This document shows positions 1 through 64,000 of a stretch of DNA of 64,000 nt, piece by piece; within the stretch, counting starts at the first letter, position 1; each line of letters opens with the position of its first letter. This DNA is from Coriobacterium glomerans PW2. GTDB taxonomy: Bacteria; Actinomycetota; Coriobacteriia; Coriobacteriales; Coriobacteriaceae. The notes beneath the pieces were generated by a model. It saw nothing but the letters and a program-made list of their open reading frames with translations. It was not told the origin of the DNA and searched no databases. The stretch lies in assembly GCF_000195315.1 (NCBI RefSeq), contig NC_015389.1:372001-436000 (forward strand). Reading direction: 5' to 3'. The position numbers and the translations under genes are program-made.

Positions 1-719
1 GCGACGACACCTTCAACCATCGGGTGTTCTGCCTGGAGAACGATTCCGCCGATCCGACCGGCGGTTCTTGGATCGAGCGCGGTCGGGTCGATACCGGGAT
101 GGACACGTTCTCCCTGGATGCGACGAGCTTCGAGCATGACGGCGCTCAATATCTCGTCTGGGGCCAGCAGGACCTCGCCATCGAGGGCCACTCGAACCTC
201 TACATCGCACGCATGGCGAATCCCTGGACGCTCGCGACGGCACCGGTGATGATCGCCAAGCCCGAGTACGACTGGGAGTGCATCCGGTTCAAGGTGTGCG
301 AGGGCCCGGCGGTCATCGAGCATGCGGGCCGCATCCACATCACCTACTCCGCCTCCGGCACCGGCCCCGAGTACGCCGTCGGAATGCTCACCGCCGACGC
401 CGGAGCGGATCTGCTCGACGCCGCCTCATGGGTCAAATCGAGCACCCCGGTCTTCACGACCAATGAGGCGGCTCATCTGTTCGGGCCGGGGCACAATTCA
501 TTCACTGTAGACGAGGACGAGAAGACCGACATCATGGTCTACCACGTGCGCACCTACACCGAGATCAAGGGCGATCCGCTCTACGAGCCGAACCGGCAGG
601 CCTGCGCCAAGACGATCTCATGGAACGAGACCACCCCGGTGCTGGGAGAGCCCGCGCCCATGACGCGGTGGACCCCGGTCGACATCGCCGTGCTGCCTCC
701 GGACGGATCTCACGCATGA
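1..719 (+). CDS. Glycoside hydrolase family 43 protein (5' end outside window)
   Basis: C-terminal part of a family 43 glycosidase (five-bladed beta-propeller; members remove arabinosyl, xylosyl or related residues from glycans). The frame is open from base 3 and ends at the TGA at 717-719; the start lies outside the window. Family-like segments in order are FNHRVFCLEND, FSLDATSFEHDG, YLVWGQQD, SNLYIARMANPWTL, FKVCEGPAVIEH, ITYSASGTG and GPGHNSFT. The Glu in EGPAV sits where the family general acid is expected. An oligosaccharide symporter follows after 82 bp, so the substrate is probably imported and cleaved inside the cell. Subfamily and exact substrate cannot be assigned, and secretion cannot be judged without the N-terminus. 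Confidence 0.85.
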   Translation, partial: DDTFNHRVFCLENDSADPTGGSWIERGRVDTGMDTFSLDATSFEHDGAQYLVWGQQDLAIEGHSNLYIARMANPWTLATAPVMIAKPEYDWECIRFKVCEGPAVIEHAGRIHITYSASGTGPEYAVGMLTADAGADLLDAASWVKSSTPVFTTNEAAHLFGPGHNSFTVDEDEKTDIMVYHVRTYTEIKGDPLYEPNRQACAKTISWNETTPVLGEPAPMTRWTPVDIAVLPPDGSHA

Positions 720-801
720 TCGTGCATGGGGCGGGATTGCAAGACGCGTTCCGCGAAACGAGAACTGGACTATTTGATCTCAAGAATGCTGAGGCGATAT
801 C

Positions 802-2082
802 ATGAACTCACTTCGAAGACCGGTCTTTTGGAATTTCGGCCTCCTGTACTTCTTCTACTTCGCGACCTGGCAGCTATCCGCGACGTTTCTGCCCATGTGG
901 TTGCAGGACACCGCTGGAATGAATGCCATGAACATCGGCATCCTCAACACCATCGCCGCGCTCGGAGCACTCATCCTTCAACCGATCTTCGGACCGTTGC
1001 AGGACAAGCTCGCCTTGAAAAAGCACCTGTTCTATCTCGTGGTCATATGCATACTGTGTCTCGGACCACTGTTCAACTGGGTCTTTCTTCCTTTGATACG
1101 AGTCAACCAGATCGCGGGGGCCGCGGTCGCCGGCGGGTATCTGAGTCTGTGCCTGAACGGCGGCGTCGGCATCATCGAGGCCTATAACGAGCGCTCCTCA
1201 CGAGCGCACGATTTCGAGTACGGTCACGCGCGCCTCTTCGGTTCGCTGGCCGGAGCCACCGCATCGTTTGTGGGCGGCTTCATGTACGCGGCGAATCCCT
1301 CCTCGGTGTTCTGGGGCATGACGTTTTGCGGAGCGGTGCTCATCGTGCTCATCAGCTTGGTGCGCGTGCCGCAAGATGCGATGGAGCGCGCCGAGGGACT
1401 GCACGACGAGCAGCGCGTCGAGGTGACCCGGGAGGACTTCGCCAAGAACACGTGGAGAAACCGCAGCTTCTGGGGATTCGTTCTGCTCATCATCGGCTCG
1501 GCCACCATGTACGACATCTTCGACCAGCAGTTCGCCAACTACTTCTCAGCTATGTTCGTGCAGAACGGCATGGGCTCGCTCACCCAGGGCGAGGCCCTGT
1601 TCGCCAACGTCGTATCGATCCAGATACTCCTCGAAGCGCTGTTCATGGTCATCATGCCGGCGCTCATCAATCGGATCGGCGCCAAGACGGGTCTGATTCT
1701 CTATGGGCTCATTCTGTTCGTGCGCGTGCTCGGCTGCGCGTTCATCCCGAGCGTTCCGGTGCTCATCTTCTGGAGGCTGCTCGCCTCGCTTGAGATGCCC
1801 TTCATGCTCGTCTCGGTCATGAAGTACATCACGCGGGTGTTCGACAAGAAGGTCTCCGCGACGGTGTACATGTACGGATTCGGAACGGCCAAGCAGGTCG
1901 GTGTGTTCATCTTCTCGATCACCATGGGTGCGATGATCAACGGCATCGGGTTCAAACATGCATATCTCGTGCTCGCGGTCATCATCATCGTGCTGGTCGT
2001 GCTCGGGGCCTCCCTGATGCGCTCCGACGTCCTGAGTTCAGCGGAGGGGAAAGACGCGAAAAAAGGGGCGTCGCTCGCGTAG
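802..2082 (+). CDS. MFS oligosaccharide:H+ symporter (LacY-like family)
   Basis: 426-residue membrane permease with about 12 hydrophobic segments. It resembles the oligosaccharide:H+ symporter branch of the major facilitator superfamily (LacY, CscB, RafB, MelY). The N-terminus MNSLRRPVFWNFGLLYFFYF and the segment LQPIFGPLQDKLALKKHLF (loop 2-3 signature region) are typical. It probably imports the di- or oligosaccharide hydrolysed by the adjacent family 43 enzyme, and the LacI regulator downstream probably controls both. A strong hairpin 40 bases after the stop ends the transcript. The particular sugar is not evident. Confidence 0.85.
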   Translation: MNSLRRPVFWNFGLLYFFYFATWQLSATFLPMWLQDTAGMNAMNIGILNTIAALGALILQPIFGPLQDKLALKKHLFYLVVICILCLGPLFNWVFLPLIRVNQIAGAAVAGGYLSLCLNGGVGIIEAYNERSSRAHDFEYGHARLFGSLAGATASFVGGFMYAANPSSVFWGMTFCGAVLIVLISLVRVPQDAMERAEGLHDEQRVEVTREDFAKNTWRNRSFWGFVLLIIGSATMYDIFDQQFANYFSAMFVQNGMGSLTQGEALFANVVSIQILLEALFMVIMPALINRIGAKTGLILYGLILFVRVLGCAFIPSVPVLIFWRLLASLEMPFMLVSVMKYITRVFDKKVSATVYMYGFGTAKQVGVFIFSITMGAMINGIGFKHAYLVLAVIIIVLVVLGASLMRSDVLSSAEGKDAKKGASLA

Positions 2083-2121
2083 GTGCGATGTAGCCCGGCT
2101 CACGGTGTACCATGGAATCAT

Positions 2122-2148
2122 CCGGCTCGCATGACGTATGCGAGCCGG
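2122..2148 (+). terminator. Intrinsic terminator after the symporter gene
   Basis: Perfect 11-bp inverted repeat (2122-2132 with 2138-2148, arms CCGGCTCGCAT and its complement) around a 5-base loop, followed by TTCTTC. It lies between the symporter stop and the LacI start codon, so the regulator probably has its own promoter or is reached by readthrough. Confidence 0.7.
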
Positions 2149-2205
2149 TTCTTCATGATAATCGCGGCGCGGAGAAGCCGACGGGCACCCGAGGAGCATA
2201 GGAGC

Positions 2206-3219
2206 ATGCGCGAAAAGAAGATAACGATCAGAGATATCGCCGAACGCTCGGGTGTGTCGCGGGCGACCGTGTCGAGATATCTGAACGGAGGGCACTGGGT
2301 GAGCGGCGAGGCCGCCGCCCGGATCGGCCGGATCATCGACGAGACCGGCTATGTCGCCAACGAGAGCGCACGATCGCTCGCGACCGGACGCTCGAACTGC
2401 ATTGCGTTTCTGCTCGGTGAGCCCCAAGAGCTCCTGTTCGCGGACGCCAACTTCTCGACGCTGCTGAGATCGATCGCCGATGAGCTGGGGCGCAAGGGCA
2501 TGTCGCTGATCATGATGACCACCGACAGCGCCGCCGAGAGCCAGCGCAACATGAGATTTCTGCGCGCGGGACACGTCGACGGCGTGCTGCTCGTGGCCTG
2601 GCACTACGGTGCGCGAAAAGGGCTCATACGAGCCCTGCACGCGCAGGATATGCCCGTCGTGGTCGCCGAGTACCCTGCGACCGAGGCGCGTGCGACGAGC
2701 TACGTGCACGTGGATGACTATCAGGGCGCCGCCGAGGCGACTCGCTACCTCGCCGCGCGCGGAGCACGGCGCATCGCCATGATCGCCGGCCCGAAGGGCC
2801 CGTCCGGTTCGCTCGACCGCGTGCGCGGATACACCGATGCGCTGGCGGAACTGCGCCAAGGACCGCTGCTCGTGGAGCGCGGCGACTACTCGAAGCCGAG
2901 CGGTCGCGTCTGCGCCGCCCGCCTGCTGGATCGCGATCCGTCGATCGACGGGCTCTTCGCGGCCTCGGACGCCATGGCTATCGGGGCGATCCAGGCGCTG
3001 CGAGATCTCGGGCGCGATGTTCCGAGTGACGTTCAGGTCGTCGGCTTCGATGACCAGCAGCTGGCGCAGATCTCAGAGCCTCCGCTCACGACCATGCGCC
3101 AGCCGTTCCAAGAGATCGGCAGACGCATGGTTGACCAGCTCATCGATCTGATTCGCGGCGGAGCGCCGGTGGGAACGACGCTTCCGCTCGAACTCGTGGT
3201 ACGCGGCTCCACCCGGTAG
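2206..3219 (+). CDS. LacI-family transcriptional regulator
   Basis: 337-residue repressor. The N-terminal helix-turn-helix (KKITIRDIAERSGVSRATVS, then RYLNGGHWVSGE) is followed by a periplasmic-binding-protein-like effector domain. The ATG at 2206 is chosen because GAGGAG ends 9 bases upstream and the HTH begins directly after it; an ATG at 2083 would add about 40 unrelated residues and overlap the terminator. It probably senses a sugar and represses the symporter/glycosidase genes upstream. The characteristic C-terminal region VVGFDDQQLAQISEPPLTTM is present. Confidence 0.9.
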   Translation: MREKKITIRDIAERSGVSRATVSRYLNGGHWVSGEAAARIGRIIDETGYVANESARSLATGRSNCIAFLLGEPQELLFADANFSTLLRSIADELGRKGMSLIMMTTDSAAESQRNMRFLRAGHVDGVLLVAWHYGARKGLIRALHAQDMPVVVAEYPATEARATSYVHVDDYQGAAEATRYLAARGARRIAMIAGPKGPSGSLDRVRGYTDALAELRQGPLLVERGDYSKPSGRVCAARLLDRDPSIDGLFAASDAMAIGAIQALRDLGRDVPSDVQVVGFDDQQLAQISEPPLTTMRQPFQEIGRRMVDQLIDLIRGGAPVGTTLPLELVVRGSTR

Positions 3220-3272
3220 GCAGACCTCGCCGAGCGCGGCCGCCGCCGGCCGACCGGGGGCGCGCAGCGGGC

Positions 3273-5057
3273 TCAGCGCTTCGCTTCGGCTGCGCTGCGC
3301 TTGAGCATGGTCCACAGGGTGGTGCGGCTGATGCCGAGCGTTGACGCCGCCGCCGTTCGGTTGCCGCCGTAGCTCTCGACGACCAGCCGGGCGATCTCAG
3401 CGGTCGTTTCGGACAGCGGTTTCAGCAGATCGAGCATCGAGCCGGTCTCCGTGCTCGTCGAGGTCGCGAAGCGCGCCGTCGCATCGCGGTTGAGCGCCTC
3501 GCGCACGGCGGCGGCGGTGATGATTCCCTCATCGGCAGCCGCGTAAGCCCAGTTGAGCACCTGTTTGAACTGGAAGAGGTTGCGCGGCCAATGGTAGGCG
3601 TCCACGATGGTCGCCGCGTCGAGATCGAGCGTCGGCGCGGGCCTTCCGTCCCTGTGCGCCAGCGAGGCGAGATAGCGCTCCGCCGCATCGGCGGGAATGT
3701 GCGCGCGGCGCAGAGGCGGCACCGCGACCCCGAAGCAGTTGAGCTGCTCTGAAAAGCGTCTGGCCATCTCCGAGGTGCAGGCTTTCGCGTCGAAGCTCGC
3801 GGAGAAGATGAGCTTGCTGCGATCGGCAACCAGCGAGCGCTGGATGGTGCCGAGCAGCTCGCGGGCGCGTGCGGGCGCAAGCGCGTGCAGCCCGTGGAAA
3901 TGAATGCACGCACCGGACTCGTAGAGCGCCGACCGATAGCTTCTGAGGAGGAACTCCCAGCTCTTGTCGTCGAGCAGGTCGCACTCCACCTCGATGAAGG
4001 GTTCGCCGGCATACGCGCTCAGCAGGTAGAGCAGCCGCGCGATCTGCATCTTGCCGCTACCCGCCTCACCCTCCAGAAGAACCGGTCGCAAGTCCGCGCC
4101 TGCCTGTCTCAGAATCGGTTCCAGCTCCATGCCGGCACCGAGCAGCGAATAGGTGCTGTCATGATACATCCTGTCCACATCGTCCGGGCTGCGGTACTCG
4201 ATTCCGCAGAATCGGTCCTTGCCCGGTACGCTTTGCGAGGTGATCGTGAACGCGACGGTTCTTTCGCTCGCCGTGTTCTGGACGAGCGCGCGGACGGTGA
4301 AGATCGTCTTATCGTGCCGGAATATGAAGCGTTTCGGAGGAGCGTCCTGCTGGGCGTAACGCGCCAGATCCTCCAACAGCGGCATCTCTTTTTCCGAGAG
4401 GCTCGTGTAGGCCAGCTCGCCGCTCGTGTTGTAGATGGCGACTCGGATACCCTGGTTTCTGATGATGTCGCGGAGCAGGTGCGCGGTCTGCAGGGATCTG
4501 CGCGTGCTCGAAGAGATGAGCATCGCGCGCTCGAATGCGCCCCGTACGCTGTCCTGCCCGGATCTCAGCAGGTGAACGCGCATATCTCGTCGAGCCGCCG
4601 TCTCGCGGGAAACCAGATCACCCACGATGAGCGTATAGTCGCCTTCGGCGATGTCGTCGAGTGCGAGCTCGATCTCGTCTTCGAAGGCGATGGGGAACGT
4701 GTCGATCGCCATGCCCAGGATCTCAGCCGCGACGGGGATGTTCTTCAGTGTGCTCTCGAAGCCGACCGCAGCGATGCGGGCGCCTCTCGTCTCGAGATCG
4801 CGCAGGGTCATCAAGATGTCGACAGCGCTGAGCTCGATCGAGATGATCGGCAGAGAGAACTCGTCTTCAAGGACCTGAGCGGTGCCGCCGCGCGAGATCA
4901 CGGCATCGAAGTCCATATGCAGAAAATCGAGGGCGGAGGCGAACGCCTCGTCGAGGTTGCCATGCGTGAAGGTCACGCATGCATCGGGAAACTGCTGTGC
5001 GACCTCCTCCATGGTGGGGAGAAGTTCCCGGTAGGGAGCGACGGCAAGTATGTTCAT
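3273..5057 (-). CDS. PrpR-N / degenerate AAA+ / Fis-HTH transcriptional regulator
   Basis: 594-residue regulator divergent from the acid-sugar genes. Residues about 1-170 resemble the PrpR N-terminal sensor (MNILAVAPYRELLPTM; VISRGGTAQVL; IAAVGFESTLKNIP). About 320-480 is an AAA+ domain with an intact P-loop (GEAGSGK, about 330-336), but no GAFTGA sigma-54 contact loop is seen and the Walker B region reads CIHFHGLHAL instead of a hydrophobic stretch ending in DE. The C-terminus (about 557-587, ESYGGNRTAAASTLGISRTT) is a Fis-type helix-turn-helix. The start at 5057 has GGGGGA just upstream; a further upstream ATG at 5090 would lie inside an operator-like repeat. It probably activates or represses the divergent operon using a conventional sigma factor. 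Confidence 0.8.
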   Translation of the reverse strand: MNILAVAPYRELLPTMEEVAQQFPDACVTFTHGNLDEAFASALDFLHMDFDAVISRGGTAQVLEDEFSLPIISIELSAVDILMTLRDLETRGARIAAVGFESTLKNIPVAAEILGMAIDTFPIAFEDEIELALDDIAEGDYTLIVGDLVSRETAARRDMRVHLLRSGQDSVRGAFERAMLISSSTRRSLQTAHLLRDIIRNQGIRVAIYNTSGELAYTSLSEKEMPLLEDLARYAQQDAPPKRFIFRHDKTIFTVRALVQNTASERTVAFTITSQSVPGKDRFCGIEYRSPDDVDRMYHDSTYSLLGAGMELEPILRQAGADLRPVLLEGEAGSGKMQIARLLYLLSAYAGEPFIEVECDLLDDKSWEFLLRSYRSALYESGACIHFHGLHALAPARARELLGTIQRSLVADRSKLIFSASFDAKACTSEMARRFSEQLNCFGVAVPPLRRAHIPADAAERYLASLAHRDGRPAPTLDLDAATIVDAYHWPRNLFQFKQVLNWAYAAADEGIITAAAVREALNRDATARFATSTSTETGSMLDLLKPLSETTAEIARLVVESYGGNRTAAASTLGISRTTLWTMLKRSAAEAKR

Positions 5058-5083
5058 TGATCCCCCTGTTGCCTCCTCGTGTC

Positions 5084-5100
5084 TGTTCATATTCTGAACA
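5084..5100. promoter_or_regulatory. Operator-like inverted repeat, site 1 (TGTTCA-N5-TGAACA)
   Basis: Perfect 6-bp inverted repeat, TGTTCATATTCTGAACA, 27 bases upstream of the regulator start. A near copy lies 32 bp away, centre to centre. Probably bound by the Fis-type HTH of the divergent regulator (inference). Confidence 0.55.
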
Positions 5101-5115
5101 TAGAAATACTAGCAT

Positions 5116-5132
5116 CGTTCATATTATAAACA
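5116..5132. promoter_or_regulatory. Operator-like inverted repeat, site 2 (CGTTCATATTATAAACA)
   Basis: Imperfect copy of site 1: 14 of 17 positions match TGTTCATATTCTGAACA. The centres are 32 bp apart, about three helical turns, so two dimers would sit on the same DNA face. It lies about 88 bases before the kinase start. Confidence 0.5.
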
Positions 5133-5219
5133 AATTGATGACTTGCGTCGCTATTCGTTCGCAAGCGGAGTCCATACCATGGAACGCGAACCATCCACCT
5201 CTCAGAGGAGTTCCAAAGC

Positions 5220-6497
5220 GTGGTCGATATCCTCATCATCGCAGACGATCTGACCGGAGCCATCGATGCCTCCGCTCCTCTCATCGGGGCGGGCGTGGAG
5301 ATTCTCACCGAGTATGAGGACGACTCCGGTGCCGTCTGTGCCAACGCTTCAGCACGAGTGCTGTCGATCAACGCCGACACACGGCATCTTGGTGCCGATG
5401 AGGCCCGCGAGCGGGTCGGTCGTCTGGTTCGAGATGCACTTTCCGCCGGCGTGGGCATCATCGTCAAGAAGACGGATTCAGCGTTGCGCGGCAACGTCGG
5501 AGCCGAGCTGGCGGGTGCGCTGAGCGCATCGGGCGAGCAGGCGATCCATTTCATGCCGGCGTTTCCGGGCATGCATCGCGTGACGCGGGAGGGGATCCAA
5601 TATGTTGACGGGGCCCCCGTGCACGAGAGCGTATTCGCTGATGATCCGTTCGAGCCGGTCCGCGTTTCCCGCGTTGCGGAGATCGTCGCCGAGGGCACGA
5701 AGACGCCCGTCACGCTCGTGCAGGAGACGCAGGCGCCGCCCGAGCATGTCGAGGGCATCATCGTCTACGACGCGACTTCGGATGATGGCCTGTACACACG
5801 GGTCACCGGAATGCTCCACGCGCGCGGCGCGCTCATGCTCGCCGGGTGCGCGGCGCTTGTCGCCGCGCTTGCCCGCGCACTCGATATCCCGAGCGCGTCG
5901 ACGCTTCCGAGAAGCACCGATAAGTCGACGCTTGCTTTCTGCGGCAGCGTCAACGCGGTCTCGGTCGACCAATGCGCCTGCGCGCGAGAGGCTGCCGCCC
6001 CGGTCAAAGCGCTCACGGCCGCCCAGATACTGGATGCGAGATGGACCCGGACAGCCGAGTTCGCAGCCTTCGCCCGCGATGTCTCCGAGATGCTCGCCAG
6101 CGCGCCTCTCGCAGTCGTCGACGCGAGCGCGCATGTCTGCGCGGGCATAGCCGATGCGGACGCAGATGCCGCCGATGAGGCTGACGCCATCGCTCATCTT
6201 CGCGAGCTCGTCTCAGATAACCTCGGTCACGTGCTCGCGAGGCTCCTCGAGCTCACAGAAGCGGAGAACGTCCTCGTCATGGGTGGCGACATTCTGCTCG
6301 CGATGTTGCATGCGCTTCACATCGATTGCATGCAACCCATAGCCGAGCTCAGTGCCGGCGTCGTCGTCTCCCGCCTCGACCTGCCCGGACGCAGCATACG
6401 TGTCATCTCGAAGTCCGGGGGCTTCGGCCAACGGGATCTGTTCCTATACGTCGCCGATATCCTCTCAAAGGGCTCTTACGAGTCTTGTATGAAATGA
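5220..6497 (+). CDS. Four-carbon acid sugar kinase family protein (DUF1537)
   Basis: 425-residue member of the DUF1537/OtnK-DtnK kinases, which phosphorylate threonate, erythronate or 3-oxo-tetronate at O4. The N-terminal motif DILIIADDLTGAIDASAPL is the family hallmark; KKTDSALRGNVGAELAGAL and the C-terminal nucleotide-binding part ISKSGGFGQ fit as well. A GTG start is chosen because AGAGGAG lies 9 bases upstream. It is the first gene of the operon and is followed after 33 bases by an iron alcohol dehydrogenase. Together with the PdxA homologue downstream this suggests tetronate catabolism to dihydroxyacetone phosphate. The true substrate is not determined. Confidence 0.85.
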   Translation: MVDILIIADDLTGAIDASAPLIGAGVEILTEYEDDSGAVCANASARVLSINADTRHLGADEARERVGRLVRDALSAGVGIIVKKTDSALRGNVGAELAGALSASGEQAIHFMPAFPGMHRVTREGIQYVDGAPVHESVFADDPFEPVRVSRVAEIVAEGTKTPVTLVQETQAPPEHVEGIIVYDATSDDGLYTRVTGMLHARGALMLAGCAALVAALARALDIPSASTLPRSTDKSTLAFCGSVNAVSVDQCACAREAAAPVKALTAAQILDARWTRTAEFAAFARDVSEMLASAPLAVVDASAHVCAGIADADADAADEADAIAHLRELVSDNLGHVLARLLELTEAENVLVMGGDILLAMLHALHIDCMQPIAELSAGVVVSRLDLPGRSIRVISKSGGFGQRDLFLYVADILSKGSYESCMK

Positions 6498-6530
6498 CCG
6501 GGATCTCATCATCGAAAAAGGAGTTGCACC

Positions 6531-7685
6531 ATGCTCGAATCGTATGCCCTCAAACTTCCAGGTTCTGTTATCGCGGGCAAGGATGCCCTAGGCGGACTCA
6601 CAGGCATTCTCGAGATGCGCTCGGCTGAGCACGTTGCCCTGTTCTGCGATGCCGCCATCTGGAACCTCGGTCTGGCCGAGCCCGTCCTCGAGGTCATCAG
6701 ACGCACCGGCGCTCGGGTGGATGTCACGCGCGATCTGGTGCCCGAGCCGACCTATCACGATGTCGAGCGCAGCGTCGCCTGGTTTCGCGCGACCGGCGCC
6801 GAGATCATTGTGGCCATCGGAGGGGGCTCCGCGATGGATGCCGCGAAGCTCGCGAGCGTTCTCGCCACCGACGAGTACTCGATCACCGATCTGCTCGAGG
6901 ACCCCTCGCTTGCGCGAAAGCAGACGCCCACGGTGATGATCCCCACCACAGCCGGCACCGGAGCCGAGGTGACGCCGAATGCGATCGTCGCCGTGCCCGA
7001 GCGCGAGCTCAAGATCGGCATCGTGAGCGACGCGATGATGGCTGACGCCGTCATCCTCGACGTCGAGTTCATCCGGGGACTTCCCCGTCCGATCGCCGCG
7101 GCGACCGGGCTCGATGCGCTGTGCCATGCGATCGAGTGCTACACGAGCACCAAGGCAAACCCGTTCAGCGACATCTTCGCGCTCGAGGCGCTCGATCTGA
7201 TTCTTTCAAACATCGAGGCTGCGTGCGACGACGTCTCTGCGCTCGAGGCGAAGCGCGCCATGCAGCTCGCAAGCTTCTACGCCGGCTTCGCGATCACCGC
7301 ATCCGGGACGACGGCGGTTCATGCTCTGAGCTATCCGCTCGGGGGGCGCTATCACGTCGCGCACGGTGTCTCGAACGCCATTCTGCTCATGCCCGTCATG
7401 CGCTTCAACGAGCCGGTCGTGCGCGCGCGCCTCGCCGTCGCCTACGATCGCTGCATCGGCGGCGAGGCGACAACCGAGCGAGAGAAGAGCGCAGCCCTGC
7501 TCGATCGCATGGACGCTATCGTGCGCCATCTGGACATGCCCGCCAACCTGGCGGAGCTCGGCGTGGACGAGGTCGATCTCGACGGACTCGTGGCGTCGGG
7601 CATGGGTGTGACCCGCCTGCTCCATAACAACGCTCGCCCGCTTACGGCGGAAGACGCGCGAGCCATCTACCAGCAGATCATCTAA
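6531..7685 (+). CDS. Iron-containing alcohol dehydrogenase
   Basis: 384-residue group III (Fe-dependent) dehydrogenase, NAD(P)-linked. Visible features are the dinucleotide-binding segment VAIGGGSAMDAAKLAS, PTTAGTGAEVTPNAI, and the metal site region GLDALCHAIECY together with HALSYPLGGRYHVAHG, which supply the Asp and His ligands. Length is normal for the family. GAAAAAGGAG precedes the ATG by a few bases. In this operon it could oxidise a hydroxy-acid or reduce a semialdehyde made by the neighbouring aldolase; which of these cannot be told from sequence. Confidence 0.9.
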   Translation: MLESYALKLPGSVIAGKDALGGLTGILEMRSAEHVALFCDAAIWNLGLAEPVLEVIRRTGARVDVTRDLVPEPTYHDVERSVAWFRATGAEIIVAIGGGSAMDAAKLASVLATDEYSITDLLEDPSLARKQTPTVMIPTTAGTGAEVTPNAIVAVPERELKIGIVSDAMMADAVILDVEFIRGLPRPIAAATGLDALCHAIECYTSTKANPFSDIFALEALDLILSNIEAACDDVSALEAKRAMQLASFYAGFAITASGTTAVHALSYPLGGRYHVAHGVSNAILLMPVMRFNEPVVRARLAVAYDRCIGGEATTEREKSAALLDRMDAIVRHLDMPANLAELGVDEVDLDGLVASGMGVTRLLHNNARPLTAEDARAIYQQII

Positions 7686-7740
7686 GCGCGCTTGCAAAGG
7701 GCGCGAACGATCGCGCTTCGGCGCGGAAGGGAGGAAGGCC

Positions 7741-8634
7741 ATGCCCGAACTCAAAGGAATCATCGTCCCTCTGGTCACCCCGTTTCATGAGGATGAATCC
7801 GTCAACGTCGAGGAGCTGCGCCACCAGGCGGAGCGTCAGGTGAACGCGGGGATTCACGCGATCTTCTGCTTCGGTACGAACGGCGAAGGCTACATCTTGT
7901 CGGGAGCGGAGAAGAAGCTCATTCTCGAGAACGTGATCGATCAAGTCGCCGGTCGCGTGCCGGTCTACGCGGGCACGGGATGCATCTCGACGCGTGAGAC
8001 CATCGAGCAGTCCAAGATGGCGGAGGCCGCGGGGGCCGATGTGCTGTCCATCATCACGCCGTCGTTCGCCGCCGCGAGCCAGATCGAGCTCATCCGCCAC
8101 TATACGGCCGTCGCCGCTGCGGTTGATCTGCCGATCGTGCTGTACAACATCCCCGCTCGCACGGGCAACCGGCTGGAGCCGGCAACCGTGGCCGAGCTCG
8201 CCGACATCGACAACATCGTCGGCGCGAAGGATTCCTCCGGCGACTGGGACAACCTGAAGGCATACATCGATCTGACGCAGGACAAGGACTTCTCAGTGCT
8301 CTGCGGCAACGATGCGCTCATCCTGCGGGCGCTGCGCGCCGGAGCCACCGGGTCGATCGCCGGGTGCGCGAACGTGTACCCCGAAAACATGGTCGGCATC
8401 TACGAGCGGTGGGCTGCCGGCGATGAGAAGGGAGCTGACGTCTGTCAGCAAAACGTGGTCCCGCTGCGCAAATGCTTCGCATACGGAAATCCCAACACCG
8501 TCGTGAAGGTCGCCGTCGGTCTGCTCGGCTATCCCGTGGGCAAGTGCCGCGCGCCCTTCAACTACCTGCCCGAGGATGGCATCCGGGCGCTGCGCGAGAC
8601 GCTCGACGCCGATCGCGCGCGGGGGGTGCGCTGA
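7741..8634 (+). CDS. Dihydrodipicolinate synthase/N-acetylneuraminate lyase family aldolase
   Basis: 297-residue class I aldolase of the DapA/NanA superfamily. It has the GTNGEGYIL motif (usual GTTGE), the catalytic-relay tyrosine in YNIPARTG, and the Schiff-base lysine in VGAKDSSGDW. A catabolic role, such as cleaving or dehydrating a 2-keto-3-deoxy acid, is more likely than lysine synthesis because it sits inside an acid-sugar operon. The Shine-Dalgarno GGGAGGAAGG is immediately upstream. The stop is followed after two bases by the next ATG, so the genes are tightly linked. Confidence 0.85.
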   Translation: MPELKGIIVPLVTPFHEDESVNVEELRHQAERQVNAGIHAIFCFGTNGEGYILSGAEKKLILENVIDQVAGRVPVYAGTGCISTRETIEQSKMAEAAGADVLSIITPSFAAASQIELIRHYTAVAAAVDLPIVLYNIPARTGNRLEPATVAELADIDNIVGAKDSSGDWDNLKAYIDLTQDKDFSVLCGNDALILRALRAGATGSIAGCANVYPENMVGIYERWAAGDEKGADVCQQNVVPLRKCFAYGNPNTVVKVAVGLLGYPVGKCRAPFNYLPEDGIRALRETLDADRARGVR

Positions 8635-8636
8635 GC

Positions 8637-9710
8637 ATGGCGAACACGCGGGCGCCCATCGTCGCCATCACCATGGGCGATCCTGCGGGCAACGGTCCTG
8701 AGCTCACGGTGAAGGCCTTGGCTCACCAAGATGTGTATCGGCGCATGCGTCCTGTGGTGGTGGGAGATGCGAGCATGATCGAGATGGCTTGCGGCATCGC
8801 GGGTCATCCCGAGATGCGGGTGAGACGCGTGGAGCGGCCCGATCAGGCTCGCTTCGAGCCGGGTGTGATCGACGTCGTCCATCTTGATCTGATCGACGCC
8901 GATGTGTTCGAATACGGGAGGGTCTCGGCGATGTGCGGGATGGCGGCGTTCAAAAGCGTCGTGTGCGCGATTGAGCTCGCGATGAGAGGTGACGTCGACG
9001 CGACCTGCACGAACGCCTTGAACAAAGAGGCCATGAACCTCGCTCTGAAACCTGAGGGCAAGCATTTCGCCGGCCACACCGAGATCTACGCCAGCTATAC
9101 CGGCACCTCGTCATACGCGATGATGCTTGCCTTTCATGACCTGCGCGTCGTCCATGTTTCCACGCATTGCTCGCTGGCCGAGGCATGTCGTCGCGTGAAG
9201 ACACCGCGTGTGCTCGAGGTCATCAAGCTGGCCAACGATGCCTGTCATCGGCTGGGAATCGAGCATCCGCGTATCGCTGTCGCCGGACTCAACCCACACG
9301 CGGGGGAGGGCGGTCTGTTCGGACGCGAGGAGATCGACGAGATCGCACCTGCTATCGAGCTCGCCGCCGCAGATGGTATCGATGTCGAGGGGCCCCTGCC
9401 GCCCGACAGCCTGTTTTGCAAGGCACTCGGTGGCTGGTATGACATCGTGATCGCCATGTACCACGACCAGGGTCATATTGCGCTTAAAACCGTCGGATTC
9501 GTCTACGACCGTGCCGCTCGGGCGTGGAAGGCGGTCGAAGGCGTGAACGTCACCCTCGGCCTGCCCATCATCCGCACCTCGGTCGATCACGGCACGGGAT
9601 TCGATCAGGCTGGCAAGGGGAGATCGAACGAGCTCAGCTTGCTCAATGCGCTGGACTTTGCTGCGCGGATGGCGAGCGGCGAGAAGGAAGGACATGCACA
9701 AACGTCATAG
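8637..9710 (+). CDS. PdxA-family 4-phosphotetronate 3-dehydrogenase (PdxA2-like)
   Basis: 357-residue homologue of 4-hydroxythreonine-4-phosphate dehydrogenase. Signatures are AITMGDPAGNGPELT, TNALNKEAMNLA, FAGHTEIYA, AGLNPHAGEGGLFG, PPDSLFCKA, AMYHDQGHIALK and RTSVDHGTGFDQAG, including the metal-binding histidines. PdxA2 paralogues linked to DUF1537 kinases oxidise and decarboxylate D-threonate or D-erythronate 4-phosphate to dihydroxyacetone phosphate and CO2 (known of the family). The pairing with the kinase here supports that role over vitamin B6 synthesis. The start is the ATG two bases after the aldolase stop; a longer upstream reading would overlap that gene. Confidence 0.85.
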   Translation: MANTRAPIVAITMGDPAGNGPELTVKALAHQDVYRRMRPVVVGDASMIEMACGIAGHPEMRVRRVERPDQARFEPGVIDVVHLDLIDADVFEYGRVSAMCGMAAFKSVVCAIELAMRGDVDATCTNALNKEAMNLALKPEGKHFAGHTEIYASYTGTSSYAMMLAFHDLRVVHVSTHCSLAEACRRVKTPRVLEVIKLANDACHRLGIEHPRIAVAGLNPHAGEGGLFGREEIDEIAPAIELAAADGIDVEGPLPPDSLFCKALGGWYDIVIAMYHDQGHIALKTVGFVYDRAARAWKAVEGVNVTLGLPIIRTSVDHGTGFDQAGKGRSNELSLLNALDFAARMASGEKEGHAQTS

Positions 9711-9724
9711 AGAAGGAGAGAGTT

Positions 9725-10702
9725 ATGGACACGATCGTGCTATCGCATGCCCTCTACAAGCCGGGCATGGATGCGCTGAAGGGCAATGTCGAGGTGGTGA
9801 TTCCCGACAACGGGGACAGCGATGAGATCTTGGAACAGCTCAAGCAGGTTGATGGCTTCATCCTGCGCATCGGCAAGATCGATCGCAAGGCGATCGAGGC
9901 GTGCCCGAAGCTGAGAGTCATCACGCGTCCCGGCGTTGGCGTGGATAACGTCGACGTGCAGGCCGCGACGGAACACGGGATCCCGGTTGTCGTCTGCCCG
10001 GCGGTCAACTTCCACGCCGTGGCGGAGCACACGTTGACGCTGATGCTCGCACTCAGCAAGAATCTGCTTGAGAGCGCCGAGGAAACGAGAAAAGGCAACT
10101 TTGCGATTCGCAACAAGTACGCGGCGTTCGAGTTTGCCGGGAAGACGCTCACCCTGCTGGGCTTCGGCAAGATCGGTCGCGAGGTTGCCAGACTCTGCTG
10201 CGCGCTGGAGATGAAGATCTGCGTGTACGACCCGTACGTGAAGCGCGAGGATATCGAGGGCCTCTCCTATGACTACGAGTCGGACTTGATGAGAGCCATC
10301 GGCCAAGGAGATTTCGTATCACTTCACATGCCCTCGACGCCGCAGACGCGCGGCATGATCGGAACAGAACAGCTCGCAGCCTTCAAAAGCAGCGCTTTTT
10401 TCATCAACTGCGCTCGCGGCGATGTAGTGGACGAAGATGCCCTCATCGATGCGCTGGAAAGCCATGTGATCGCCGGCGCCGGTCTGGACGTTCTGAAAGA
10501 TGAGCCGATGCGGGCTGACAACCCGCTGTTCAAGATGGACAACGTGATCATAACCCCGCATATGGCGGCGCAGACGAGGGAAACGACCGAGAGGACCGTT
10601 CTGGCGGCGGTCGAGGGGACCCTGGCGGTTTTGCGCGGCGAGAAGTGGGAGTCCGTCTGTAATCCTGAAGTCTATCAGCACGCACGGTGGCAGCGGGCAT
10701 GA
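9725..10702 (+). CDS. D-isomer-specific 2-hydroxyacid dehydrogenase (SerA-like)
   Basis: 325-residue NAD-dependent dehydrogenase. It contains the substrate-loop segment ITRPGVGVDNVDV, the NAD-binding GFGKIGREVARLC, the catalytic Arg in NCARGDVVDEDALIDAL, the Glu in LDVLKDEPM and the His in ITPHMAAQT. AAGGAG lies 8 bases before the ATG. It overlaps no neighbour (14-base gap) and is the last gene before a 250-base leader and the transporter. It could interconvert an acid sugar or glycerate with the 2-oxoacid. The exact substrate is unknown. Confidence 0.88.
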   Translation: MDTIVLSHALYKPGMDALKGNVEVVIPDNGDSDEILEQLKQVDGFILRIGKIDRKAIEACPKLRVITRPGVGVDNVDVQAATEHGIPVVVCPAVNFHAVAEHTLTLMLALSKNLLESAEETRKGNFAIRNKYAAFEFAGKTLTLLGFGKIGREVARLCCALEMKICVYDPYVKREDIEGLSYDYESDLMRAIGQGDFVSLHMPSTPQTRGMIGTEQLAAFKSSAFFINCARGDVVDEDALIDALESHVIAGAGLDVLKDEPMRADNPLFKMDNVIITPHMAAQTRETTERTVLAAVEGTLAVLRGEKWESVCNPEVYQHARWQRA

Positions 10703-10854
10703 GGCGGATTCATCTCTGTGCGAAGGCTAACCGCGTCGAGACCGCGGCATGATGCCAGGATCTGTGTCCACCTGCGATTGAGTGAACGATCGATCTAGCA
10801 CTCTCCGTCTTCGATTGCATGCTTCGGTATGCGTAACAACTGGGAAATAGCTTG

Positions 10855-10903
10855 GTGAATCCAGTGTCGCCGGCACCGGGCCCTGGCACTTACCTTGATT
10901 CAC
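10855..10903 (+). promoter_or_regulatory. Stem-loop in the leader of the ACS transporter
   Basis: The arms GTGAATC (10855-10861) and GATTCAC (10897-10903) are exact complements and enclose further pairable GC-rich sequence (CAGTG and GCACT regions). It lies 50 bases before the transporter start in a 250-base gap that holds no convincing gene. It could be a processing or attenuation hairpin, giving the transporter separate control. No T-run follows, so it is not a classical terminator. Confidence 0.4.
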
Positions 10904-10952
10904 ATGATTATCCGATGTTCCGTAACCAAGATTTAAGAGGAGTCCGATTATC

Positions 10953-12263
10953 ATGGCTAATCCGAACAACGAGACGATGCTGGCACCCGGTGTCACCGTC
11001 AAAAAGAGAAACGGCCGTCGGTGGGTGATGTTGGGAGTTCTCTCTGCCGGCGTAGCGTTCAACTATCTCGATCGATCGGCGCTGAGCCTCGCGCTGCCCT
11101 CGATCGTTAAGGATATCCACATGTCCAGCGCGATGGAGGGTGTCGTGCTCTCAGCGTTCTTCTGGTCCTATGTTATCTTCCAGCTGCCCGCTGGATATCT
11201 TGCCGATCGAATCGGGCCAAGGCTTGCCGAGGGTTTCGCAGCTGTCGGCTGGGGTCTTGCAACCGTGCTTACATCGTTCGCTCGCGGTTTTGTATCCTTC
11301 TTCGGTCTGCGCTTCGTGCTGGGGCTGTCCGAATCGCCGCTGTACACCGCAGGTGCCAAGGCCATCAAAGAATGGTTTCCGAAGCGCGAGCGGTCCATGG
11401 CGAGCGGAACCTTCAATAATTTCTCCAAGGTCGGCGGCACCATCGCCACGCCGCTGCTGGCGATCCTCATCACGGCGGTGGGATGGCGCCTGTCGTTCAT
11501 GCTCGTTGGTGCCATCGCTTCGATCTGGGGCATCGTCTGGCTGCGCTTTTACAGGACTCCCCGTGAGACAAAAGACATCACCGACGCGGAGCTGGAGCTG
11601 ATCGAGTCAGATCAGGAGGGCGCAGAATCCGAACAGGAGCTGCCGAAGTACGCGGTTGCCAAGCTTTTCAAGCAGAAGACCATGTGGTGCATGATGTTCG
11701 GGTTCTTCTCGATCAACTTCATCTCGTACTTCTTCTTCACTTGGTTTCCGACGTTCATGATCGGCACCTACCATCTCGAACTGCTGACCTTTGGCATCAT
11801 CGGCGTTCTGCCGGGCATCTGCGCCATGATCGGCGGGTGGATCGGCGGATACGTGTGCGATCATCTCTACAGCACCGGCCACTCGACATCGTTCTCGCGC
11901 AAGGTGGTCCTGATCGTCGGACTGCTTCTGAGCTGCGTTATCGGATTGGCGACGCTCTACCATAATATCTGGTTCACGCTTGCGATGCTCTGCATCGCCA
12001 ACGCTGCCTCCACCGGTGCCGGGTCGGTCGTATGGACGCTACCGGCAGACGTGGCGCCAAACAGCAGCATGATCGGTACGATCTCAGGTATTCAGAACAG
12101 CGCCTCGAATATGGCCGGTATCGTGTGCCCGATCCTGATCGGTTTCATTCTGCAAATCAGCAACTCCTACACCGTACCGCTGTTCATATCTGGCGGTGTG
12201 GCGATTCTGGGCGCGCTGTGCTACTTCTTCATGCCGGAGCTCAAGCCGATGAAGCTCAGCTAA
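10953..12263 (+). CDS. MFS anion:cation symporter (ACS family), acid-sugar transporter
   Basis: 436-residue permease with 12 predicted membrane segments, of the ACS branch that moves hexuronates, galactonate, glucarate and tartrate. Typical early segments are VAFNYLDRSALSLALPSI and WSYVIFQLPAGYLADRIGPR (loop 2-3 motif). SESPLYTAGAKAIKEWFPKRER is the ACS-specific stretch after helix 4. AGAGGAG lies 10 bases upstream of the ATG. Its position directly after the acid-sugar catabolic genes suggests it imports their substrate. A terminator lies about 200 bases downstream. Confidence 0.88.
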   Translation: MANPNNETMLAPGVTVKKRNGRRWVMLGVLSAGVAFNYLDRSALSLALPSIVKDIHMSSAMEGVVLSAFFWSYVIFQLPAGYLADRIGPRLAEGFAAVGWGLATVLTSFARGFVSFFGLRFVLGLSESPLYTAGAKAIKEWFPKRERSMASGTFNNFSKVGGTIATPLLAILITAVGWRLSFMLVGAIASIWGIVWLRFYRTPRETKDITDAELELIESDQEGAESEQELPKYAVAKLFKQKTMWCMMFGFFSINFISYFFFTWFPTFMIGTYHLELLTFGIIGVLPGICAMIGGWIGGYVCDHLYSTGHSTSFSRKVVLIVGLLLSCVIGLATLYHNIWFTLAMLCIANAASTGAGSVVWTLPADVAPNSSMIGTISGIQNSASNMAGIVCPILIGFILQISNSYTVPLFISGGVAILGALCYFFMPELKPMKLS

Positions 12264-12596
12264 CAAAGCATCCTTTCAACCGTTGCACGGGAAAGCTGAT
12301 TGGTGCGATCGATCTTCCCGAGCGTCGCACGAACCTGTGCTTCGGAGGTAAAAGGGGAAACCGACTCTTCATGGCATCATCGTCATCGTTGTATTCACTG
12401 CACGTCGACATTCGTGATGTTGGCAGGGGTTCTTCGATATACGATTGAATTTCGATGAAATGCGAGCACCCGCTTCTCAACGTCAGGAGCGGGTTCTTGC
12501 ATGCTTTTTTCAGAGAGCGCAGCATGTCTTGCCATACTTTCCGTATCGAAACGCTTTACCATGCCGATGCCAAGATATTGAAGGATCAGGGGAAGC
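12264..12596 (+). other. Gap with terminator and a possible gene tail
   Basis: No complete gene seen. The sequence becomes visibly richer in A and T. After the terminator hairpin, the frame that ends with the TGA at 12608-12610 reads MSCHTFRIETLYHADAKIL from 12524. This could be the last residues of a lost upstream ABC-three-component gene; no Shine-Dalgarno supports it as an independent gene. Confidence 0.35.
12468..12510 (+). terminator. Rho-independent terminator
   Basis: Ten-base arms (12468-12477, ACCCGCTTCT, and 12485-12494, AGGAGCGGGT, with one G-U pair) around a 7-base loop, followed by TCTTGCATGCTTTTTT. It ends the transporter transcript and marks the left boundary of the decayed region. 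Confidence 0.8.
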
Positions 12597-12851
12597 ATGC
12601 TTCTTCTTGATCGCAATAATGAGCCGAGGTGCACCGTCTTCTATCTGGCGGCTGCCGCTCATGGTGTTCTCAAAACTAATCTAGGTATCGATACGTTACC
12701 GCTGCATGAGCAAATCGAGCATGATGTGGTTGGCAAAAGCGTGAGCCATGAGTTCTTTCGCATGGCGCTTGATTTCCTGTATCTGCTCGATCGAGTCTCT
12801 GTCGATGAGAGAGGAGGGCTTCATGTACATCAAAACGCTTCGTATTCATAA
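12597..12851 (+). CDS. ABC-three-component system middle component (small protein)
   Basis: 84 residues (MLLLDRNNEPRCTVFYLAAA; HEFFRMALDFLYLLDRVSVD). The length, the FFxxALDFLYLL segment and the position directly in front of a DUF2326 ATPase match the small middle component of ABC-three-component (ABC-3C) systems, recently grouped as probable defence or conflict modules. AGGGGAAGC precedes the ATG. It overlaps the start of the DUF2326 gene by 29 bases, as expected for translational coupling. The frame is intact, but its partner is broken, so the protein is probably without function. Family assignment is by pattern and context only. Confidence 0.55.
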   Translation: MLLLDRNNEPRCTVFYLAAAAHGVLKTNLGIDTLPLHEQIEHDVVGKSVSHEFFRMALDFLYLLDRVSVDERGGLHVHQNASYS

Positions 12852-14628
12852 TACGATCAGCGAGTGCGTGATGCGCGAAGTCTCCTTTCATCAAGGAGTA
12901 AACATCATCGTCGATGCAGAGGACTCGCGAAAGCAAAACAAGGTCGGCAAGACCACGTTTCTGAAGCTGATCGATGTTCTCATGGGGGCAAAGAACCGAA
13001 AGAACGTGTATGCCAATCCCGGAAACGAACAACACGGTTATCAAGCTGAGAGATATCATCACAGAAAAGCTCGTTGCAGCTGAGATGACGCTTGTCGATC
13101 GGCTTGATACCAGAGCTCGGTGTAGAGTTGGCAGAATTGAGTTGAAAGTCGATCTTTTTCCACAAGGCAACTATTACATCAATGGAAAACGGACTCCGCC
13201 CGTCGCGTATCGAGAGTCTCTTAACAGATTTCTGCTTGGTAACGATAGCGATATTCTGACGTTTCGCCAGCTCATCAATTCATTTGTGCGGGTATCGGTC
13301 GAGGGCGACCGCGATGCGTTTCTTCGCACTGTTGAGCGCACCAGCGTTGTTGTCTATCGGAGCGTCTATAACTATCTGTTCGCTATATCGGATCTCGAGC
13401 TTGACAGCAAGCTTGACTCGCTAAATAGTGAGAGAAGCAGAACGATCGAGCCGCTCAAGCGTCACAGGGATGTGCTTGATGTCAATGAAATTGATGAGCA
13501 GCGGCAAGTGCTCGTTGGTCTCGAGCGTGAATACGAGCAGACCAAACAACGCGCGGACGATATCATTGATGCTGGGGAATGCCGCCGCAATCGAAAGGCG
13601 CTTGCAAGGGTGTGCTCGGAATATATGAAGCTGAGCGATACGCTAAGTGAGCTTGATTACCGTATTGAGAAATCCAGTGCAGCCCTTTACCAAGCGCACC
13701 AAGAAAACGCGCGACAGGCGGATATCAGCCTTTCCAGGCGCTTCTTTGATGAGGTGTGTCCCATGATTCCAGAGGTCAAGAAGACGTTTGAGGACATGGT
13801 TCGCTTCAATAGGTCTCTGTGCGACAACACAATCTCATATTGCGAATCGCTTCAGAAGAAACTCGAAGATGAGCGGGTGTCCGTTCTCGCACAGAGAGAT
13901 GGTCTCACAAAGAATAAAACCTTTCTCTCGTTGGTTGCGGATGACAAGATCGATGAATACGAGCACCCTTTATCTGCGCTCATGGATCTGAAGCAGCAGA
14001 TCGGTGAACGAATGGAAGTTATCGCCACGATGGAGAGCTACGACGAGGAGCGCAAACGGATTGATGAAGCGATCGAATCGTATTCGACCGGCGGATCCGC
14101 CCGTACATACGATGAAACTGGTTTTCAGGCAAGGATGGACTTCTTCAACAGCTTTTCCCTCCGCTTGCGGATCGGATAAACGGCGAGAAGCCCATGTTGG
14201 TATATTCGCCAAAGACCAAGGAGTTTCCCGTATCGATCAACGAGCTTCTAGGAACGAGTACGGGGACCAAGAAATCTCTTATCGTCGCGTTTGACCTTGC
14301 ATGCCAGCAGTTCGCGCGCGAGAACGGCATCCGCACGCCGCAATTTACCGTCCACGGTGTGGTCGAGAGCGTCGAGGGCCCCGGCCTGAAGACGATCATC
14401 GATGTTGCGAACAACTGAAGTTTCCAGTATATCGTCGCCGTCCCCAAGGAAAAACTTGATTCCTCGCATTCGTCTGCCGCCGACCAACAGCGACTTCAGA
14501 TCATCCAACTGTCTGATGACGACAGACTGTTTGAGGGTGTGAGCGCCGAGCAAGCAGAAGCTGACCATGCCCCGCAAGAAGAGCGGCCATGTGAATGGTC
14601 AAGGCAGATAGATTCCTCTGTATCATGA
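12823..14628 (+). pseudogene. DUF2326 ABC-3C SMC-like ATPase, three lesions
   Basis: The start MYIKTLRIHNTISECVMREV is preceded by GAGGAGG. The P-loop-like stretch is NKVGKTTFLKLIDVLMG. The middle (13022-14150) is a long coiled coil. The end (GTKKSLIVAFDLACQQFA, TPQFTVHGVVESVEGPGLK, YIVAVPKEKLD) matches DUF2326 proteins. Lesions: a frame change near 13020-13036 (frame 1 to 2), another near 14150-14165 (frame 2 back to 1), and an in-frame TGA at 14416-14418 between IIDVANN and SFQYIVAVP. Conserved sequence continues in the same frame to a TGA at 14626. A+T-richer than its neighbours, suggesting acquisition by transfer followed by decay. Confidence 0.75.
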
Positions 14629-15091
14629 TGAATAAGAGCGATGGACTGCACGTACTTCTTGTGATTTTCTCTCGAGAAGCCGAGCTAAGAGAAGATACAC
14701 ATCTTTTGCCGACGTGGCTGCGTGCAGCGGCTCGATATCAGCATCGGTACATGCTCGGATGGGCTGTCTGGCATGCAGATAGCCAACTCGCTCGGACAAG
14801 AAGAAATCAAGCCGGACATTCGATATCAAGCAGCATACTTGCAGCAACCTCGCTCATGCAGGAGCCGCTTTTCCCTATTTCCCGAGCATGCCGACGCGGT
14901 GCCAGCACTTTTGTGTAGATCAACAATATATGGTATTCTGTACAGCATATTGCACGACCGCTTGTATGCGACATCCACCGGATCGGTGCGCCTCGCAGAC
15001 GCGAATGCACGTCAGGGATGGGAGACGGCCCATGAGATGTCGCTTGAAGAATGAACGCGAACAAGGCGATCGCACTGCCCCCGCCGCGCGA
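14629..15091 (+). other. Intergenic region, no recognisable gene
   Basis: 463 bases between the DUF2326 remnant and the LRR surface gene. Short open frames (for example 110 codons from 14722) have no recognisable domain and no Shine-Dalgarno. The 3' part probably holds the promoter and leader of the LRR gene. The remainder is probably decayed DNA from the same lost island. Confidence 0.5.
14911..14939 (+). promoter_or_regulatory. Possible sigma-70-type promoter for the LRR gene
   Basis: TTGTGT (14911-14916), a 17-base spacer and TATTCT (14934-14939). It lies about 150 bases before the ATG next to the poly-G run. Four of six matches at each element, so weak support. Confidence 0.3.
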
Positions 15092-15095
15092 ATGA
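15051..15095 (+). CDS. 14-codon leader ORF overlapping the LRR start
   Basis: ATG at 15051 reads MNANKAIALPPPRE and stops at TGA 15093-15095, sharing ATGA with the ATG at 15092 that leads into the poly-G run. The four-base overlap is a typical translational coupling arrangement and might explain how the ATG at 15092, which has no Shine-Dalgarno, is used. No evidence that the peptide itself has a role. Confidence 0.3.
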   Translation: MNANKAIALPPPRE

Positions 15096-15105
15096 AGAAA
15101 AACAC

Positions 15106-15116
15106 GGGGGGGGGGG
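15106..15116 (+). repeat. Poly-G run (11 G) at the start of the LRR surface gene
   Basis: Homopolymer of 11 G directly after ATG-AAG-AAA-AAC-AC. With 11 G the ATG at 15092 runs into TAG at 15155. With 9 or 12 G it reads without a stop through a signal peptide into the 867-codon LRR frame. This fits a slipped-strand ON/OFF switch; the copy in this sequence is OFF. Confidence 0.7.
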
Positions 15117-15246
15117 CTTCTCCCGGACCATCCCGCGGCCGCGATCTGATCGCGTAGACCTCCTCGATCGCACCCACCGGGGGACGGGACGTCCCGCCAG
15201 CCGGCATCGGCTGGCCTCCATCGTTCTCTGCGCGGCTCTGACCGCG

Positions 15247-17850
15247 TTGCTTCTCGTCGGCCTGTGCGCGCGAGCAGAGGGCGCCGAAGAACGTGGGCAA
15301 CAGATCCCGCCGAACCAGATAACCGGTAAAAGTCCCGACCGCGCCGCCCCCTTGGACGATGCGGGCCAGAAACCCGCGGCGGTGGGCGACACGTTCTCAT
15401 TTCCCATCAAGGTGGGTACCAAGGCAGAGGTACCGTGCGAATTCAAGGTCACGAGCCCTGACACCGTCCAGGTGGGCAGAGGAACCAGGACGGCTATCTC
15501 ACCGGGCGAATCGGGAGCGGTCGTTCTTCCCTCCACGGTGAGCTCGAACGGCGTGGCGTATCGAGTGACAGCCATCGGAAGCAGTGCTTTCAAGGGCTGT
15601 AGTCTCATCACGACGACGGGTCTGAGGCCTGACGACACCATCACGGAGATCGGTGGTGAGGCCTATCGCAGTTGCGAAGCTCTCACGGAGACGGGGCTCG
15701 CGAACAACCCGAATGTTACGAAGGTCAGCTATTACGCCTTTTTCGGTTGCACCAGCTTGAAGACGACCGGCCTCGGCTCGAACAGAGTTCTCAGCACATT
15801 GGGCGAAGGCATGTTTGCCTCATGTACTGGGCTTGAGCACACCGGACTCGCTACGAATGAGGTCATCACCGATCTCAACGGCGCGTTCAGTGGATGCGAG
15901 GGTCTGATCGAGACCGGCCTCGCTGAAAACAAGACGATAACGAAGCTGACCGGAGGTTGCTTCTACGATGCGACGTCGCTGGTGAGCACGGGGCTCGAGA
16001 GCAACGATCACATAACAGAGCTGGGGAAAAGCGACTTTGCCCACTGCACGAGCCTGAAGACGACCGGGCTCGAGCACAACGTGGTGCAGAAGCTCGGTGA
16101 CTCCACGTTCTGGCAGTGCATCTCCCTGGAGTCAACCGGCTTGGAGACCAACACCAAGATCAAAAAGCTGGAAGATATGGAATTCGACATGTGCGAAAGT
16201 CTCAAGAGCACGGGGCTCGAGTCGAACCAAACAGTCTCCGAGATGGGCAGTTACGTCTTCACCGGTTGCACCTCGCTGCTCTCGACGGGTCTGGAGGCCA
16301 ACGCCACGATTATCGAGATTCCGCAGGAATCGTTTTCGGGTTGCACGGCGCTCACCTCGACCGGGCTCGAGAAGAACCAAACCGTGACGACCCTGTTCTA
16401 CTTCGCGTTCAAGGGCGACACGGCGCTCACCTCGACCGGCCTCACCTGCAACCGCACCGTATCCACCTTTTACTCCGAGGCGTTCTCTGGCTGCACGGCC
16501 CTGGGTATAGCCGATGACGTGACCGGGCAGGCCAACAAGGGCGATCTGGTCCTGAACCAGCCCGACTCCGGAGGCAAGCTCGTCTTGTCGGCCGACCTGT
16601 TCAAGGGATCGGGCTACGCCTCGCTGTATCTCATGTGCGACAAGGACCGGCTGGCCTTTTATCCGGACATGACCTTCTCCGATATCCCGCTCGAGAAGGT
16701 CTACGTTCCCGCCTCGTGGGCGGGCACCGACAGCTGGACCATCTGCGGCAGGACCTTCTCGGTATCCGACGGGACCCTCGTCATCATGGATCCCATCCAG
16801 TCGCTCTCGGTTGATCGAAAGCACATGACCTCGGACGCGGCGACGCTGAGCCTCTCGGCGAACGCGTCCTTCGAGATGGTCCTGTCGGGCGCGAGCTCGG
16901 GGAGCCTCGGCACGTACCGCGTATCCGTCGACGCGGCGGGCGCCCCCCAGCGGGTCAGCGTCGACATCCCCTCCGGATCGGGGCTCGGTCCGGCGGCCGA
17001 CGCGCTCGCCGCGGCGGTCTGCCCCGAGACGCCGGTGGCGTATCCGGCCGGCTCGCGCGGCCGCGGCTACAACGAGTCGACCGGATCCGCGAGCTGCGCG
17101 ATCGCAGCGGTGCGCTACGACGTCAGATTCGATGCCAACGCCGGGGTGGGATCGATCCCGGATGAGGCCATGGCATACGGTCAGAGCAAGAGGCTGAGCG
17201 CGAACGAGAACCTCATAACGAGGGAGAACTATGTGTTCAGCGGCTGGAACGCGAAAGCGGACGGCGGCGGAGACGGCTACGCCGACGGGGAGGCCGTCTC
17301 GAACCTGACGGATCTCGAGGGAGATGTCGTCACGCTGTTCGCCCAGTGGGAATCGGCCGTCTCGCTGCCGCTCGTCATCCACGGCCATGCGCTCGCCGAT
17401 GGCGGCGGGGGAGCGGCGCTTCCGGGCTGCGGCTTCGCGCTGGCCTCGCAGCCGGATGAGGACCACGAGATATACAGCGTCTACACCGACGAGGCCGAGA
17501 CGAAGCTCGTGGAGCGCTGGCCGATGATGACGGATGCGAACGGAGATCTGAATCTCTACGGCCTCTCTCCGGGCACCTATCACATCTTGAACCTGACGGC
17601 GCCGGCGGGCTACCAGCTCATGGCCGAGCCGCACGCCTTCACCGTCTTCGAGGACGGCGGGGTGAGCGTCGACGGCGGCGATCCCGTCAAGCCCGAGGAC
17701 GGGGTCGTCCGCATCGGCGTCGGCTTCGGGATCAATCCGGCTCTGCCCGGCACCGGCGGGCTCGTCCGGCCGCAGCTGGTTGCTCGCGGCGCCGCCGTGC
17801 TGGCGCTGTGGGCCGCGCTGCTCGCCCTCCGCGTGCGGCGCGTCGGCTGA
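15247..17850 (+). CDS. LPXTG-anchored leucine-rich-repeat surface protein, probably phase-variable
   Basis: BspA-like cell-wall protein. In this copy the frame lacks a good start: TTG at 15247 falls inside the signal peptide (LASIVLCAALTALLLVGLC begins upstream in the same open frame), which joins the ATG at 15092 only if the G run has 9 or 12 G. Domains by codon of the listed frame: about 13 repeats of 25 residues (pattern F-x-GCTSL-x-STGLE-N-x-T-I-x-x-L, about 100-425); a Listeria-Bacteroides repeat (VRFDANAGVGSIPDEAMAYG ... GWNAKADGG ... LFAQW, about 625-700); a SpaA/prealbumin-like fold (LYGLSPGTYHILNLTAPAGY); and the sortase signal LPGTGG with a hydrophobic tail and RVRRVG. Likely function is adhesion (inference). 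Confidence 0.85.
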   Translation: MLLVGLCARAEGAEERGQQIPPNQITGKSPDRAAPLDDAGQKPAAVGDTFSFPIKVGTKAEVPCEFKVTSPDTVQVGRGTRTAISPGESGAVVLPSTVSSNGVAYRVTAIGSSAFKGCSLITTTGLRPDDTITEIGGEAYRSCEALTETGLANNPNVTKVSYYAFFGCTSLKTTGLGSNRVLSTLGEGMFASCTGLEHTGLATNEVITDLNGAFSGCEGLIETGLAENKTITKLTGGCFYDATSLVSTGLESNDHITELGKSDFAHCTSLKTTGLEHNVVQKLGDSTFWQCISLESTGLETNTKIKKLEDMEFDMCESLKSTGLESNQTVSEMGSYVFTGCTSLLSTGLEANATIIEIPQESFSGCTALTSTGLEKNQTVTTLFYFAFKGDTALTSTGLTCNRTVSTFYSEAFSGCTALGIADDVTGQANKGDLVLNQPDSGGKLVLSADLFKGSGYASLYLMCDKDRLAFYPDMTFSDIPLEKVYVPASWAGTDSWTICGRTFSVSDGTLVIMDPIQSLSVDRKHMTSDAATLSLSANASFEMVLSGASSGSLGTYRVSVDAAGAPQRVSVDIPSGSGLGPAADALAAAVCPETPVAYPAGSRGRGYNESTGSASCAIAAVRYDVRFDANAGVGSIPDEAMAYGQSKRLSANENLITRENYVFSGWNAKADGGGDGYADGEAVSNLTDLEGDVVTLFAQWESAVSLPLVIHGHALADGGGGAALPGCGFALASQPDEDHEIYSVYTDEAETKLVERWPMMTDANGDLNLYGLSPGTYHILNLTAPAGYQLMAEPHAFTVFEDGGVSVDGGDPVKPEDGVVRIGVGFGINPALPGTGGLVRPQLVARGAAVLALWAALLALRVRRVG

Positions 17851-17984
17851 GGCCCGCGCGCGAGCTCGCCGGCTGATACGGCGATCGCGATGTCATCATG
17901 GCGCGCCGCGCGCACCTCCCGATGGCTGGAGGCGACCGCTTCGGGTATGATACCTGAAGTTGCAACCCGCTGATCGGCAGCACT

Positions 17985-18063
17985 GCCCTCATGAGCCCTT
18001 GCCCCGCACTCCTGGGGAGTTATTATCGGGCATGAGGGCGCCGATGAGCCCATATCCCAGGAG
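17985..18063 (+). promoter_or_regulatory. Structured leader with alternative pairings that hide the Shine-Dalgarno
   Basis: CTCCTGGG (18009-18016) is fully complementary to CCCAGGAG (18056-18063), which contains the AGGAG of the P-type ATPase ribosome binding site. GCCCTCATG (17985-17993) is fully complementary to CATGAGGGC (18031-18039), inside the loop of the first stem. ATGAGCCC occurs at both 17991 and 18044. The GGGGAGT next to the first stem recalls the yybP-ykoY (Mn2+) riboswitch, but the interior is too short for that class. Probably a translational control element, ligand unknown. Confidence 0.5.
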
Positions 18064-18075
18064 GGGGCTTTTCAT

Positions 18076-20763
18076 ATGAAAAGAGAATATCTGGCGTCGA
18101 CAGAGGAAGTGCTCTCAGAGCTGTCATCCGATGAGAGAGACGGTCTTGCCGAGAAAGCCGCTCGTGAGCGCATGGAGCAGGTGGGACCGAACAGGCTTGA
18201 GAAGGACAGCGGCGACCCCCTTTGGAGACGCTTTATCGCCCAGATGGCGGATCCGATGATTCTGCTGCTGCTCGCCGCTGCCATCATCTCGGCGCTCACC
18301 GGAGCGGTCCAAGGTGGGGAGGGTATCGCAGACGTCGCCATCATCTTGTTCGTCGTCGTCGTGAACGCCGTTCTCGGCGTCGTCCAACAGACCAAGGCCG
18401 AGGCTGCCTTGGATGCCCTGCAGCAGATGTCCGCCGATCAATCGCGGGTCGTGCGAGAGGGAGCTCTGCGCGAGCTGCCCTCCGCCGATCTCGTTCCCGG
18501 TGACATCGTACTGCTCGAGGCCGGCGACTCGATCCCGGCGGATGCCCGCGTGCTCGAGTCCGCATCGCTGAAGATTGAGGAGTCGGCGCTGACCGGAGAG
18601 TCGCTCCCGCAGACCAAGGGGATCGAGCCCCTCTCACCGGTATCAGGAGATGATGACATCTCGCTCGGTGACCGCACCAATATGGTCTATATGGGCTCGG
18701 CTGTCGTCTACGGTCGGGGGCGCGCCGTCGTCACCGCGACGGGCATGGACACGGAGATGGGTCGAATCGCCGGCGCGCTCACGACAGCTAAAAAGGAGCA
18801 GACGCCGCTCCAGATCAAGCTCGCGCAGCTTTCGAGGATCTTGACGGGCATGGTGATTGCGATCTGCGCTGTCATCGTCGTCGTCGACTTGGTTCGTCAT
18901 GGCGCTCAGCTTCTCTCTCATCCCGCCCTCATGATCAACACCTTCATGGTCGCCGTGTCGCTTGCTGTCGCGGCCATTCCCGAGGGGCTCGTCGCGGTGG
19001 TGACCATTGTTTTGTCGATCGGGGTCACCAAGATGAGCCGCCGTCACGCCATCATTCGCAGGCTCACCGCCGTCGAGACCCTGGGCTCGACGCAGATCAT
19101 CTGCACAGACAAGACGGGCACGCTCACGCAGAATCGGATGAGCGTAGTCGAGCACGAGCTGGAAGGGCCGCAGGATCTGCATCTGAGGGCGATGGCTCTG
19201 TGCTCTGATGCCGTATGGGACGCCGAAGCAGGCGAGGCCACAGGTGAGCCCACGGAGAGCGCCCTGGTGAACGATGCCGCCGAGCACGGGTTCTACCGAT
19301 CGGGGCAGGCGCGGCGCTATCAACGCGTGGCCGAGGTCCCCTTCGACTCCGCTCGAAAGATGATGTCGGTGGTCGTCCAGACACCCGACGGCCGATTCGA
19401 GCAGTACACGAAGGGCGCTCCCGACGAGATCCTGAAGCGATGCACGCGGGTGATGCGCGCCGACGGCAGCTCGACCGAGATGAGCGCCGCCTGTCGAGAC
19501 TCGATTCTCGCTCGGAACAAATCCATGGCGGACAGAGCACTTCGCGTGCTGGCCGTCGCCGTCCGCTTTCATGCGGAGCGCCCCGCTGCCGATGAAGTCG
19601 ACGCTCTTGAGCGCGATCTTGCATTCGTCGGCCTCTCGGGTATGATCGATCCGATCCGACCCGAGGTCGCAGATGCCATCGCCGAAGCGAAGGGAGCGGG
19701 CATGCGTCCGGTCATGATCACCGGGGATCACATCGACACGGCGATCGCGATCGCACGCGATCTCAAGATCATCGATTCCAAGCTCGAGGCGCTCACCGGC
19801 TCGCAGCTCAGTCGGATGTCCGATGCCGATCTGCGCGAGCAGGTGACCCGCTACAGCGTCTACGCCCGTGTGCAGCCCGAGCACAAGACCAGAATCGTTC
19901 GCGCCTGGCAGTCGCGGCACCGCGTCGTCGCCATGACCGGCGACGGCGTGAACGACGCCCCCTCCATCAAGCGAGCCGACATCGGCATAGGAATGGGAAT
20001 CACCGGCACCGATGTCACGAAGAATGTCGCGGACATGGTGCTCGCCGATGACAACTTCGCGACCATCGTCAGCGCTGTCGAGGAGGGCCGGCGCATCTAC
20101 GACAACATCCGCAAGGTCATCCAATTTCTGCTTTCAGCCAATCTCGCCGAGGTCTTCTCGGTCTTTTTCGCCACCATGATCGGCTTCACGATCTTCCAGC
20201 CCGTCCAGCTTCTGTGGATCAACCTCATCACCGATTGCGCTCCGGCGCTCGCGCTCGGCATGGAGCCCGCCGAGGGCGATGTGATGAAGCGCAGACCGCG
20301 ATCGGCCAACGACGGGGTCTTCGCAGATGGCATGGGGCTCGATTGCATCGTGCAGGGTATCGTGATCACCGCCCTCGTCGTGGTCTCGTTTTTCATCGGC
20401 TCGTATCTCGAGGTCGGCACACTCGACTGGGCTGCCATGATAGACGGTCACGCGGCGCTCGAGGGGACGACCATGGCCTTCATCACCTTGTCGATGGTCG
20501 AGATATTCCACTCGTTCAACATGCGCAGCCGCCGAGCCTCGATTCTCGGATTTCCGAATCGCAACCCCTGGCTGTGGGCGTCCGCGGTGCTGGCCCTGGC
20601 GCTCACATCCGCGGTCGTGGAGATCGGGCCTTTGGCCGAGGTCTTCGGGTTCAGGGAGCTCTCCGTTGAGACCTACGGAATCGCGCTTCTGCTGGCGGTG
20701 CTCATCATTCCGGCCATGGAGCTGTACAAGGCGATCATGAGACGCCAGAAGCGAAGGGGATGA
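18076..20763 (+). CDS. P2-type cation-transporting ATPase, calcium pump-like
   Basis: 895-residue integral membrane pump of the SERCA/PMCA-like P-type ATPases, expected to export Ca2+ (or Mn2+). Order of features: cation ATPase N-terminal segment; M1-M2; actuator loop with ALTGESLPQ; M4 with VAAIPEGLVAVV (site II Glu); phosphorylation site CTDKTGTLTQ; nucleotide-binding part with KGAPDEILKRC; hinge TGDGVNDAPSIKRADIGIG; M6 with WINLITDCAPALALGMEP, whose Asn, Thr and Asp match the SERCA site II ligands. AGGAGG is 11 bases before the ATG and is buried in a hairpin. It is followed by rsgA after an 80-base gap. Confidence 0.9.
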   Translation: MKREYLASTEEVLSELSSDERDGLAEKAARERMEQVGPNRLEKDSGDPLWRRFIAQMADPMILLLLAAAIISALTGAVQGGEGIADVAIILFVVVVNAVLGVVQQTKAEAALDALQQMSADQSRVVREGALRELPSADLVPGDIVLLEAGDSIPADARVLESASLKIEESALTGESLPQTKGIEPLSPVSGDDDISLGDRTNMVYMGSAVVYGRGRAVVTATGMDTEMGRIAGALTTAKKEQTPLQIKLAQLSRILTGMVIAICAVIVVVDLVRHGAQLLSHPALMINTFMVAVSLAVAAIPEGLVAVVTIVLSIGVTKMSRRHAIIRRLTAVETLGSTQIICTDKTGTLTQNRMSVVEHELEGPQDLHLRAMALCSDAVWDAEAGEATGEPTESALVNDAAEHGFYRSGQARRYQRVAEVPFDSARKMMSVVVQTPDGRFEQYTKGAPDEILKRCTRVMRADGSSTEMSAACRDSILARNKSMADRALRVLAVAVRFHAERPAADEVDALERDLAFVGLSGMIDPIRPEVADAIAEAKGAGMRPVMITGDHIDTAIAIARDLKIIDSKLEALTGSQLSRMSDADLREQVTRYSVYARVQPEHKTRIVRAWQSRHRVVAMTGDGVNDAPSIKRADIGIGMGITGTDVTKNVADMVLADDNFATIVSAVEEGRRIYDNIRKVIQFLLSANLAEVFSVFFATMIGFTIFQPVQLLWINLITDCAPALALGMEPAEGDVMKRRPRSANDGVFADGMGLDCIVQGIVITALVVVSFFIGSYLEVGTLDWAAMIDGHAALEGTTMAFITLSMVEIFHSFNMRSRRASILGFPNRNPWLWASAVLALALTSAVVEIGPLAEVFGFRELSVETYGIALLLAVLIIPAMELYKAIMRRQKRRG

Positions 20764-20843
20764 TGGGGCCCGCGCAGCGGGGCGATGCGCTACACTGAGC
20801 GAGTGATTGCTCGCTGATGAGAAAGACGGATCTGGAGAGGTGC

Positions 20844-21965
20844 ATGACGAAGGCGGGATCGAGACGACATCGGCAAGAGCGCGTCGGGCGCACGCGGACA
20901 CGCGACGCGCGTTCGGCGAGGCCTGCACCTCTACAGGATGTTCCGACGTTCTCCGATCTGCGTCTCGATGATGTTCAGCTCGCAGCCCTCGAGCGCCGCC
21001 GCGAGCAAGCCGAATGCCCGCAGAATCTGCATCCTGCCTGCGTCGTCCGTCTCGATCGGGGCCTGCCCCAGGTGGTCACCGAGCGCGATGTCATTCGCGC
21101 GGAGCATGCGGTGGCATTTGCCCATGACCGCGACGTTCTGCCTGCGGTGGGCGACTGGGTCGTCGTTCGATGCACTCCAGGGCACGATCAGGGCGTCATC
21201 GAAGAGGTCCTGCCGAGACGCACCACGTTTGGACGGTGGCGCGGCCGCAACCGCGCGCAGCGACAGGTGCTGTGCGCCAACGTTGACACGATCCTCATCA
21301 TGCAGGCGCTCGGCGCAGGTGAGCTCTTGCTCGACCGCATCGCTCGCTCGCTCGTTCTGGCCAACGACTGCGGGGCGCGTCCGCAGGTCGTTCTCACGAA
21401 GGCGGATCGCTGCCCTGCTACCTGGCGCGATGAGGCGATCGCGCGCGTCAGCCGCCTCGTGGGCACCGGTGGGCACGTCATCGTGACCTCTGCGGCCAAA
21501 CGGTCTGGGTTGGAGGCAGTGCTGGCTGCGGTTCCACCGCTCTCACTGGCCATGACCCTGGGAGAGTCCGGTGTCGGCAAATCAACTCTTGTGAACACCC
21601 TGCTCGGCAGGGAGACGCTCGCGACCGCCGATGTGCGCGCCCGCGACGACGCGGGGCGGCACACAACGGTCGCCCGCGTGCTCATCGCGCTTCCCGGAGC
21701 CGGCGTCATCGCTGATGCGCCCGGCTTGCGCAGCCTTCAGCTCGTCGGACACGAACGCGGCCTCGCGCAGACATTCCCCGAGATCGTTCGCGCCTCGTCC
21801 GCTTGCCGCTTCAGCGACTGCTCTCATAGGAGGGAGCCGGGCTGCGCGATACGCGCTGCCGTGGATGAGGGGAAGATCGACCCGGTGCGTCTGGACGCCT
21901 TCCTGTCGATCGCAGAGGAGATGCGCGTGTCCGCCCAGAGCCTTGATCCGGATATCCATCTGTAA
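20844..21965 (+). CDS. rsgA: Ribosome small-subunit-dependent GTPase A
   Basis: About 373 residues; a circularly permuted GTPase that helps 30S subunit maturation. The order of motifs is diagnostic: OB-fold (DVLPAVGDWVVVRC), then G4 (VLTKAD), then G1 (GESGVGKSTLVN), then G3 (DAPGL), with the C-terminal zinc motif CRFSDCSHRREPGCAI. ATG at 20844 has GGAGAGG 4-5 bases upstream; an in-frame ATG at 20817 lacks one. The N-terminal 30 residues are basic and variable. A GAAA-loop hairpin lies about 70 bases after the stop. Confidence 0.92.
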   Translation: MTKAGSRRHRQERVGRTRTRDARSARPAPLQDVPTFSDLRLDDVQLAALERRREQAECPQNLHPACVVRLDRGLPQVVTERDVIRAEHAVAFAHDRDVLPAVGDWVVVRCTPGHDQGVIEEVLPRRTTFGRWRGRNRAQRQVLCANVDTILIMQALGAGELLLDRIARSLVLANDCGARPQVVLTKADRCPATWRDEAIARVSRLVGTGGHVIVTSAAKRSGLEAVLAAVPPLSLAMTLGESGVGKSTLVNTLLGRETLATADVRARDDAGRHTTVARVLIALPGAGVIADAPGLRSLQLVGHERGLAQTFPEIVRASSACRFSDCSHRREPGCAIRAAVDEGKIDPVRLDAFLSIAEEMRVSAQSLDPDIHL

Positions 21966-22032
21966 GACGGTCCGCCTGAAACGGAAGCGATCCGCTCGAT
22001 GGACCGCGGCCTTTCGGCTCTTCGCGAGCACG

Positions 22033-22048
22033 GTGCCCGAAAGGGCAC
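22033..22048 (+). terminator. Possible terminator after rsgA
   Basis: GTGCCC-GAAA-GGGCAC hairpin (stable tetraloop) followed by GCGCTTTATT. The stem is short and the T-run weak, so support is modest. Confidence 0.4.
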
Positions 22049-22094
22049 GCGCTTTATTGACGCGGCATGTCAGGTGAGCTGCTGATCTGCAGGT

Positions 22095-22122
22095 TTGGAA
22101 AACGACAAGATATTGGTAAGAT
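22095..22122 (+). promoter_or_regulatory. Possible promoter of the Tad operon
   Basis: TTGGAA, 16-base spacer, TAAGAT; 4/6 matches to each sigma-70 element. It is the best candidate in the 265-base gap before the first Tad gene, giving a leader of about 100 bases. Confidence 0.35.
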
Positions 22123-22186
22123 CGGCGGAGACAACCTTCGTTTCTCGTCCCCCCTCCACGCTTTCTCTCCGATCATATGAGTCGAG

Positions 22187-22203
22187 GGGCCCGCTTCGGG
22201 CCC
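22187..22203 (+). promoter_or_regulatory. GC hairpin in the Tad leader
   Basis: GGGCCCG-CTT-CGGGCCC perfect stem, about 28 bases before the TTG start of the first Tad gene. No T-run follows; it may tune translation or transcript stability. Confidence 0.35.
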
Positions 22204-22230
22204 GACCGGTTCTCATCGAGAGGGGGCGTC

Positions 22231-22902
22231 TTGAATCGAACGATTCGCATAGCTCTGAGCGTCGCGTCAGGAGCTCTGGCGATCTTCCTCTCGCTGTCCT
22301 ACGCCTCCTCTGTGCGCTCCGAGGCGGATCGCGTTCAAGCCGATGCCCTTGCCAGATACGGCGGGGATCTCGTCTCGGTATGCGTGGCGACGCGCACCAT
22401 CGAGCCCGGTGAGACACTCGACGAGACCAATGTTCAGGTCAAGGAGTGGGTGGCGAGTCTGCTGCCGCAAGGTGCGGCAACTTCGCTTCGGGATGTCGCG
22501 GGGACGCGTGTGACCTCGCGCGTTCCCAGCCACGCGGTGCTGTGCCCCGTCTACACCGAGACATCCGGGGAGACGCTCGATGTGCCATCGGGCAAGGTGG
22601 CGGTTTCTGTACCGGTCGATGATCAGCATGCGCTGGGTGGAGCGGTCGAGTCTGGAGACACGGTCGATGTGTACGTCTCCAAAGACGGCCTCTCCGATCG
22701 GCTGTGCGAGGCGCGCATCATCGACACGAGTTCGCGCGACAGCAGCGCGGACACCGCTATGAAATGGGCGACCCTGGCTGTCGACCCCGATACCGTCAAA
22801 GAGCTTCTGGCTGCGATCGCACGCGGCTCGGTCAGTCTTACGATGCCGGCGCCCTCCACCGATGCGAAGGCCTCGGCAACTTCGGGAGGTGGACGCTCAT
22901 GA
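22231..22902 (+). CDS. cpaB: Flp pilus assembly protein CpaB/RcpC-like (SAF domain)
   Basis: About 223 residues. An N-terminal membrane segment (IALSVASGALAIFLSLSY) is followed by a SAF domain: VATRTIEPGETLDETNVQVK, SRVPSHAVLCPVYT, VPVDDQHALGGAVESGDTVD. CpaB proteins help assemble Tad pili. A TTG start is chosen because GAGAGGGGG lies five bases before it and the hydrophobic segment begins soon after; upstream in-frame codons cross the leader hairpin. First gene of a run of eleven overlapping or closely spaced genes; its stop overlaps the next start (ATGA). Confidence 0.8.
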   Translation: MNRTIRIALSVASGALAIFLSLSYASSVRSEADRVQADALARYGGDLVSVCVATRTIEPGETLDETNVQVKEWVASLLPQGAATSLRDVAGTRVTSRVPSHAVLCPVYTETSGETLDVPSGKVAVSVPVDDQHALGGAVESGDTVDVYVSKDGLSDRLCEARIIDTSSRDSSADTAMKWATLAVDPDTVKELLAAIARGSVSLTMPAPSTDAKASATSGGGRS

Positions 22903-24572
22903 GGCCCGTCTGGTTCGCATGCTGCTCATGCGCGGAATTCGGCATCGTGCACAACGAGGTCCGGACTCGCGATCCCGCGGCCCAGATTCTGCGCATCCAA
23001 GCGCTCTCCACGGTGGCGAGCGTGATGAGCTCGTTTCCCGGACAGTGCGCTGGCATCGTCATCTATGCGTGCTCGGGGAGCGACGGCGAGCTTGAACGCG
23101 GCATAGCCGAGCTTTGCGCGATCGATTCCCATCTCAGGATCATCATCGCGCTCGACCGACTCGATCCGGCGTATATCGCGCGTCTGTTCCACGCAGGCGC
23201 CTCAGAGGTCATCGCGGCAGGCGGGGGAACCCATTCTACCGAGAGCGATAACAAGGCATACACGGAGGAGAGGGCAGACAAATCCGAGGTATGCCCCCCT
23301 GAGCGCGATGACGGCAGATCCGGGGGGCCCGCTGAGGCCACAAGCTGCGACCCTAAGCGACTCCGGGCCGCCGGTCCGGCACGGGCCCCTTGGGATATCG
23401 ATCCGGACGGACTCGATCGCGACGTTCCCTTCGAGGAAACTGATCTCTTGCCAGACGAGGCGGACTGCGACTTCGAGAAGCTCGCAGCGCGTTCGAGGGC
23501 GGCAAAGGTCTACGGTGCTTTTGCCGGGCGCGCAGAAGAGCCAAAGGATCCCGGCGAGACGGCCGGAACGACGCGGGTTCTGGGCGAGTGCAATCGATTC
23601 GAGTCGGCAAGTTCTCCAGGCGAACAGCGGCCGTCTCAGCCATCAGGCAAGCTCACGGCAGCCGCTCTCGAGCAGAATCCATCGGCTGCGCGGGCGGGCA
23701 GCGTCGATGCGCGCGTCAGCTCGGAAAAATCGCACGCGCCCCTCATCGCGGCGATATCGGGGCGCGGTGGTTGCGGCAAGACGACCATCGTCGCCTCGAT
23801 GGCCTGCTGCGCCGCCCAGCTCGGTCTCAGATGCGCCGTGATCGATCTCGATCTCATGTTCGGCAACCTGTACGACCTCATGGGTCTGGACAGCGCCAGC
23901 GATCTCGCTGCGCTCATTCCCTGCGCGGCAACAGGTGCCCTGCGCGAAGAGGACATCGTCAGGACGTCGATGCGCGTATGTCCGGGTCTCTCGCTGTGGG
24001 GCCCGCTCGCGGCGCCCGAGCAGGCCGAGCTCATGCATCAGCCGGTTGAGATGCTCCTCGAGACGCTTCGACGCGAGTCGGACGTGGTTCTTATCGATAC
24101 CTCGACATTCTGGGGGGATGCCGTCGCAGGTGCCGTCGCCCTCAGCGATCGGTGTCTGGTGGTGGGAGATCAGGCGACCTCCTCTCCCGTCTCGGTCAAG
24201 CGTGTGATATCGCTGGCGAATAGCATCGGTGTTCCTCGCACTCGTATGACCTGCGTCATCAACCGCTTCGGATCCCAGATGTGCAAGGAGGACCACGCGA
24301 TGCGCCTTGAGATGGCAGCGGCGCTCAGCTCCAAGGCGCGCATACTCGACGGAGGCGCCGACGTGCCCGGAATGCTCTCGTTCGGTCGCGTCCGCGAACT
24401 CATGGAGCACTCGGGTGCCTATGCCGATAGCGTGCGTTCGTTCACGCTGCGCACGCTCGCGGAACTGGGATGTCGCGTCGATCAGTGGGCGGCTCAGCCG
24501 ACCCCCGAATGCACTCGACGGGGTCTCGGCCTGCGGCTGCCGTGGGCGAGGCAAAAGAGGAATCGATCATGA
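22899..24572 (+). CDS. tadZ: Tad pilus localisation ATPase (TadZ/CpaE-like)
   Basis: 557 residues. The N-terminus (about 1-110) resembles the receiver-like domain of TadZ/CpaE; a poorly conserved linker follows (about 120-280). A ParA/MinD-type ATPase comes next, with the deviant P-loop SGRGGCGKTTIVASMAC (about 287), CAVIDLDLMFGNLYDLMGLD and VVLIDTSTFWGD. In Tad systems this protein positions the pilus machine at the membrane. Start and stop overlap the neighbours by four bases on each side, indicating coupled translation. Confidence 0.82.
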   Translation: MRPVWFACCSCAEFGIVHNEVRTRDPAAQILRIQALSTVASVMSSFPGQCAGIVIYACSGSDGELERGIAELCAIDSHLRIIIALDRLDPAYIARLFHAGASEVIAAGGGTHSTESDNKAYTEERADKSEVCPPERDDGRSGGPAEATSCDPKRLRAAGPARAPWDIDPDGLDRDVPFEETDLLPDEADCDFEKLAARSRAAKVYGAFAGRAEEPKDPGETAGTTRVLGECNRFESASSPGEQRPSQPSGKLTAAALEQNPSAARAGSVDARVSSEKSHAPLIAAISGRGGCGKTTIVASMACCAAQLGLRCAVIDLDLMFGNLYDLMGLDSASDLAALIPCAATGALREEDIVRTSMRVCPGLSLWGPLAAPEQAELMHQPVEMLLETLRRESDVVLIDTSTFWGDAVAGAVALSDRCLVVGDQATSSPVSVKRVISLANSIGVPRTRMTCVINRFGSQMCKEDHAMRLEMAAALSSKARILDGGADVPGMLSFGRVRELMEHSGAYADSVRSFTLRTLAELGCRVDQWAAQPTPECTRRGLGLRLPWARQKRNRS

Positions 24573-25915
24573 GCGTCCTCGAACGCGTCGAGGCGCATTC
24601 GGGCGAGCGACGTCGACCGGTGTCGCTCGGTCTGCCGGCGCGTCGTCGCAGCGAGATCAAGGCGCAAGCGAAGCGAGACATGATGGAGCGCGTCGGTTTC
24701 GCCGAGGTCGCCCGTATCGCCGCCTCTACGGATGCCGCGCGCTCACGGGAGGAGCTGCGTCCGGCGGTCGAGGCGGTGCTCAATATCGTGGACCACGCCG
24801 AGCTGGTAGAGGACGACCGAGCGGCCATCATCGCGGAGATCTTGGATGACGTGGTGGGGCTTGGTCCGCTTCAGACGCTTCTGGAGGACGACTCGGTGAG
24901 CGAGATCATGGTCAACGGATGCTCGTCGGTCTTCTTTGAGAGAGCGGGTGTGATTCATCCTCTCCATGGTCTGTTTGAAACCGATGAGCAGATCCGCATT
25001 CTCATCGATCGCATCATCTCGCCGCTTGGCAGGCGCGTCGACGAGCGGAGTCCGATCGTCAACGCGCGGCTTCCCAGCGGCTATCGGGTGAACGCGGTGA
25101 TCCCGCCGGTGGCCATCGACGGTCCCGCGCTCACGATCAGGAAGTTCTCGGATCGCATAACCTCGCTGACCGAATTGATGAATCTGGGGTCGTTGCCGCA
25201 ATGGTACGCGAGAATGCTGTCCTGGGCGGTGAGCCTCAGGCAGGATCTGGCGGTTGCGGGAGGAACCGGATCGGGTAAGACGACACTGCTCAACGCCCTG
25301 TCCTGCGAAATCCCGATCGGGGAGCGCATCGTCACCATCGAGGACTCCGCCGAGCTGAAGTTCGGGCGCCACCCCGATGTCGTGCGTCTGGAGGCGCGCT
25401 CGGCTTCGATCGAGGGGGAGGGCGCGGTCACCATACGCGATCTCGTGACGAATGCCCTGCGCATGCGTCCAGACCGCATCGTGGTCGGCGAGGTGCGCGG
25501 CGCCGAAGCCATAGACATGCTGCAGGCGATGAACACCGGACATGATGGCTCCCTGACGACTCTGCACGCCGGCACTGAGGAGGAGACGGTGGTGCGCCTC
25601 ACCCTGCTCGCCAGATACGGAATCAATCTGCCGTCGGATCTCATCGAGGAGCAGATCGCGATGGCTCTGGACGGAATCGTGATGTCGGAGCGCGAACCGA
25701 ACGGCCGCCGTTTCGTGGCCTCTTATTCGGGGGTGGAGCGCGGTGCCGACGGAGGAGTGGAACTCGAACGCTACGTCTCGTTCGACCGGGCGACGGCTTC
25801 TTGGGAGCTTGTGCGCGAGCCGCCGTTTCTGGCGGAGGCTGTTCGCTCGGGGGCGATAGAGGAAGAGGAGGTCGCGTCATGGAGACGATCGTGCCCTGCG
25901 TCATCGGCTTGCTGA
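24569..25915 (+). CDS. tadA: Tad/Flp pilus secretion ATPase (TadA/CpaF)
   Basis: 448-residue hexameric type II/IV secretion ATPase that powers pilus assembly. Features: N-terminal LGPLQTLLEDDSVSEIMVNG; VNARLPSGYRVNAVIPP; Walker A GGTGSGKTTLLNAL (about residue 230); Asp box TIEDSAELKF; Walker B region RPDRIVVGEVRGAEA; His box DGSLTTLHA. The ATG overlaps the tadZ stop (ATGA); the 3' end overlaps tadB by 37 bases. Confidence 0.93.
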   Translation: MSVLERVEAHSGERRRPVSLGLPARRRSEIKAQAKRDMMERVGFAEVARIAASTDAARSREELRPAVEAVLNIVDHAELVEDDRAAIIAEILDDVVGLGPLQTLLEDDSVSEIMVNGCSSVFFERAGVIHPLHGLFETDEQIRILIDRIISPLGRRVDERSPIVNARLPSGYRVNAVIPPVAIDGPALTIRKFSDRITSLTELMNLGSLPQWYARMLSWAVSLRQDLAVAGGTGSGKTTLLNALSCEIPIGERIVTIEDSAELKFGRHPDVVRLEARSASIEGEGAVTIRDLVTNALRMRPDRIVVGEVRGAEAIDMLQAMNTGHDGSLTTLHAGTEEETVVRLTLLARYGINLPSDLIEEQIAMALDGIVMSEREPNGRRFVASYSGVERGADGGVELERYVSFDRATASWELVREPPFLAEAVRSGAIEEEEVASWRRSCPASSAC

Positions 25916-26841
25916 GCGCGCTTTGCACCGCTTCGATCCTGATGCCGCATGCGGCATCGAGCGCGCGTCCCGTATCGAGCAGATTCGATCTGCGCGCATC
26001 GCTCGGGCGCATGCGCTTGCATCTGGCAGATGCGGCGACGCGCCTGGGCTCTCGCGTGCCGGCCGGTCTGCTCGAGCGCGAGCCGCTTCGCGCCTGCGCA
26101 CGAGAGGCCGCAAGGTTGCTGAGGCCTGCCGGATCTGTCGGAAGCACCAGCGTTCGAGCAGATGCCGGAGCGCTCATCCTGGTCTGCGCCGCAGGATCCG
26201 CCGGCACCGCCGTCGTCTCCGGTTCTGCACTCGGCGCTCTTATCGGCTTGGTCGGGACGCCGGCTGCTCTGTCGATGCGCGCTGCGGGAAGACAGCGCGC
26301 CCGGGCGCGCAAGCTGGCCTCTGCGATGCCCGAGGCGTTCGGCGCCCTCGCCATCGCGCTGGGCTCGGGCCATTCTCTCGCGCAGGGCATGCGCTTCGTG
26401 GGCAGCCATGCCGAGGAGCCCGTCCGAACAGAGTTTCTGCGTGCATCGTTCTCCATAGTCTGCGGGATGTCGGCGACGTCGGCCCTCGATGAGCTGCTCG
26501 CGCGATTGCCGGCACCAGGTCTCGACCTCGTCGCTTTGGCGCTCAAGGTCTCTCAGCGAACGGGTGCGCCGCTCAAGGATCTTCTCGCTGAGGCCTCTGA
26601 GATGGTCGGCGATCGCATCGAGCTCGTGCGCAGGCTTGAGGTGAAGACGGCACAGGCGCGCATGTCGGCGCGCATGGTCGCGCTGATGCCGGTGGCGATG
26701 ACCTGTATTCTGGCGTTGCTCTCGAAGGACTTTCAACGGGGTCTGACGACGGCACCGGGCACCGTCTCGGTCGTCGCGGCCCTTGCGCTCAACGCGGCGG
26801 CATGGATGATAATCCGGCGCATCATGGATGTGAGGATCTGA
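25879..26841 (+). CDS. tadB: Tad pilus inner-membrane platform protein TadB
   Basis: 320 residues of the type II secretion F family. There are hydrophobic segments at the N-terminus and around residue 100, the cytoplasmic F-domain (AMPEAFGALAIALGSGHSLA, FVGSHAEEPVRTEF, LALKVSQRTGAPLKDLLAEA), and two C-terminal membrane spans (MVALMPVAMTCILALL and SVVAALALNAAAWMII). It forms the membrane platform together with TadC. ATG 25879 follows GGAAGAGGAGG. The stop overlaps the next ATG (TGATG). Confidence 0.88.
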   Translation: METIVPCVIGLLSALCTASILMPHAASSARPVSSRFDLRASLGRMRLHLADAATRLGSRVPAGLLEREPLRACAREAARLLRPAGSVGSTSVRADAGALILVCAAGSAGTAVVSGSALGALIGLVGTPAALSMRAAGRQRARARKLASAMPEAFGALAIALGSGHSLAQGMRFVGSHAEEPVRTEFLRASFSIVCGMSATSALDELLARLPAPGLDLVALALKVSQRTGAPLKDLLAEASEMVGDRIELVRRLEVKTAQARMSARMVALMPVAMTCILALLSKDFQRGLTTAPGTVSVVAALALNAAAWMIIRRIMDVRI

Positions 26842-27506
26842 TGGGACCCATTTCAGCGGACTGCGCGTGGGCGGCAGCTATCGGGGTCGCATGGGCGCTT
26901 GGCAGCTGGCTCGTCGCGGGATGGACCGAAGCCGACCTCGCTCGGGTGCGCGCTCAGCTGAGAGCGCTCATCAAAGCCCTATCGCATGCGCTCGAGGTCG
27001 TCGCGACGAGCGCGCGCGCCGTCGCGCGCCGTCGCTTCGGCACCGTGACATCGCCCTCGGTGCGCGCACGTCCCGGTGAGGTGTCCGAGATGATCGATAT
27101 CGTCAGACTCGGCCTGTCGGCCGGGCTATCCTTCGATGCCGCGCTCGAGCTGTTCTGCGCCAACAGGGCGACGTCGCTGGCGCGGCGCATGGCGCAGGCC
27201 TCGCTGGCGTGGCGGATCGGATCCGCCACACGCGAGACCGCGCTCGCCGGCGCCGCGACCGATCTGGGTGCTCGCTCGCTGGAGTCGTTTGCCGTCGCCG
27301 TCAGTCAGGCGCTGGCGCTCGGCGCGCCGCTCACCGAGACTCTCGCGGGGCAGAGTCGCGAGATACGCGCGGCCCACCGCGCCGAGGTCGAGCGCGATAT
27401 AGAGCGTGCACCGATCAAGCTGCTCATACCGACGAGCGCGCTGATTCTGCCCGCGCTTCTGCTGTCTATATTGGGGCCGCTGCTCGCTGCAAGCGGCATG
27501 ATGTGA
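26841..27506 (+). CDS. tadC: Tad pilus inner-membrane platform protein TadC
   Basis: 221 residues, second type II secretion F-family member. An N-terminal span (AWAAAIGVAWALGSWLVAGW) is followed by EMIDIVRLGLSAGLSFDAAL and FAVAVSQALALGAPLTETL, then the C-terminal membrane region KLLIPTSALILPALLLSILG. It normally pairs with TadB. Shorter than typical TadC, but all recognised regions are present. Translation is coupled to tadB by a TGATG overlap. Confidence 0.85.
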   Translation: MGPISADCAWAAAIGVAWALGSWLVAGWTEADLARVRAQLRALIKALSHALEVVATSARAVARRRFGTVTSPSVRARPGEVSEMIDIVRLGLSAGLSFDAALELFCANRATSLARRMAQASLAWRIGSATRETALAGAATDLGARSLESFAVAVSQALALGAPLTETLAGQSREIRAAHRAEVERDIERAPIKLLIPTSALILPALLLSILGPLLAASGMM

Positions 27507-27515
27507 GGAGGAACC

Positions 27516-27770
27516 ATGGAAGGAAAGCGAATGCAAGTGACGGTTGCCATCGCGGCCGTGAAATGGCGTCTGCGCGAGCTTGTCCGCAGGATCGATCTGG
27601 GCGTGCGATCGGGTGCGCGACTGTTGCGCGAGCAGCGCGCACAGGGGACCACTGAGTACGCGATCCTGGTGGGTGTTCTCGTTGTGCTGGCTATCTTGGC
27701 GATCGTGGCGTTTCGCGGCAAGGTGGAAGAGCTGTGGACTTCGATACAAGATGGCATCAACAAGCTGTGA
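27516..27770 (+). CDS. flp: Flp-type major pilin
   Basis: 84 residues. A basic leader is followed by the type IVb pilin hydrophobic segment: EQRAQGTTEYAILVGVLVVL, with the Glu of the TEYA motif at the conserved position. Cleavage by a prepilin peptidase would be before this helix (inference); no peptidase gene is in this window. Strong Shine-Dalgarno GAGGAGG before the ATG, better than that of any other gene of the operon, consistent with high expression of the structural subunit. Confidence 0.85.
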   Translation: MEGKRMQVTVAIAAVKWRLRELVRRIDLGVRSGARLLREQRAQGTTEYAILVGVLVVLAILAIVAFRGKVEELWTSIQDGINKL

Positions 27771-27787
27771 GCGGGTCGCGCAGACAG

Positions 27788-28300
27788 ATGCGACCGGTGG
27801 TGCATGCTGCGCTCGCGCTGTGCTGCGCGGTCGCGCTTGCCGCGCTGCTTGCCGTTGCCCGAGGGCGGCCTGGGCGCGACGATGGCGCGTCCCGCGCGGC
27901 GTCCGGGGAGGCGACGCCGGCTGCGGCTGCGGGCGAGGGACACTCGATCGATACCTCGTCTGACTCGTTTCTGGATGATCTGGCGGATGCGACCGGCGTC
28001 TCGCGGGAGCCCTCTGAGAAAGACGGGCGGCAAAACGAGATCACGGCGAGCTGGACCGAACGGCTCGGTCTGAGCGAACTCGCAACGAAGGTGCTTTGCG
28101 CCTACAGGGATCATCCGTCCTCAGAGCTGGTATCCAGTGGCTTTATGGACATAGAGGGCAACGTGTGGGCCGCGCTCGTGCGCGATCCGCACGGATGGGT
28201 CGATATCGTGACGGTCTCCTCGGGCGACGATGACAGCGTCGCGATGGCGCGCGTGGTTCGTCTGCTGCCGAGTGATGCGTTCGATGGAGGCTCGCGATGA
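27788..28300 (+). CDS. Tad-locus protein of unknown function, single membrane anchor
   Basis: About 170 residues with an N-terminal hydrophobic helix (VVHAALALCCAVALAALLAV) and an acidic extracellular or lumenal part. No domain recognised. Located between two pilin-like genes, so probably a pilus accessory. A GTG at 27767 overlaps the flp stop (GTGA) and could be the real start, giving seven more residues. The segment FMDIEGNVWAALVRDPHGWV, followed by a region ending in VVRLLPSDAF, may be a small conserved fold of these loci (inference). Confidence 0.55.
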   Translation: MRPVVHAALALCCAVALAALLAVARGRPGRDDGASRAASGEATPAAAAGEGHSIDTSSDSFLDDLADATGVSREPSEKDGRQNEITASWTERLGLSELATKVLCAYRDHPSSELVSSGFMDIEGNVWAALVRDPHGWVDIVTVSSGDDDSVAMARVVRLLPSDAFDGGSR

Positions 28301-28315
28301 GGAGGGAAACGTGGC

Positions 28316-28585
28316 ATGCGACATATGCGGATCTTTCACAGGGCCCGGGTTTGCTCCGGGATCGGCTGCCGACGCCCGATACTCGATGCGCGCTACAAGA
28401 TCGGCGAGCAACTCGCGCAGGGCACCGTCGAGTACGCGCTCACGACCGTCGCGCTCATCGCGATCATCGTCGCTCTGGCCCTGCTCTGGCGCTCCGGACA
28501 AGACGGCGCGCTCGCGAAGCTGGCCGAGAAGGCGGCATCGCATGCGCTCAGCGGTACCGGTCCTTTGGATATCGCGCTGTTTTGA
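28316..28585 (+). CDS. Second Flp/pilin-like small protein
   Basis: 89 residues with the pilin-type motif LAQGTVEYALTTVALIAIIV, nearly the same pattern as the major pilin (AQGTTEYAILVG), including the Glu. GGAGGG lies about 11 bases before the ATG. It may be a minor pilin or a pseudopilin. The last 44 bases overlap the start of the next gene. Confidence 0.7.
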   Translation: MRHMRIFHRARVCSGIGCRRPILDARYKIGEQLAQGTVEYALTTVALIAIIVALALLWRSGQDGALAKLAEKAASHALSGTGPLDIALF

Positions 28586-29060
28586 ATCGGTCCGGGATAC
28601 CCATGCCCAGGCGAGCGTCGAGGCAGCCGTGTTGCTGCCCGCCTTTCTCATCATCATCCTGCTCGCGTTGCAGCCGGTGTGCGTGCTCTATACCCGCGCT
28701 GTCATGGAATCTGCCGCAGCGGAGACGGCTCGGCTCATGATAACCGCGCCAGGAGATGAGCAGAACAGCTACAAGGCCTTCACCTTGAGGAGGCTCGCGG
28801 CCGTCCCCGATGTGTCGATCTTTCATGTGGGGGGACCGCTTACATGGGATATCAGCCTCACGCCCTCCGGCTCGGGCAGCACGACGCGCGTCTGCGTGAA
28901 GGGACGGTTGAAACCGCTGCCCGTCATCGGGGTGTTCGCGACGGCTCTGGGAAAGACGAACGAGGATGGCGACGTTGAGGTCAGCGCAGAGGTCGCCTAT
29001 GAAGGCAGACCCGGATGGCTGGAGGGCAGCTATGAATCGTGGATCTCGGTTTGGGATTGA
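28542..29060 (+). CDS. tadE: TadE-like pseudopilin
   Basis: 172 residues. The hydrophobic TadE segment follows a short leader: HAQASVEAAVLLPAFLIIIL, then LQPVCVLYTRAVMESAAAET. TadE/TadF pseudopilins prime or anchor the pilus. The ATG at 28542 is the nearest start in frame, overlapping the upstream small pilin gene by 44 bases; a GAGAAGG lies about 10 bases upstream. The C-terminal domain is followed by an overlap of 29 bases with the next gene. Confidence 0.78.
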   Translation: MRSAVPVLWISRCFESVRDTHAQASVEAAVLLPAFLIIILLALQPVCVLYTRAVMESAAAETARLMITAPGDEQNSYKAFTLRRLAAVPDVSIFHVGGPLTWDISLTPSGSGSTTRVCVKGRLKPLPVIGVFATALGKTNEDGDVEVSAEVAYEGRPGWLEGSYESWISVWD

Positions 29061-31077
29061 TCTGTTCATCGAGGAACGAGCCTATACGACACTGGCCTCG
29101 GCGGTCTCCATCCTTGTGGTGCTCACGCTGGTGTTTTCCGCGGCGACCGCGGTGTGGAGCATGTCGCGCGCCGGCGATGCGCAGGTCTGCGCTGACACCA
29201 CGGCCCTTGCGGGGGCAAATGTCGTGTCCTCGTATCATACCGCTGCGACAGTCGTCGATGCGAGCATCCTCTCGCTTGGACTCGCTGGTTTCTGCACGAC
29301 GGGGGCCGGTCTTGTCGGCATGCTCGTTCCCGGTGCCCAGGGCCTCGCTGGCGAGACCGTTCAAGCGGGCATCCGCATGATCAGGATGCGAAACGATCTG
29401 GCGACGTCGGCCTCGCGCGGGCTCAAGAGGCTCGAGGGTTCGCTGCCCTTTCTCATCGCTGCGAACTCGGCGCGCCTGTGCGCGGCTCAGGGCACCGACT
29501 CGGTCAAATTCACCGGTGTCGCCCTTGCCGCACCCCGAACGTCGGCGTCGGAGTTCCCCGCCATCGATGGCGACCAGATAGACACGGATGATCTTGAGAA
29601 AACCTCGGGGGAGCTCGACGAGGCCGCCAAGGAGCTCAAAGAGGCTTCCGAGCAGACAGCGAGTGCGAAGGAAGCCGCTTGGCTGGCGGATTGCGGCCGC
29701 TCGGGCATGAACATGCGCGAGCGCGCCGCAGCGCTCTCGAATATTCCGGATGCCGAGAATCCGAACTACGCCTCCAGCATCACCTGGGACCCCTCGGTCG
29801 CTCTGGATCGCACGCGCGCCTATTATCGGTGTCGGCTCGACGCCGAGGCACCGGAGGGCTCGAGCGTGGAGCAGCAAGTTGATTCTGCTGCTCGAAAAGC
29901 GTTTTACGAGTACGCTATCGAGCAGTTTCGCGATGCGCGCATCACCGAACGCGACGGCCGCGTCAGCTCGACGGTGCACCTTCTGCCCAAGAACACCGAG
30001 GAGGTGAAAAAGACCGCGCTCTTTACCGACGCGCGCTGGCCAACCACGACAGAAGACGGTGGCCTCACCCTTCATTTCTCAACTGCATGCCCCGGAGCGA
30101 AGGGGCCGGCGGGTCCGATGAGTTCGCTTTCCTCCATCGAGGACGGTCATGTCAGACAATGTCCGATCTGCAAGTTCTGCATCGAAACTCTTGGCCGCAC
30201 GCCTGCGGCCTCAACATCGATCGACAATGGCTTCGAGTATCACCTGCGAGAGTTCACGCTTGCTCTCAACAACTATGTGAAGTGCCGCAACAGAGAACTT
30301 GAACTCGAACGCAAAACGAAACATCAAGCGGACTCAGCGGGCAATGCGTTTGACGAAGCGTTGAGCAAGCTGGCCGGCAAACGTCCCCGCATCGCTCCGC
30401 CTGGTCGCAACGGCTGTCTGGCTCTGGTGGTATCGGGGGAGGCCCGCTCGCCGGACGATCTCGACAGCGATTTCTCCGAGCGGGTCGCGTTGTCGAGTCG
30501 AGGCGCCGTCTCCGCGGCAGTGCTCGCGCCAGACAAATCGAGCAAGGAGAACAACGTGCTCTCGGAGTTTTTCAGCTCGCTGCGCGCTCGGACGGGAGGA
30601 GGGGGCGCCATCGGATTGATCGACGACGTCATGGGGCTGTGGGGCAAGCTCCTCGTCTCCTACGGAGACCTGGGCGGGAAGCTCTCAGATCTCACGCATG
30701 AACTCATCGGCGGTCTCTCATCCTGGGGTCTCGGCCCGATCGCTGAATGGCTGGGAGACCGCGTCGAGGGGGCGGTGCGCGGTCTCGGTCTCGAACCGGT
30801 CGATCTGAGTCTCAGAAAGCCCGTGCTCACCGACTCGGCCAAGGTGATCGCCCACTCGGATATGAAGGGGATCTCCGACATGCAGGACCTGCTGCGATCC
30901 ATACCGCTCGGTACGACCGATCCCGCTGCGATCGCGAAGGCGCTCAGCTACGAGCTCGGCGAGCACCTTGATTCACTCACGTTCACGATAGCCGAGATAC
31001 CGCTTCCGGGCGGAGGATCGATTCCGCTCACGATACGGTTGCGCGATCTGGCGGATTCGTCGGCGTCGGGATCATGA
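29032..31077 (+). CDS. TadG-like large pilus-locus protein
   Basis: 681 residues, starting at the ATG preceded by GGAGGG. A basic N-terminus and one membrane helix (ASAVSILVVLTLVFSAATAV) are followed by ADTTALAGANVVSSY, the usual TadG pattern of alanine-rich start after the helix. A coiled-coil acidic stretch occurs at about 190-215 (ELDEAAKELKEASEQTASAK). A CPICKFC motif near residue 380 is unusual and may bind metal or form disulfides. No von Willebrand domain is visible. Probably anchored outside the membrane as a pilus-associated component. Confidence 0.7.
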   Translation: MNRGSRFGIDLFIEERAYTTLASAVSILVVLTLVFSAATAVWSMSRAGDAQVCADTTALAGANVVSSYHTAATVVDASILSLGLAGFCTTGAGLVGMLVPGAQGLAGETVQAGIRMIRMRNDLATSASRGLKRLEGSLPFLIAANSARLCAAQGTDSVKFTGVALAAPRTSASEFPAIDGDQIDTDDLEKTSGELDEAAKELKEASEQTASAKEAAWLADCGRSGMNMRERAAALSNIPDAENPNYASSITWDPSVALDRTRAYYRCRLDAEAPEGSSVEQQVDSAARKAFYEYAIEQFRDARITERDGRVSSTVHLLPKNTEEVKKTALFTDARWPTTTEDGGLTLHFSTACPGAKGPAGPMSSLSSIEDGHVRQCPICKFCIETLGRTPAASTSIDNGFEYHLREFTLALNNYVKCRNRELELERKTKHQADSAGNAFDEALSKLAGKRPRIAPPGRNGCLALVVSGEARSPDDLDSDFSERVALSSRGAVSAAVLAPDKSSKENNVLSEFFSSLRARTGGGGAIGLIDDVMGLWGKLLVSYGDLGGKLSDLTHELIGGLSSWGLGPIAEWLGDRVEGAVRGLGLEPVDLSLRKPVLTDSAKVIAHSDMKGISDMQDLLRSIPLGTTDPAAIAKALSYELGEHLDSLTFTIAEIPLPGGGSIPLTIRLRDLADSSASGS

Positions 31078-31547
31078 GCCATCTCATGCGCGAGGAGCGC
31101 GCGCAGGCGACCGTTGAGATGGCGGTCGTGGTGCCCGTGCTCATCGTGCTCGCGCTCATCGTCTACAACATCATGATCTTCGTCTCGGCAGTCGCTCGCT
31201 TCGACCGCGTGGTTCCCGATATCGCTATCGCTCAAGGTATCTCGGTGAGCGCATCCAGCAACAGAGATTCTGCCGATGCCGAAGCTCGTAAGGCCGTGAA
31301 GACGCAGATCGAGCATGCGATGGATGGCTACGACGTGCAGATCCAGGTCGCTTCCGACGCCGGGAAGGAAGATGGAGACTCGATGCTCGCTCTCGTGGGC
31401 GCCACCAAGACCTATGTGTGCACCATGCGCTATTCTCCGTGGCCGAGCAGATTGTCGATAGCCGGGATCGATTTGGGCGCGCCCGCGATACTCTCCCATG
31501 AGAGACGTGTCACGGTCGACCCCTGGCGACCGGGGGTGCTGATGTGA
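31074..31547 (+). CDS. TadE/TadF-like pseudopilin
   Basis: 157 residues. The hydrophobic segment ERAQATVEMAVVVPVLIVLA, with its Glu, is the TadE/F prepilin-like pattern. The start overlaps the stop of the large gene (ATGA), and the stop overlaps the DUF192 start. It is the third VE/TE-motif pilin-like protein after the two small pilins and TadE; together these are the set expected for a Gram-positive Tad system. Confidence 0.75.
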   Translation: MSHLMREERAQATVEMAVVVPVLIVLALIVYNIMIFVSAVARFDRVVPDIAIAQGISVSASSNRDSADAEARKAVKTQIEHAMDGYDVQIQVASDAGKEDGDSMLALVGATKTYVCTMRYSPWPSRLSIAGIDLGAPAILSHERRVTVDPWRPGVLM

Positions 31548-31942
31548 GGAGGCGGAAAAACGAGCGCGATGCAGAAGTGATAGCCTCTGCTTTTGTTCGC
31601 GCGATGCACGAGCTCGGCTGGTGCGACAGGCGGCTCATCGTGGCACATGGCTTTTTTGAACGGTTGGTCGGGCTGCTCGGGTGGGCGCCGAGCGGGGTGG
31701 CTGATGGATGCGCGCCGCCGGTCATGGCGTTCCCCTGCTGCTCATCGGTGCACACATGGTTCATGCGATGTCGCCTCGATATCGCATTCCTGGATCGAGC
31801 GGGACAAATACTCAAGGTGGAGCGAGCTGTCGCTCCATGCAGGCTGCTCACGTGTTCGGGTGCCGTGCATGTTCTTGAACGGCCGTGCGATGGGTCTTCG
31901 ACAGGCTCGATCAACGAATTCTCGGGTGTCGCGAACACTTGA
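31544..31942 (+). CDS. DUF192 family protein at the end of the Tad operon
   Basis: 132 residues. The central part VMAFPCCSSVHTWFMRCRLDIAFLD matches DUF192 (HTxFM..x.DvxFlD pattern), with APCRLLTCSGAVHVLER as the C-terminal half of the fold. DUF192 proteins are small beta-barrel proteins of unknown activity. The ATG overlaps the upstream stop (ATGA), so it is translated with the pilus genes. No signal peptide is seen. Its inclusion in the operon suggests a pilus-related job (inference). The last residues GSINEFSGVANT are not conserved-looking. Confidence 0.7.
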   Translation: MRRRKNERDAEVIASAFVRAMHELGWCDRRLIVAHGFFERLVGLLGWAPSGVADGCAPPVMAFPCCSSVHTWFMRCRLDIAFLDRAGQILKVERAVAPCRLLTCSGAVHVLERPCDGSSTGSINEFSGVANT

Positions 31943-32083
31943 TCAGCCGCAGATCAAGATGAATCCCGGCCGAGATCGATGCCTTGATGAAGGTTTTGGA
32001 AGGCCGAGAGCGCCGGCGCATGCGGGCGAGTCATCAGCTTCGGCGTCGCTTCCCTGAACCATCTCGTGAACTTCGCTATCATT

Positions 32084-32099
32084 GTGCAATCGGTTGCAC
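32084..32099. promoter_or_regulatory. LacI-type operator upstream of the sucrose regulator
   Basis: GTGCAATCGGTTGCAC: arms GTGCAA/TTGCAC are exact complements around TCGG, containing the usual LacI-family core TGCAAnCGnTTGCA. It lies 17 bases upstream of the regulator ATG, so the regulator probably represses itself. Confidence 0.65.
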
Positions 32100-32115
32100 G
32101 AAGGGATGGTTGACG

Positions 32116-33090
32116 ATGACGATGCGCGACGTTGCACAACTAGCAGGGGTCTCAAGTGCGGCGGTGTCGCGCTACCTCAACGGTGGCTATCTCAGCGAGG
32201 AGAAGCGCGAGCGGATACGATTGGCGATCGAGCAGACCGGATATGCTCCATCTGCGCAGGCGCGCTCGCTCCGGACGGGGAGCAGCAGGATCGTCGGGGT
32301 CATCGTACCGAAGGTCAACTCGGAGTCCATAGGCCGCATCACGGCCGGCATCGGACAGGTGCTTCGCGAACAGGGCTATCAGATGCTGCTGGCGGATACC
32401 GCGAACCATCCGGACCGCGAACTTGAGTACCTGCAGACCTTTGAACGTCATCCGGTCGAGGGGATCGTGCTTGTCGGTACCGTTGCGACGGGCAAGCACC
32501 TCCGAGCCATTCGAACGTGCATGGTGCCCGTGATAGTCGCAGGTCAGATGATGCATGGAGCAAACTGCATCTATCATGATGATTATGGTGCCGCCCGCGA
32601 TCTCGCGGCGCATATCGCATCCCGCCCGGACGTGGGAAGGATCGGCTATATCGGCGTCACCCGCACCGATGCCGCAGTCGGTGCGGCTCGCCTCAAAGGC
32701 TTCACCGCAGGGTTGAAGGCGCAGGGACGCGCACTCGAAGGAGGGCTCTATCGAGAGGCCTCGTTCAACGTTGAATCTGGATTCGCATGCGCTCAAGAAC
32801 TGCTTGAAAGATTTAATGATATCGATTTCATATCGTGTGCAACTGATATCATCGCCGCAGGAGCAATTCGTGCATTCGATGAACGCTTTGGAGCGGGAAC
32901 GGGTGCCAACCATGTGAGCGGATTCGGCGACAACCAGTTGCTGCAAGCTGTGACCGGAGGAATTCCCACAGTACATTTCGCTTACAAGACCAGCGGTATC
33001 AAAGCGACTCAGATGCTTCTGGGGCTTATTGCAAAAGAGTCCGAGGTCGCCATGCAGATGAAACTCGGCTACACGTTAGTCGGGGTCTAG
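32116..33090 (+). CDS. LacI-family regulator of the sucrose genes
   Basis: 324 residues. HTH MTMRDVAQLAGVSSAAVSRY, then SEEKRERIRLAIEQTGYAPS as the hinge region, and a sugar-binding domain. The start is one of three close in-frame codons (TTG 32110, ATG 32116, ATG 32122); the middle one puts the HTH at its usual distance and has GGGATGG upstream. Directly followed by the sucrose PTS gene after 152 bases. It probably senses sucrose-6-phosphate or fructose (inference). The C-terminus QMKLGYTLVGV fits a complete protein. Confidence 0.88.
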   Translation: MTMRDVAQLAGVSSAAVSRYLNGGYLSEEKRERIRLAIEQTGYAPSAQARSLRTGSSRIVGVIVPKVNSESIGRITAGIGQVLREQGYQMLLADTANHPDRELEYLQTFERHPVEGIVLVGTVATGKHLRAIRTCMVPVIVAGQMMHGANCIYHDDYGAARDLAAHIASRPDVGRIGYIGVTRTDAAVGAARLKGFTAGLKAQGRALEGGLYREASFNVESGFACAQELLERFNDIDFISCATDIIAAGAIRAFDERFGAGTGANHVSGFGDNQLLQAVTGGIPTVHFAYKTSGIKATQMLLGLIAKESEVAMQMKLGYTLVGV

Positions 33091-33138
33091 CTATCTCGTC
33101 CGTTGTCCGCTTACCGTAGATGACAAGCCGTTCGCAGA

Positions 33139-33168
33139 TTGATGCAACGCCTTTGCGAGTTTTAATAT
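33139..33168 (+). promoter_or_regulatory. Promoter of the sucrose PTS gene
   Basis: TTGATG (33139-33144), 18-base spacer, TAATAT (33163-33168). A partial operator, GCAA-N5-TTGC (33144-33156), lies in the spacer and resembles the TGCAAnCGnTTGCA site upstream of the regulator with one extra base, so control by the same LacI protein is plausible. Confidence 0.5.
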
Positions 33169-33242
33169 GAAATCGATTACAGTAAGATTCTCGGAATGCT
33201 TCATCCGAAGAGACTCCGATAGCTCAAGGGAAGGGGACTGGC

Positions 33243-34649
33243 ATGGATTACCGCAGGATTGCAACGGAGATACTCCATTTGGTCGGTGGCTCGTCAAACG
33301 TGGTCTCTGCCGCGCACTGCGCCACGCGTCTGCGTCTGGTCGTCGCAGACAACAGCATGATCGACAAGGGTGCGATCGAGGAGGTCGAAAGCGTCAAAGG
33401 CGTGTTCGAGGCGCAGGGTCAGCTTCAGATCATTTTAGGCACCGGCACCGTCAACAAGGTCTATGAGGAGTTTATCGAACTCGGTCACCTTGATGCCTCC
33501 TCGAAGCAGGAGACCAAGAATGCAGCAGCAGAGCACCAGAACATCGTTATGCGCGCCATCAAGCTGCTCGGCGATATCTTTGTTCCGATAATCCCGGCGA
33601 TCGTCGCCTCGGGGCTGCTGCTTGGAATCATGAGCGCCCTCAATTTCATGAACTCCAACGGGTTCATCGAAATCGATACGAATGGTTTCGTCTATCGGAT
33701 CGCGGATCTGGTGTCGGGCACCTCGTTTACATTTCTCCAGATCCTGATCGGCTTTTCAGCTGCTCAAGCATTTGGCGCCAACCCATATCTGGGGGCGGTG
33801 GTGGGCATGGCGCTTATCAATCCGTCGCTGCAGAGCGCCTATACGGTCGCATCCGACGGCGTCAAGACGCTGGTACCGGTGATACCTGGCGTCTACAGCT
33901 TCGATTGGGTCGGCTATCAGGGCCACGTCATACCGATCGTCATAGCTGTCGGCATTCTTGCGGCAACTGAGAAACGTCTCCACAGAATCGTTCCCGAGAT
34001 GTTCGATCTGTTCGTGACGCCGCTGGTATCGGTGTTCGTAACCGTGCTTGTGACACTTGTTGCCGTCGGCCCGATCTTTTCGTGGGCGGAGAACGCCATC
34101 CTCTTTGTGATCCAAGCGCTTCTCAGCCTCCCGTTCGGGATCGGCGCCACAATCATCGGCTGCTTTTACGCGCCCACCGTGGTGACCGGCATCCATCAGA
34201 TGTACACGGCGATCGATCTCGGGCAACTCGCCCAATATGGGGTCACGCACTGGCTGCCCATAGCATCGGCTGCCAACATCGCACAGGGTGGCGCCGCGCT
34301 CGCCGTAGCGCTCAAGACGAGAAGCGCCAAGATCCGCGGATTGGCGCTGCCGTCTGCTCTCTCGGCGTTCATGGGCATTACCGAGCCTGCGATCTTCGGT
34401 GTGAACCTGCGTTTTGTGAAGCCGTTCATCGCGGGATGCATCGGGGGCGGCGCGGGGGCCCTCGTCTGCGCCCTCACGTCGCTCGCCGCCTCGGGAACGG
34501 GTGTCACCGGAATCTTCGGCATCCTTTTGTGTCTGGCGCAGCCCGTGCAGTACGCGATCATGTTTCTTGTCGCGCTCGCGGTGTCGTTTGCAATCTCCTT
34601 TGCGCTGTATCGCGACGAGACAACTTCCAAAAGCTCTGAGAATGCCTGA
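33243..34649 (+). CDS. scrA: Sucrose-specific PTS transporter, EIIBC component
   Basis: 468 residues. EIIB domain (about 1-85) with the phosphorylated cysteine in AAHCATRLRL (residue 26); EIIC domain (about 105-455) with 8-10 membrane spans, including FVPIIPAIVASGLLLG, FGANPYLGAVVGMALINPSL, GCFYAPTVVTGIHQMYTAID and MGITEPAIFGVNLRFVKPF. It belongs to the sucrose/trehalose branch of the glucose superfamily. No EIIA domain is fused, so a general EIIA encoded elsewhere is needed. GGGAAGGGGA precedes the ATG. The stop overlaps the ATG of a decayed LacI start. Confidence 0.9.
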   Translation: MDYRRIATEILHLVGGSSNVVSAAHCATRLRLVVADNSMIDKGAIEEVESVKGVFEAQGQLQIILGTGTVNKVYEEFIELGHLDASSKQETKNAAAEHQNIVMRAIKLLGDIFVPIIPAIVASGLLLGIMSALNFMNSNGFIEIDTNGFVYRIADLVSGTSFTFLQILIGFSAAQAFGANPYLGAVVGMALINPSLQSAYTVASDGVKTLVPVIPGVYSFDWVGYQGHVIPIVIAVGILAATEKRLHRIVPEMFDLFVTPLVSVFVTVLVTLVAVGPIFSWAENAILFVIQALLSLPFGIGATIIGCFYAPTVVTGIHQMYTAIDLGQLAQYGVTHWLPIASAANIAQGGAALAVALKTRSAKIRGLALPSALSAFMGITEPAIFGVNLRFVKPFIAGCIGGGAGALVCALTSLAASGTGVTGIFGILLCLAQPVQYAIMFLVALAVSFAISFALYRDETTSKSSENA

Positions 34650-34859
34650 GGAGAAAGTGCTCGTGGTTCCGCCACCGAAGAATCGCGTGTCGTTGCAAGA
34701 CGTGGCCTCTCGAGGTTGCATGTGCCGCCGGCCGGCTCGCTCGTGCGGGCGCCGGAGGAGGCGCATCCGCGGTGAGGTCGCAAGACGCTTTGCGGGTGCG
34801 CCCGCCTGTATCCGCGCCGTTTGTTTGGAATATGAGATGCATCACGAAACAAGCCGTCT
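34642..34859 (+). pseudogene. Remnant of a LacI-type regulator N-terminus
   Basis: ATG at 34642 overlaps the scrA stop and reads MPEEKVLVVPPPKNRVSLQD and then VASRG. The SLQDVASR segment is the first half of a LacI helix-turn-helix. Past this point the frame becomes arginine-rich nonsense, while the next frame reads a GASAVRS...ALR stretch like the second half of such a domain, suggesting a frameshift and a large deletion. The 210-base region also has an 8-bp stem (34745-34752 with 34798-34805). It may be chance, since only about 25 residues support it. Confidence 0.4.
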
Positions 34860-36446
34860 ATGAGCAATCCCCTTCAGCGCGAACTGACACGGCTCGTACG
34901 CAGGACGGAGCTGGATTTTGAACGGCGCGGTCACGGGCGTTTCGGGCAGCGCTTTCATCTCATGCCACCGGTTGGCTGGCTGAACGATCCGAATGGCCTG
35001 TGTCAAAAAGACGGGATATTCCATGCCTACTTCCAGTACGCTCCGTTCGACGCGCGCGGCGGGCTCAAGTTCTGGGGGCACAGCACGAGCCGCGACCTCC
35101 TGACATGGGATTATGACCGCGCCGTGCTGCTGCCCGATGAGCCGTTCGACTGCCATGGCGTCTACTCCGGCTCAGCTATCGTATCCGATGATCGCATCAG
35201 CGTGCTGTATACGGGCAATGTCAAGCGGGACAGCTCGGATGCGTCATTCGATTACGTGAGCGCCGGACGAGATGCGGCCACGGTGCTCGTCGAGTCGGCA
35301 GATGGCACGCACTTCGGATCAAAGCGCGTGGTGCTCAGCGGTGAGGACTACCCCGGCGATCTCACGTGCCACGTACGCGATCCCAAGATCTGGCGAGAGA
35401 ACGATCGCTTTCTCATGGTCCTGGGCGCGCGACGGCGCACAGGGTGCTCGGTTCGCGAAGACAGCGGCCGTCACGATGCCCGTTCGAAGGAGCGCTCAGA
35501 TCGCGGCGAGGTCTTGGTCTATGAGTCTCGCGACCTCAGAATCTGGACGTTGATAAACCGCATCACATCTGCGGAGCGGCTCGGGTACATGTGGGAATGC
35601 CCTGATTGCTTCACGCTGCCCTGTGAATCACCGAGGCCTGATCGCCCTGTTCGGGTGCCGGATGAGATACCTTCTGCTACGAGCCCCTCTGCAGCCCGGG
35701 GAGCTTCTATCACGCTGCTTTCCTTCTGCCCTCAGGGATTGGCGGGCGAGCCCTGGGACCGCCGCAACCGCTACCAATCCGGCTACGCGCGATTGAGAGG
35801 TGGCATCGCGGGAACGTGCGAGGTGGCAGACTTCGAGTTGTGGGATGCAGGGTTTGATTTCTATGCCGCCCAGACGTTTCAGACGCGAGACGATCGCCGT
35901 ATCCTCATAGGCTGGATGGGCATGGCGGATGTGGATTCCTATGGAAACGATCCGACGGTAGCCGATGGGTGGCAGCATTGCTTCAGTCTGCCGCGCGAGA
36001 TTCACGCCACCTCGAGCGGCCGCGTGCTTCAACGCCCGGTACGCGAACTGGATGCTCTCCATGGCCGCTCATCCACTGCGACAGGCTCTATGAGGACGGG
36101 TGTCTCAGCCGCCTTCGATGTTGAGATATCGCGCATCTCGAAGCAGTTCAGCGCCCTGCTTCACGGCGAGCTCCAGCTGAGCTGGAAGCAAGCTGAGGCG
36201 GGTCTTCCCACGCGTTTCGAGATGCGATTCGTCGACCCCGCTCGCAGCTCTGCCGGATGCGGTCGCAAGCTGCGATGGGAGCCGCTTGAAAATCTCGCGT
36301 CGGTTCGCATCGTGGCAGATACATCGTCTGTGGAGGTGTTCGTGAATGATGGGGAGCTGGTCATGTCCACCCGGTGCTATCCTCGAGAGCGAAGCCTGTC
36401 TGTCTCATCTGCGGACTCGATCATTCGATATCGAGAGATCGGCTAG
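34860..36446 (+). CDS. scrB: Sucrose-6-phosphate hydrolase (GH32)
   Basis: 528 residues, family 32 beta-fructosidase that cleaves sucrose-6-phosphate into glucose-6-phosphate and fructose. Catalytic signatures are WLNDPNG (nucleophile Asp), FWGHSTSRDLLTW, HVRDPKIW (transition-state Asp) and WECPDCFTLP (acid/base Glu). C-terminal beta-sandwich with RIVADTSSVEVFVNDGELV. Cytoplasmic, no signal peptide. No clear Shine-Dalgarno precedes the ATG, and 210 bases separate it from scrA, so translation may depend on readthrough of the decayed regulator or on local structure. Confidence 0.9.
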   Translation: MSNPLQRELTRLVRRTELDFERRGHGRFGQRFHLMPPVGWLNDPNGLCQKDGIFHAYFQYAPFDARGGLKFWGHSTSRDLLTWDYDRAVLLPDEPFDCHGVYSGSAIVSDDRISVLYTGNVKRDSSDASFDYVSAGRDAATVLVESADGTHFGSKRVVLSGEDYPGDLTCHVRDPKIWRENDRFLMVLGARRRTGCSVREDSGRHDARSKERSDRGEVLVYESRDLRIWTLINRITSAERLGYMWECPDCFTLPCESPRPDRPVRVPDEIPSATSPSAARGASITLLSFCPQGLAGEPWDRRNRYQSGYARLRGGIAGTCEVADFELWDAGFDFYAAQTFQTRDDRRILIGWMGMADVDSYGNDPTVADGWQHCFSLPREIHATSSGRVLQRPVRELDALHGRSSTATGSMRTGVSAAFDVEISRISKQFSALLHGELQLSWKQAEAGLPTRFEMRFVDPARSSAGCGRKLRWEPLENLASVRIVADTSSVEVFVNDGELVMSTRCYPRERSLSVSSADSIIRYREIG

Positions 36447-36629
36447 CTCGTCTCGGATCTCGACTGCGATGACGACATCGATGTATATCCACGGTGATCG
36501 ATCGGATGCGGGGGACCGGAGGCACAGAGGGCGTCCAACCGATGCTGAGGCACGGTGTCGGGCACGCGGGGCGGCACGTGGATGAGATCTTCGCCTCGTT
36601 CCCGATGTTTGCTGTCGACCAGAAAGCCC

Positions 36630-36657
36630 TTGACGCGAAACACGGGTTTGGTATAGT
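36630..36657 (+). promoter_or_regulatory. Sigma-70-type promoter of tRNA-Phe
   Basis: TTGACG (36630-36635), 16-base spacer and TATAGT (36652-36657), 29 bases before the tRNA. Near-consensus at both elements. The 184 bases between the scrB stop and this promoter hold no gene. Confidence 0.75.
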
Positions 36658-36686
36658 AATCGGGCTGTGAGTTTGTGTTGTTGAAC

Positions 36687-36759
<73 letters not shown>

Positions 36760-37077
36760 CCCTCAAGTTCTTCGTTCGGTCGAGCTGATCTTGAGACATC
36801 GCCGCGTGCGAACAGCTCAGCACGATCAAAGTTCCATTTGGCACCGCAGACAGCTCTCGGCTCCGCATGGAGCGTTTCACACTCGTGCCGCAAGCCGATC
36901 ATGCGTCGATCGAGGTGCCCCGGCGCATTTCCCGCGTGTTTCTTAACGAACCTTATGAAATGACGACGACTCATCTCGCTATACTCAGATACAGCACAGA
37001 GATCGTCGGTTGAGATACGCTGACGTGCGAGAAGCAGCCGGCCCGCATCAGCGCGCCGGGGAGGGAGCGGAGACGAG
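36760..37077 (+). other. Intergenic region after tRNA-Phe
   Basis: 318 bases without a supportable gene. A long minus-strand frame crosses it and the tRNA but carries no domain. The end contains GGGGAGGGAG, the Shine-Dalgarno of the next gene. No T-rich terminator of the tRNA is evident. Confidence 0.5.
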
Positions 37078-38142
37078 ATGCGAGAGCGGATTCGAGGTGT
37101 CAATCTCTCGGGATGGTTCATCCCGGAGCCTTGGGTCACCCCATCGCTGTTCGCCGCTACCGGTGCTTCGAACGAGATCGAGCTTCAAGCTGCGCTCGGG
37201 TCGGTCACCTATACCGAGCGGGTCCGCCGACATTACGAGACATTCATCGGCGAGTATGACTTCCGCCGCATCGCTGCGATCGGTCTCGATGCCGTGCGCC
37301 TTCTCGTTCCCTGGTATGCCTTCGGCGCTCAGGCGGTCTCGGAGAAGTTCGTTCCGGTTGTTGACTACATCGACCGCGCGATGGAGTGGGCGCACAAATA
37401 TCACTTGGGTGTCCTCATCGATCTCGCGACCGTTCCCGGTGGACAGGGCAACTCGAGCAGTTCGCCGAGCACGCCGGAGTCAAGCGCCGATTGGCACTCT
37501 TCGACCAACGGCCGACATATCGTGCTGGATGCGCTCGAGCGACTGGCGAAGCGCTACGGCACCTCTGAGAGCCTGCTGGGCCTGGAGCTGCTCGACGCGC
37601 CGACCATGAGCGTTCGCGCAGGCATATTGAAGAGGACGGATGGCATACCGAGTCACTATCTCAGGAATTTCTATCGCGACGCATACGAGCTCGTCCATCC
37701 GCATCTGGCGGCGGACAAGCTCATCGTGTTCTCCGATTCGGGGCACCCCAGCGCGTGGCGTCATTTCATGAACGCGCCGCGGTATCGCAACATGTGCATG
37801 GATCTGCATCTGTTCCATTACACCGATGAGACCGCGCAGGATATCACGAGTCCGCGCGGGCTGTCGCGCTCGATCGCGCGCAACCGCCGCCAGATCGCTG
37901 CCGCGCGGCAGTCTGGATTTCCCGTGATCATCGGAGCATGGTCCGGCGCCGCGGTTTTCGCGGCAGCCTCGTTGACGCCGGAGGGCCGTTCGGCGTTCGA
38001 GCGGGTGTTCATCGCAAACCAGCTCGCTTCGTTTTCACAGACCGCGGGTTGGTTCTTTCAGACATGGAAGACCGAGAAGCGTCTCGACGCCTGGGATGCG
38101 CGCATCGCACTGGGCACGCTCGAGCGCGCGATGCTCGTCTAG
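37078..38142 (+). CDS. Family 5 glycoside hydrolase homologue lacking both catalytic glutamates
   Basis: 354 residues, similar to exo-beta-1,3-glucanase-type GH5 enzymes: RGVNLSGWFIPEPWVTPSLF at the N-terminus, then GLDAVRLLVPWYAF, MDLHLFHYTD and AGWFFQTWKTEKRLDAW. The normal acid/base motif LxLLNEP reads LELLDAP (Ala174), and the nucleophile motif GEWS reads GAWS (Ala287). With both Glu changed to Ala, hydrolysis by the usual mechanism is excluded, yet the frame is intact with a good Shine-Dalgarno. It probably binds sugar or protein or has a new role. No signal peptide, so cytoplasmic. The stop is two bases before rsmI. Confidence 0.82.
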   Translation: MRERIRGVNLSGWFIPEPWVTPSLFAATGASNEIELQAALGSVTYTERVRRHYETFIGEYDFRRIAAIGLDAVRLLVPWYAFGAQAVSEKFVPVVDYIDRAMEWAHKYHLGVLIDLATVPGGQGNSSSSPSTPESSADWHSSTNGRHIVLDALERLAKRYGTSESLLGLELLDAPTMSVRAGILKRTDGIPSHYLRNFYRDAYELVHPHLAADKLIVFSDSGHPSAWRHFMNAPRYRNMCMDLHLFHYTDETAQDITSPRGLSRSIARNRRQIAAARQSGFPVIIGAWSGAAVFAAASLTPEGRSAFERVFIANQLASFSQTAGWFFQTWKTEKRLDAWDARIALGTLERAMLV

Positions 38143-38144
38143 CG

Positions 38145-39074
38145 ATGGACTCCGCTACCCCTGTCTGCGATGCCCGGCCCGCATCGGGCCGTCTGCTCGT
38201 CATCGGCACCCCGATCGGGAACCTGGGCGATATGTCGCCCAGGGTCGCCACGGCGCTGAGCGAAGCCGAGGCGATCTACTGCGAGGACACACGCGTGACC
38301 TCGAAGCTTCTCGCACACATCGGTATACATCGACCTCTTGTCCGGTGTGACGCGCACACGCTCGCGGCGCGCGCGCCCGAGGTGCTCGGTCGCGTCGCAG
38401 CCGGCCAGATCGTCGCCTACGCTTCCGATGCCGGCATGCCCGCGATATCGGATCCCGGCCAGGCGCTCGTCGAGGCAGCTCGCGCGGAAGGCCTTGTCGT
38501 CGAGGTCGTGCCCGGTCCATCGGCGTGCATCACCGCGCTCGTCGCCTCGGGAATCGCCTGCGACCATTTCTTCTTCGAAGGATTTCTCCCCAGAAAGCGC
38601 GTCGAGCGCCTTCGTCGTCTCGAGCAGCTCTTCTCGGTGCCCGCCGCGCTCATCTTCTATGAGTCCCCCCATCGCTTCGAGGCCGCTCTCGAGGCTGTCG
38701 CCGAAGTCTTTCCCGGACGCGACGTCGCGCTGTGCCGGGAGCTCACGAAACTCCATGAGGAGGTCCTGCGCGCGCCAGCACCGAGACTGCTCGAGATGAT
38801 CCGCGGCCGCGGCGCGCTCAAAGGTGAAATGGTGATCGTGGTCGCGCCTCCTGCGCCGGGGGAGGTCGGCGCCCGGTCTATCGTCGACGCGCCGAGTCGA
38901 GACGGGGATGCCATCGCGCTGCAAAGAGAGATACGCGCCGCGCTCGCAGAGGGGGAATCCGTCTCCCGAATCGCGAAGCGGCTGTCCCAGCGCTTCTCGA
39001 TCCGGAAGCGCGATGTGTATGATCGCGTCATCGCGATCAGCGGTGAGGAGGGTCAGGAGCCCGAGGTGCGTTAG
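38145..39074 (+). CDS. rsmI: 16S rRNA (cytidine-2'-O)-methyltransferase
   Basis: 309 residues; SAM-dependent tetrapyrrole-methylase-fold enzyme that 2'-O-methylates C1402 of 16S rRNA. Signatures: LLVIGTPIGNLGDMSPRVA, IYCEDTRVTSKLL, SDAGMPAISDPG, VVPGPSACITALVASG, FFFEGFLPRK and YESPHRF. The ATG follows the GH5 stop by two bases. The C-terminal third carries extra residues (RSIVDAPSRDGDAIALQREI) before a helical end (KRLSQRFSIRKRDVYDRVI). First gene of a conserved RNA-processing block with metG, rsmA and tatD. Confidence 0.92.
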   Translation: MDSATPVCDARPASGRLLVIGTPIGNLGDMSPRVATALSEAEAIYCEDTRVTSKLLAHIGIHRPLVRCDAHTLAARAPEVLGRVAAGQIVAYASDAGMPAISDPGQALVEAARAEGLVVEVVPGPSACITALVASGIACDHFFFEGFLPRKRVERLRRLEQLFSVPAALIFYESPHRFEAALEAVAEVFPGRDVALCRELTKLHEEVLRAPAPRLLEMIRGRGALKGEMVIVVAPPAPGEVGARSIVDAPSRDGDAIALQREIRAALAEGESVSRIAKRLSQRFSIRKRDVYDRVIAISGEEGQEPEVR

Positions 39075-39160
39075 AATAGCATGGTAGTTGCGGTGAGCCG
39101 TCTCCTCGGCGCGCTGCAGGCGACATCGACGACTCCCGGACAAGGAGAGATCTCCTCATC

Positions 39161-40789
39161 ATGGATCACATACAGCCCTCTTTCTACATCACGACCCCGA
39201 TCTATTATGTGAACGCTCGACCCCACTTGGGGACTGCCTACGCCACGATGCTGGCCGATGTCATGGCGCGCTTCAAGCGAGCCAGCGGCGCCGATGTCAA
39301 ATTCCTGACCGGCATGGACGAGCACGGCGAGAAGGTCAGCGAGGCAGCGATCGCCCACGGCGTCACACCGCAGCGGTGGTGCGACTGCATGGAGCCGGCC
39401 TTCCGAGACATGTGGGCCGCCCTCGAGATATCAAATGACGATTTCATCCGCACGACCGAGCAGCGCCATGTGCGCGGCGTGCAGAAGCTCCTCCAGATCC
39501 TGCGGGATCGGGGATTCATCTACAAGGACGCCTACGACGGATGGTACTGCGTGCCCGATGAGACCTACTTCACCGAGACGCAGGTGCGCCATCATCAAGA
39601 GGCGCTATCCGCTGACGGTGCATGCGAATGCGACCCGGCTGCACCGATGTGCCCCGACTGCGATCGGCCCCTTCAGCGCATCGAGGAGGAGAGCTGGTTT
39701 TTCAAGCTCTCCGAGTTCCAGCAGCCGCTGCTCGATCTCTACGAGGCTCATCCCGAGTTCATCCAACCCGAGACCCGTCGCAACGAGGTCATCTCGTTTG
39801 TGCGCGGCGGCCTCAAGGACCTGTCCATCTCGCGTTCGACGTTCGATTGGGGCGTTCCGCTCCCATTCGATCCCGAGCACGTCGCCTATGTGTGGGTCGA
39901 TGCGCTCATCAACTACCTGACCGCTGTCGGCTACGGGCGCGGCGGCGATGAAGAGGCTGCGGAGCTGGCATATCGCTGGCCCGCGCAGATGCATGTCGTA
40001 GGCAAGGACATCATTCGATTCCACTGCGTCATCTGGCCGGCGCTGCTCATGGCAGCCGGACTGCCCCTGCCCGAGCGCGTGTTCGTCCATGGTTTTCTCA
40101 CGGTGAGAAACGAGCAGACCGGTGGCGCGGAGAAGATGAGCAAATCGCGTGGCAACGCGATCTCCCCTGAAGAGGTCATCGAGCTGCTCGGTGTCGATGC
40201 GTACCGCTATTACTTCATGGGAGACGTCGCGCACGGTACCGATGCTCCCATCTCATGGGGTCGCATGCGCCAGGTCTACAACGCCGATCTCGCCAATAGC
40301 TGGGGCAACCTCGTGTCGCGCGCGCTGAGCATGTCGGCGAAGTACTTCGCTGGAGGCTCGCCCGCGCGCCCGCAGGATTTCGAGGCCCCCTCCGCGCTCA
40401 AAGATGCGTGCGAGGGAATCTATGAGCGCTATGCGTCGCATATGGAGGAGGTCGAGTACGGCCGGGCGCTCGGCGAGGTGCTCGCTGTCGTCTCGGCGGC
40501 CAATCGCTACATCGAGGACACCGCGCCTTGGGCGCTTGCGACCGATCCGGCACGCGCTGCCGAGCTCTCGCATGTGATATGGAGCCTGCTCGAGGTCATT
40601 CGCATCGCGGCGGCGCTCTACGATCCGTTCATGCCGGCTATCTCCGCCGAGGTGCGCCGGCGTCTCTCGCTGCCGACCGGCTCGACCGCTGACCTGGCAC
40701 GGGACTGCATATGGGGTGGGTTTGCGGGCGGCACCCCCGTCGAGAAGGGCACCGCGCTGTTTCCTCGGCTTGACGACGAGACCCGATGA
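39161..40789 (+). CDS. metG: Methionyl-tRNA synthetase
   Basis: 542 residues; class I aminoacyl-tRNA synthetase. HIGH-like motif PHLGTAYATML, zinc-binding insertion with the cysteines of CECDPAAPMCPDC, and KMSKSRGN. Type with single zinc knuckle and no C-terminal tRNA-binding EMAP domain (ends at GTALFPRLDDETR). AAGGAG precedes the ATG by about 15 bases. Stop and rsmA start overlap (ATGA). Confidence 0.95.
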   Translation: MDHIQPSFYITTPIYYVNARPHLGTAYATMLADVMARFKRASGADVKFLTGMDEHGEKVSEAAIAHGVTPQRWCDCMEPAFRDMWAALEISNDDFIRTTEQRHVRGVQKLLQILRDRGFIYKDAYDGWYCVPDETYFTETQVRHHQEALSADGACECDPAAPMCPDCDRPLQRIEEESWFFKLSEFQQPLLDLYEAHPEFIQPETRRNEVISFVRGGLKDLSISRSTFDWGVPLPFDPEHVAYVWVDALINYLTAVGYGRGGDEEAAELAYRWPAQMHVVGKDIIRFHCVIWPALLMAAGLPLPERVFVHGFLTVRNEQTGGAEKMSKSRGNAISPEEVIELLGVDAYRYYFMGDVAHGTDAPISWGRMRQVYNADLANSWGNLVSRALSMSAKYFAGGSPARPQDFEAPSALKDACEGIYERYASHMEEVEYGRALGEVLAVVSAANRYIEDTAPWALATDPARAAELSHVIWSLLEVIRIAAALYDPFMPAISAEVRRRLSLPTGSTADLARDCIWGGFAGGTPVEKGTALFPRLDDETR

Positions 40790-41727
40790 GGTGTTCGCCC
40801 CTCGCGAGTCCGACCGCGACCCGGGAGCTGCTCGATGAATTCGGTCTGACGACGAAGCATCGTCTGGGTCAGCACTTTCTCATCGATGATCACGTTGTCG
40901 AGCGGATCGTGCGCTTGGCTGAACTTGATGCGAACGCGCGCGTGGTGGAGGTCGGACCGGGTATCGGCACGCTCACGCTGGCCTTGCTTCCCAGAGTCGC
41001 CCGGGTGGTCGCGATCGAGATGGATCCGGCCTTGGAGCCCGTGCTCGCCATGCACGTCGCCGACCATCCCGACCTCTCCTACATCATAGGAGATGCGCTC
41101 AGAGTCGGATTTCGGGCGATCGCTGCGGAGGCCGGCGGCGCGCCGACGATGCTCGTCGCGAACCTGCCCTACAACGCCGCAGCGACGATCATCCTCGATT
41201 ATCTCGAGCACATGGATTCGCTCGAGAGCGCCGTCGTCATGGTGCAAAAAGAGGTCGCCGATCGGATCGCCGCGCAGCCGGGCACAAAATCCTATGGCGC
41301 CTATACAGCCAAGCTGCGCCTGATCGGCGAGCTCACCGATCGCTTCGAGGTCAGCCGGCTATCATTCATGCCGCCGCCGCGCGTGGAATCCTCCGTCGTC
41401 AGGATCGAGCGCGCGCATCGCGCGGGCGAGCGCCTCGGACCTTGTCTCGCAGGCGCGTCCGCCGGCACCGGTGCGGTCGCCCCCGCGCAGGTCGCCTCCG
41501 TCATCGACGCCGCGTTCGCACAGCGGCGCAAGACGATTCGCAACTCCATGACCGCACGCGGATTCGATCGCGAGATGCTCGATGAGGCGCTCGGCGCATC
41601 GCGTATCGCACCGTCGATTCGCGCCGAAGCTCTCGACACCGATGATTTCATCCGGCTGACCTGCGCGCTCGCCGCGTGCGGCGCTGCGGCGCGGATGGAT
41701 GCCGGAGCGGAGGCGACTGAGCGATGA
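40786..41727 (+). CDS. rsmA: 16S rRNA dimethyladenosine transferase
   Basis: 313 residues; KsgA/RsmA methylates A1518 and A1519 of 16S rRNA. Motifs: KHRLGQHFLIDDHVVERIV (start), VVEVGPGIGTLTLALL (SAM binding), VAIEMD, NLPYNAAATIILDYL (NLPY catalytic motif) and FMPPPRVESSVVRIE. Overlaps metG and tatD by four bases each. N-terminal 18 residues may be extra; a start slightly downstream cannot be ruled out. Confidence 0.93.
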   Translation: MRCSPLASPTATRELLDEFGLTTKHRLGQHFLIDDHVVERIVRLAELDANARVVEVGPGIGTLTLALLPRVARVVAIEMDPALEPVLAMHVADHPDLSYIIGDALRVGFRAIAAEAGGAPTMLVANLPYNAAATIILDYLEHMDSLESAVVMVQKEVADRIAAQPGTKSYGAYTAKLRLIGELTDRFEVSRLSFMPPPRVESSVVRIERAHRAGERLGPCLAGASAGTGAVAPAQVASVIDAAFAQRRKTIRNSMTARGFDREMLDEALGASRIAPSIRAEALDTDDFIRLTCALAACGAAARMDAGAEATER

Positions 41728-42782
41728 CGCTGCTCGACGACATGGGGACTATCGAAGGCAGCGAGCGGTCCGAACTGGACGAGGAGGCGCTGCGGGCGCG
41801 TCTGCGGCCGGTCTTCGCGCGCAGGCATCGCGAACATGTTGCTCCCGCGGCTCTCGCGCCCTTGGCGGACACTCATACTCATCTGCTGGGTGTGGCCGGC
41901 GGAGATGCCGCCGCCGCCTTGACGCGCGCCGCGCTGGCGGGGGTGCGTCTGCTTGTGACCCTGCTCGATCCGGTCTGCGACAAGGTCGATCCGGGGGAGT
42001 TTCGCACGCGTCTCGATGAGTGGATCGCCGTCTCGGCAGCGCTTCTGCGCGGACCGGGTTCCCCGAGGGACGCGTCCGCCGACCCCTCCGGTATCGTCGC
42101 GGCTTCGACTCTCGGGGAACCCGCGCAGCTGTTCGACCGGGTCGGTTATCTGATCGGCGTGCACCCCTACGGCGCGGCCGGCGTGTCAGATGCGGTGATG
42201 CGCGAGATGAGGGCTGAGTTGGCCGATCCGCGCTGCCTCGGCGTCGGCGAGATCGGTCTGGACTATCATCTCGACGACGCGTCGAGCGCGCCGCGCAGCG
42301 TGCAGCTCGCGGCCTTCGCCGGTCAACTCGAGCTCGCGCGCAATGAGCGGGTCCCCGTCGAGCTGCATCTGAGGCATGAGGCGGGCGATGAGCGTCGGCG
42401 CTCGCACGAGGACGCGCTGCGAGTGCTCTTCGAGGTGGGCGTCCCCGAGCCCGGATGCGTCGTGCACTGCTTCACCGAGGATCGCACCACCATGGAGCGG
42501 TTCCTGGAAGCCGGCTGTTTGATCGCGTTCGGCGGGGCGGCGACCTTCAAGCGCAACGGGGAGATTCGCGATGCATTCGCCGCCTGCCCGCTGAGTCGCA
42601 TTCTGTTCGAGACCGATGCTCCCTATCTTGCTCCCGAGCCCGTGCGCGGCATTCCGTGCGAGCCGGCGATGATCGCCTTCACGGCTGACGCCCTCGCGCG
42701 CGACCGCGCCGAGCGCACCGGCGAGGATCCGCACGCCATCGCCCGCGCCGCCTGGAGCAACGCGGTGCGCCTGTTCGGCTGA
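41724..42782 (+). CDS. tatD: TatD-family metal-dependent hydrolase
   Basis: 352 residues; TIM-barrel hydrolase acting as a 3'-5' DNA/RNA exonuclease. Metal ligands in DTHTH, GEIGLDYH, ELHLRHEAGDE, VVHCFTED and FETDAPYLAPEP. About 45 residues are added at the N-terminus compared with the usual TatD. Directly coupled to rsmA (ATGA). A GC-rich hairpin follows the stop. Confidence 0.88.
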   Translation: MTLLDDMGTIEGSERSELDEEALRARLRPVFARRHREHVAPAALAPLADTHTHLLGVAGGDAAAALTRAALAGVRLLVTLLDPVCDKVDPGEFRTRLDEWIAVSAALLRGPGSPRDASADPSGIVAASTLGEPAQLFDRVGYLIGVHPYGAAGVSDAVMREMRAELADPRCLGVGEIGLDYHLDDASSAPRSVQLAAFAGQLELARNERVPVELHLRHEAGDERRRSHEDALRVLFEVGVPEPGCVVHCFTEDRTTMERFLEAGCLIAFGGAATFKRNGEIRDAFAACPLSRILFETDAPYLAPEPVRGIPCEPAMIAFTADALARDRAERTGEDPHAIARAAWSNAVRLFG

Positions 42783-42786
42783 TCCG

Positions 42787-42802
42787 CCTCGGTCGGCCGA
42801 GG
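42787..42802 (+). terminator. Hairpin after tatD
   Basis: CCTCGG-TCGG-CCGAGG stem-loop beginning 4 bases after the tatD stop, followed by AAAACAGCG. No T-run, so termination strength is uncertain. Confidence 0.4.
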
Positions 42803-42931
42803 AAAACAGCGTGAAGCGGGGCCCCTCCGTGCGACCTCGTTGTCGACGGCGGCCGCCGCTGGCGTTCGGTGGCGCACCTGAGCCATGGATGATGGGAATC
42901 TTCTTCGAAAGCCGGAGAAGATTGGGGCCTC

Positions 42932-43886
42932 ATGTTTGAGTCGCTCGTTGCCGAGTATCTGGAGCACGACCTTTTCGACCTCGTCGAACGCGAGGCCGGG
43001 TCGCTGGAGCTGCCCGACCGAAGCAGCACAACCTCATCTATGCTATTACGGGCGTCCGCCGGTGCGGTAAGACGTTCTTCATGTTTCAGACCATGCGCAA
43101 GCTCATCGAAGCGGGGTCCCCGCGAATTGATAGTCTCCTTTTTGTTCGATGACGAGCGTATCATGCCCTATCGGGACAGCACGGCTCAGGATCTGCTCGA
43201 CGCCTATTACAACCTTGTGCCGCAGGCGACAGAGGGCTGCTACCTCTTGTTCGATGAGATTCAGGATCTCCCCCGGTGGAGCTCGTTCATTCGGCGCATC
43301 GCAGAGCAGCATCGGGTGTCGATCGTTCTTAGGGGGTCGTCCTCGAGGCTGCCGTCCTCCGATATCCCGAGCGTCTTTCGAGGACGCTCGCTCGCGCGTG
43401 AGATGTGGCCGCTGAGCTTCAAAGAGTACTGCTCCTTCCACGATATCGAACCGCCCCGTTTCTCAGAGACGTACACGAGGCGTGAGCATGAGATCTTCGA
43501 GAAGGCGTTCGACGGCTACCTGGTGTGCGGGGGGGGGGGGGTTCCGGCAGGTCAGGCGCTTCCGCCTCTCGAACGCATGCAGCTTCGCGCCGCTACGGAG
43601 CGAATCGAGAGACAGCGATCGCAAGCTACAGTGCGATGAATTGCCCCGAGGTCGATTTCGTGGTAGGCGATGGGGCCCTCGAGGGCAGTATCGGCTGATT
43701 CAGGTCGCTCTCCATTCCGGAGCTTCGGCCGGCGAAGAGGAGCTCTCCAGGAAGTATCGCAGCGAGGTGGGCAACCTTGAGCGTGCGATGTCGAGATCGG
43801 GGCTGAACGAGGGAGTGCTCATCACCAGAGATGAGCAGGACAGAATCGCCGTGCCATCGGGAACGATTCGCTTGATCCCCGCTTGA
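42932..43886 (+). pseudogene. DUF4143-type AAA ATPase, frameshifted and internally deleted
   Basis: Pieces of a standard ATP-binding/DUF4143 protein in three frames. MFESLVAEYLEHDLFDLVER starts in frame 2. NLIYAITGVRRCGKTFFMFQ (P-loop) is in frame 1 from about 43021. LIVSFLFDDERIMPYRDST to CYLLFDEIQDLPRWS (Walker B-like) returns to frame 2 near 43115. After DGYLVCGG a 13-G run keeps the frame, then roughly 150 codons typical of the family are missing. NCPEVDFVVGDGALEGS precedes a further shift near 43695, after which RLIQVALHSG and the end GTIRLIPA are found. No function expected. Confidence 0.78.
43529..43541 (+). repeat. Poly-G run (13 G) in the ATPase pseudogene
   Basis: Thirteen consecutive G in the coding frame of the DUF4143 remnant, at the place where the family normally has GGFP. 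Second long G homopolymer of the window. Confidence 0.7.
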
Positions 43887-44121
43887 AGATGGTTTCTCGA
43901 GGACTAGCTCCTCAGCTCTCGGCGGTTTCCACGAGCGTCCAAGGACGCACGACGAAGGGGGCCGGCATCGCGAAATCGGCTTCGGTCAAGACCTTGCTGT
44001 TCAGTTGAAGATCAAAACAAATGACGGATGATGATTCGGATTCAATCATGGCGGAATAGACCGTTCATTGTCGATTTTCTACCGTTAGAAGATCGAATCC
44101 TAGACACGCATATCCTGAAAG

Positions 44122-44142
44122 TGTTCATATGAATTGTGAACA
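44122..44142. promoter_or_regulatory. Inverted repeat TGTTCA-N9-TGAACA
   Basis: Exact 6-bp arms with 9-base spacer. The left half TGTTCATAT is identical to that of the acid-sugar site at 5084, but the spacing differs by four bases. Possible site for a regulator of the arabinose genes. Confidence 0.4.
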
Positions 44143-44147
44143 AAAAT

Positions 44148-44175
44148 ACTAAACAAAAAAGGAACTGTTTAGTTC
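44148..44175. promoter_or_regulatory. CTAAAC/GTTTAG half-sites upstream of the arabinose operon
   Basis: ACTAAACA (44148-44155) and TGTTTAGT (44166-44173) are exact complements; GAACTGTTTAGTTC (44162-44175) is itself an inverted repeat. The CTAAAC element recurs upstream of the local LacI gene, so both may be bound by that regulator. Confidence 0.45.
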
Positions 44176-44382
44176 ATGCTCGGTTCAAGTTCAGACCTTG
44201 TGCAGCGCGGTTTTCAATCTGAGGGGCCTGAAGCGATTCGGTTCGGTATTCGCATCGCGCGGGCACATGCTCGGGCGATGTGCGGCTGCTCGAAGCCGTC
44301 TCCGCGATCGTGGTGTCTATAGCACATGACGATGCGGAGAGGTCGAGGGGTCGTGATTGCCACAGGGACGAAGGGAGATTTC

Positions 44383-45606
44383 ATGCAAACTATCAACATC
44401 TCACGTAGAGGGCTCTTGAAAGGTATGTGCGCTGTCGCCGGCCTCGGTCTGGTCGGTGGCCTTGCCGCGTGCAACGGCGGTGGCGCAGGCGGTGCGGGCA
44501 GCAGTGCGGGCGGCGACTCCGGTGACAAGATCAAGATCGGCGTATCGATCTGGAGTTCCACCGACGCCTTGGGCTCGCTTTCGAAGAAGGTCCTCGACAA
44601 CGCGGCTGGTATCCTGAATGTCGAGCTGCAGTATGTCGACCAGGGGCATGTCTCAGAGCAGGTCACTCAGTCCGTCGAGACGCTGTGCGCCGGCGGCTGC
44701 CAGGGCATCGTCTTGTGCAACTCGGCGGACTCCGAGATGCAGGCCTGCATCAACACGTGCGATCAGAACGAGGTCTATCTCGCCCAGTTCTACCGCATGA
44801 TCAACAAGGACAACAGTCCGGATGTCTACAAGGTGGCGCAGAACTCGAAGTTCTACGTCGGTGCCGTCCACGAAGACGAGGTCGGCAACGGCGAGCGCCT
44901 GATCGAGTTGCTCACAAAGGACAACCCGGACGCGCCGGCAAGCCTGCAGAAGGGCGCCCGCAAGATCTGTCTCGAGGGATGGACGGTCGGCGACGCCACG
45001 TTCCAAGAGCGCTGGAAGGGCTACAAGTCCGGCGTGGAGACATGGAACAAGGCTCATGCCGATGACAAGGCGACGCTCACCGATCCGGTCTACGCTGACA
45101 CCTCCTCGGCGAAGGGCTCCCAGGTCACCCAGCAGTTCGTGAACAACAATCCCGATATGGACGCGCTCATCATCGCCGGTGGCGGCGGAGACCCGCTTGT
45201 GGGCTCCATCGGCCAGCTCGCCAACATGGACATGACCGGCAAGATCCGCGTCGCCTCGACCGACTTCCTCGACGATCTTAAGGACCAGCTCAAGTCCGGC
45301 GGGATGTACTGCGAGTCCGGAGGCCACTTCTGCGACCCGCTCTTCTCGCTGCTCATGGTGTACAACGCCATCAAGGGCAACGAGGACTACAAGCCAAAAC
45401 AGGGTGATTTCGGCCACGAGATCAAGTTCCCCTATATCTTCGTGTCCTCGGTCGCCGAGTACGAGGACTACGAGAAGTACTTCGTCGACGATCAGCCCTA
45501 CTCCGATGATGAGATCAAGGACCTTGCGAAGAAGGACTTCGACGATCTGAACAAGGCCGCGACGTCGCTGTCCATCGAGGACGTGAAGAAGCGTCACAAG
45601 AAATAA
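44383..45606 (+). CDS. Sugar ABC transporter substrate-binding lipoprotein, Tat-type signal
   Basis: 407 residues. The N-terminus MQTINISRRGLLKGMCAVAG has a twin-arginine motif, and LAAC (Cys about residue 29) is a lipobox, so the mature protein is a Tat-exported lipoprotein. The rest is a periplasmic-binding-protein fold of the ribose/galactose class (CAGGCQGIVLCNSADSEM; EGWTVGDATFQERWKGYKSG; DALIIAGGGGDPLV; KIRVASTDFLDD). It delivers sugar, probably L-arabinose given the downstream araA-araD genes, to the two permeases. ATG 44383 with AAGGGAG upstream is chosen over an ATG at 44326. A terminator-like hairpin separates it from the permease gene. Confidence 0.88.
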   Translation: MQTINISRRGLLKGMCAVAGLGLVGGLAACNGGGAGGAGSSAGGDSGDKIKIGVSIWSSTDALGSLSKKVLDNAAGILNVELQYVDQGHVSEQVTQSVETLCAGGCQGIVLCNSADSEMQACINTCDQNEVYLAQFYRMINKDNSPDVYKVAQNSKFYVGAVHEDEVGNGERLIELLTKDNPDAPASLQKGARKICLEGWTVGDATFQERWKGYKSGVETWNKAHADDKATLTDPVYADTSSAKGSQVTQQFVNNNPDMDALIIAGGGGDPLVGSIGQLANMDMTGKIRVASTDFLDDLKDQLKSGGMYCESGGHFCDPLFSLLMVYNAIKGNEDYKPKQGDFGHEIKFPYIFVSSVAEYEDYEKYFVDDQPYSDDEIKDLAKKDFDDLNKAATSLSIEDVKKRHKK

Positions 45607-45627
45607 GGCATCGCGGGAGACCGGTAT

Positions 45628-45663
45628 CGGGGGGCGAGTCCACGATAGACGACTCGCCCCCCG
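45628..45663 (+). terminator. Intercistronic hairpin after the binding-protein gene
   Basis: A 12-bp perfect stem GGGGGGCGAGTC / GACTCGCCCCCC (45629-45640 with 45651-45662), extended by a C-G pair, with a 10-base loop; TTCTTCTC follows. Such partial terminators raise the amount of binding-protein mRNA over the membrane genes downstream. Confidence 0.65.
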
Positions 45664-45714
45664 TTCTTCTCGGTCTCAGGCGGTTTGTATGCGTTCCAAC
45701 GGAAGGAGAGGTGG

Positions 45715-46662
45715 ATGGAAGCAATCGCGAAGCTTCGTCGCAGCCCATGGTTCGGCACGGGATTTCTCGTGGTCGTCACGGTGCTGTGCTGGGTGGTGTT
45801 CAAGATCGCACGGCCCGAGACGTTCGGCTCGCCCGATCAGGTCATGACCTATCTGCAGAGCGCGATCATCTACGCGGTCGGCGGCTGCGGACTGTATTTC
45901 ATCGTCGTCATGGGTCTTTGGGATTTCTCGATCGGATCGGTGCTCGTGCTCTCGTGTCTGCTGTCCATCGGAGCGGCTCAGTCGTTCGGCTATCCGGGGC
46001 TCGTCGTCGCCCCCATCCTCTGCGGCGCCCTGCTCGGCATCTTCAACGGGCTCGCATACACGAAGTTGCGCATCCCTTCGCTCATCGTCACGGTCGGTCT
46101 CTCGCTGATATATGAGAGCTGGAGCGTGTTCGCTGCCGACTGGGCCGGAACGCGTCTTCCCGCAGCGTACAACATGTTCGGTTCCTATCCGGCCAATGTG
46201 ATACTCGCCATCGTCGCATGTGCGCTCTGCGGTTTTATCTTGAAGTACACGAAGATGGGGACCTATGCCACCGCTATCGGATCAGGGGAGCTGACAGCGA
46301 AGAACATGGGTGTCAACGTCGACCTCTACAAGTTCTTCGCATTCGTCTTGTGCTCGACGTTTGTCGGGATCATGGCGGTGCTCTACATCGGATACGGCAC
46401 GGCGCAGACGCCTATGACCGGCATGCTCTCGCAATCGCTCAACTTCACGCCGCTCATGGGAACGTTCTTCGGTATCGCGTTTCGCAAGTACGGACATCCC
46501 GTCATCGCGATCGTGATCGGCGAGTTCATCATATCGATGCTGTTCGCGGGTTTCATCGCGCTCGGGATGCCCACGACCGTCAACAACGTCGTCACCGGTC
46601 TCACGCTGCTCGTCATCGTCGTCCTGACGGTCAAGCGCGTCCGCGGCGCGGTCGTCAAATGA
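45715..46662 (+). CDS. Sugar ABC transporter permease (first)
   Basis: 315 residues of the RbsC/AraH-type permease family, with about eight to nine membrane helices: FLVVVTVLCWVVFKIA, GCGLYFIVVMGLWDFSIGSV, LICGALLGIFNGLAYTKLRI, SLIVTVGLSLIYESWSVFA, and a last helix region VVTGLTLLVIVVLTV. The family GxxDxS-like loop (WDFSIGS) is visible. GGAAGGAGAGG precedes ATG 45715. Forms the channel with the second permease. Confidence 0.85.
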   Translation: MEAIAKLRRSPWFGTGFLVVVTVLCWVVFKIARPETFGSPDQVMTYLQSAIIYAVGGCGLYFIVVMGLWDFSIGSVLVLSCLLSIGAAQSFGYPGLVVAPILCGALLGIFNGLAYTKLRIPSLIVTVGLSLIYESWSVFAADWAGTRLPAAYNMFGSYPANVILAIVACALCGFILKYTKMGTYATAIGSGELTAKNMGVNVDLYKFFAFVLCSTFVGIMAVLYIGYGTAQTPMTGMLSQSLNFTPLMGTFFGIAFRKYGHPVIAIVIGEFIISMLFAGFIALGMPTTVNNVVTGLTLLVIVVLTVKRVRGAVVK

Positions 46663-46676
46663 GGGAGGGGCAAATC

Positions 46677-48179
46677 ATGGAAGCACAGATGCTGCTGCGG
46701 GCCGAGGGCATCGACAAGTCATTCGGTCCCACGCATGCGGTCGATCACGTGTCCCTTGACTTCAATGCCGGAGAGATCCATGCGCTCATCGGTGAGAACG
46801 GCTCGGGCAAGTCGACGTTCACGAACATGCTCACCGGCATTCTGCCGATCGGCGCAGGTACGTTCACCCTCGAGGGCAAACGGGTCGCACCGAAAAACCA
46901 GGTCGACGCGAACCATCTGGGTATCGCCGTCATCGTGCAGGAGGCGGGCACGCTGTCCGGTCTCACAGTCGCCGAGAACATGTTTCTGGGCGATGAGGGA
47001 CGGTTCATGCACAATGGCATCAAGGACACCGCCGCGCTGATGCGCAAGGCGCAGGAGCTGCTCGACGGCTTCGGGTTGGATCGCATCCGCGCGGGCCAGC
47101 CGATCGACAACTACAACTTCGAGGACAGGAAGCTCGTCGAGATCCTGAGGGCGACGTGGTTCGAACCGAAGGTGCTCGTCGTCGATGAGACGACCACGGC
47201 GTTGTCGCAGGCCGGTCGCGAAGAGCTGTTCGAGGTCATGCGGCATGTGCGCGCACAGGGCCACTGCGTCATCTTCATCTCCCATGACATGCCTGAGGTG
47301 CTCGCGATGTCCGATCGCATCTCGGTGCTACGCGACGGCGTCTATGTGAAGACCGTCGCCGCGGCTGATATGACCGAGGACTCGCTCAAGACGCTCATGG
47401 TGGGGCGCGAGATGGACGAGCACTACTACCGAACCGACTATCCGGATTACGCCACCGAGCCGCCCGGCGAGGTCGCGGTGTTCGTGGAGAACGTCTCGGT
47501 TCCCGGCGAGCTCGACGACGTCTCGCTGTATCTCAGCAAAGGCGAGATCCTGGGCATCGGCGGGCTGTCCGAGTGCGGCATGCATGAGCTGGGCAAGGCG
47601 ATCTTCGGTGCATCATACGGTCGCACCGGCGAGGTGAGACTCGGCGACGGCACGCAAATCGACGATATCAACACCGCGATCAACCATTCCATGGCCTACG
47701 CCTCGAAGAATCGCGATGAGGAGAGCCTGCTGGTCAACGATACGATCCAAGATAACATCGCCCTTCCCTCGATGCGCGACATGGGACGCATCCTGAGCAA
47801 CAAGAGGCTCAAGAAGTTCGCCAGAAAATACGCCGAGGTCATGAGCGTCAAGATGGTCGATGTCAACCAGTACGTCTCAGCGCTGTCCGGCGGCAACAAG
47901 CAGAAGGTCGTGCTGGCGCGCTGGCTCGGCAAGGAGTCGAGCATTCTCATACTCGACAGCCCGACGCGCGGCATCGATATCAAAGTCAAGGCAGATATCT
48001 ACGCTCTGCTCGAGGAGATGCGCAATCAGAACAAGGCGACGCTCATCATCTCCGAGGAGATCATGGAGCTCATCGGCATGTGCGACAGGATCCTGGTCAT
48101 GAAAGATGGAAAAATAGCCGGTCAGCTGCTGCGCAGTCCCGATCTGACCGAGCGCGACGTCATCGCCAAGATGATTTGA
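46677..48179 (+). CDS. Sugar ABC transporter ATP-binding protein (two NBDs)
   Basis: 500 residues; RbsA/AraG-type fused ATPases. NBD1 has Walker A GENGSGKSTFTNML and VLVVDETTTALS as Walker B; its signature is altered (NYNFEDRKLVEIL rather than LSGGQ), as is usual for the first half of some members. NBD2 lacks a good Walker A (GGLSECGMHELG) but has the signature ALSGGNKQKVVLARWL and Walker B ILILDSPTRGID, the typical asymmetric pair. GAGGGAGGGG precedes ATG 46677. It energises import through the flanking permeases. Confidence 0.88.
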   Translation: MEAQMLLRAEGIDKSFGPTHAVDHVSLDFNAGEIHALIGENGSGKSTFTNMLTGILPIGAGTFTLEGKRVAPKNQVDANHLGIAVIVQEAGTLSGLTVAENMFLGDEGRFMHNGIKDTAALMRKAQELLDGFGLDRIRAGQPIDNYNFEDRKLVEILRATWFEPKVLVVDETTTALSQAGREELFEVMRHVRAQGHCVIFISHDMPEVLAMSDRISVLRDGVYVKTVAAADMTEDSLKTLMVGREMDEHYYRTDYPDYATEPPGEVAVFVENVSVPGELDDVSLYLSKGEILGIGGLSECGMHELGKAIFGASYGRTGEVRLGDGTQIDDINTAINHSMAYASKNRDEESLLVNDTIQDNIALPSMRDMGRILSNKRLKKFARKYAEVMSVKMVDVNQYVSALSGGNKQKVVLARWLGKESSILILDSPTRGIDIKVKADIYALLEEMRNQNKATLIISEEIMELIGMCDRILVMKDGKIAGQLLRSPDLTERDVIAKMI

Positions 48180-48192
48180 GGAGGCGATACAG

Positions 48193-49170
48193 ATGACGAT
48201 AGCATCCGGAACCACCCAAGGCGCGACGGCACCGGCCGCCAGCAGATTCCCCTGGGGACGCATCAGGGAGTTTCTTCCCATCCTGAGTTTCGCGGCCATT
48301 CTGGCCTTCTTCGCCGTCGCGACGAATGGCAGACTCGTCACGGCGAGAAATCTCACGTTGATCCTGTCGGGCGGTTACACCACCATGATCGCCACCGTCG
48401 GCGTCTATATGATCATGAGCATGGGCTGCTTGGACTTCTCCCAGGGCTCGATGCTCGGTCTGTGCTGCGCTGTGGTGTGCTACCTATCGCATGTGAGCCT
48501 GCCCGTCGCTATTCTGGGAGGCATTCTCACAGGTGCGCTGATCGGGCTCGTGAACGCTCTGTTCGCGGTGAAGGGCCAGGTGCCGTCCTTCGTCGTGACG
48601 ATCTGCATGATGTTCCTGCTCCGCGGTGTGATCGCCTACGTCACCACCACCTCGCCGGTCTATGCCTCTCCTGAGGTGACGGCGTTCGCCATGAACACGC
48701 CGCTGCTCATGGGCGTCACGATCGCGGTGCTCATCATCGCCTTCCTCGTGCTGCGCTTCACGGCGCTCGGCGCGAACCTCAAGGCGATCGGCGCCGGCGA
48801 GAAGGGCGCCCGCTTCGCCGGAATCCGGGTTCAGCGCACCAAGATCATCATCTACATGGTCGCCGGCTGCATCACCGGCTTCGCTGCGCTCATCAACGCC
48901 GTCAAGGTGGGGTCTGTCACGTCCTCTTCGGGCAACATGCTCGAGACGCAGATCCTGATCGCGCTCGTGCTGGGAGGAATGCCCATCAACGGAGGCGCGC
49001 GTGCGCGGTTCTCGAACGTCGTCACCGGCGTTCTGAGCTATCTCATCTTGCAGCGCGGTCTGGTCATGATGGGGTTCACCACCGAGATTCAGCAGCTGAT
49101 CCTCGGTGTGGTCTTCGTCATCATGGTCGCCGTCTTCAGCGAGCGGGCGGCCAACCAAGTCATCAAGTAG
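48193..49170 (+). CDS. Sugar ABC transporter permease (second)
   Basis: 325 residues, same RbsC/AraH family as the first permease (TTMIATVGVYMIMSMGCLDFSQGS; GALIGLVNALFAVKGQVPSF; LKAIGAGEKGARFAGIRVQ; LIALVLGGMPINGGARARFS). The conserved EAA-like cytoplasmic loop (GAGEKGARFAGI) is clear here. Two different permeases flanking a fused ATPase indicate a heterodimeric channel. It follows the ATPase gene by 13 bases. Confidence 0.85.
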   Translation: MTIASGTTQGATAPAASRFPWGRIREFLPILSFAAILAFFAVATNGRLVTARNLTLILSGGYTTMIATVGVYMIMSMGCLDFSQGSMLGLCCAVVCYLSHVSLPVAILGGILTGALIGLVNALFAVKGQVPSFVVTICMMFLLRGVIAYVTTTSPVYASPEVTAFAMNTPLLMGVTIAVLIIAFLVLRFTALGANLKAIGAGEKGARFAGIRVQRTKIIIYMVAGCITGFAALINAVKVGSVTSSSGNMLETQILIALVLGGMPINGGARARFSNVVTGVLSYLILQRGLVMMGFTTEIQQLILGVVFVIMVAVFSERAANQVIK

Positions 49171-49216
49171 CGATCGCGTCCGGAGATGGATCCGGTACGC
49201 ATTGAAGGAGGAGAGC

Positions 49217-50713
49217 ATGCTCGAGATCAAACGGCATACATTCTGGTTCTGCCCCTGCTCGCAGGATCTGTACGGCGAGACGGTGCTCGAACACGTCCGC
49301 GAGCACGCCCGCGAGGTCGTGGACGCGCTCAACGCGACCGCGGCGATTCCCTTCGAGGTCCAACTCAAACCGACCCTCATCACGTCCGACGTCATCGAGC
49401 AGACGTTTCATGCGGCGGACGCGGATGAGGAGTGCGCGGGCATCATAACCTGGGCTCACACGTTCTCGCCGTCGAAATCCTACATCTTGGGTCTGAGGGA
49501 TCTGCGCAAGCCCCTGTGCCAGTTCGCGACGCAGTACAACGAGGAGATCCCCTACGACACCATCGACATGGACTTCATGAACGAGAATCAGGCGGCGCAC
49601 GGCGAGCGCGAGTTCGGGCACATCTTCGCTCGCATGCGCAAGAACCGCAAGGTGGTCTTCGGGTTCTGGAAGGATCCCGCGGTCTTGTCCGAGCTGGGTG
49701 CCTGGCAGCGCGTCGCCGTCGGGCTATGCGAGTCGAAAAACATCCGCGTCGCCCGCTTCGCCGACACGATGCGCAACGTCGCGGTCACCGACGGCGACAA
49801 GATCGAGGCGGAGGTCAAGTTCGGCTGGACCGTTGACGCGTGGCCGGTCAACGAACTCGTCCCCTATGTGGACGCCGTCTCGCCCGCCGAGGCGAGCGCG
49901 CTCGCCGATGAGTACTACGACGCGTACGGGATCATTCTGGACGGCCGCGACCCGGCCGAGTTCCGCGCGCACGTCGAGGTGCAGGCGGCACAGGAGATCG
50001 GCATCGAGCGCTTTTTGGTCGAGCACGGCTACAATGCGTTCTCGGACCACTTCGGTGATCTGGGAGGGCTCAAGCAGCTGCCGTCCCTGGCGGTTCAGCG
50101 CCTCATGCAGAAGGGCTATGGCTTCGGTCCGGAGGGCGACTGGAAGACCCCTGCCATGGTCAGGCTCATGAAGATCATGACCGCTGGTGACCCGGCCTCG
50201 AAGGGCTCCGCCCTCATGGAGGACTACACGTATAACCTCGTTGCCGGTCGCGAGGGAATCCTCGAGTCCCATATGGCCGAAGTCGATCCGAGCGTGGCGG
50301 ACGGCCCCGTCTCCATCCGCGAGTGCCCGCTGTCCATGGGGGAGCGCGAGGACCCGGCGCGGCTCGTGTTCACGAGCAAGACCGGGCCCGCGATCGCCAC
50401 ATCCCTCATCGATCTCGGCGACCGCTTCCGCCTCATCATCAATGCGGTCGATTGCAAGCGCATCGAGGAGCCCATGCCGCTTCTGCCCACCGGCACCGTG
50501 TTCTGGACGCCGCGCCCGAATCTCAAGGTCGCCTCGACGGCTTGGATGTATGCGGGCGGCGCGCACCATACGGCCTTCTCCTTCGACCTCACGGTCGAGC
50601 AGATGGTCGACTGGGCGGCTGAGATGGGCGTCGAGGCGGTCGTCATCGACGAGCACACGACCATCGAGGGGCTCAGGCGCGACCTCATGCTCGGCGAGGT
50701 ATGCTTTCGGTGA
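49217..50713 (+). CDS. araA: L-arabinose isomerase
   Basis: 498 residues, converts L-arabinose to L-ribulose. Metal/substrate residues are visible in GYGFGPEGDWKTPAMVRLM, LMEDYTYNLVAG, ESHMAEVDPSV and GGAHHTAFSFDL. The start is the ATG with GAAGGAGGAG immediately upstream. Length is normal. It follows the transporter genes and precedes the kinase and epimerase, completing the isomerase branch of arabinose use. Confidence 0.92.
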   Translation: MLEIKRHTFWFCPCSQDLYGETVLEHVREHAREVVDALNATAAIPFEVQLKPTLITSDVIEQTFHAADADEECAGIITWAHTFSPSKSYILGLRDLRKPLCQFATQYNEEIPYDTIDMDFMNENQAAHGEREFGHIFARMRKNRKVVFGFWKDPAVLSELGAWQRVAVGLCESKNIRVARFADTMRNVAVTDGDKIEAEVKFGWTVDAWPVNELVPYVDAVSPAEASALADEYYDAYGIILDGRDPAEFRAHVEVQAAQEIGIERFLVEHGYNAFSDHFGDLGGLKQLPSLAVQRLMQKGYGFGPEGDWKTPAMVRLMKIMTAGDPASKGSALMEDYTYNLVAGREGILESHMAEVDPSVADGPVSIRECPLSMGEREDPARLVFTSKTGPAIATSLIDLGDRFRLIINAVDCKRIEEPMPLLPTGTVFWTPRPNLKVASTAWMYAGGAHHTAFSFDLTVEQMVDWAAEMGVEAVVIDEHTTIEGLRRDLMLGEVCFR

Positions 50714-50784
50714 GATCCCGGATGGGCTTGGCAGATGATCGCGCGGATCGGGGACACGGCGTGCGCGATCAGGGAGGGAAGAAC

Positions 50785-52434
50785 ATGGTAAAGACCACAG
50801 AGGAGATCGCAGCCGAAATCGAGCGGGGGGCGGCGACGCTCGGTATCGAGTTCGGATCGACGCGCATCAAGGCGCAGCTCAACGATGAGAATAACGCTCC
50901 CGTCGCGGTCGGCGCATTCGAGTGGGAGAACTCATTCGAGCAAGGATATTGGACCTATGGCGAACAGGAGATCTTCGAGGGTCTGGCCGCCTGCTTCGCC
51001 TCGCTCAAAGCGGATGTGGCGCGACGCTACCGCGTTGACCTCAGAAGACTCGCAGCGCTCGGCATCTCCGCCATGATGCACGGCTATCTCGCGCTGGGAT
51101 CGGATGGCGAGCCGCTGGTCCCGTTTCGCACCTGGCGCAACACCACGACGACGGTCGCTGCGCGCGAGCTCACGCGCGTCTTCGGGTTCCATATTCCCGA
51201 GCGCTGGAGTGTCGCCCACCTCTATCAGGCGATCCTCGATGAGGAGCCGCATGTCGCGCAGGTTGACCACCTCACGACGCTGGCCGGGTTCGTGCACGAG
51301 CGCCTCTGCGGCCGACGAGTGCTCTCCATCGGTGACGCATCGGGTATGTTCCCCATCGACAGCTCCACCCGCTCCTACGATGCTTCGATGGCGGATCGCT
51401 TCGATGCCCTCGAGCCCGTTCGGGCCCTAGGTGTTCGCATCATCGATCTGCTACCCGAGGTCATGATCGCCGGGCAGGTCGCCGGCCACCTCACGGCTCA
51501 TGGCGCCGAGCTGTTGGATGCGTCCGGCGATCTCGAGATCGCATGCCCTATGTGTCCACCGGAGGGTGACGCGGGCACCGGCATGATCGCGACGAACTCG
51601 GTGGCGCCGCGCACCGGAAACGTCTCGGCGGGGACCTCGATCTTCTCCATGGTCGTGCTCGAGCAGCCTCTCAAGAATCCGATGCTCGACGAGATCGACA
51701 TCGTCACGACTCCCGTGGGCGATCCGGTCGCGATGGTCCACTGCAACAACTGCACGTCCGATATCAATGCTTGGATGGGTCTGTTTGAGAGCTACAACGA
51801 CCTCATGGGGATCTCCATGGATTCTCCAGAGCTCTACGAGACCCTCTTTCGCGCGGCGCTCGATGGCGACGCGGATGCCGGCGGGCTCATGAGCATGCCA
51901 TTCATCTCTGGTGAGCCGATCATGGGCGTCTCGACGGGTTGCCCGCTGCTCACGCGCGGGGAGCGTGCGCGGCTCACGATTCAGAATTTCATGCGGATGC
52001 ATATCATGGCCGCCTTCGGCGCCCTCAAAATCGGCAACGATGCGCTGCGAAGGGAGCGCGTCGCCATCGATCGGCTCTATGCCCATGGCGGGATCTTCAA
52101 GACGCCGATCGTCGCGCAGCGTCTGCTCGCTGCCGCGATGGCCGCTCCGGTCAGCCTGCTCGAGACAGCGGGCGAGGGCGGCGCCTGGGGAGCTGCCATC
52201 GCGGCGGCCTATATGCTCAGGGGGGCGGCCACATCGAGCTTGAGCGAGTATTTGTCGGATCATGTGTTCAAGGGCATGCGAAGCGTCACGGTCGAGGCGG
52301 TGCCCGAGGATGTTTTGGGATATGATGCCTTTATCGATCTGTTCAGACGCGTCAACGCGATCGCGTGCCAAGCCGACGACATCTGGGCGGACGAAGCCGG
52401 TCATGCGCATGTCGAGGGAGTTGAGGGGCAATGA
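50785..52434 (+). CDS. araB: FGGY-family kinase, probable L-ribulokinase
   Basis: 549 residues; carbohydrate kinase that should phosphorylate L-ribulose. Features: phosphate-1 loop LGIEFGSTRIKAQLNDEN; GISAMMHGYLAL; the catalytic-Asp region as VPFRTWRNT; TGNVSAGTSIFSMVVLE; GGIFKTPIVAQRLLAAAM; GEGGAWGAAIAAAYM. ATG 50785 with GGGAGGG upstream is preferred over an ATG at 50701 that would overlap the isomerase. Its size and araA/araD context support L-ribulokinase; a xylulokinase role cannot be excluded from sequence alone. Confidence 0.8.
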   Translation: MVKTTEEIAAEIERGAATLGIEFGSTRIKAQLNDENNAPVAVGAFEWENSFEQGYWTYGEQEIFEGLAACFASLKADVARRYRVDLRRLAALGISAMMHGYLALGSDGEPLVPFRTWRNTTTTVAARELTRVFGFHIPERWSVAHLYQAILDEEPHVAQVDHLTTLAGFVHERLCGRRVLSIGDASGMFPIDSSTRSYDASMADRFDALEPVRALGVRIIDLLPEVMIAGQVAGHLTAHGAELLDASGDLEIACPMCPPEGDAGTGMIATNSVAPRTGNVSAGTSIFSMVVLEQPLKNPMLDEIDIVTTPVGDPVAMVHCNNCTSDINAWMGLFESYNDLMGISMDSPELYETLFRAALDGDADAGGLMSMPFISGEPIMGVSTGCPLLTRGERARLTIQNFMRMHIMAAFGALKIGNDALRRERVAIDRLYAHGGIFKTPIVAQRLLAAAMAAPVSLLETAGEGGAWGAAIAAAYMLRGAATSSLSEYLSDHVFKGMRSVTVEAVPEDVLGYDAFIDLFRRVNAIACQADDIWADEAGHAHVEGVEGQ

Positions 52435-53132
52435 TGCTGAAGTCGCTGAGGGAGCAGGTCTTTGAGGCCAACATGGACCTGCCAAGGCACGGTCTGGTGA
52501 CGTTCACATGGGGAAACGCATCCGGATTCGATCCAGCGAGCGGTCTGTTCGTCATCAAGCCTTCGGGGGTGTCCTACGCGGAGCTCTCCGTCGAGAATCT
52601 GGTCGTCTGCGACCTCGATGGCGCTGTCGTGGAGGGCGAGCTCAATCCCTCTTCGGACACGCCCACCCACGCCGCGCTCTACCGGAGCTGGGGAGAGCGA
52701 ATCGGCGGCGTCGTGCACACGCATTCGTCTTGGGCGGTGTCCTGGGCGCAGGCGGGCCGCGCGATCCCGTGCTACGGGACGACCCAGGCGGATTACTTCT
52801 ACGGCGAGGTGCCCTGCATGCGCGGTCTCACCGAAGAGGAGATCGAGCAGGCGTATGAGCTGAAGACCGGCGAGGTGATCGTCGAGGGATTCGCGGATCT
52901 CGATCCGGTTGCTGTGCCCGGCGCGCTCGTGAGGAACCACGGTCCCTTCAGCTGGGGCGTCGATGCGGCAGCTGCCGTCTACCACGCCGTGGTGCTCGAG
53001 GAGGTCGCCAAGATGGCGGCTCATACCGAGATGATCAGCGCGGAGGCCGCCCCTGCGCCACGGTACCTGCTCGACAAGCATTATCTGCGCAAGCATGGTC
53101 CGCATGCGTATTATGGCCAAGCGAGCCGCTAG
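52431..53132 (+). CDS. araD: L-ribulose-5-phosphate 4-epimerase
   Basis: 233 residues, class II aldolase fold; converts L-ribulose-5-phosphate to D-xylulose-5-phosphate. Zinc-site histidines appear in VVHTHSSWAVSWAQAG and in the C-terminal LVRNHGPFSWGVDAAA. VTFTWGNASGFDPASG and IKPSGVSYAELSVEN are the family start region. The start overlaps the kinase stop (ATGATG). The gene ends at a pair of hairpins. Confidence 0.93.
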   Translation: MMLKSLREQVFEANMDLPRHGLVTFTWGNASGFDPASGLFVIKPSGVSYAELSVENLVVCDLDGAVVEGELNPSSDTPTHAALYRSWGERIGGVVHTHSSWAVSWAQAGRAIPCYGTTQADYFYGEVPCMRGLTEEEIEQAYELKTGEVIVEGFADLDPVAVPGALVRNHGPFSWGVDAAAAVYHAVVLEEVAKMAAHTEMISAEAAPAPRYLLDKHYLRKHGPHAYYGQASR

Positions 53133-53137
53133 ATTCT

Positions 53138-53161
53138 GAGTCTTCGCGATCGCGAAGACTC
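53138..53161 (+). terminator. Palindromic hairpin after araD
   Basis: A 24-base perfect palindrome (arms GAGTCTTCGC / GCGAAGACTC around GATC) starting 5 bases after the araD stop. No T-run; it may stabilise the mRNA end or act in both directions. Confidence 0.5.
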
Positions 53162-53182
53162 ATCGGAGCATGTCTGAACGAG

Positions 53183-53220
53183 GGCGGGCGCATCGAATCG
53201 CCAGATGAGGTGCGCCCGCC
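53183..53220. terminator. Second hairpin between convergent araD and galM
   Basis: GGCGGGCGCATC (53183-53194) pairs with GGTGCGCCCGCC (53209-53220) with one G-U; ends 6 bases before the galM stop. Could serve both strands as a bidirectional terminator. Confidence 0.5.
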
Positions 53221-53226
53221 GCGACA

Positions 53227-54273
53227 TCAGCCCGCGGAGAAGCGAAACGTCGTGGTCGAGTGAAACGGTCTGTCGGATCCGTAGACGGGCTGCGGGAACT
53301 CGGGATGGTTGATCGCGTCGGGGTAGTGCTGCGTCTCCAGGCATACGCCCCCGCGTCGCCCATAGAGCGCACCATCCTTGCCGCGCTCGTCATCGAGGAA
53401 GTTCGCGGTGTAGAGCTGCACGCCCGGCGTATCGGTCCACACATCCATGGCGATTCCCGAGCGATCGCCCTCGAGTCGGGCGATATGGCGCTGCACGCCC
53501 GGGTTGGCGAGAACGAAGTTGTGATCGTAGCCGCCCGCGGCGCGGATCGGTCCGAATGGCGCGTCGATGCACTCGCCGAGTCTTCGAGGATAGCGGAAAT
53601 CGAGCGGTGTGTCGGCCACCGGCAAAAACTCGCCGGTGGGAACGAGGTCGGGTCCGGCATCGGTGAACTCATCGGAGACGAGGGTGAGCACGTGATCGAG
53701 CACGCTGCCCGAGGCGTGGCCGTTCAGGTTGAAGTAGCTGTGATTCGTGAGGTTCACGATCGTCGATGCGTCGGGGGTCGCATGGTAGCTGAGCGAGAGC
53801 TCGCCGGATTCGGTGAGCGAATAGGTGACCGAGATGTCGAGGTTTCCTGGAAATCCCTGATCCCCATCGGGGCTGAACAGGCTGAACGTGACCGAATGCT
53901 TGTTATCGCCCTTGCGCGCACCCCAGATGCGATGGGCGTAGACATCGGGACCGCTGTGAAGACAGTTGCCGTCTCCGGTGTCGGCGAGCTCGTAGACGCG
54001 ATCTTCAAGCTTGAAGGTCGCGTTGCCCACCCGGTTGGCGCACCGGCCCACCACGGCGCCCAGCGCCGGGTCGTTCACCTCGTAGCCGCGCGCGCCGTCA
54101 TAACCGAGCACGATATCGGGGAGCGAACCGTGGGCGTCGGGCACGCGCAGCGACACGAGGCACGCCCCGAGGTCGGTCATGGCTGCCATGACGCCGGATC
54201 GGTGCGATATCACGTAGAGGTGCGCCGAGCGACCGTCAGAGGTCGTTCCGAATGGATACATCTTCGTTGCCAT
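53227..54273 (-). CDS. galM: Aldose 1-epimerase (mutarotase)
   Basis: 348 residues; interconverts alpha and beta anomers of sugars so the kinase/isomerase can use them. Motifs: RVGNATFKLEDRVYEL, NCLHSGPDVYAHRIW (with the His region), NLTNHSYFNLNGHA (catalytic His) and GVCLETQHYPDAINHPEFP (catalytic Glu). The ATG at 54273 is preceded by AGAAAGGGA; a longer frame upstream has no Shine-Dalgarno and runs back into the end of the LacI gene. It follows the LacI gene after 34 bases, forming a two-gene operon convergent to araD. Confidence 0.9.
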   Translation of the reverse strand: MATKMYPFGTTSDGRSAHLYVISHRSGVMAAMTDLGACLVSLRVPDAHGSLPDIVLGYDGARGYEVNDPALGAVVGRCANRVGNATFKLEDRVYELADTGDGNCLHSGPDVYAHRIWGARKGDNKHSVTFSLFSPDGDQGFPGNLDISVTYSLTESGELSLSYHATPDASTIVNLTNHSYFNLNGHASGSVLDHVLTLVSDEFTDAGPDLVPTGEFLPVADTPLDFRYPRRLGECIDAPFGPIRAAGGYDHNFVLANPGVQRHIARLEGDRSGIAMDVWTDTPGVQLYTANFLDDERGKDGALYGRRGGVCLETQHYPDAINHPEFPQPVYGSDRPFHSTTTFRFSAG

Positions 54274-54307
54274 GGATCTTCCCTTTCTCGCGGGATCTGG
54301 ACCAAGA

Positions 54308-55315
54308 TCAGACCGAGCGCACGCTTTCGCGCTCGACAAGTGAAGTGCTGACATGCGTGACGCAGGTGAAGGGCTTCTGGCTCTCCGTCTGCGCGATGAG
54401 CCTCTGGACGGCCATGCGACCGATCTCGAACCTGGGGACGTGGATGGTCGTCAGCGGAGGTCGGGCGATGGCGGCGTACTCGACGTCGTCGAAGCCGACC
54501 ATCGAGATGTCGTCGGGCACCGAGTAGCCCTTGTTCCCCAGAGCGCTCATGGCTCCGACGGCAAGGGCGTCGTTGTCCGCAAAGAAGGCCGTCGGAAGCT
54601 CTGGATTCGTATCGAGCCAAGCGAGCATGTCGTTGGCGGCGGTCTCGGGCTTCTCCGTGCCGAGAAGCACCTTGTAGCAGTCGCGAACCGGGATGCCGGC
54701 ATCCTCGAGCGCCCGGCGATAACCGCGCTCGCGAATAGGGAAGTTGCGGATTCGCAGCCCCCCGGCCAGATAGCCGATCTTTCGATGTCCGTTCTTTATG
54801 AGATGATTCACGGCGTGATAGGCCGATCCCTCATTCGAGAAGACGATCGTCTCGAAGAACATGTTGTCGCTTTTGCCATCGACGACGACCAGCGGCTGCT
54901 TCGTTCCTGAAAACAGCTGATAGTCCTTCTCGAGCATCTCCGTGCCAAGCAGGATCACACCGCTGGCGGTGTCGCTGATGATCGAGGTTGCCTGCCGGCG
55001 GCGACTCACGGTATCCGTGAGTTCGATTGTGACATATGAAGTTGACAGACCATGGCGCTTCGCCTCGCATTCGATGCCATTGATGACCGCGAGCCGGAAT
55101 GAGCCCTCGTCGATCATGCGACCGGATTGTCTGGCGATGACGAATTGGATGCGCTTGAGTTTCTTGACGTAGTAGTAGCCGAGTTCGCGCGCGGTCCTGA
55201 TGATGGCGGCGGCGTTCTGCGAACCGACGCCGGGACGGTTGTTGAGCGCATTGGAAACCGTAGCGGGCGAGAATCCCGTCCGACGACTGATCTCACGAAT
55301 GCTGACCTTGGACAT
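54308..55315 (-). CDS. LacI-family regulator of the arabinose locus
   Basis: 335 residues. HTH MSKVSIREISRRTGFSPATV, then SNALNNRPGVGSQ as hinge region, then an effector domain with VILLGTEMLEKDYQLF, NMFFETIVFSNEGSAYHAVN and SMVGFDDVEYAAIARPP. Start at the ATG 55315, where the HTH begins and AGGT lies 8 bases upstream. A CG-centred operator-like repeat sits about 27 bases further upstream, so it may control itself and galM as well as the facing arabinose operon. Effector unknown; L-arabinose is the obvious guess. Confidence 0.85.
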   Translation of the reverse strand: MSKVSIREISRRTGFSPATVSNALNNRPGVGSQNAAAIIRTARELGYYYVKKLKRIQFVIARQSGRMIDEGSFRLAVINGIECEAKRHGLSTSYVTIELTDTVSRRRQATSIISDTASGVILLGTEMLEKDYQLFSGTKQPLVVVDGKSDNMFFETIVFSNEGSAYHAVNHLIKNGHRKIGYLAGGLRIRNFPIRERGYRRALEDAGIPVRDCYKVLLGTEKPETAANDMLAWLDTNPELPTAFFADNDALAVGAMSALGNKGYSVPDDISMVGFDDVEYAAIARPPLTTIHVPRFEIGRMAVQRLIAQTESQKPFTCVTHVSTSLVERESVRSV

Positions 55316-55341
55316 AGCGTTACCTGCGCGTCTCAATTGAA

Positions 55342-55353
55342 CTAAACGTTTGG
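55342..55353. promoter_or_regulatory. LacI-type operator CTAAACGTTTGG
   Basis: Pseudo-palindrome with an AAACGTTT core (55344-55351) and central CG typical of LacI-family sites, just upstream of the LacI start. Its CTAAAC half also occurs before the arabinose binding-protein gene. Confidence 0.5.
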
Positions 55354-55462
55354 TACGAGTGTATACCATACAGGAGCCGAATCGAGGTGAATCTCGAACG
55401 ATAGGTGAACGGCACGGGCCGCGCACGGCCGCGAGGGCTGCGCCAACATCGCAGAGAAGCTC

Positions 55463-56821
55463 TCACGAACCGGGTGCGACCGCGAACACGCTGCTTTCAG
55501 CTGCGGATGGCTTGCCCTCGAGCATCCGCGTGAATCGATCGAGCTGGACAAGGGCCCACTCAACCGGGTTCGGCCCCGTGCTCTCCTGCGCGGTGACGAG
55601 CTTGATCGTCGCCATGGTCTTCCCGCCCTCCGTGAGCGTCAGGGTGCCCGCGTCCTCTCCCCGGTGCACGGTACCCTTGAATTCCTTGAGCTCGACGTGC
55701 TGCTTCATCGGGTCCGCCAGATCGAAGACGGTGACGTCGGGGATACCGTCTTTCGTTGTCACGTCGACGGTTCTGTCAGACCAATCGGTGCAGGTGGCGC
55801 GCGCGATGAGCGCCTCGCCCCCGGCGCCCGTCCGATCGGTGCTCACGGCGGGTTTTCGTTTCGCATGAGCGTAATACCACGTGGCAAGGCTCGCGGAATC
55901 GTCGAAGCGCTGTTGGGATGTGTTCGCGCCGAGCACCACCGTGTAGACTTCGTTGCCATCGCGTGAGAACGCCCCCGCGAAGCAGTAGCCCGCCTCATCG
56001 GTGGTGCCCGTCTTGACCCCGATGTTGCCCTGCGCGTTGAGCATCTGATTGACATCGGAGAGCTCGAGTGTTCGCGATGCGCCATCTGCTGATCTCACGG
56101 TGACGCGCGCGGCGCCTGTGCCCACGATCGATCGGAACGTATCGTCTCTCATGGCGGCCGCTACCATGATCGCGACATCTCTTGCCGTCGAATGCATGTC
56201 GCCGGCCCAGGGATCCATATCGAGACCATGGGGGTTCGTGAAGTTGGTGCCCGTGCATCCGAGCTGCTTCGCTTTCTCGTTCATCGCGTTGACGAACACG
56301 CCATCCGGGTCGGAACTCGTCGGATCGATCTCGGAGCCGATCGCGGTCGCGATCGCGAGTGCCGCATCGTTTCCAGAGGGAATGAGCAAGCAGCGCAACG
56401 CGTCCTCGAGTGAGAGCGCGTCGCCTTCCCTGAGATGCGCGGACGCCTCCCCGACAGTAGCCGCCGCCCGATCGACAGCGATGGTCTCGCTTTTCTTCCC
56501 GTGACTCAATGCGACGAGCGCTGTCATGACCTTGGTTATCGAGGCGATCTTCACCTGCGCATCGGCGTCGCGCTCGAAGTAGCAGATGCCGTCTCTTCCC
56601 ATGACGATGGCATGGCCGGCTTGGATATCGGGACGATTCCGCTGTTTGAGTCCGCGCTGCGCGATGCTCTCGCCGCAGACGAGGTCGTCGGCGCGCGTCT
56701 CGGCGTGAGCGCGCGCGGGCATGCAGACAATCAGCGCCAAGACGGCGCAGATCACAATGAGGAGGCGGGATGCATGGCGCTGCAGGCGCGATCGGAGGCG
56801 CGCGCGGGTCGATGTGTTCAC
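55463..56821 (-). CDS. D-alanyl-D-alanine carboxypeptidase, S11 family
   Basis: 452 residues; secreted or membrane-associated penicillin-binding protein that trims D-Ala from peptidoglycan stems. N-terminal signal peptide (RLLIVICAVLALIVCMPARA, cut after ARAHA). Catalytic motifs SITK (Ser94), SGN (149-151) and KTG (270-272) are intact, with PHGLDMDPWAGDMHSTARD as the family loop. The C-terminal 130 residues (about 320-450) form the beta-sandwich domain. No C-terminal anchor helix is obvious. Divergent from a VanRS-like two-component system, which may regulate it. Confidence 0.9.
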   Translation of the reverse strand: MNTSTRARLRSRLQRHASRLLIVICAVLALIVCMPARAHAETRADDLVCGESIAQRGLKQRNRPDIQAGHAIVMGRDGICYFERDADAQVKIASITKVMTALVALSHGKKSETIAVDRAAATVGEASAHLREGDALSLEDALRCLLIPSGNDAALAIATAIGSEIDPTSSDPDGVFVNAMNEKAKQLGCTGTNFTNPHGLDMDPWAGDMHSTARDVAIMVAAAMRDDTFRSIVGTGAARVTVRSADGASRTLELSDVNQMLNAQGNIGVKTGTTDEAGYCFAGAFSRDGNEVYTVVLGANTSQQRFDDSASLATWYYAHAKRKPAVSTDRTGAGGEALIARATCTDWSDRTVDVTTKDGIPDVTVFDLADPMKQHVELKEFKGTVHRGEDAGTLTLTEGGKTMATIKLVTAQESTGPNPVEWALVQLDRFTRMLEGKPSAAESSVFAVAPGS

Positions 56822-57130
56822 GACTCACCCACCTTTCGGGCGTGGGGATGAATGCTGATGCGCAACGGGCAAAACGTATCCGAGCATACCAGAGCAGAGC
56901 TTTTTTACCGAGCCGATGCGCACCTGATACCTCAATCGCACCAATGCGCGCACCCCTCATTTTGCGCGCTTTGCCGATCGGGCGGCGAGCAGGCTTAAAT
57001 CGGGCTTAAACTCACTGTTGCATTTCACAACCGGCGGCTTGCTCATACATAATGGAATCATGCTATCTGCGGGAGCGGGCACCGCCTCGCAGATCTGCGA
57101 GAACGACCGATGCGGTCGAGGGGAGAGTCT
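56822..57130. promoter_or_regulatory. Divergent gap with 11-bp direct repeats
   Basis: 309 bases between the carboxypeptidase and the response regulator, no gene. It contains GGCTTAAAT (56992-57000) and GGGCTTAAAC (57002-57011), with the GCTTAAA core repeated at exactly 11 bp (56993 and 57004). Spacing of this type suits an OmpR/PhoB-class regulator and suggests autoregulation (inference). Confidence 0.45.
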
Positions 57131-57829
57131 GTGGATACGCATATCCTTGTCGTGGACGACGAGAAGACGATAACCGATCTAGTCGGCATCTACCTCGAGA
57201 ACGAGGGCTACGAGGTGACGCTGTGCTACAGCGGCAGCGATGCCGCGCGAGCGATCTTCTCACAGGAATTCGACCTCGCTGTGCTCGACATCATGCTGCC
57301 CGACATCGACGGATTCGAGCTTCTCCGCACCATCCGCGCCGATCGCACCTATCCGGTGATCATGCTCACGGCGCGCGACACCCAGATCGACAAGATCGAA
57401 GGGCTCTCATTGGGAGCAGACGACTACGTGGTCAAGCCGTTTCGGCCTCTTGAACTCGTTGCGCGCGTGAAGGCGCAGCTCAGACGCTATACGAGCTACG
57501 GAACGCGCGATTCAGGCGAGGAGTCGCCGATCATCTCGGTAAACGGTCTCGTCATCAACAGGGCTGCTCGTTCGGTCACAGTCGATGAGAAACAGGTGCG
57601 GTGCACCCCGCTCGAGTACTCGATACTTCTGTACCTGGCGGAACATCGCGGCAGAGTCGTGCCCGTAGAGGATCTGTTTCGCGCGGTCTGGGACGAGAAG
57701 TTCCTATCGAGCTCGAATAACACGGTCATGGTTCATATCCGTCATCTCCGCGAGAAGATAGGCGACGACGCGCAGAATCCGCGCTTCATCAAGAATATAT
57801 GGGGAGTTGGCTACACCATTGAAGATTAA
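57131..57829 (+). CDS. VanR-like response regulator, OmpR/PhoB class
   Basis: 232 residues. Receiver domain with acidic pocket ILVVDDEKTI, phosphorylated Asp in LAVLDIMLPDIDGFELL, Thr in IMLTARDTQ and Lys in DDYVVKPF; winged-helix DNA-binding domain ending in NNTVMVHIRHLREKIGDD and FIKNIWGVGYTIED. The PLELVARVKAQLRRY linker is very similar in style to VanR. A GTG start is chosen because GGGGAGAG lies four bases before it. It overlaps the sensor kinase frame and is probably autoregulated through the direct repeats upstream. No van resistance genes are nearby. Confidence 0.9.
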   Translation: MDTHILVVDDEKTITDLVGIYLENEGYEVTLCYSGSDAARAIFSQEFDLAVLDIMLPDIDGFELLRTIRADRTYPVIMLTARDTQIDKIEGLSLGADDYVVKPFRPLELVARVKAQLRRYTSYGTRDSGEESPIISVNGLVINRAARSVTVDEKQVRCTPLEYSILLYLAEHRGRVVPVEDLFRAVWDEKFLSSSNNTVMVHIRHLREKIGDDAQNPRFIKNIWGVGYTIED

Positions 57830-59255
57830 CGAATCGGTGCTGAAGCGATCGGAGCACGCCCCGGTGAATCCGGCGACCGGGTTACCGAACAGGCCCGGCG
57901 AGTCCGGTCGCGAAGCGCCGGGCGCATCCGCATCTCAGGGGAGGGGGGCACGGGAAGCCGAGGAGGCCAGACGAGATCCGGATGATGGTTCAACAAGCCC
58001 TCGTTCAGCCGGAACGCAGCCCGATGATGTCGAGCGAACCGATGGTCTCTACCGTGCGGACGAGGCGCTCGCGATGTTTCGCAGGGTCGTGAACAGCCGT
58101 ATCATAGCGACGTTTCTCATGTTCATGCTGCTGCTCGTGCTCGTGGGTTTTCGAGATTTCATGCTCTTCTTCGTTCTCCTGTTCGGTGGCTACGTTCTTC
58201 TCGATCGCTTCCTCACCGTGAGGCGCTGCCTCGTCTTGGGTGGCTGCGCCTGGCTCGCCGTGATCTTGTTAGGCGATATATTTGCGGTCAACACCGCCGG
58301 CCGCATCATAAGCATCGACTACCTCTTCACATTTTGCGGCTTTCTGCTGGCGCTCGCCGTCTGCGGGGCGTTTTTCATCGGACGCTCCATGTACTACTAC
58401 GGGTTCGAGCGCGGTCAGACCGACGCCGATTTCGCAATCGCGCGGCATATGATCGATCGGCTCGTGAATCACCCCGATGAATGGCGCGATCTGGACGGAG
58501 ACTATCTTGAGACCGAGTCCGCGATCAGCCGCGTCCGCGAACGCGAGAGGCTCGCGGCCCAAGCGCTCAAGGACGAGGCATCTCGCAAGGACGATCTCGT
58601 GACCTACCTGGCGCACGATCTCAAGACACCGCTCGCCTCGGTCGTCGGCTACCTCTCGCTGTTGCAGGAGGCATCCGATCTGCCGGGTGAGCAGCGCGCG
58701 CGCTTCACCGGCATCGCCCTTGAGAAGGCGCATCGGCTGGATACCCTCATCGAGGAGTTCTTCGACATCACGCGCTTCGACTTCCATGACATCGTGCTCA
58801 CAAGGGGATATGTCGATCTCGATCTCATGCTTTCGCAGGTCGTCGAGGAGTTCTATCCTGCACTATCCGAGCAGGACAAGAGCGCCAGGATCGACGTTCC
58901 CTGCGGACTCACCGTGCTCATCGACGGCGACAAGATGGCACGGGTTTTCAACAACGTCATGAAGAACGCGATCGCCTACAGCTACGAGGGCTCGACCATC
59001 AGCGTCACAGCTGAGCGCAGGGAGGGCGGCGGCGTGCGCGTTCGCATCGAGAACAGCGGAGATCCGATCCCCGCACCCAAGCTGAAGGTCATCTTCGAGA
59101 AATTCTACCGCCTGGACGCAGCTCGCGCGACCAACCGGGGCGGAGCCGGCCTGGGCCTCGCCATCGCCAAAGAGATCGTCACCGCCCATGGTGGCTCCAT
59201 CGCCTGCGCGTCGACGCCCGAGCACACCGTCTTCACGATCGATCTGCCGGCGTAG
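57819..59255 (+). CDS. VanS-like sensor histidine kinase
   Basis: About 478 residues; partner of the response regulator. The start is uncertain: TTG 57819 (12 bases after GGGGAG) or TTG 57807, in either case overlapping the regulator stop. A low-complexity cytoplasmic N-terminus of about 80 residues is followed by about four membrane spans and no large outer loop. H-box YLAHDLKTPLASVVGYLSLL, N-box NNVMKNAIAYS, and the G-region RGGAGLGLAIAKEIVTAHGG with F-box KFYRLDAAR. The H-box spelling matches VanS. Sensing through membrane helices rather than an outer domain differs from classical VanS. Confidence 0.82.
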   Translation: MKINESVLKRSEHAPVNPATGLPNRPGESGREAPGASASQGRGAREAEEARRDPDDGSTSPRSAGTQPDDVERTDGLYRADEALAMFRRVVNSRIIATFLMFMLLLVLVGFRDFMLFFVLLFGGYVLLDRFLTVRRCLVLGGCAWLAVILLGDIFAVNTAGRIISIDYLFTFCGFLLALAVCGAFFIGRSMYYYGFERGQTDADFAIARHMIDRLVNHPDEWRDLDGDYLETESAISRVRERERLAAQALKDEASRKDDLVTYLAHDLKTPLASVVGYLSLLQEASDLPGEQRARFTGIALEKAHRLDTLIEEFFDITRFDFHDIVLTRGYVDLDLMLSQVVEEFYPALSEQDKSARIDVPCGLTVLIDGDKMARVFNNVMKNAIAYSYEGSTISVTAERREGGGVRVRIENSGDPIPAPKLKVIFEKFYRLDAARATNRGGAGLGLAIAKEIVTAHGGSIACASTPEHTVFTIDLPA

Positions 59256-59283
59256 CATGCGGCGAGCTTTGCCCGCCGTCCCA

Positions 59284-61203
59284 TCATGCGAACTGGCTCA
59301 TGTAGAGATCGGCATAGGGACCGCCGGCGCGCAACAGCGCATCATGGGTGCCCTGTTCCACGATCGTTCCGTTCTCCATGACGAGGATGAGATCGGAGTC
59401 GACGATCGTAGAGAGGCGGTGTGCTATGACGAAGCTCGTGCGCCCGCAGGTGAGCTGCTCCATCGCGCGCACGATCGCCTTCTCCGTCTTGGTGTCCACA
59501 CTTGAGGTGGCCTCATCCAGAATCAGGATCGCGGGATTTGCGAGCAGAACGCGAGCGATGGTGATCAGCTGCCGCTGGCCTTGGCTGATCGTCTCGGCGT
59601 CGTTGTCAATCCGCGTATCATAGCCATGCGGCATGGTGCGCACGAGGAAATCGACGTGCGCGGTCTTGGCAGCCTGCACGATCTCATCGCGTGTGGCGTC
59701 CGGTCTGCCATAGGCGATGTTCTCGGCGATGGTTCCCTCGCGAAGCCACGCGTCCTGCAGGACCATGCCGAAATTCAGTCGCAGCGCCTCTCTGGACATG
59801 CTTTTCGTATCGATGCCATCCAGGGTTATGCGTCCGCCGTCGATCTCGTAGAATCGCATGAGCAGATTGATGAGAGTCGTCTTGCCCGCGCCGGTGGCTC
59901 CCACGATGGCGACCTTCTGACCCGGCTCGGCGACGAAGCTCACATCGTGCATGAGCGGCCGGGAGGAATCGTAGCCGAACCGCACGTGCTCGAAAGCGAT
60001 GCGCCCGGTGACGGGGGAGGGCGGTGAGACGGGGAGAGCCGGGTCGGGCACGATCTCCTCCTCGTCGAGGATCTCGAAGACGCGCTCGACCGAGGCGAGC
60101 GCGCTCTGGAGCGTGTTGACCGTGACGGAGAATTGCGTCAGGGGCTCAGAGACGATGTTCACATAATAGAAGAACGCTTGAAGCGTGCCGATGGTGAGCT
60201 CCGCTCGGACGAGCATTCCGACTCCGAGAACCGCAAGGACGACCTGGGCGATTCTCGAAAGGAACCGCACCATCGGCGCGGCGACATTCGTCATGAAGTC
60301 CGTCTTGCGCACGATCGCGGCGACGCGTCGCGTCGCGGCATGGATGCGCTCCGAGCTGTCCTGTTCGCAGTTGAATGCCTTGAGAACCGTGCGACCGGAG
60401 TACGCCTCTTCGACGCTGCTGCTCAGAGTGCCTATCGCCTCCTGCTGCCGAGCGGCGAGAACGCGCGTGCGCCTCGAGATGAATCTCGTGAGAATCATCG
60501 CCGCGACGGCGAATGCGACAAAGATGCCGGCCAGCAAGACATTGTAGCGAACCATCATGATGAGGGCACCGCTGACCGACCCCACAGCCGTGAGCAAGGT
60601 GAGCAGACCGCGCTGAAGCACCTCGGAGACCTTGTCGAGGTCGTTCGTCGCCCGGCTGATGATCTCGCCGGGTTTGCGTTCATCGAAGAAGCCGAGCGGC
60701 AGACGGTTCAATTTCTCGGCGAGACCGTGGCGAAGTTTCAGATTGAGCCGCTCCGCGAAGCTTGCCATCGTGAAGCTCTGAATGGAGTAAAAGGCCCAGG
60801 CGAGCGTCCAGATGCACAGATAGACCATCACTTCGCGCAAACCGGTGCTCCAGCCGATCGTGAACGAGCGGCCCTCGAGAAACGCCTGCTGGATTTCGCG
60901 CCAAAGAAGATCGATCATATAGGCGCTGTAGGCAGGACCCGCGATCGACATGACCGTATACAGGCAGATCGAGACGAGTACGACGCCGAAGCGCCAGTGC
61001 TCCCCGATGGATGCGCGCCACATGCGGCGTATGACGAGTCCGGTGTGTCTGGGCATCTCGATACCGGCGTCCCTCGCGCTTTGAGATTGCATCAGCTGCT
61101 CATCTTCCTGCGTGATGCGAGACGTCTCAGATGAGCCGGCGGCAGCCCCGTCGAGCTTCGCGCCGGCGTTTCTCCTGACATGCGATTTCTGTCGTTCAAT
61201 CAT
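59284..61203 (-). CDS. ABC transporter, fused permease/ATPase (second subunit)
   Basis: 639 residues; type IV (exporter) ABC half-transporter. N-terminal cytoplasmic tail (about 60 residues), six transmembrane helices, then an NBD with Walker A VAIVGATGAGKTTLINLLMR, Q-loop MVLQDAWLREGT, signature ISQGQRQLITIARVLL (ISQGQ form) and Walker B AILILDEATSSVDTKTE. Start ATG 61203 overlaps the upstream subunit stop by 8 bases. With the first subunit it makes a heterodimeric exporter, probably for a drug, peptide or lipid; substrate unknown. Confidence 0.87.
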   Translation of the reverse strand: MIERQKSHVRRNAGAKLDGAAAGSSETSRITQEDEQLMQSQSARDAGIEMPRHTGLVIRRMWRASIGEHWRFGVVLVSICLYTVMSIAGPAYSAYMIDLLWREIQQAFLEGRSFTIGWSTGLREVMVYLCIWTLAWAFYSIQSFTMASFAERLNLKLRHGLAEKLNRLPLGFFDERKPGEIISRATNDLDKVSEVLQRGLLTLLTAVGSVSGALIMMVRYNVLLAGIFVAFAVAAMILTRFISRRTRVLAARQQEAIGTLSSSVEEAYSGRTVLKAFNCEQDSSERIHAATRRVAAIVRKTDFMTNVAAPMVRFLSRIAQVVLAVLGVGMLVRAELTIGTLQAFFYYVNIVSEPLTQFSVTVNTLQSALASVERVFEILDEEEIVPDPALPVSPPSPVTGRIAFEHVRFGYDSSRPLMHDVSFVAEPGQKVAIVGATGAGKTTLINLLMRFYEIDGGRITLDGIDTKSMSREALRLNFGMVLQDAWLREGTIAENIAYGRPDATRDEIVQAAKTAHVDFLVRTMPHGYDTRIDNDAETISQGQRQLITIARVLLANPAILILDEATSSVDTKTEKAIVRAMEQLTCGRTSFVIAHRLSTIVDSDLILVMENGTIVEQGTHDALLRAGGPYADLYMSQFA

Positions 61204-62980
61204 GTCGCTCAACTCCGTTTCGCACGCCCGTCCCGAGGCCGTCGATCTCGCTTGCACGAAGCTGCGAGTTGGCGATCTCACGGTAGGTATCGCAGGTTCT
61301 CATCAGATCGTCATGCGCTCCTATGCCCGCGATCCTGCCCTCGTCGAGCACGACGATCTGATCGGCGTGCAGGATCGTGTTGATGCGCTGTGCGATGATG
61401 AGCACGGCCGCCGTGCGCATCTCCGGCACGAGCGCGCTTCTGAGCGCCGAGTCGGTCTTGAAATCGAGCGCGGAGAACGAGTCATCGAAGATATAGAGAT
61501 CGGCCGGCTTGATAAGGGCTCTTGCGATCGAGATGCGCTGCCTCTGGCCGCCGGAGAGGTTCGATCCTCCCTGTGAGACGGGCGCGTCAAGCCCGCCATC
61601 CAACTCGTGCACGAAGCCGGCCTGCGCAACCTCGAGCGCATGCCACATATCGGCCTCGGTCGCATCCGGTCGGCCCAATCGGAGGTTGTCTGCGATGGTT
61701 CCGGAGAAGAGCCATGCCTTCTGCGGCACGTAGGACACATGCTCTCGAAGCTCGTGCTGGGACATCTCGCGCACATCGCAGCCGTTTACCTGGAGGCTGC
61801 CCCCGGTGATCTCGTGCAATCGCAGCAGCAGCTTGGCTATGGTCGACTTGCCCGATCCCGTCTGCCCGATGATAGCGGTCGTCGTTGTGCGCCGACAGCT
61901 GAAGTTGAGCTCGTGGAGGGTGTCCTCGTCCGCATCTGCGAACCTGAACGAGACGTCGACGAATCGAGCCACCGTATCGATCGCGCGCTCATCGCCGTGC
62001 TCCGCGCATGTTTTTGCTCCCGTCTTGTCGCGAATGGAGAGATCGTGTTCGATGACGGAGCGACACCGGTTGAAGCACACGAGGGCGCGCGGCAGCGTCA
62101 GCGCCGTGATCTGAGCCATCATGATGAAGAACAATATGAGCATCGCGTACTCCACGCACGCCGAGATCGAGGCGATCTGCATGGCGTGCGCTCCCACGCG
62201 GTTGGCGCCGACCCAGATGATAGCGACCTCGGCCAGATTCATGATCAGAAACGTCGAGCAATCGAGCGTCGCGAACAGCCAGTTCACGCGAATGGCGCTC
62301 ATGGCGAATGTCATGAATGACTCGTCAAGACTCCTCTGCTCGGCGCGCTCCTTGCCAAAGGCTCGGATGACGCGCACGCCGGTGATGCTTTCGCGCAATC
62401 GCACATTCATGCGATCGACAAAACCCTGCAGCTTCTGAAAGATGCGCGCGGCCCTGCTCGCGGTCAAGACGGCAAGGATGCCCACGACGACGATGAAGCA
62501 GGCGAGCAGGGTTCCCAGATACGCGTCTATGCGCATGGCCAATGCGATGCCGATCACGGCGGCGAACGGAACCGGCAGCATCATCTGTATCGTCATGGTG
62601 ATCGCCATCTGGATCACGTTCACGTCCCCCAGAGTTCGCGTGATCATGCTCCCGCATCCGAATTCCTCGAAGTCGCCGCCAGAGAACTCGAGGGAGCGAT
62701 CGTATACCGCGTTGCGGATATCGCGACCGATCTTCGAGGAGAGATCGGCGCACAGATAGTTGCATGCGAATGCCGCCGCCCCAGAGATGATGGCGGAGGC
62801 GAGCATCAGCGCGCCCTGTTCCATGATGGTGTCGAGGTCGCGTGTGGAGATACCGGCGTTTATCATGACCGATAGAAATGTCGGAACCAGCAGAACGCCC
62901 GCGAGATTGATCGCTAGAGCGCACAGAACGGCAACGGATTCGAGACGGTAGGGTTTCAAAAGGCGCAGGAAGCATCGCAT
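61196..62980 (-). CDS. ABC transporter, fused permease/ATPase (first subunit)
   Basis: 594 residues; exporter-type half-transporter with six membrane helices and NBD (Walker A AIIGQTGSGKSTIAKLL, Q-loop VSYVPQKAWLFSGTI, signature NLSGGQRQRISIARALI, and Walker B ADLYIFDDSFSALDFKTD). The Walker B is followed by Asp instead of the catalytic Glu (YIFDD), a common feature of the degenerate site in heterodimeric ABC exporters, so the pair likely has one active and one degenerate ATP site. ATG 62980 has GAGGGG upstream; a TTG at 63019 would extend it. Upstream is a hairpin and the MarR gene. Confidence 0.87.
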   Translation of the reverse strand: MRCFLRLLKPYRLESVAVLCALAINLAGVLLVPTFLSVMINAGISTRDLDTIMEQGALMLASAIISGAAAFACNYLCADLSSKIGRDIRNAVYDRSLEFSGGDFEEFGCGSMITRTLGDVNVIQMAITMTIQMMLPVPFAAVIGIALAMRIDAYLGTLLACFIVVVGILAVLTASRAARIFQKLQGFVDRMNVRLRESITGVRVIRAFGKERAEQRSLDESFMTFAMSAIRVNWLFATLDCSTFLIMNLAEVAIIWVGANRVGAHAMQIASISACVEYAMLILFFIMMAQITALTLPRALVCFNRCRSVIEHDLSIRDKTGAKTCAEHGDERAIDTVARFVDVSFRFADADEDTLHELNFSCRRTTTTAIIGQTGSGKSTIAKLLLRLHEITGGSLQVNGCDVREMSQHELREHVSYVPQKAWLFSGTIADNLRLGRPDATEADMWHALEVAQAGFVHELDGGLDAPVSQGGSNLSGGQRQRISIARALIKPADLYIFDDSFSALDFKTDSALRSALVPEMRTAAVLIIAQRINTILHADQIVVLDEGRIAGIGAHDDLMRTCDTYREIANSQLRASEIDGLGTGVRNGVERHD

Positions 62981-63038
62981 AAGCGGGGTCCCCTCACAAG
63001 GTATTGTCGAGTCGTTCAAACAGATTGGGCGGCGAGGC

Positions 63039-63065
63039 GGAGCCGGCTACACGGCAGCCGGCTCC
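63039..63065 (-). terminator. Hairpin overlapping the MarR stop codon
   Basis: GGAGCCGGCT / AGCCGGCTCC (63039-63048 with 63056-63065), 10-bp perfect stem with a 7-base loop. It includes the MarR stop (63047-63049) and lies between MarR and the ABC genes. No T-run follows on the minus strand, so partial termination or translation control are both possible. Confidence 0.45.
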
Positions 63066-63535
63066 ATGGGTCGCTTGGTCGGAGACATCGTCTCCTCGGT
63101 GAGACGGGAGACGTAGCGGGACAGCAGACGCACCAGCTGCTCGCGATCGGCAGGCGTCAGGCTTTCGAGGGCGCATCGCTCAAGCAGCATCGTCGGTTCG
63201 ACGTGATCGCGCAGGAATCGCTCACCGGCCTCTGTGAGCTCGATTACCTTGCTCCTGCGGTCTTCTGCTGCAGGCTCGAGTCGGATGAGCCGGCGCTCGA
63301 TGAGCATCTTGAGCGCGGAGCTGACGGTCTGCTTGGCGTAGCACCATCCCTCCACGAGACTTTTCTGCGAAAGCGGAGCAGCATGCTCGCCCAGGGCGTA
63401 CATGACCCAAAATGCGCAATCGGACAGTCCGGTCCGCTGCGCGAGCCGGTGATAGGTCCTGTCCATCTCGCTGAAGATGCGACTCACCTCTTGGCATTGC
63501 TCTGCGGTTCTCTCAAGCGTGTCCTGCTGGAACAT
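63047..63535 (-). CDS. MarR-family transcriptional regulator
   Basis: 162 residues, winged-helix regulator controlling the downstream ABC exporter. HTH/wing segment LSQKSLVEGWCYAKQTVSSA, then LKMLIERRLIRLEP; dimerisation helices at both ends (RTYHRLAQRTGLSDCAFWV and EQLVRLLSRYVSRL). The ATG at 63535 is chosen because AGGAGGTGAG lies upstream; a longer frame has no Shine-Dalgarno. The operon order MarR-ABC-ABC is a frequent arrangement in which the repressor senses the exported compound. Confidence 0.88.
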   Translation of the reverse strand: MFQQDTLERTAEQCQEVSRIFSEMDRTYHRLAQRTGLSDCAFWVMYALGEHAAPLSQKSLVEGWCYAKQTVSSALKMLIERRLIRLEPAAEDRRSKVIELTEAGERFLRDHVEPTMLLERCALESLTPADREQLVRLLSRYVSRLTEETMSPTKRPMEPAAV

Positions 63536-63852
63536 TCGACGCTCACCTCCTGATCGATCGCGGTAGCACCATTCTGTCTGAAATCGGATCAATGTCAACC
63601 CCCATCTCCGCCACGCCCTCTCGGTGGCGGGTAGAATGACAGCGCGAATGATGTGGCGGATCGCGATTCGATGCGCTGGCAGAACATGGGATGAAAATGC
63701 TGCCGTGCTACAATCAGGACCCTGCCGAACCGCTTCGGGGCGGTTGCGCTGCAGGATCGAGCAGCAGTCGATGACCAGCGCTCGTCATTGTGAAAGAACA
63801 GCGCCGAGTCGAAGTCTTCTCGGATAGCGACGACGTCGAAAGGATTGCCCGT

Positions 63853-64000
63853 ATGACGGAAGAGGAAAAGCGCGACCGAGGTCTGTGGTACGACGCCGCA
63901 TACGACCAAGCCCTCCATGATGAATGCATCATGGCGAAGGACCTGTGCTTCGAGTTCAATCAGATGCGTCCGAGCGATGGCGAGCGCAGAGCCGAGCTGC
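63853..64000 (+). CDS. Sugar O-acetyltransferase, N-terminal part (3' end outside window)
   Basis: First 49 codons: MTEEEKRDRGLWYDAAYDQA, then LHDECIMAKDLCFEFNQMRP and SDGERRAEL. This matches the N-terminal Mac domain of maltose/galactoside acetyltransferases (left-handed beta-helix enzymes using acetyl-CoA). AAAGG precedes the ATG by about 10 bases. The catalytic hexapeptide-repeat part lies beyond the window. Confidence 0.8.
   Translation, partial: MTEEEKRDRGLWYDAAYDQALHDECIMAKDLCFEFNQMRPSDGERRAEL

Follow-up and report, generated by a model that had tools for sequence, protein, structure and literature searches.

How is a surface-protein gene expressed when its start codon and its coding body lie in different reading frames? 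This question arises at a locus in a 64,000-nucleotide window of the Coriobacterium glomerans PW2 genome (NC_015389.1, positions 372,001 to 436,000; coordinates refer to this window unless marked as genome positions or tied to another locus, and all features of the gene are on the plus strand). An ATG at 15092-15094 and the opening codons MKKNT (15092-15105) are followed by a run of 11 G residues (15106-15116), and at this tract length the frame of the ATG closes at a TAG (15155-15157). The frame of the body is open already upstream of the run, from 15055 through 17847, and ends with TGA at 17848-17850. By frame logic, one in three tract-length classes links the start to the body and the other two run into an early stop. 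In the shifted frame alone, the run leads into a basic n-region (15118-15210) and then a signal-peptide hydrophobic core, LASIVLCAALTALLLVGLC (15211-15267). The n-region scores best in this frame among the three forward frames, yet its coding signal is weak: the interval 15118-15246 ranks at the 4th percentile among in-frame windows but scores higher than 97% of those off frame. All these elements had been described in a sequence-only reading of the locus, from the ATG followed by 11 G and the TAG that ends its frame to the stop-free alternative frame and the n-region and core preceding the repeats, and each was recovered here.

The leucine-rich repeats (LRRs) that the same reading had recognized in the body proved to be of the BspA type (LRR_5, 15556-16512; Pfam PF13306, E 3e-36). 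They are followed by a Listeria-Bacteroides repeat domain (17116-17301; PF09479, E 7.5e-7) and a SpaA prealbumin-like domain (17404-17667; PF17802, E 2e-9). The C-terminus (17743-17850) has the look of a sortase anchor, with LPGTG (17743-17757), a hydrophobic segment, a basic tail and the TGA; it was identified by eye, the Pfam Gram_pos_anchor model remaining below threshold. Sortase genes are found at 175, 512, 549 and 2070 kb of the genome, with a sub-threshold match at 2101 kb; none adjoins the LRR gene, the nearest being some 125 kb off. The next gene encodes a P-type cation ATPase, and the LRR gene does not lead a pilus cluster equipped with a sortase of its own.

The assignment of ATG 15092 as the start codon stood only in part. 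The tract does follow it in frame, but a scan of anti-Shine-Dalgarno (anti-SD) duplexes found no SD sequence for it (+0.9 kcal/mol). An in-frame ATG at 15032 is preceded at normal spacing by an SD-like GGGAG/GGAG (15021-15034 with the ATG), with a duplex energy of -10.1 kcal/mol, inside the range seen for the window's genes and close to the top 5% among random positions; translation may therefore begin at 15032 rather than at 15092. A 14-codon leader (15051-15095), also noted previously, overlaps ATG 15092 through the sequence ATGA, so that translational coupling could operate as well. Since both ATGs enter the tract in the same frame, the logic of the putative switch is unaffected by the choice. 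A scan of the body frame past the run found no ATG, GTG or TTG before TTG 15247. This codon, rightly judged an implausible start beforehand, is residue 13 of the LASIVLCAALTALLLVGLC core and was rejected; thus no alternative start would yield a secreted product. No consensus promoter was found ahead of the gene, and the only RNA element detected in the window is one tRNA.

Long G runs are a distinctive feature of this genome, a single contig of 2,115,681 bases with a G+C content near 60%, in agreement with published figures for the strain (2.11 Mb, near 60%; PMC3746427). Pattern counts over the complete genome gave 22 G runs of at least 9 (9, 6, 5, 1 and 1 runs of length 9, 10, 11, 12 and 13), against 2-5.5 predicted by Markov models of order 1-5, and 13 of at least 10, against 0-1.5. 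Shorter runs were counted in a 375 kb sample made up of three stretches trimmed to exclude loci already under study. This sample holds 293, 68, 4 and 0 runs of length 5, 6, 7 and 8 and none of 8 or more, which scales to about 1650 G/C runs of length 5, 380 of 6 and 23 of 7 in the genome. Run lengths are thus bimodal, counts dying out by 8 and yet 22 runs reaching at least 9, which sets the long runs apart as a separate class. The window contains 10 G8 matches where 1.4 are expected. By number of G10 matches the genome ranks fifth among 67 genomes of the family, three of the four above it having hundreds. Not all of the tracts are switches, since some are intergenic or lie in pseudogenes or remnants. 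The longest of all, G13 at 43529-43541, is in a gene remnant (about 42934-43886) with AAA ATPase-like features and a DUF4143-like end, apparently frameshifted around the P-loop and probably a pseudogene; its family name derives from motifs, Pfam giving no match for the 3' part.

Where the tracts fall near genes, surface proteins are favored, and the LRR-gene tract is one of several such loci. The genome carries 11 SpaA-domain genes, and in five a same-strand G run lies inside the gene or no more than 700 bp upstream of its 5' end (expected 0.04, P about 1e-9, with the 700 bp limit picked after the data had been seen and with 5' ends only estimated for three of the genes); no listed run is near any of these three. 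The five are the LRR gene (G11) and genes at genome positions 124-127 kb (G10), 986-988 kb (G12), 1187342 (G10) and 547-548.6 kb (G11). The gene at 1187342 (L085; 1184684-1187500, minus strand) encodes a pilin-like LPXTG/SpaA/Cna_B protein and is split by its tract right after the signal peptide, which is in one frame, with 886 codons containing the SpaA and Cna_B domains in another. The SpaH/EbpB-type pilin gene at 547-548.6 kb is a weak case because its G11 forms a hairpin with a C10 past the end of the preceding gene; the near-perfect hairpin spans genome positions 546404-546455 (L081 8405-8456), between an LRR gene and the pilin-sortase locus. Beyond the SpaA family, G10 splits a membrane protein gene at 1477991 (L087; 1476314-1478100, minus strand) close to its start. 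This gene is GT39-like by eye, lies upstream of a PgfS-like GT2 glycosyltransferase gene and may be a case of phase-variable glycosylation. A secreted YDG-domain gene has a G9 about 100 bp upstream.

Given the excess of such runs at surface-gene fronts, the G11 probably toggles the LRR protein through copying slips. The tract, lying between the start (ATG 15032 or 15092) and the signal peptide, would gate the reading frame of an LRR protein with a predicted sortase anchor. Slipped-strand mispairing in replication would alter its length by one base per slip. Two of the three length classes would end early, as at G11 with TAG 15155 (OFF), and the third would connect the start with the signal peptide, the LRRs and LPGTG (ON), leaving the cell population a mixture of expressers and non-expressers. 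We infer slippage at G11, expression of the ON form and an adhesive role in the host gut. That the gene encodes an adhesin turned ON and OFF by slipped-strand mispairing, with the assembly showing the OFF state, had been the central proposal of the sequence-only reading; we consider it likely, on the strength of the anatomy, the bimodal run lengths, the enrichment of tracts at 5' ends, their recurrence in other genes and in relatives, and the variable tract length at a conserved Collinsella-type locus.

The main competing explanation is that the gene is decaying, its original start lost from the N-terminus and the G run incidental, so that no tract length would restore normal expression. Comparison with the LRR paralogues of the same genome provides the chief point in its favor: the weakly coding n-region of the ON form would be about 45-65 residues long, against 14-30 residues before the core in the paralogues. 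The 124-127 kb paralogue, moreover, has an in-frame TGA directly past its signal peptide, and the G13-bearing AAA ATPase remnant also appears frameshifted. Against decay, the 2.7 kb LRR-SpaA-LPGTG frame is intact, stop-free and strong in codon signal, and tracts of this length far exceed chance and cluster at surface-gene fronts. Decay is a distinctly less probable reading than a switch. The paralogues at 540, 543, 735, 1362 and 1485 kb start in the ordinary way and lack a G run at the front; those at 124 and 986 kb have ordinary ATGs with a run roughly 280-305 bp upstream (G10, L076 3381-3390, and G12, L083 3377-3388). A start inside the signal core, sought among the paralogues as counter-evidence, was found in none, their normal starts lying 14-30 residues ahead of the cores. 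The 124 and 986 kb loci have 22 identical bases in common (the run plus CTCCTAGAAAAG) that occur nowhere else in the genome. The idea that a mobile cassette carries the tracts was rejected, as flanks are shared only between these two copies and the LRR gene locus has none in common with other tracts.

Orthologues of the LRR gene, including any with another tract length, were absent from 60 relatives, all of other genera; none was present either in a wider collection of genome contigs, which may omit the window's own genome. Tracts with the same layout do recur in other Coriobacteriaceae at other genes. Among them are a SpaA gene with G11 just ahead of the signal peptide (L115) and a Flp-like prepilin gene with ATG, seven codons and G11, OFF as assembled (L122). 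A G11 also separates the two halves, each in its own frame, of a D12 class adenine DNA methyltransferase (L119, 2675-3555), a candidate phase-variable methyltransferase. In seven species of Collinsella type (the genus name is inferred), a signal-peptidase gene of a pilus region is preceded by a tract whose flanks are conserved, TTTAATGT-Gn-TACNAT (loci L151, L153, L154, L150, L152, L155 and L123). The tract looks like a poly-G promoter spacer, and n is 9, 9, 9, 9, 10, 11 and 13 across the seven. As compared between species, this spread from G9 to G13 shows that a conserved tract has changed in length within the family, at a locus different from the LRR gene. An orthologous membrane-protein locus of Collinsella-type genomes provides weak evidence, for a long G run is found in two species only (G12 and G10), with G4-G5 in the other readable ones. 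Palindromic G20-G40 runs in some drafts were set aside as probable assembly artefacts. It seems an evenly balanced proposition that Coriobacteriaceae, human gut Collinsella as well as a firebug symbiont, harbor a set of poly-G contingency loci so far undescribed that toggle adhesins, pilins, a DNA methyltransferase and genes for glycans, including a conserved, promoter-like variable poly-G before a pilus-type signal-peptidase operon.

The length variation at this comparable locus also bears on whether the protein might be made from G11 DNA with no genomic switch, by transcriptional slippage, ribosomal frameshifting or initiation at a non-canonical codon such as ATC 15130. Homopolymers of at least 8 can act as recoding sites (PMC3711429), and a strong anti-SD match (-10.3 kcal/mol) lies upstream of ATC 15130. 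However, ATC is very rare as a start and the match is the G run itself; replication slippage better fits both the position of tracts at gene fronts and the interspecies length change. We regard expression from G11 DNA as improbable. Least probable of all is an erroneous run length in the deposited sequence, with the gene simply in frame: G runs are hard to sequence, and the G11 of a Bifidobacterium breve reference concealed a 37/60% G11/G12 mix (PMC9187656), but several other genes in this assembly are likewise split by tracts, and an error would itself point to mixed lengths.

Slipped-strand switching is a known mechanism, apparently not described before in Coriobacteriaceae, and the wider interest appears to lie in the family-wide set of tracts. 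The same mechanism has been demonstrated in B. breve, where G11/G12 tracts divide pilus genes in two and both lengths coexist (PMC9187656). The sortase-dependent pilus genes bbr_0113 and bbr_1889 of strain UCC2003, switched ON and OFF by G tracts whose length sets expression (PMC9187656), are the closest precedent. As in the LRR gene, whose LPXTG-type anchor is putative, an LPXTG surface protein of an Actinomycetota member is divided into two ORFs across 11-12 G, the second ORF having no usable start. The two differ in that the Sec signal precedes the tract in B. breve, whereas the signal-peptide core follows it in the LRR gene, and in that the B. breve gene comes first in a pilus operon that includes a sortase of its own, whereas no sortase adjoins the gene of the presumed LRR adhesin; the gene at genome position 1187342 is closer to the B. 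breve layout. The poly-G/poly-C contingency loci of Campylobacter, Neisseria and Mycoplasma agalactiae likewise combine several tracts per genome, a bias for surface and glycosylation genes and single-base frame toggling; these organisms belong to different phyla, and C. glomerans has fewer tracts, known from one genome sequence. With BspA-type surface proteins the LRR gene product has in common LRR_5 repeats, secretion and a presumed adhesin role, but it is actinobacterial, has a SpaA domain and a putative LPGTG anchor, and would be gated by a G tract. The limited literature collection searched contained no description of poly-G phase variation in Coriobacteriia. If the proposed switching is real, phase variation by replication slippage reaches a second gut lineage of Actinomycetota beyond Bifidobacterium, and a vertically transmitted, beneficial insect symbiont as well; surface switching in a mutualist would be testable, since the bacterium can be cultured and the insect kept in the laboratory. 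The Collinsella-type tracts suggest that G-run lengths should be counted when strains of human gut members are typed or their expression is studied.

Upstream of the LRR gene, at 12971-14415, a 402-codon ORF is followed by a 100-codon piece in another frame, with weak similarity to DUF2326; the pair is possibly one frameshifted gene. A further G9 run, at genome position 497012 (L080, near 3013-3021), lies at the edge of an apparent type I-E CRISPR array.
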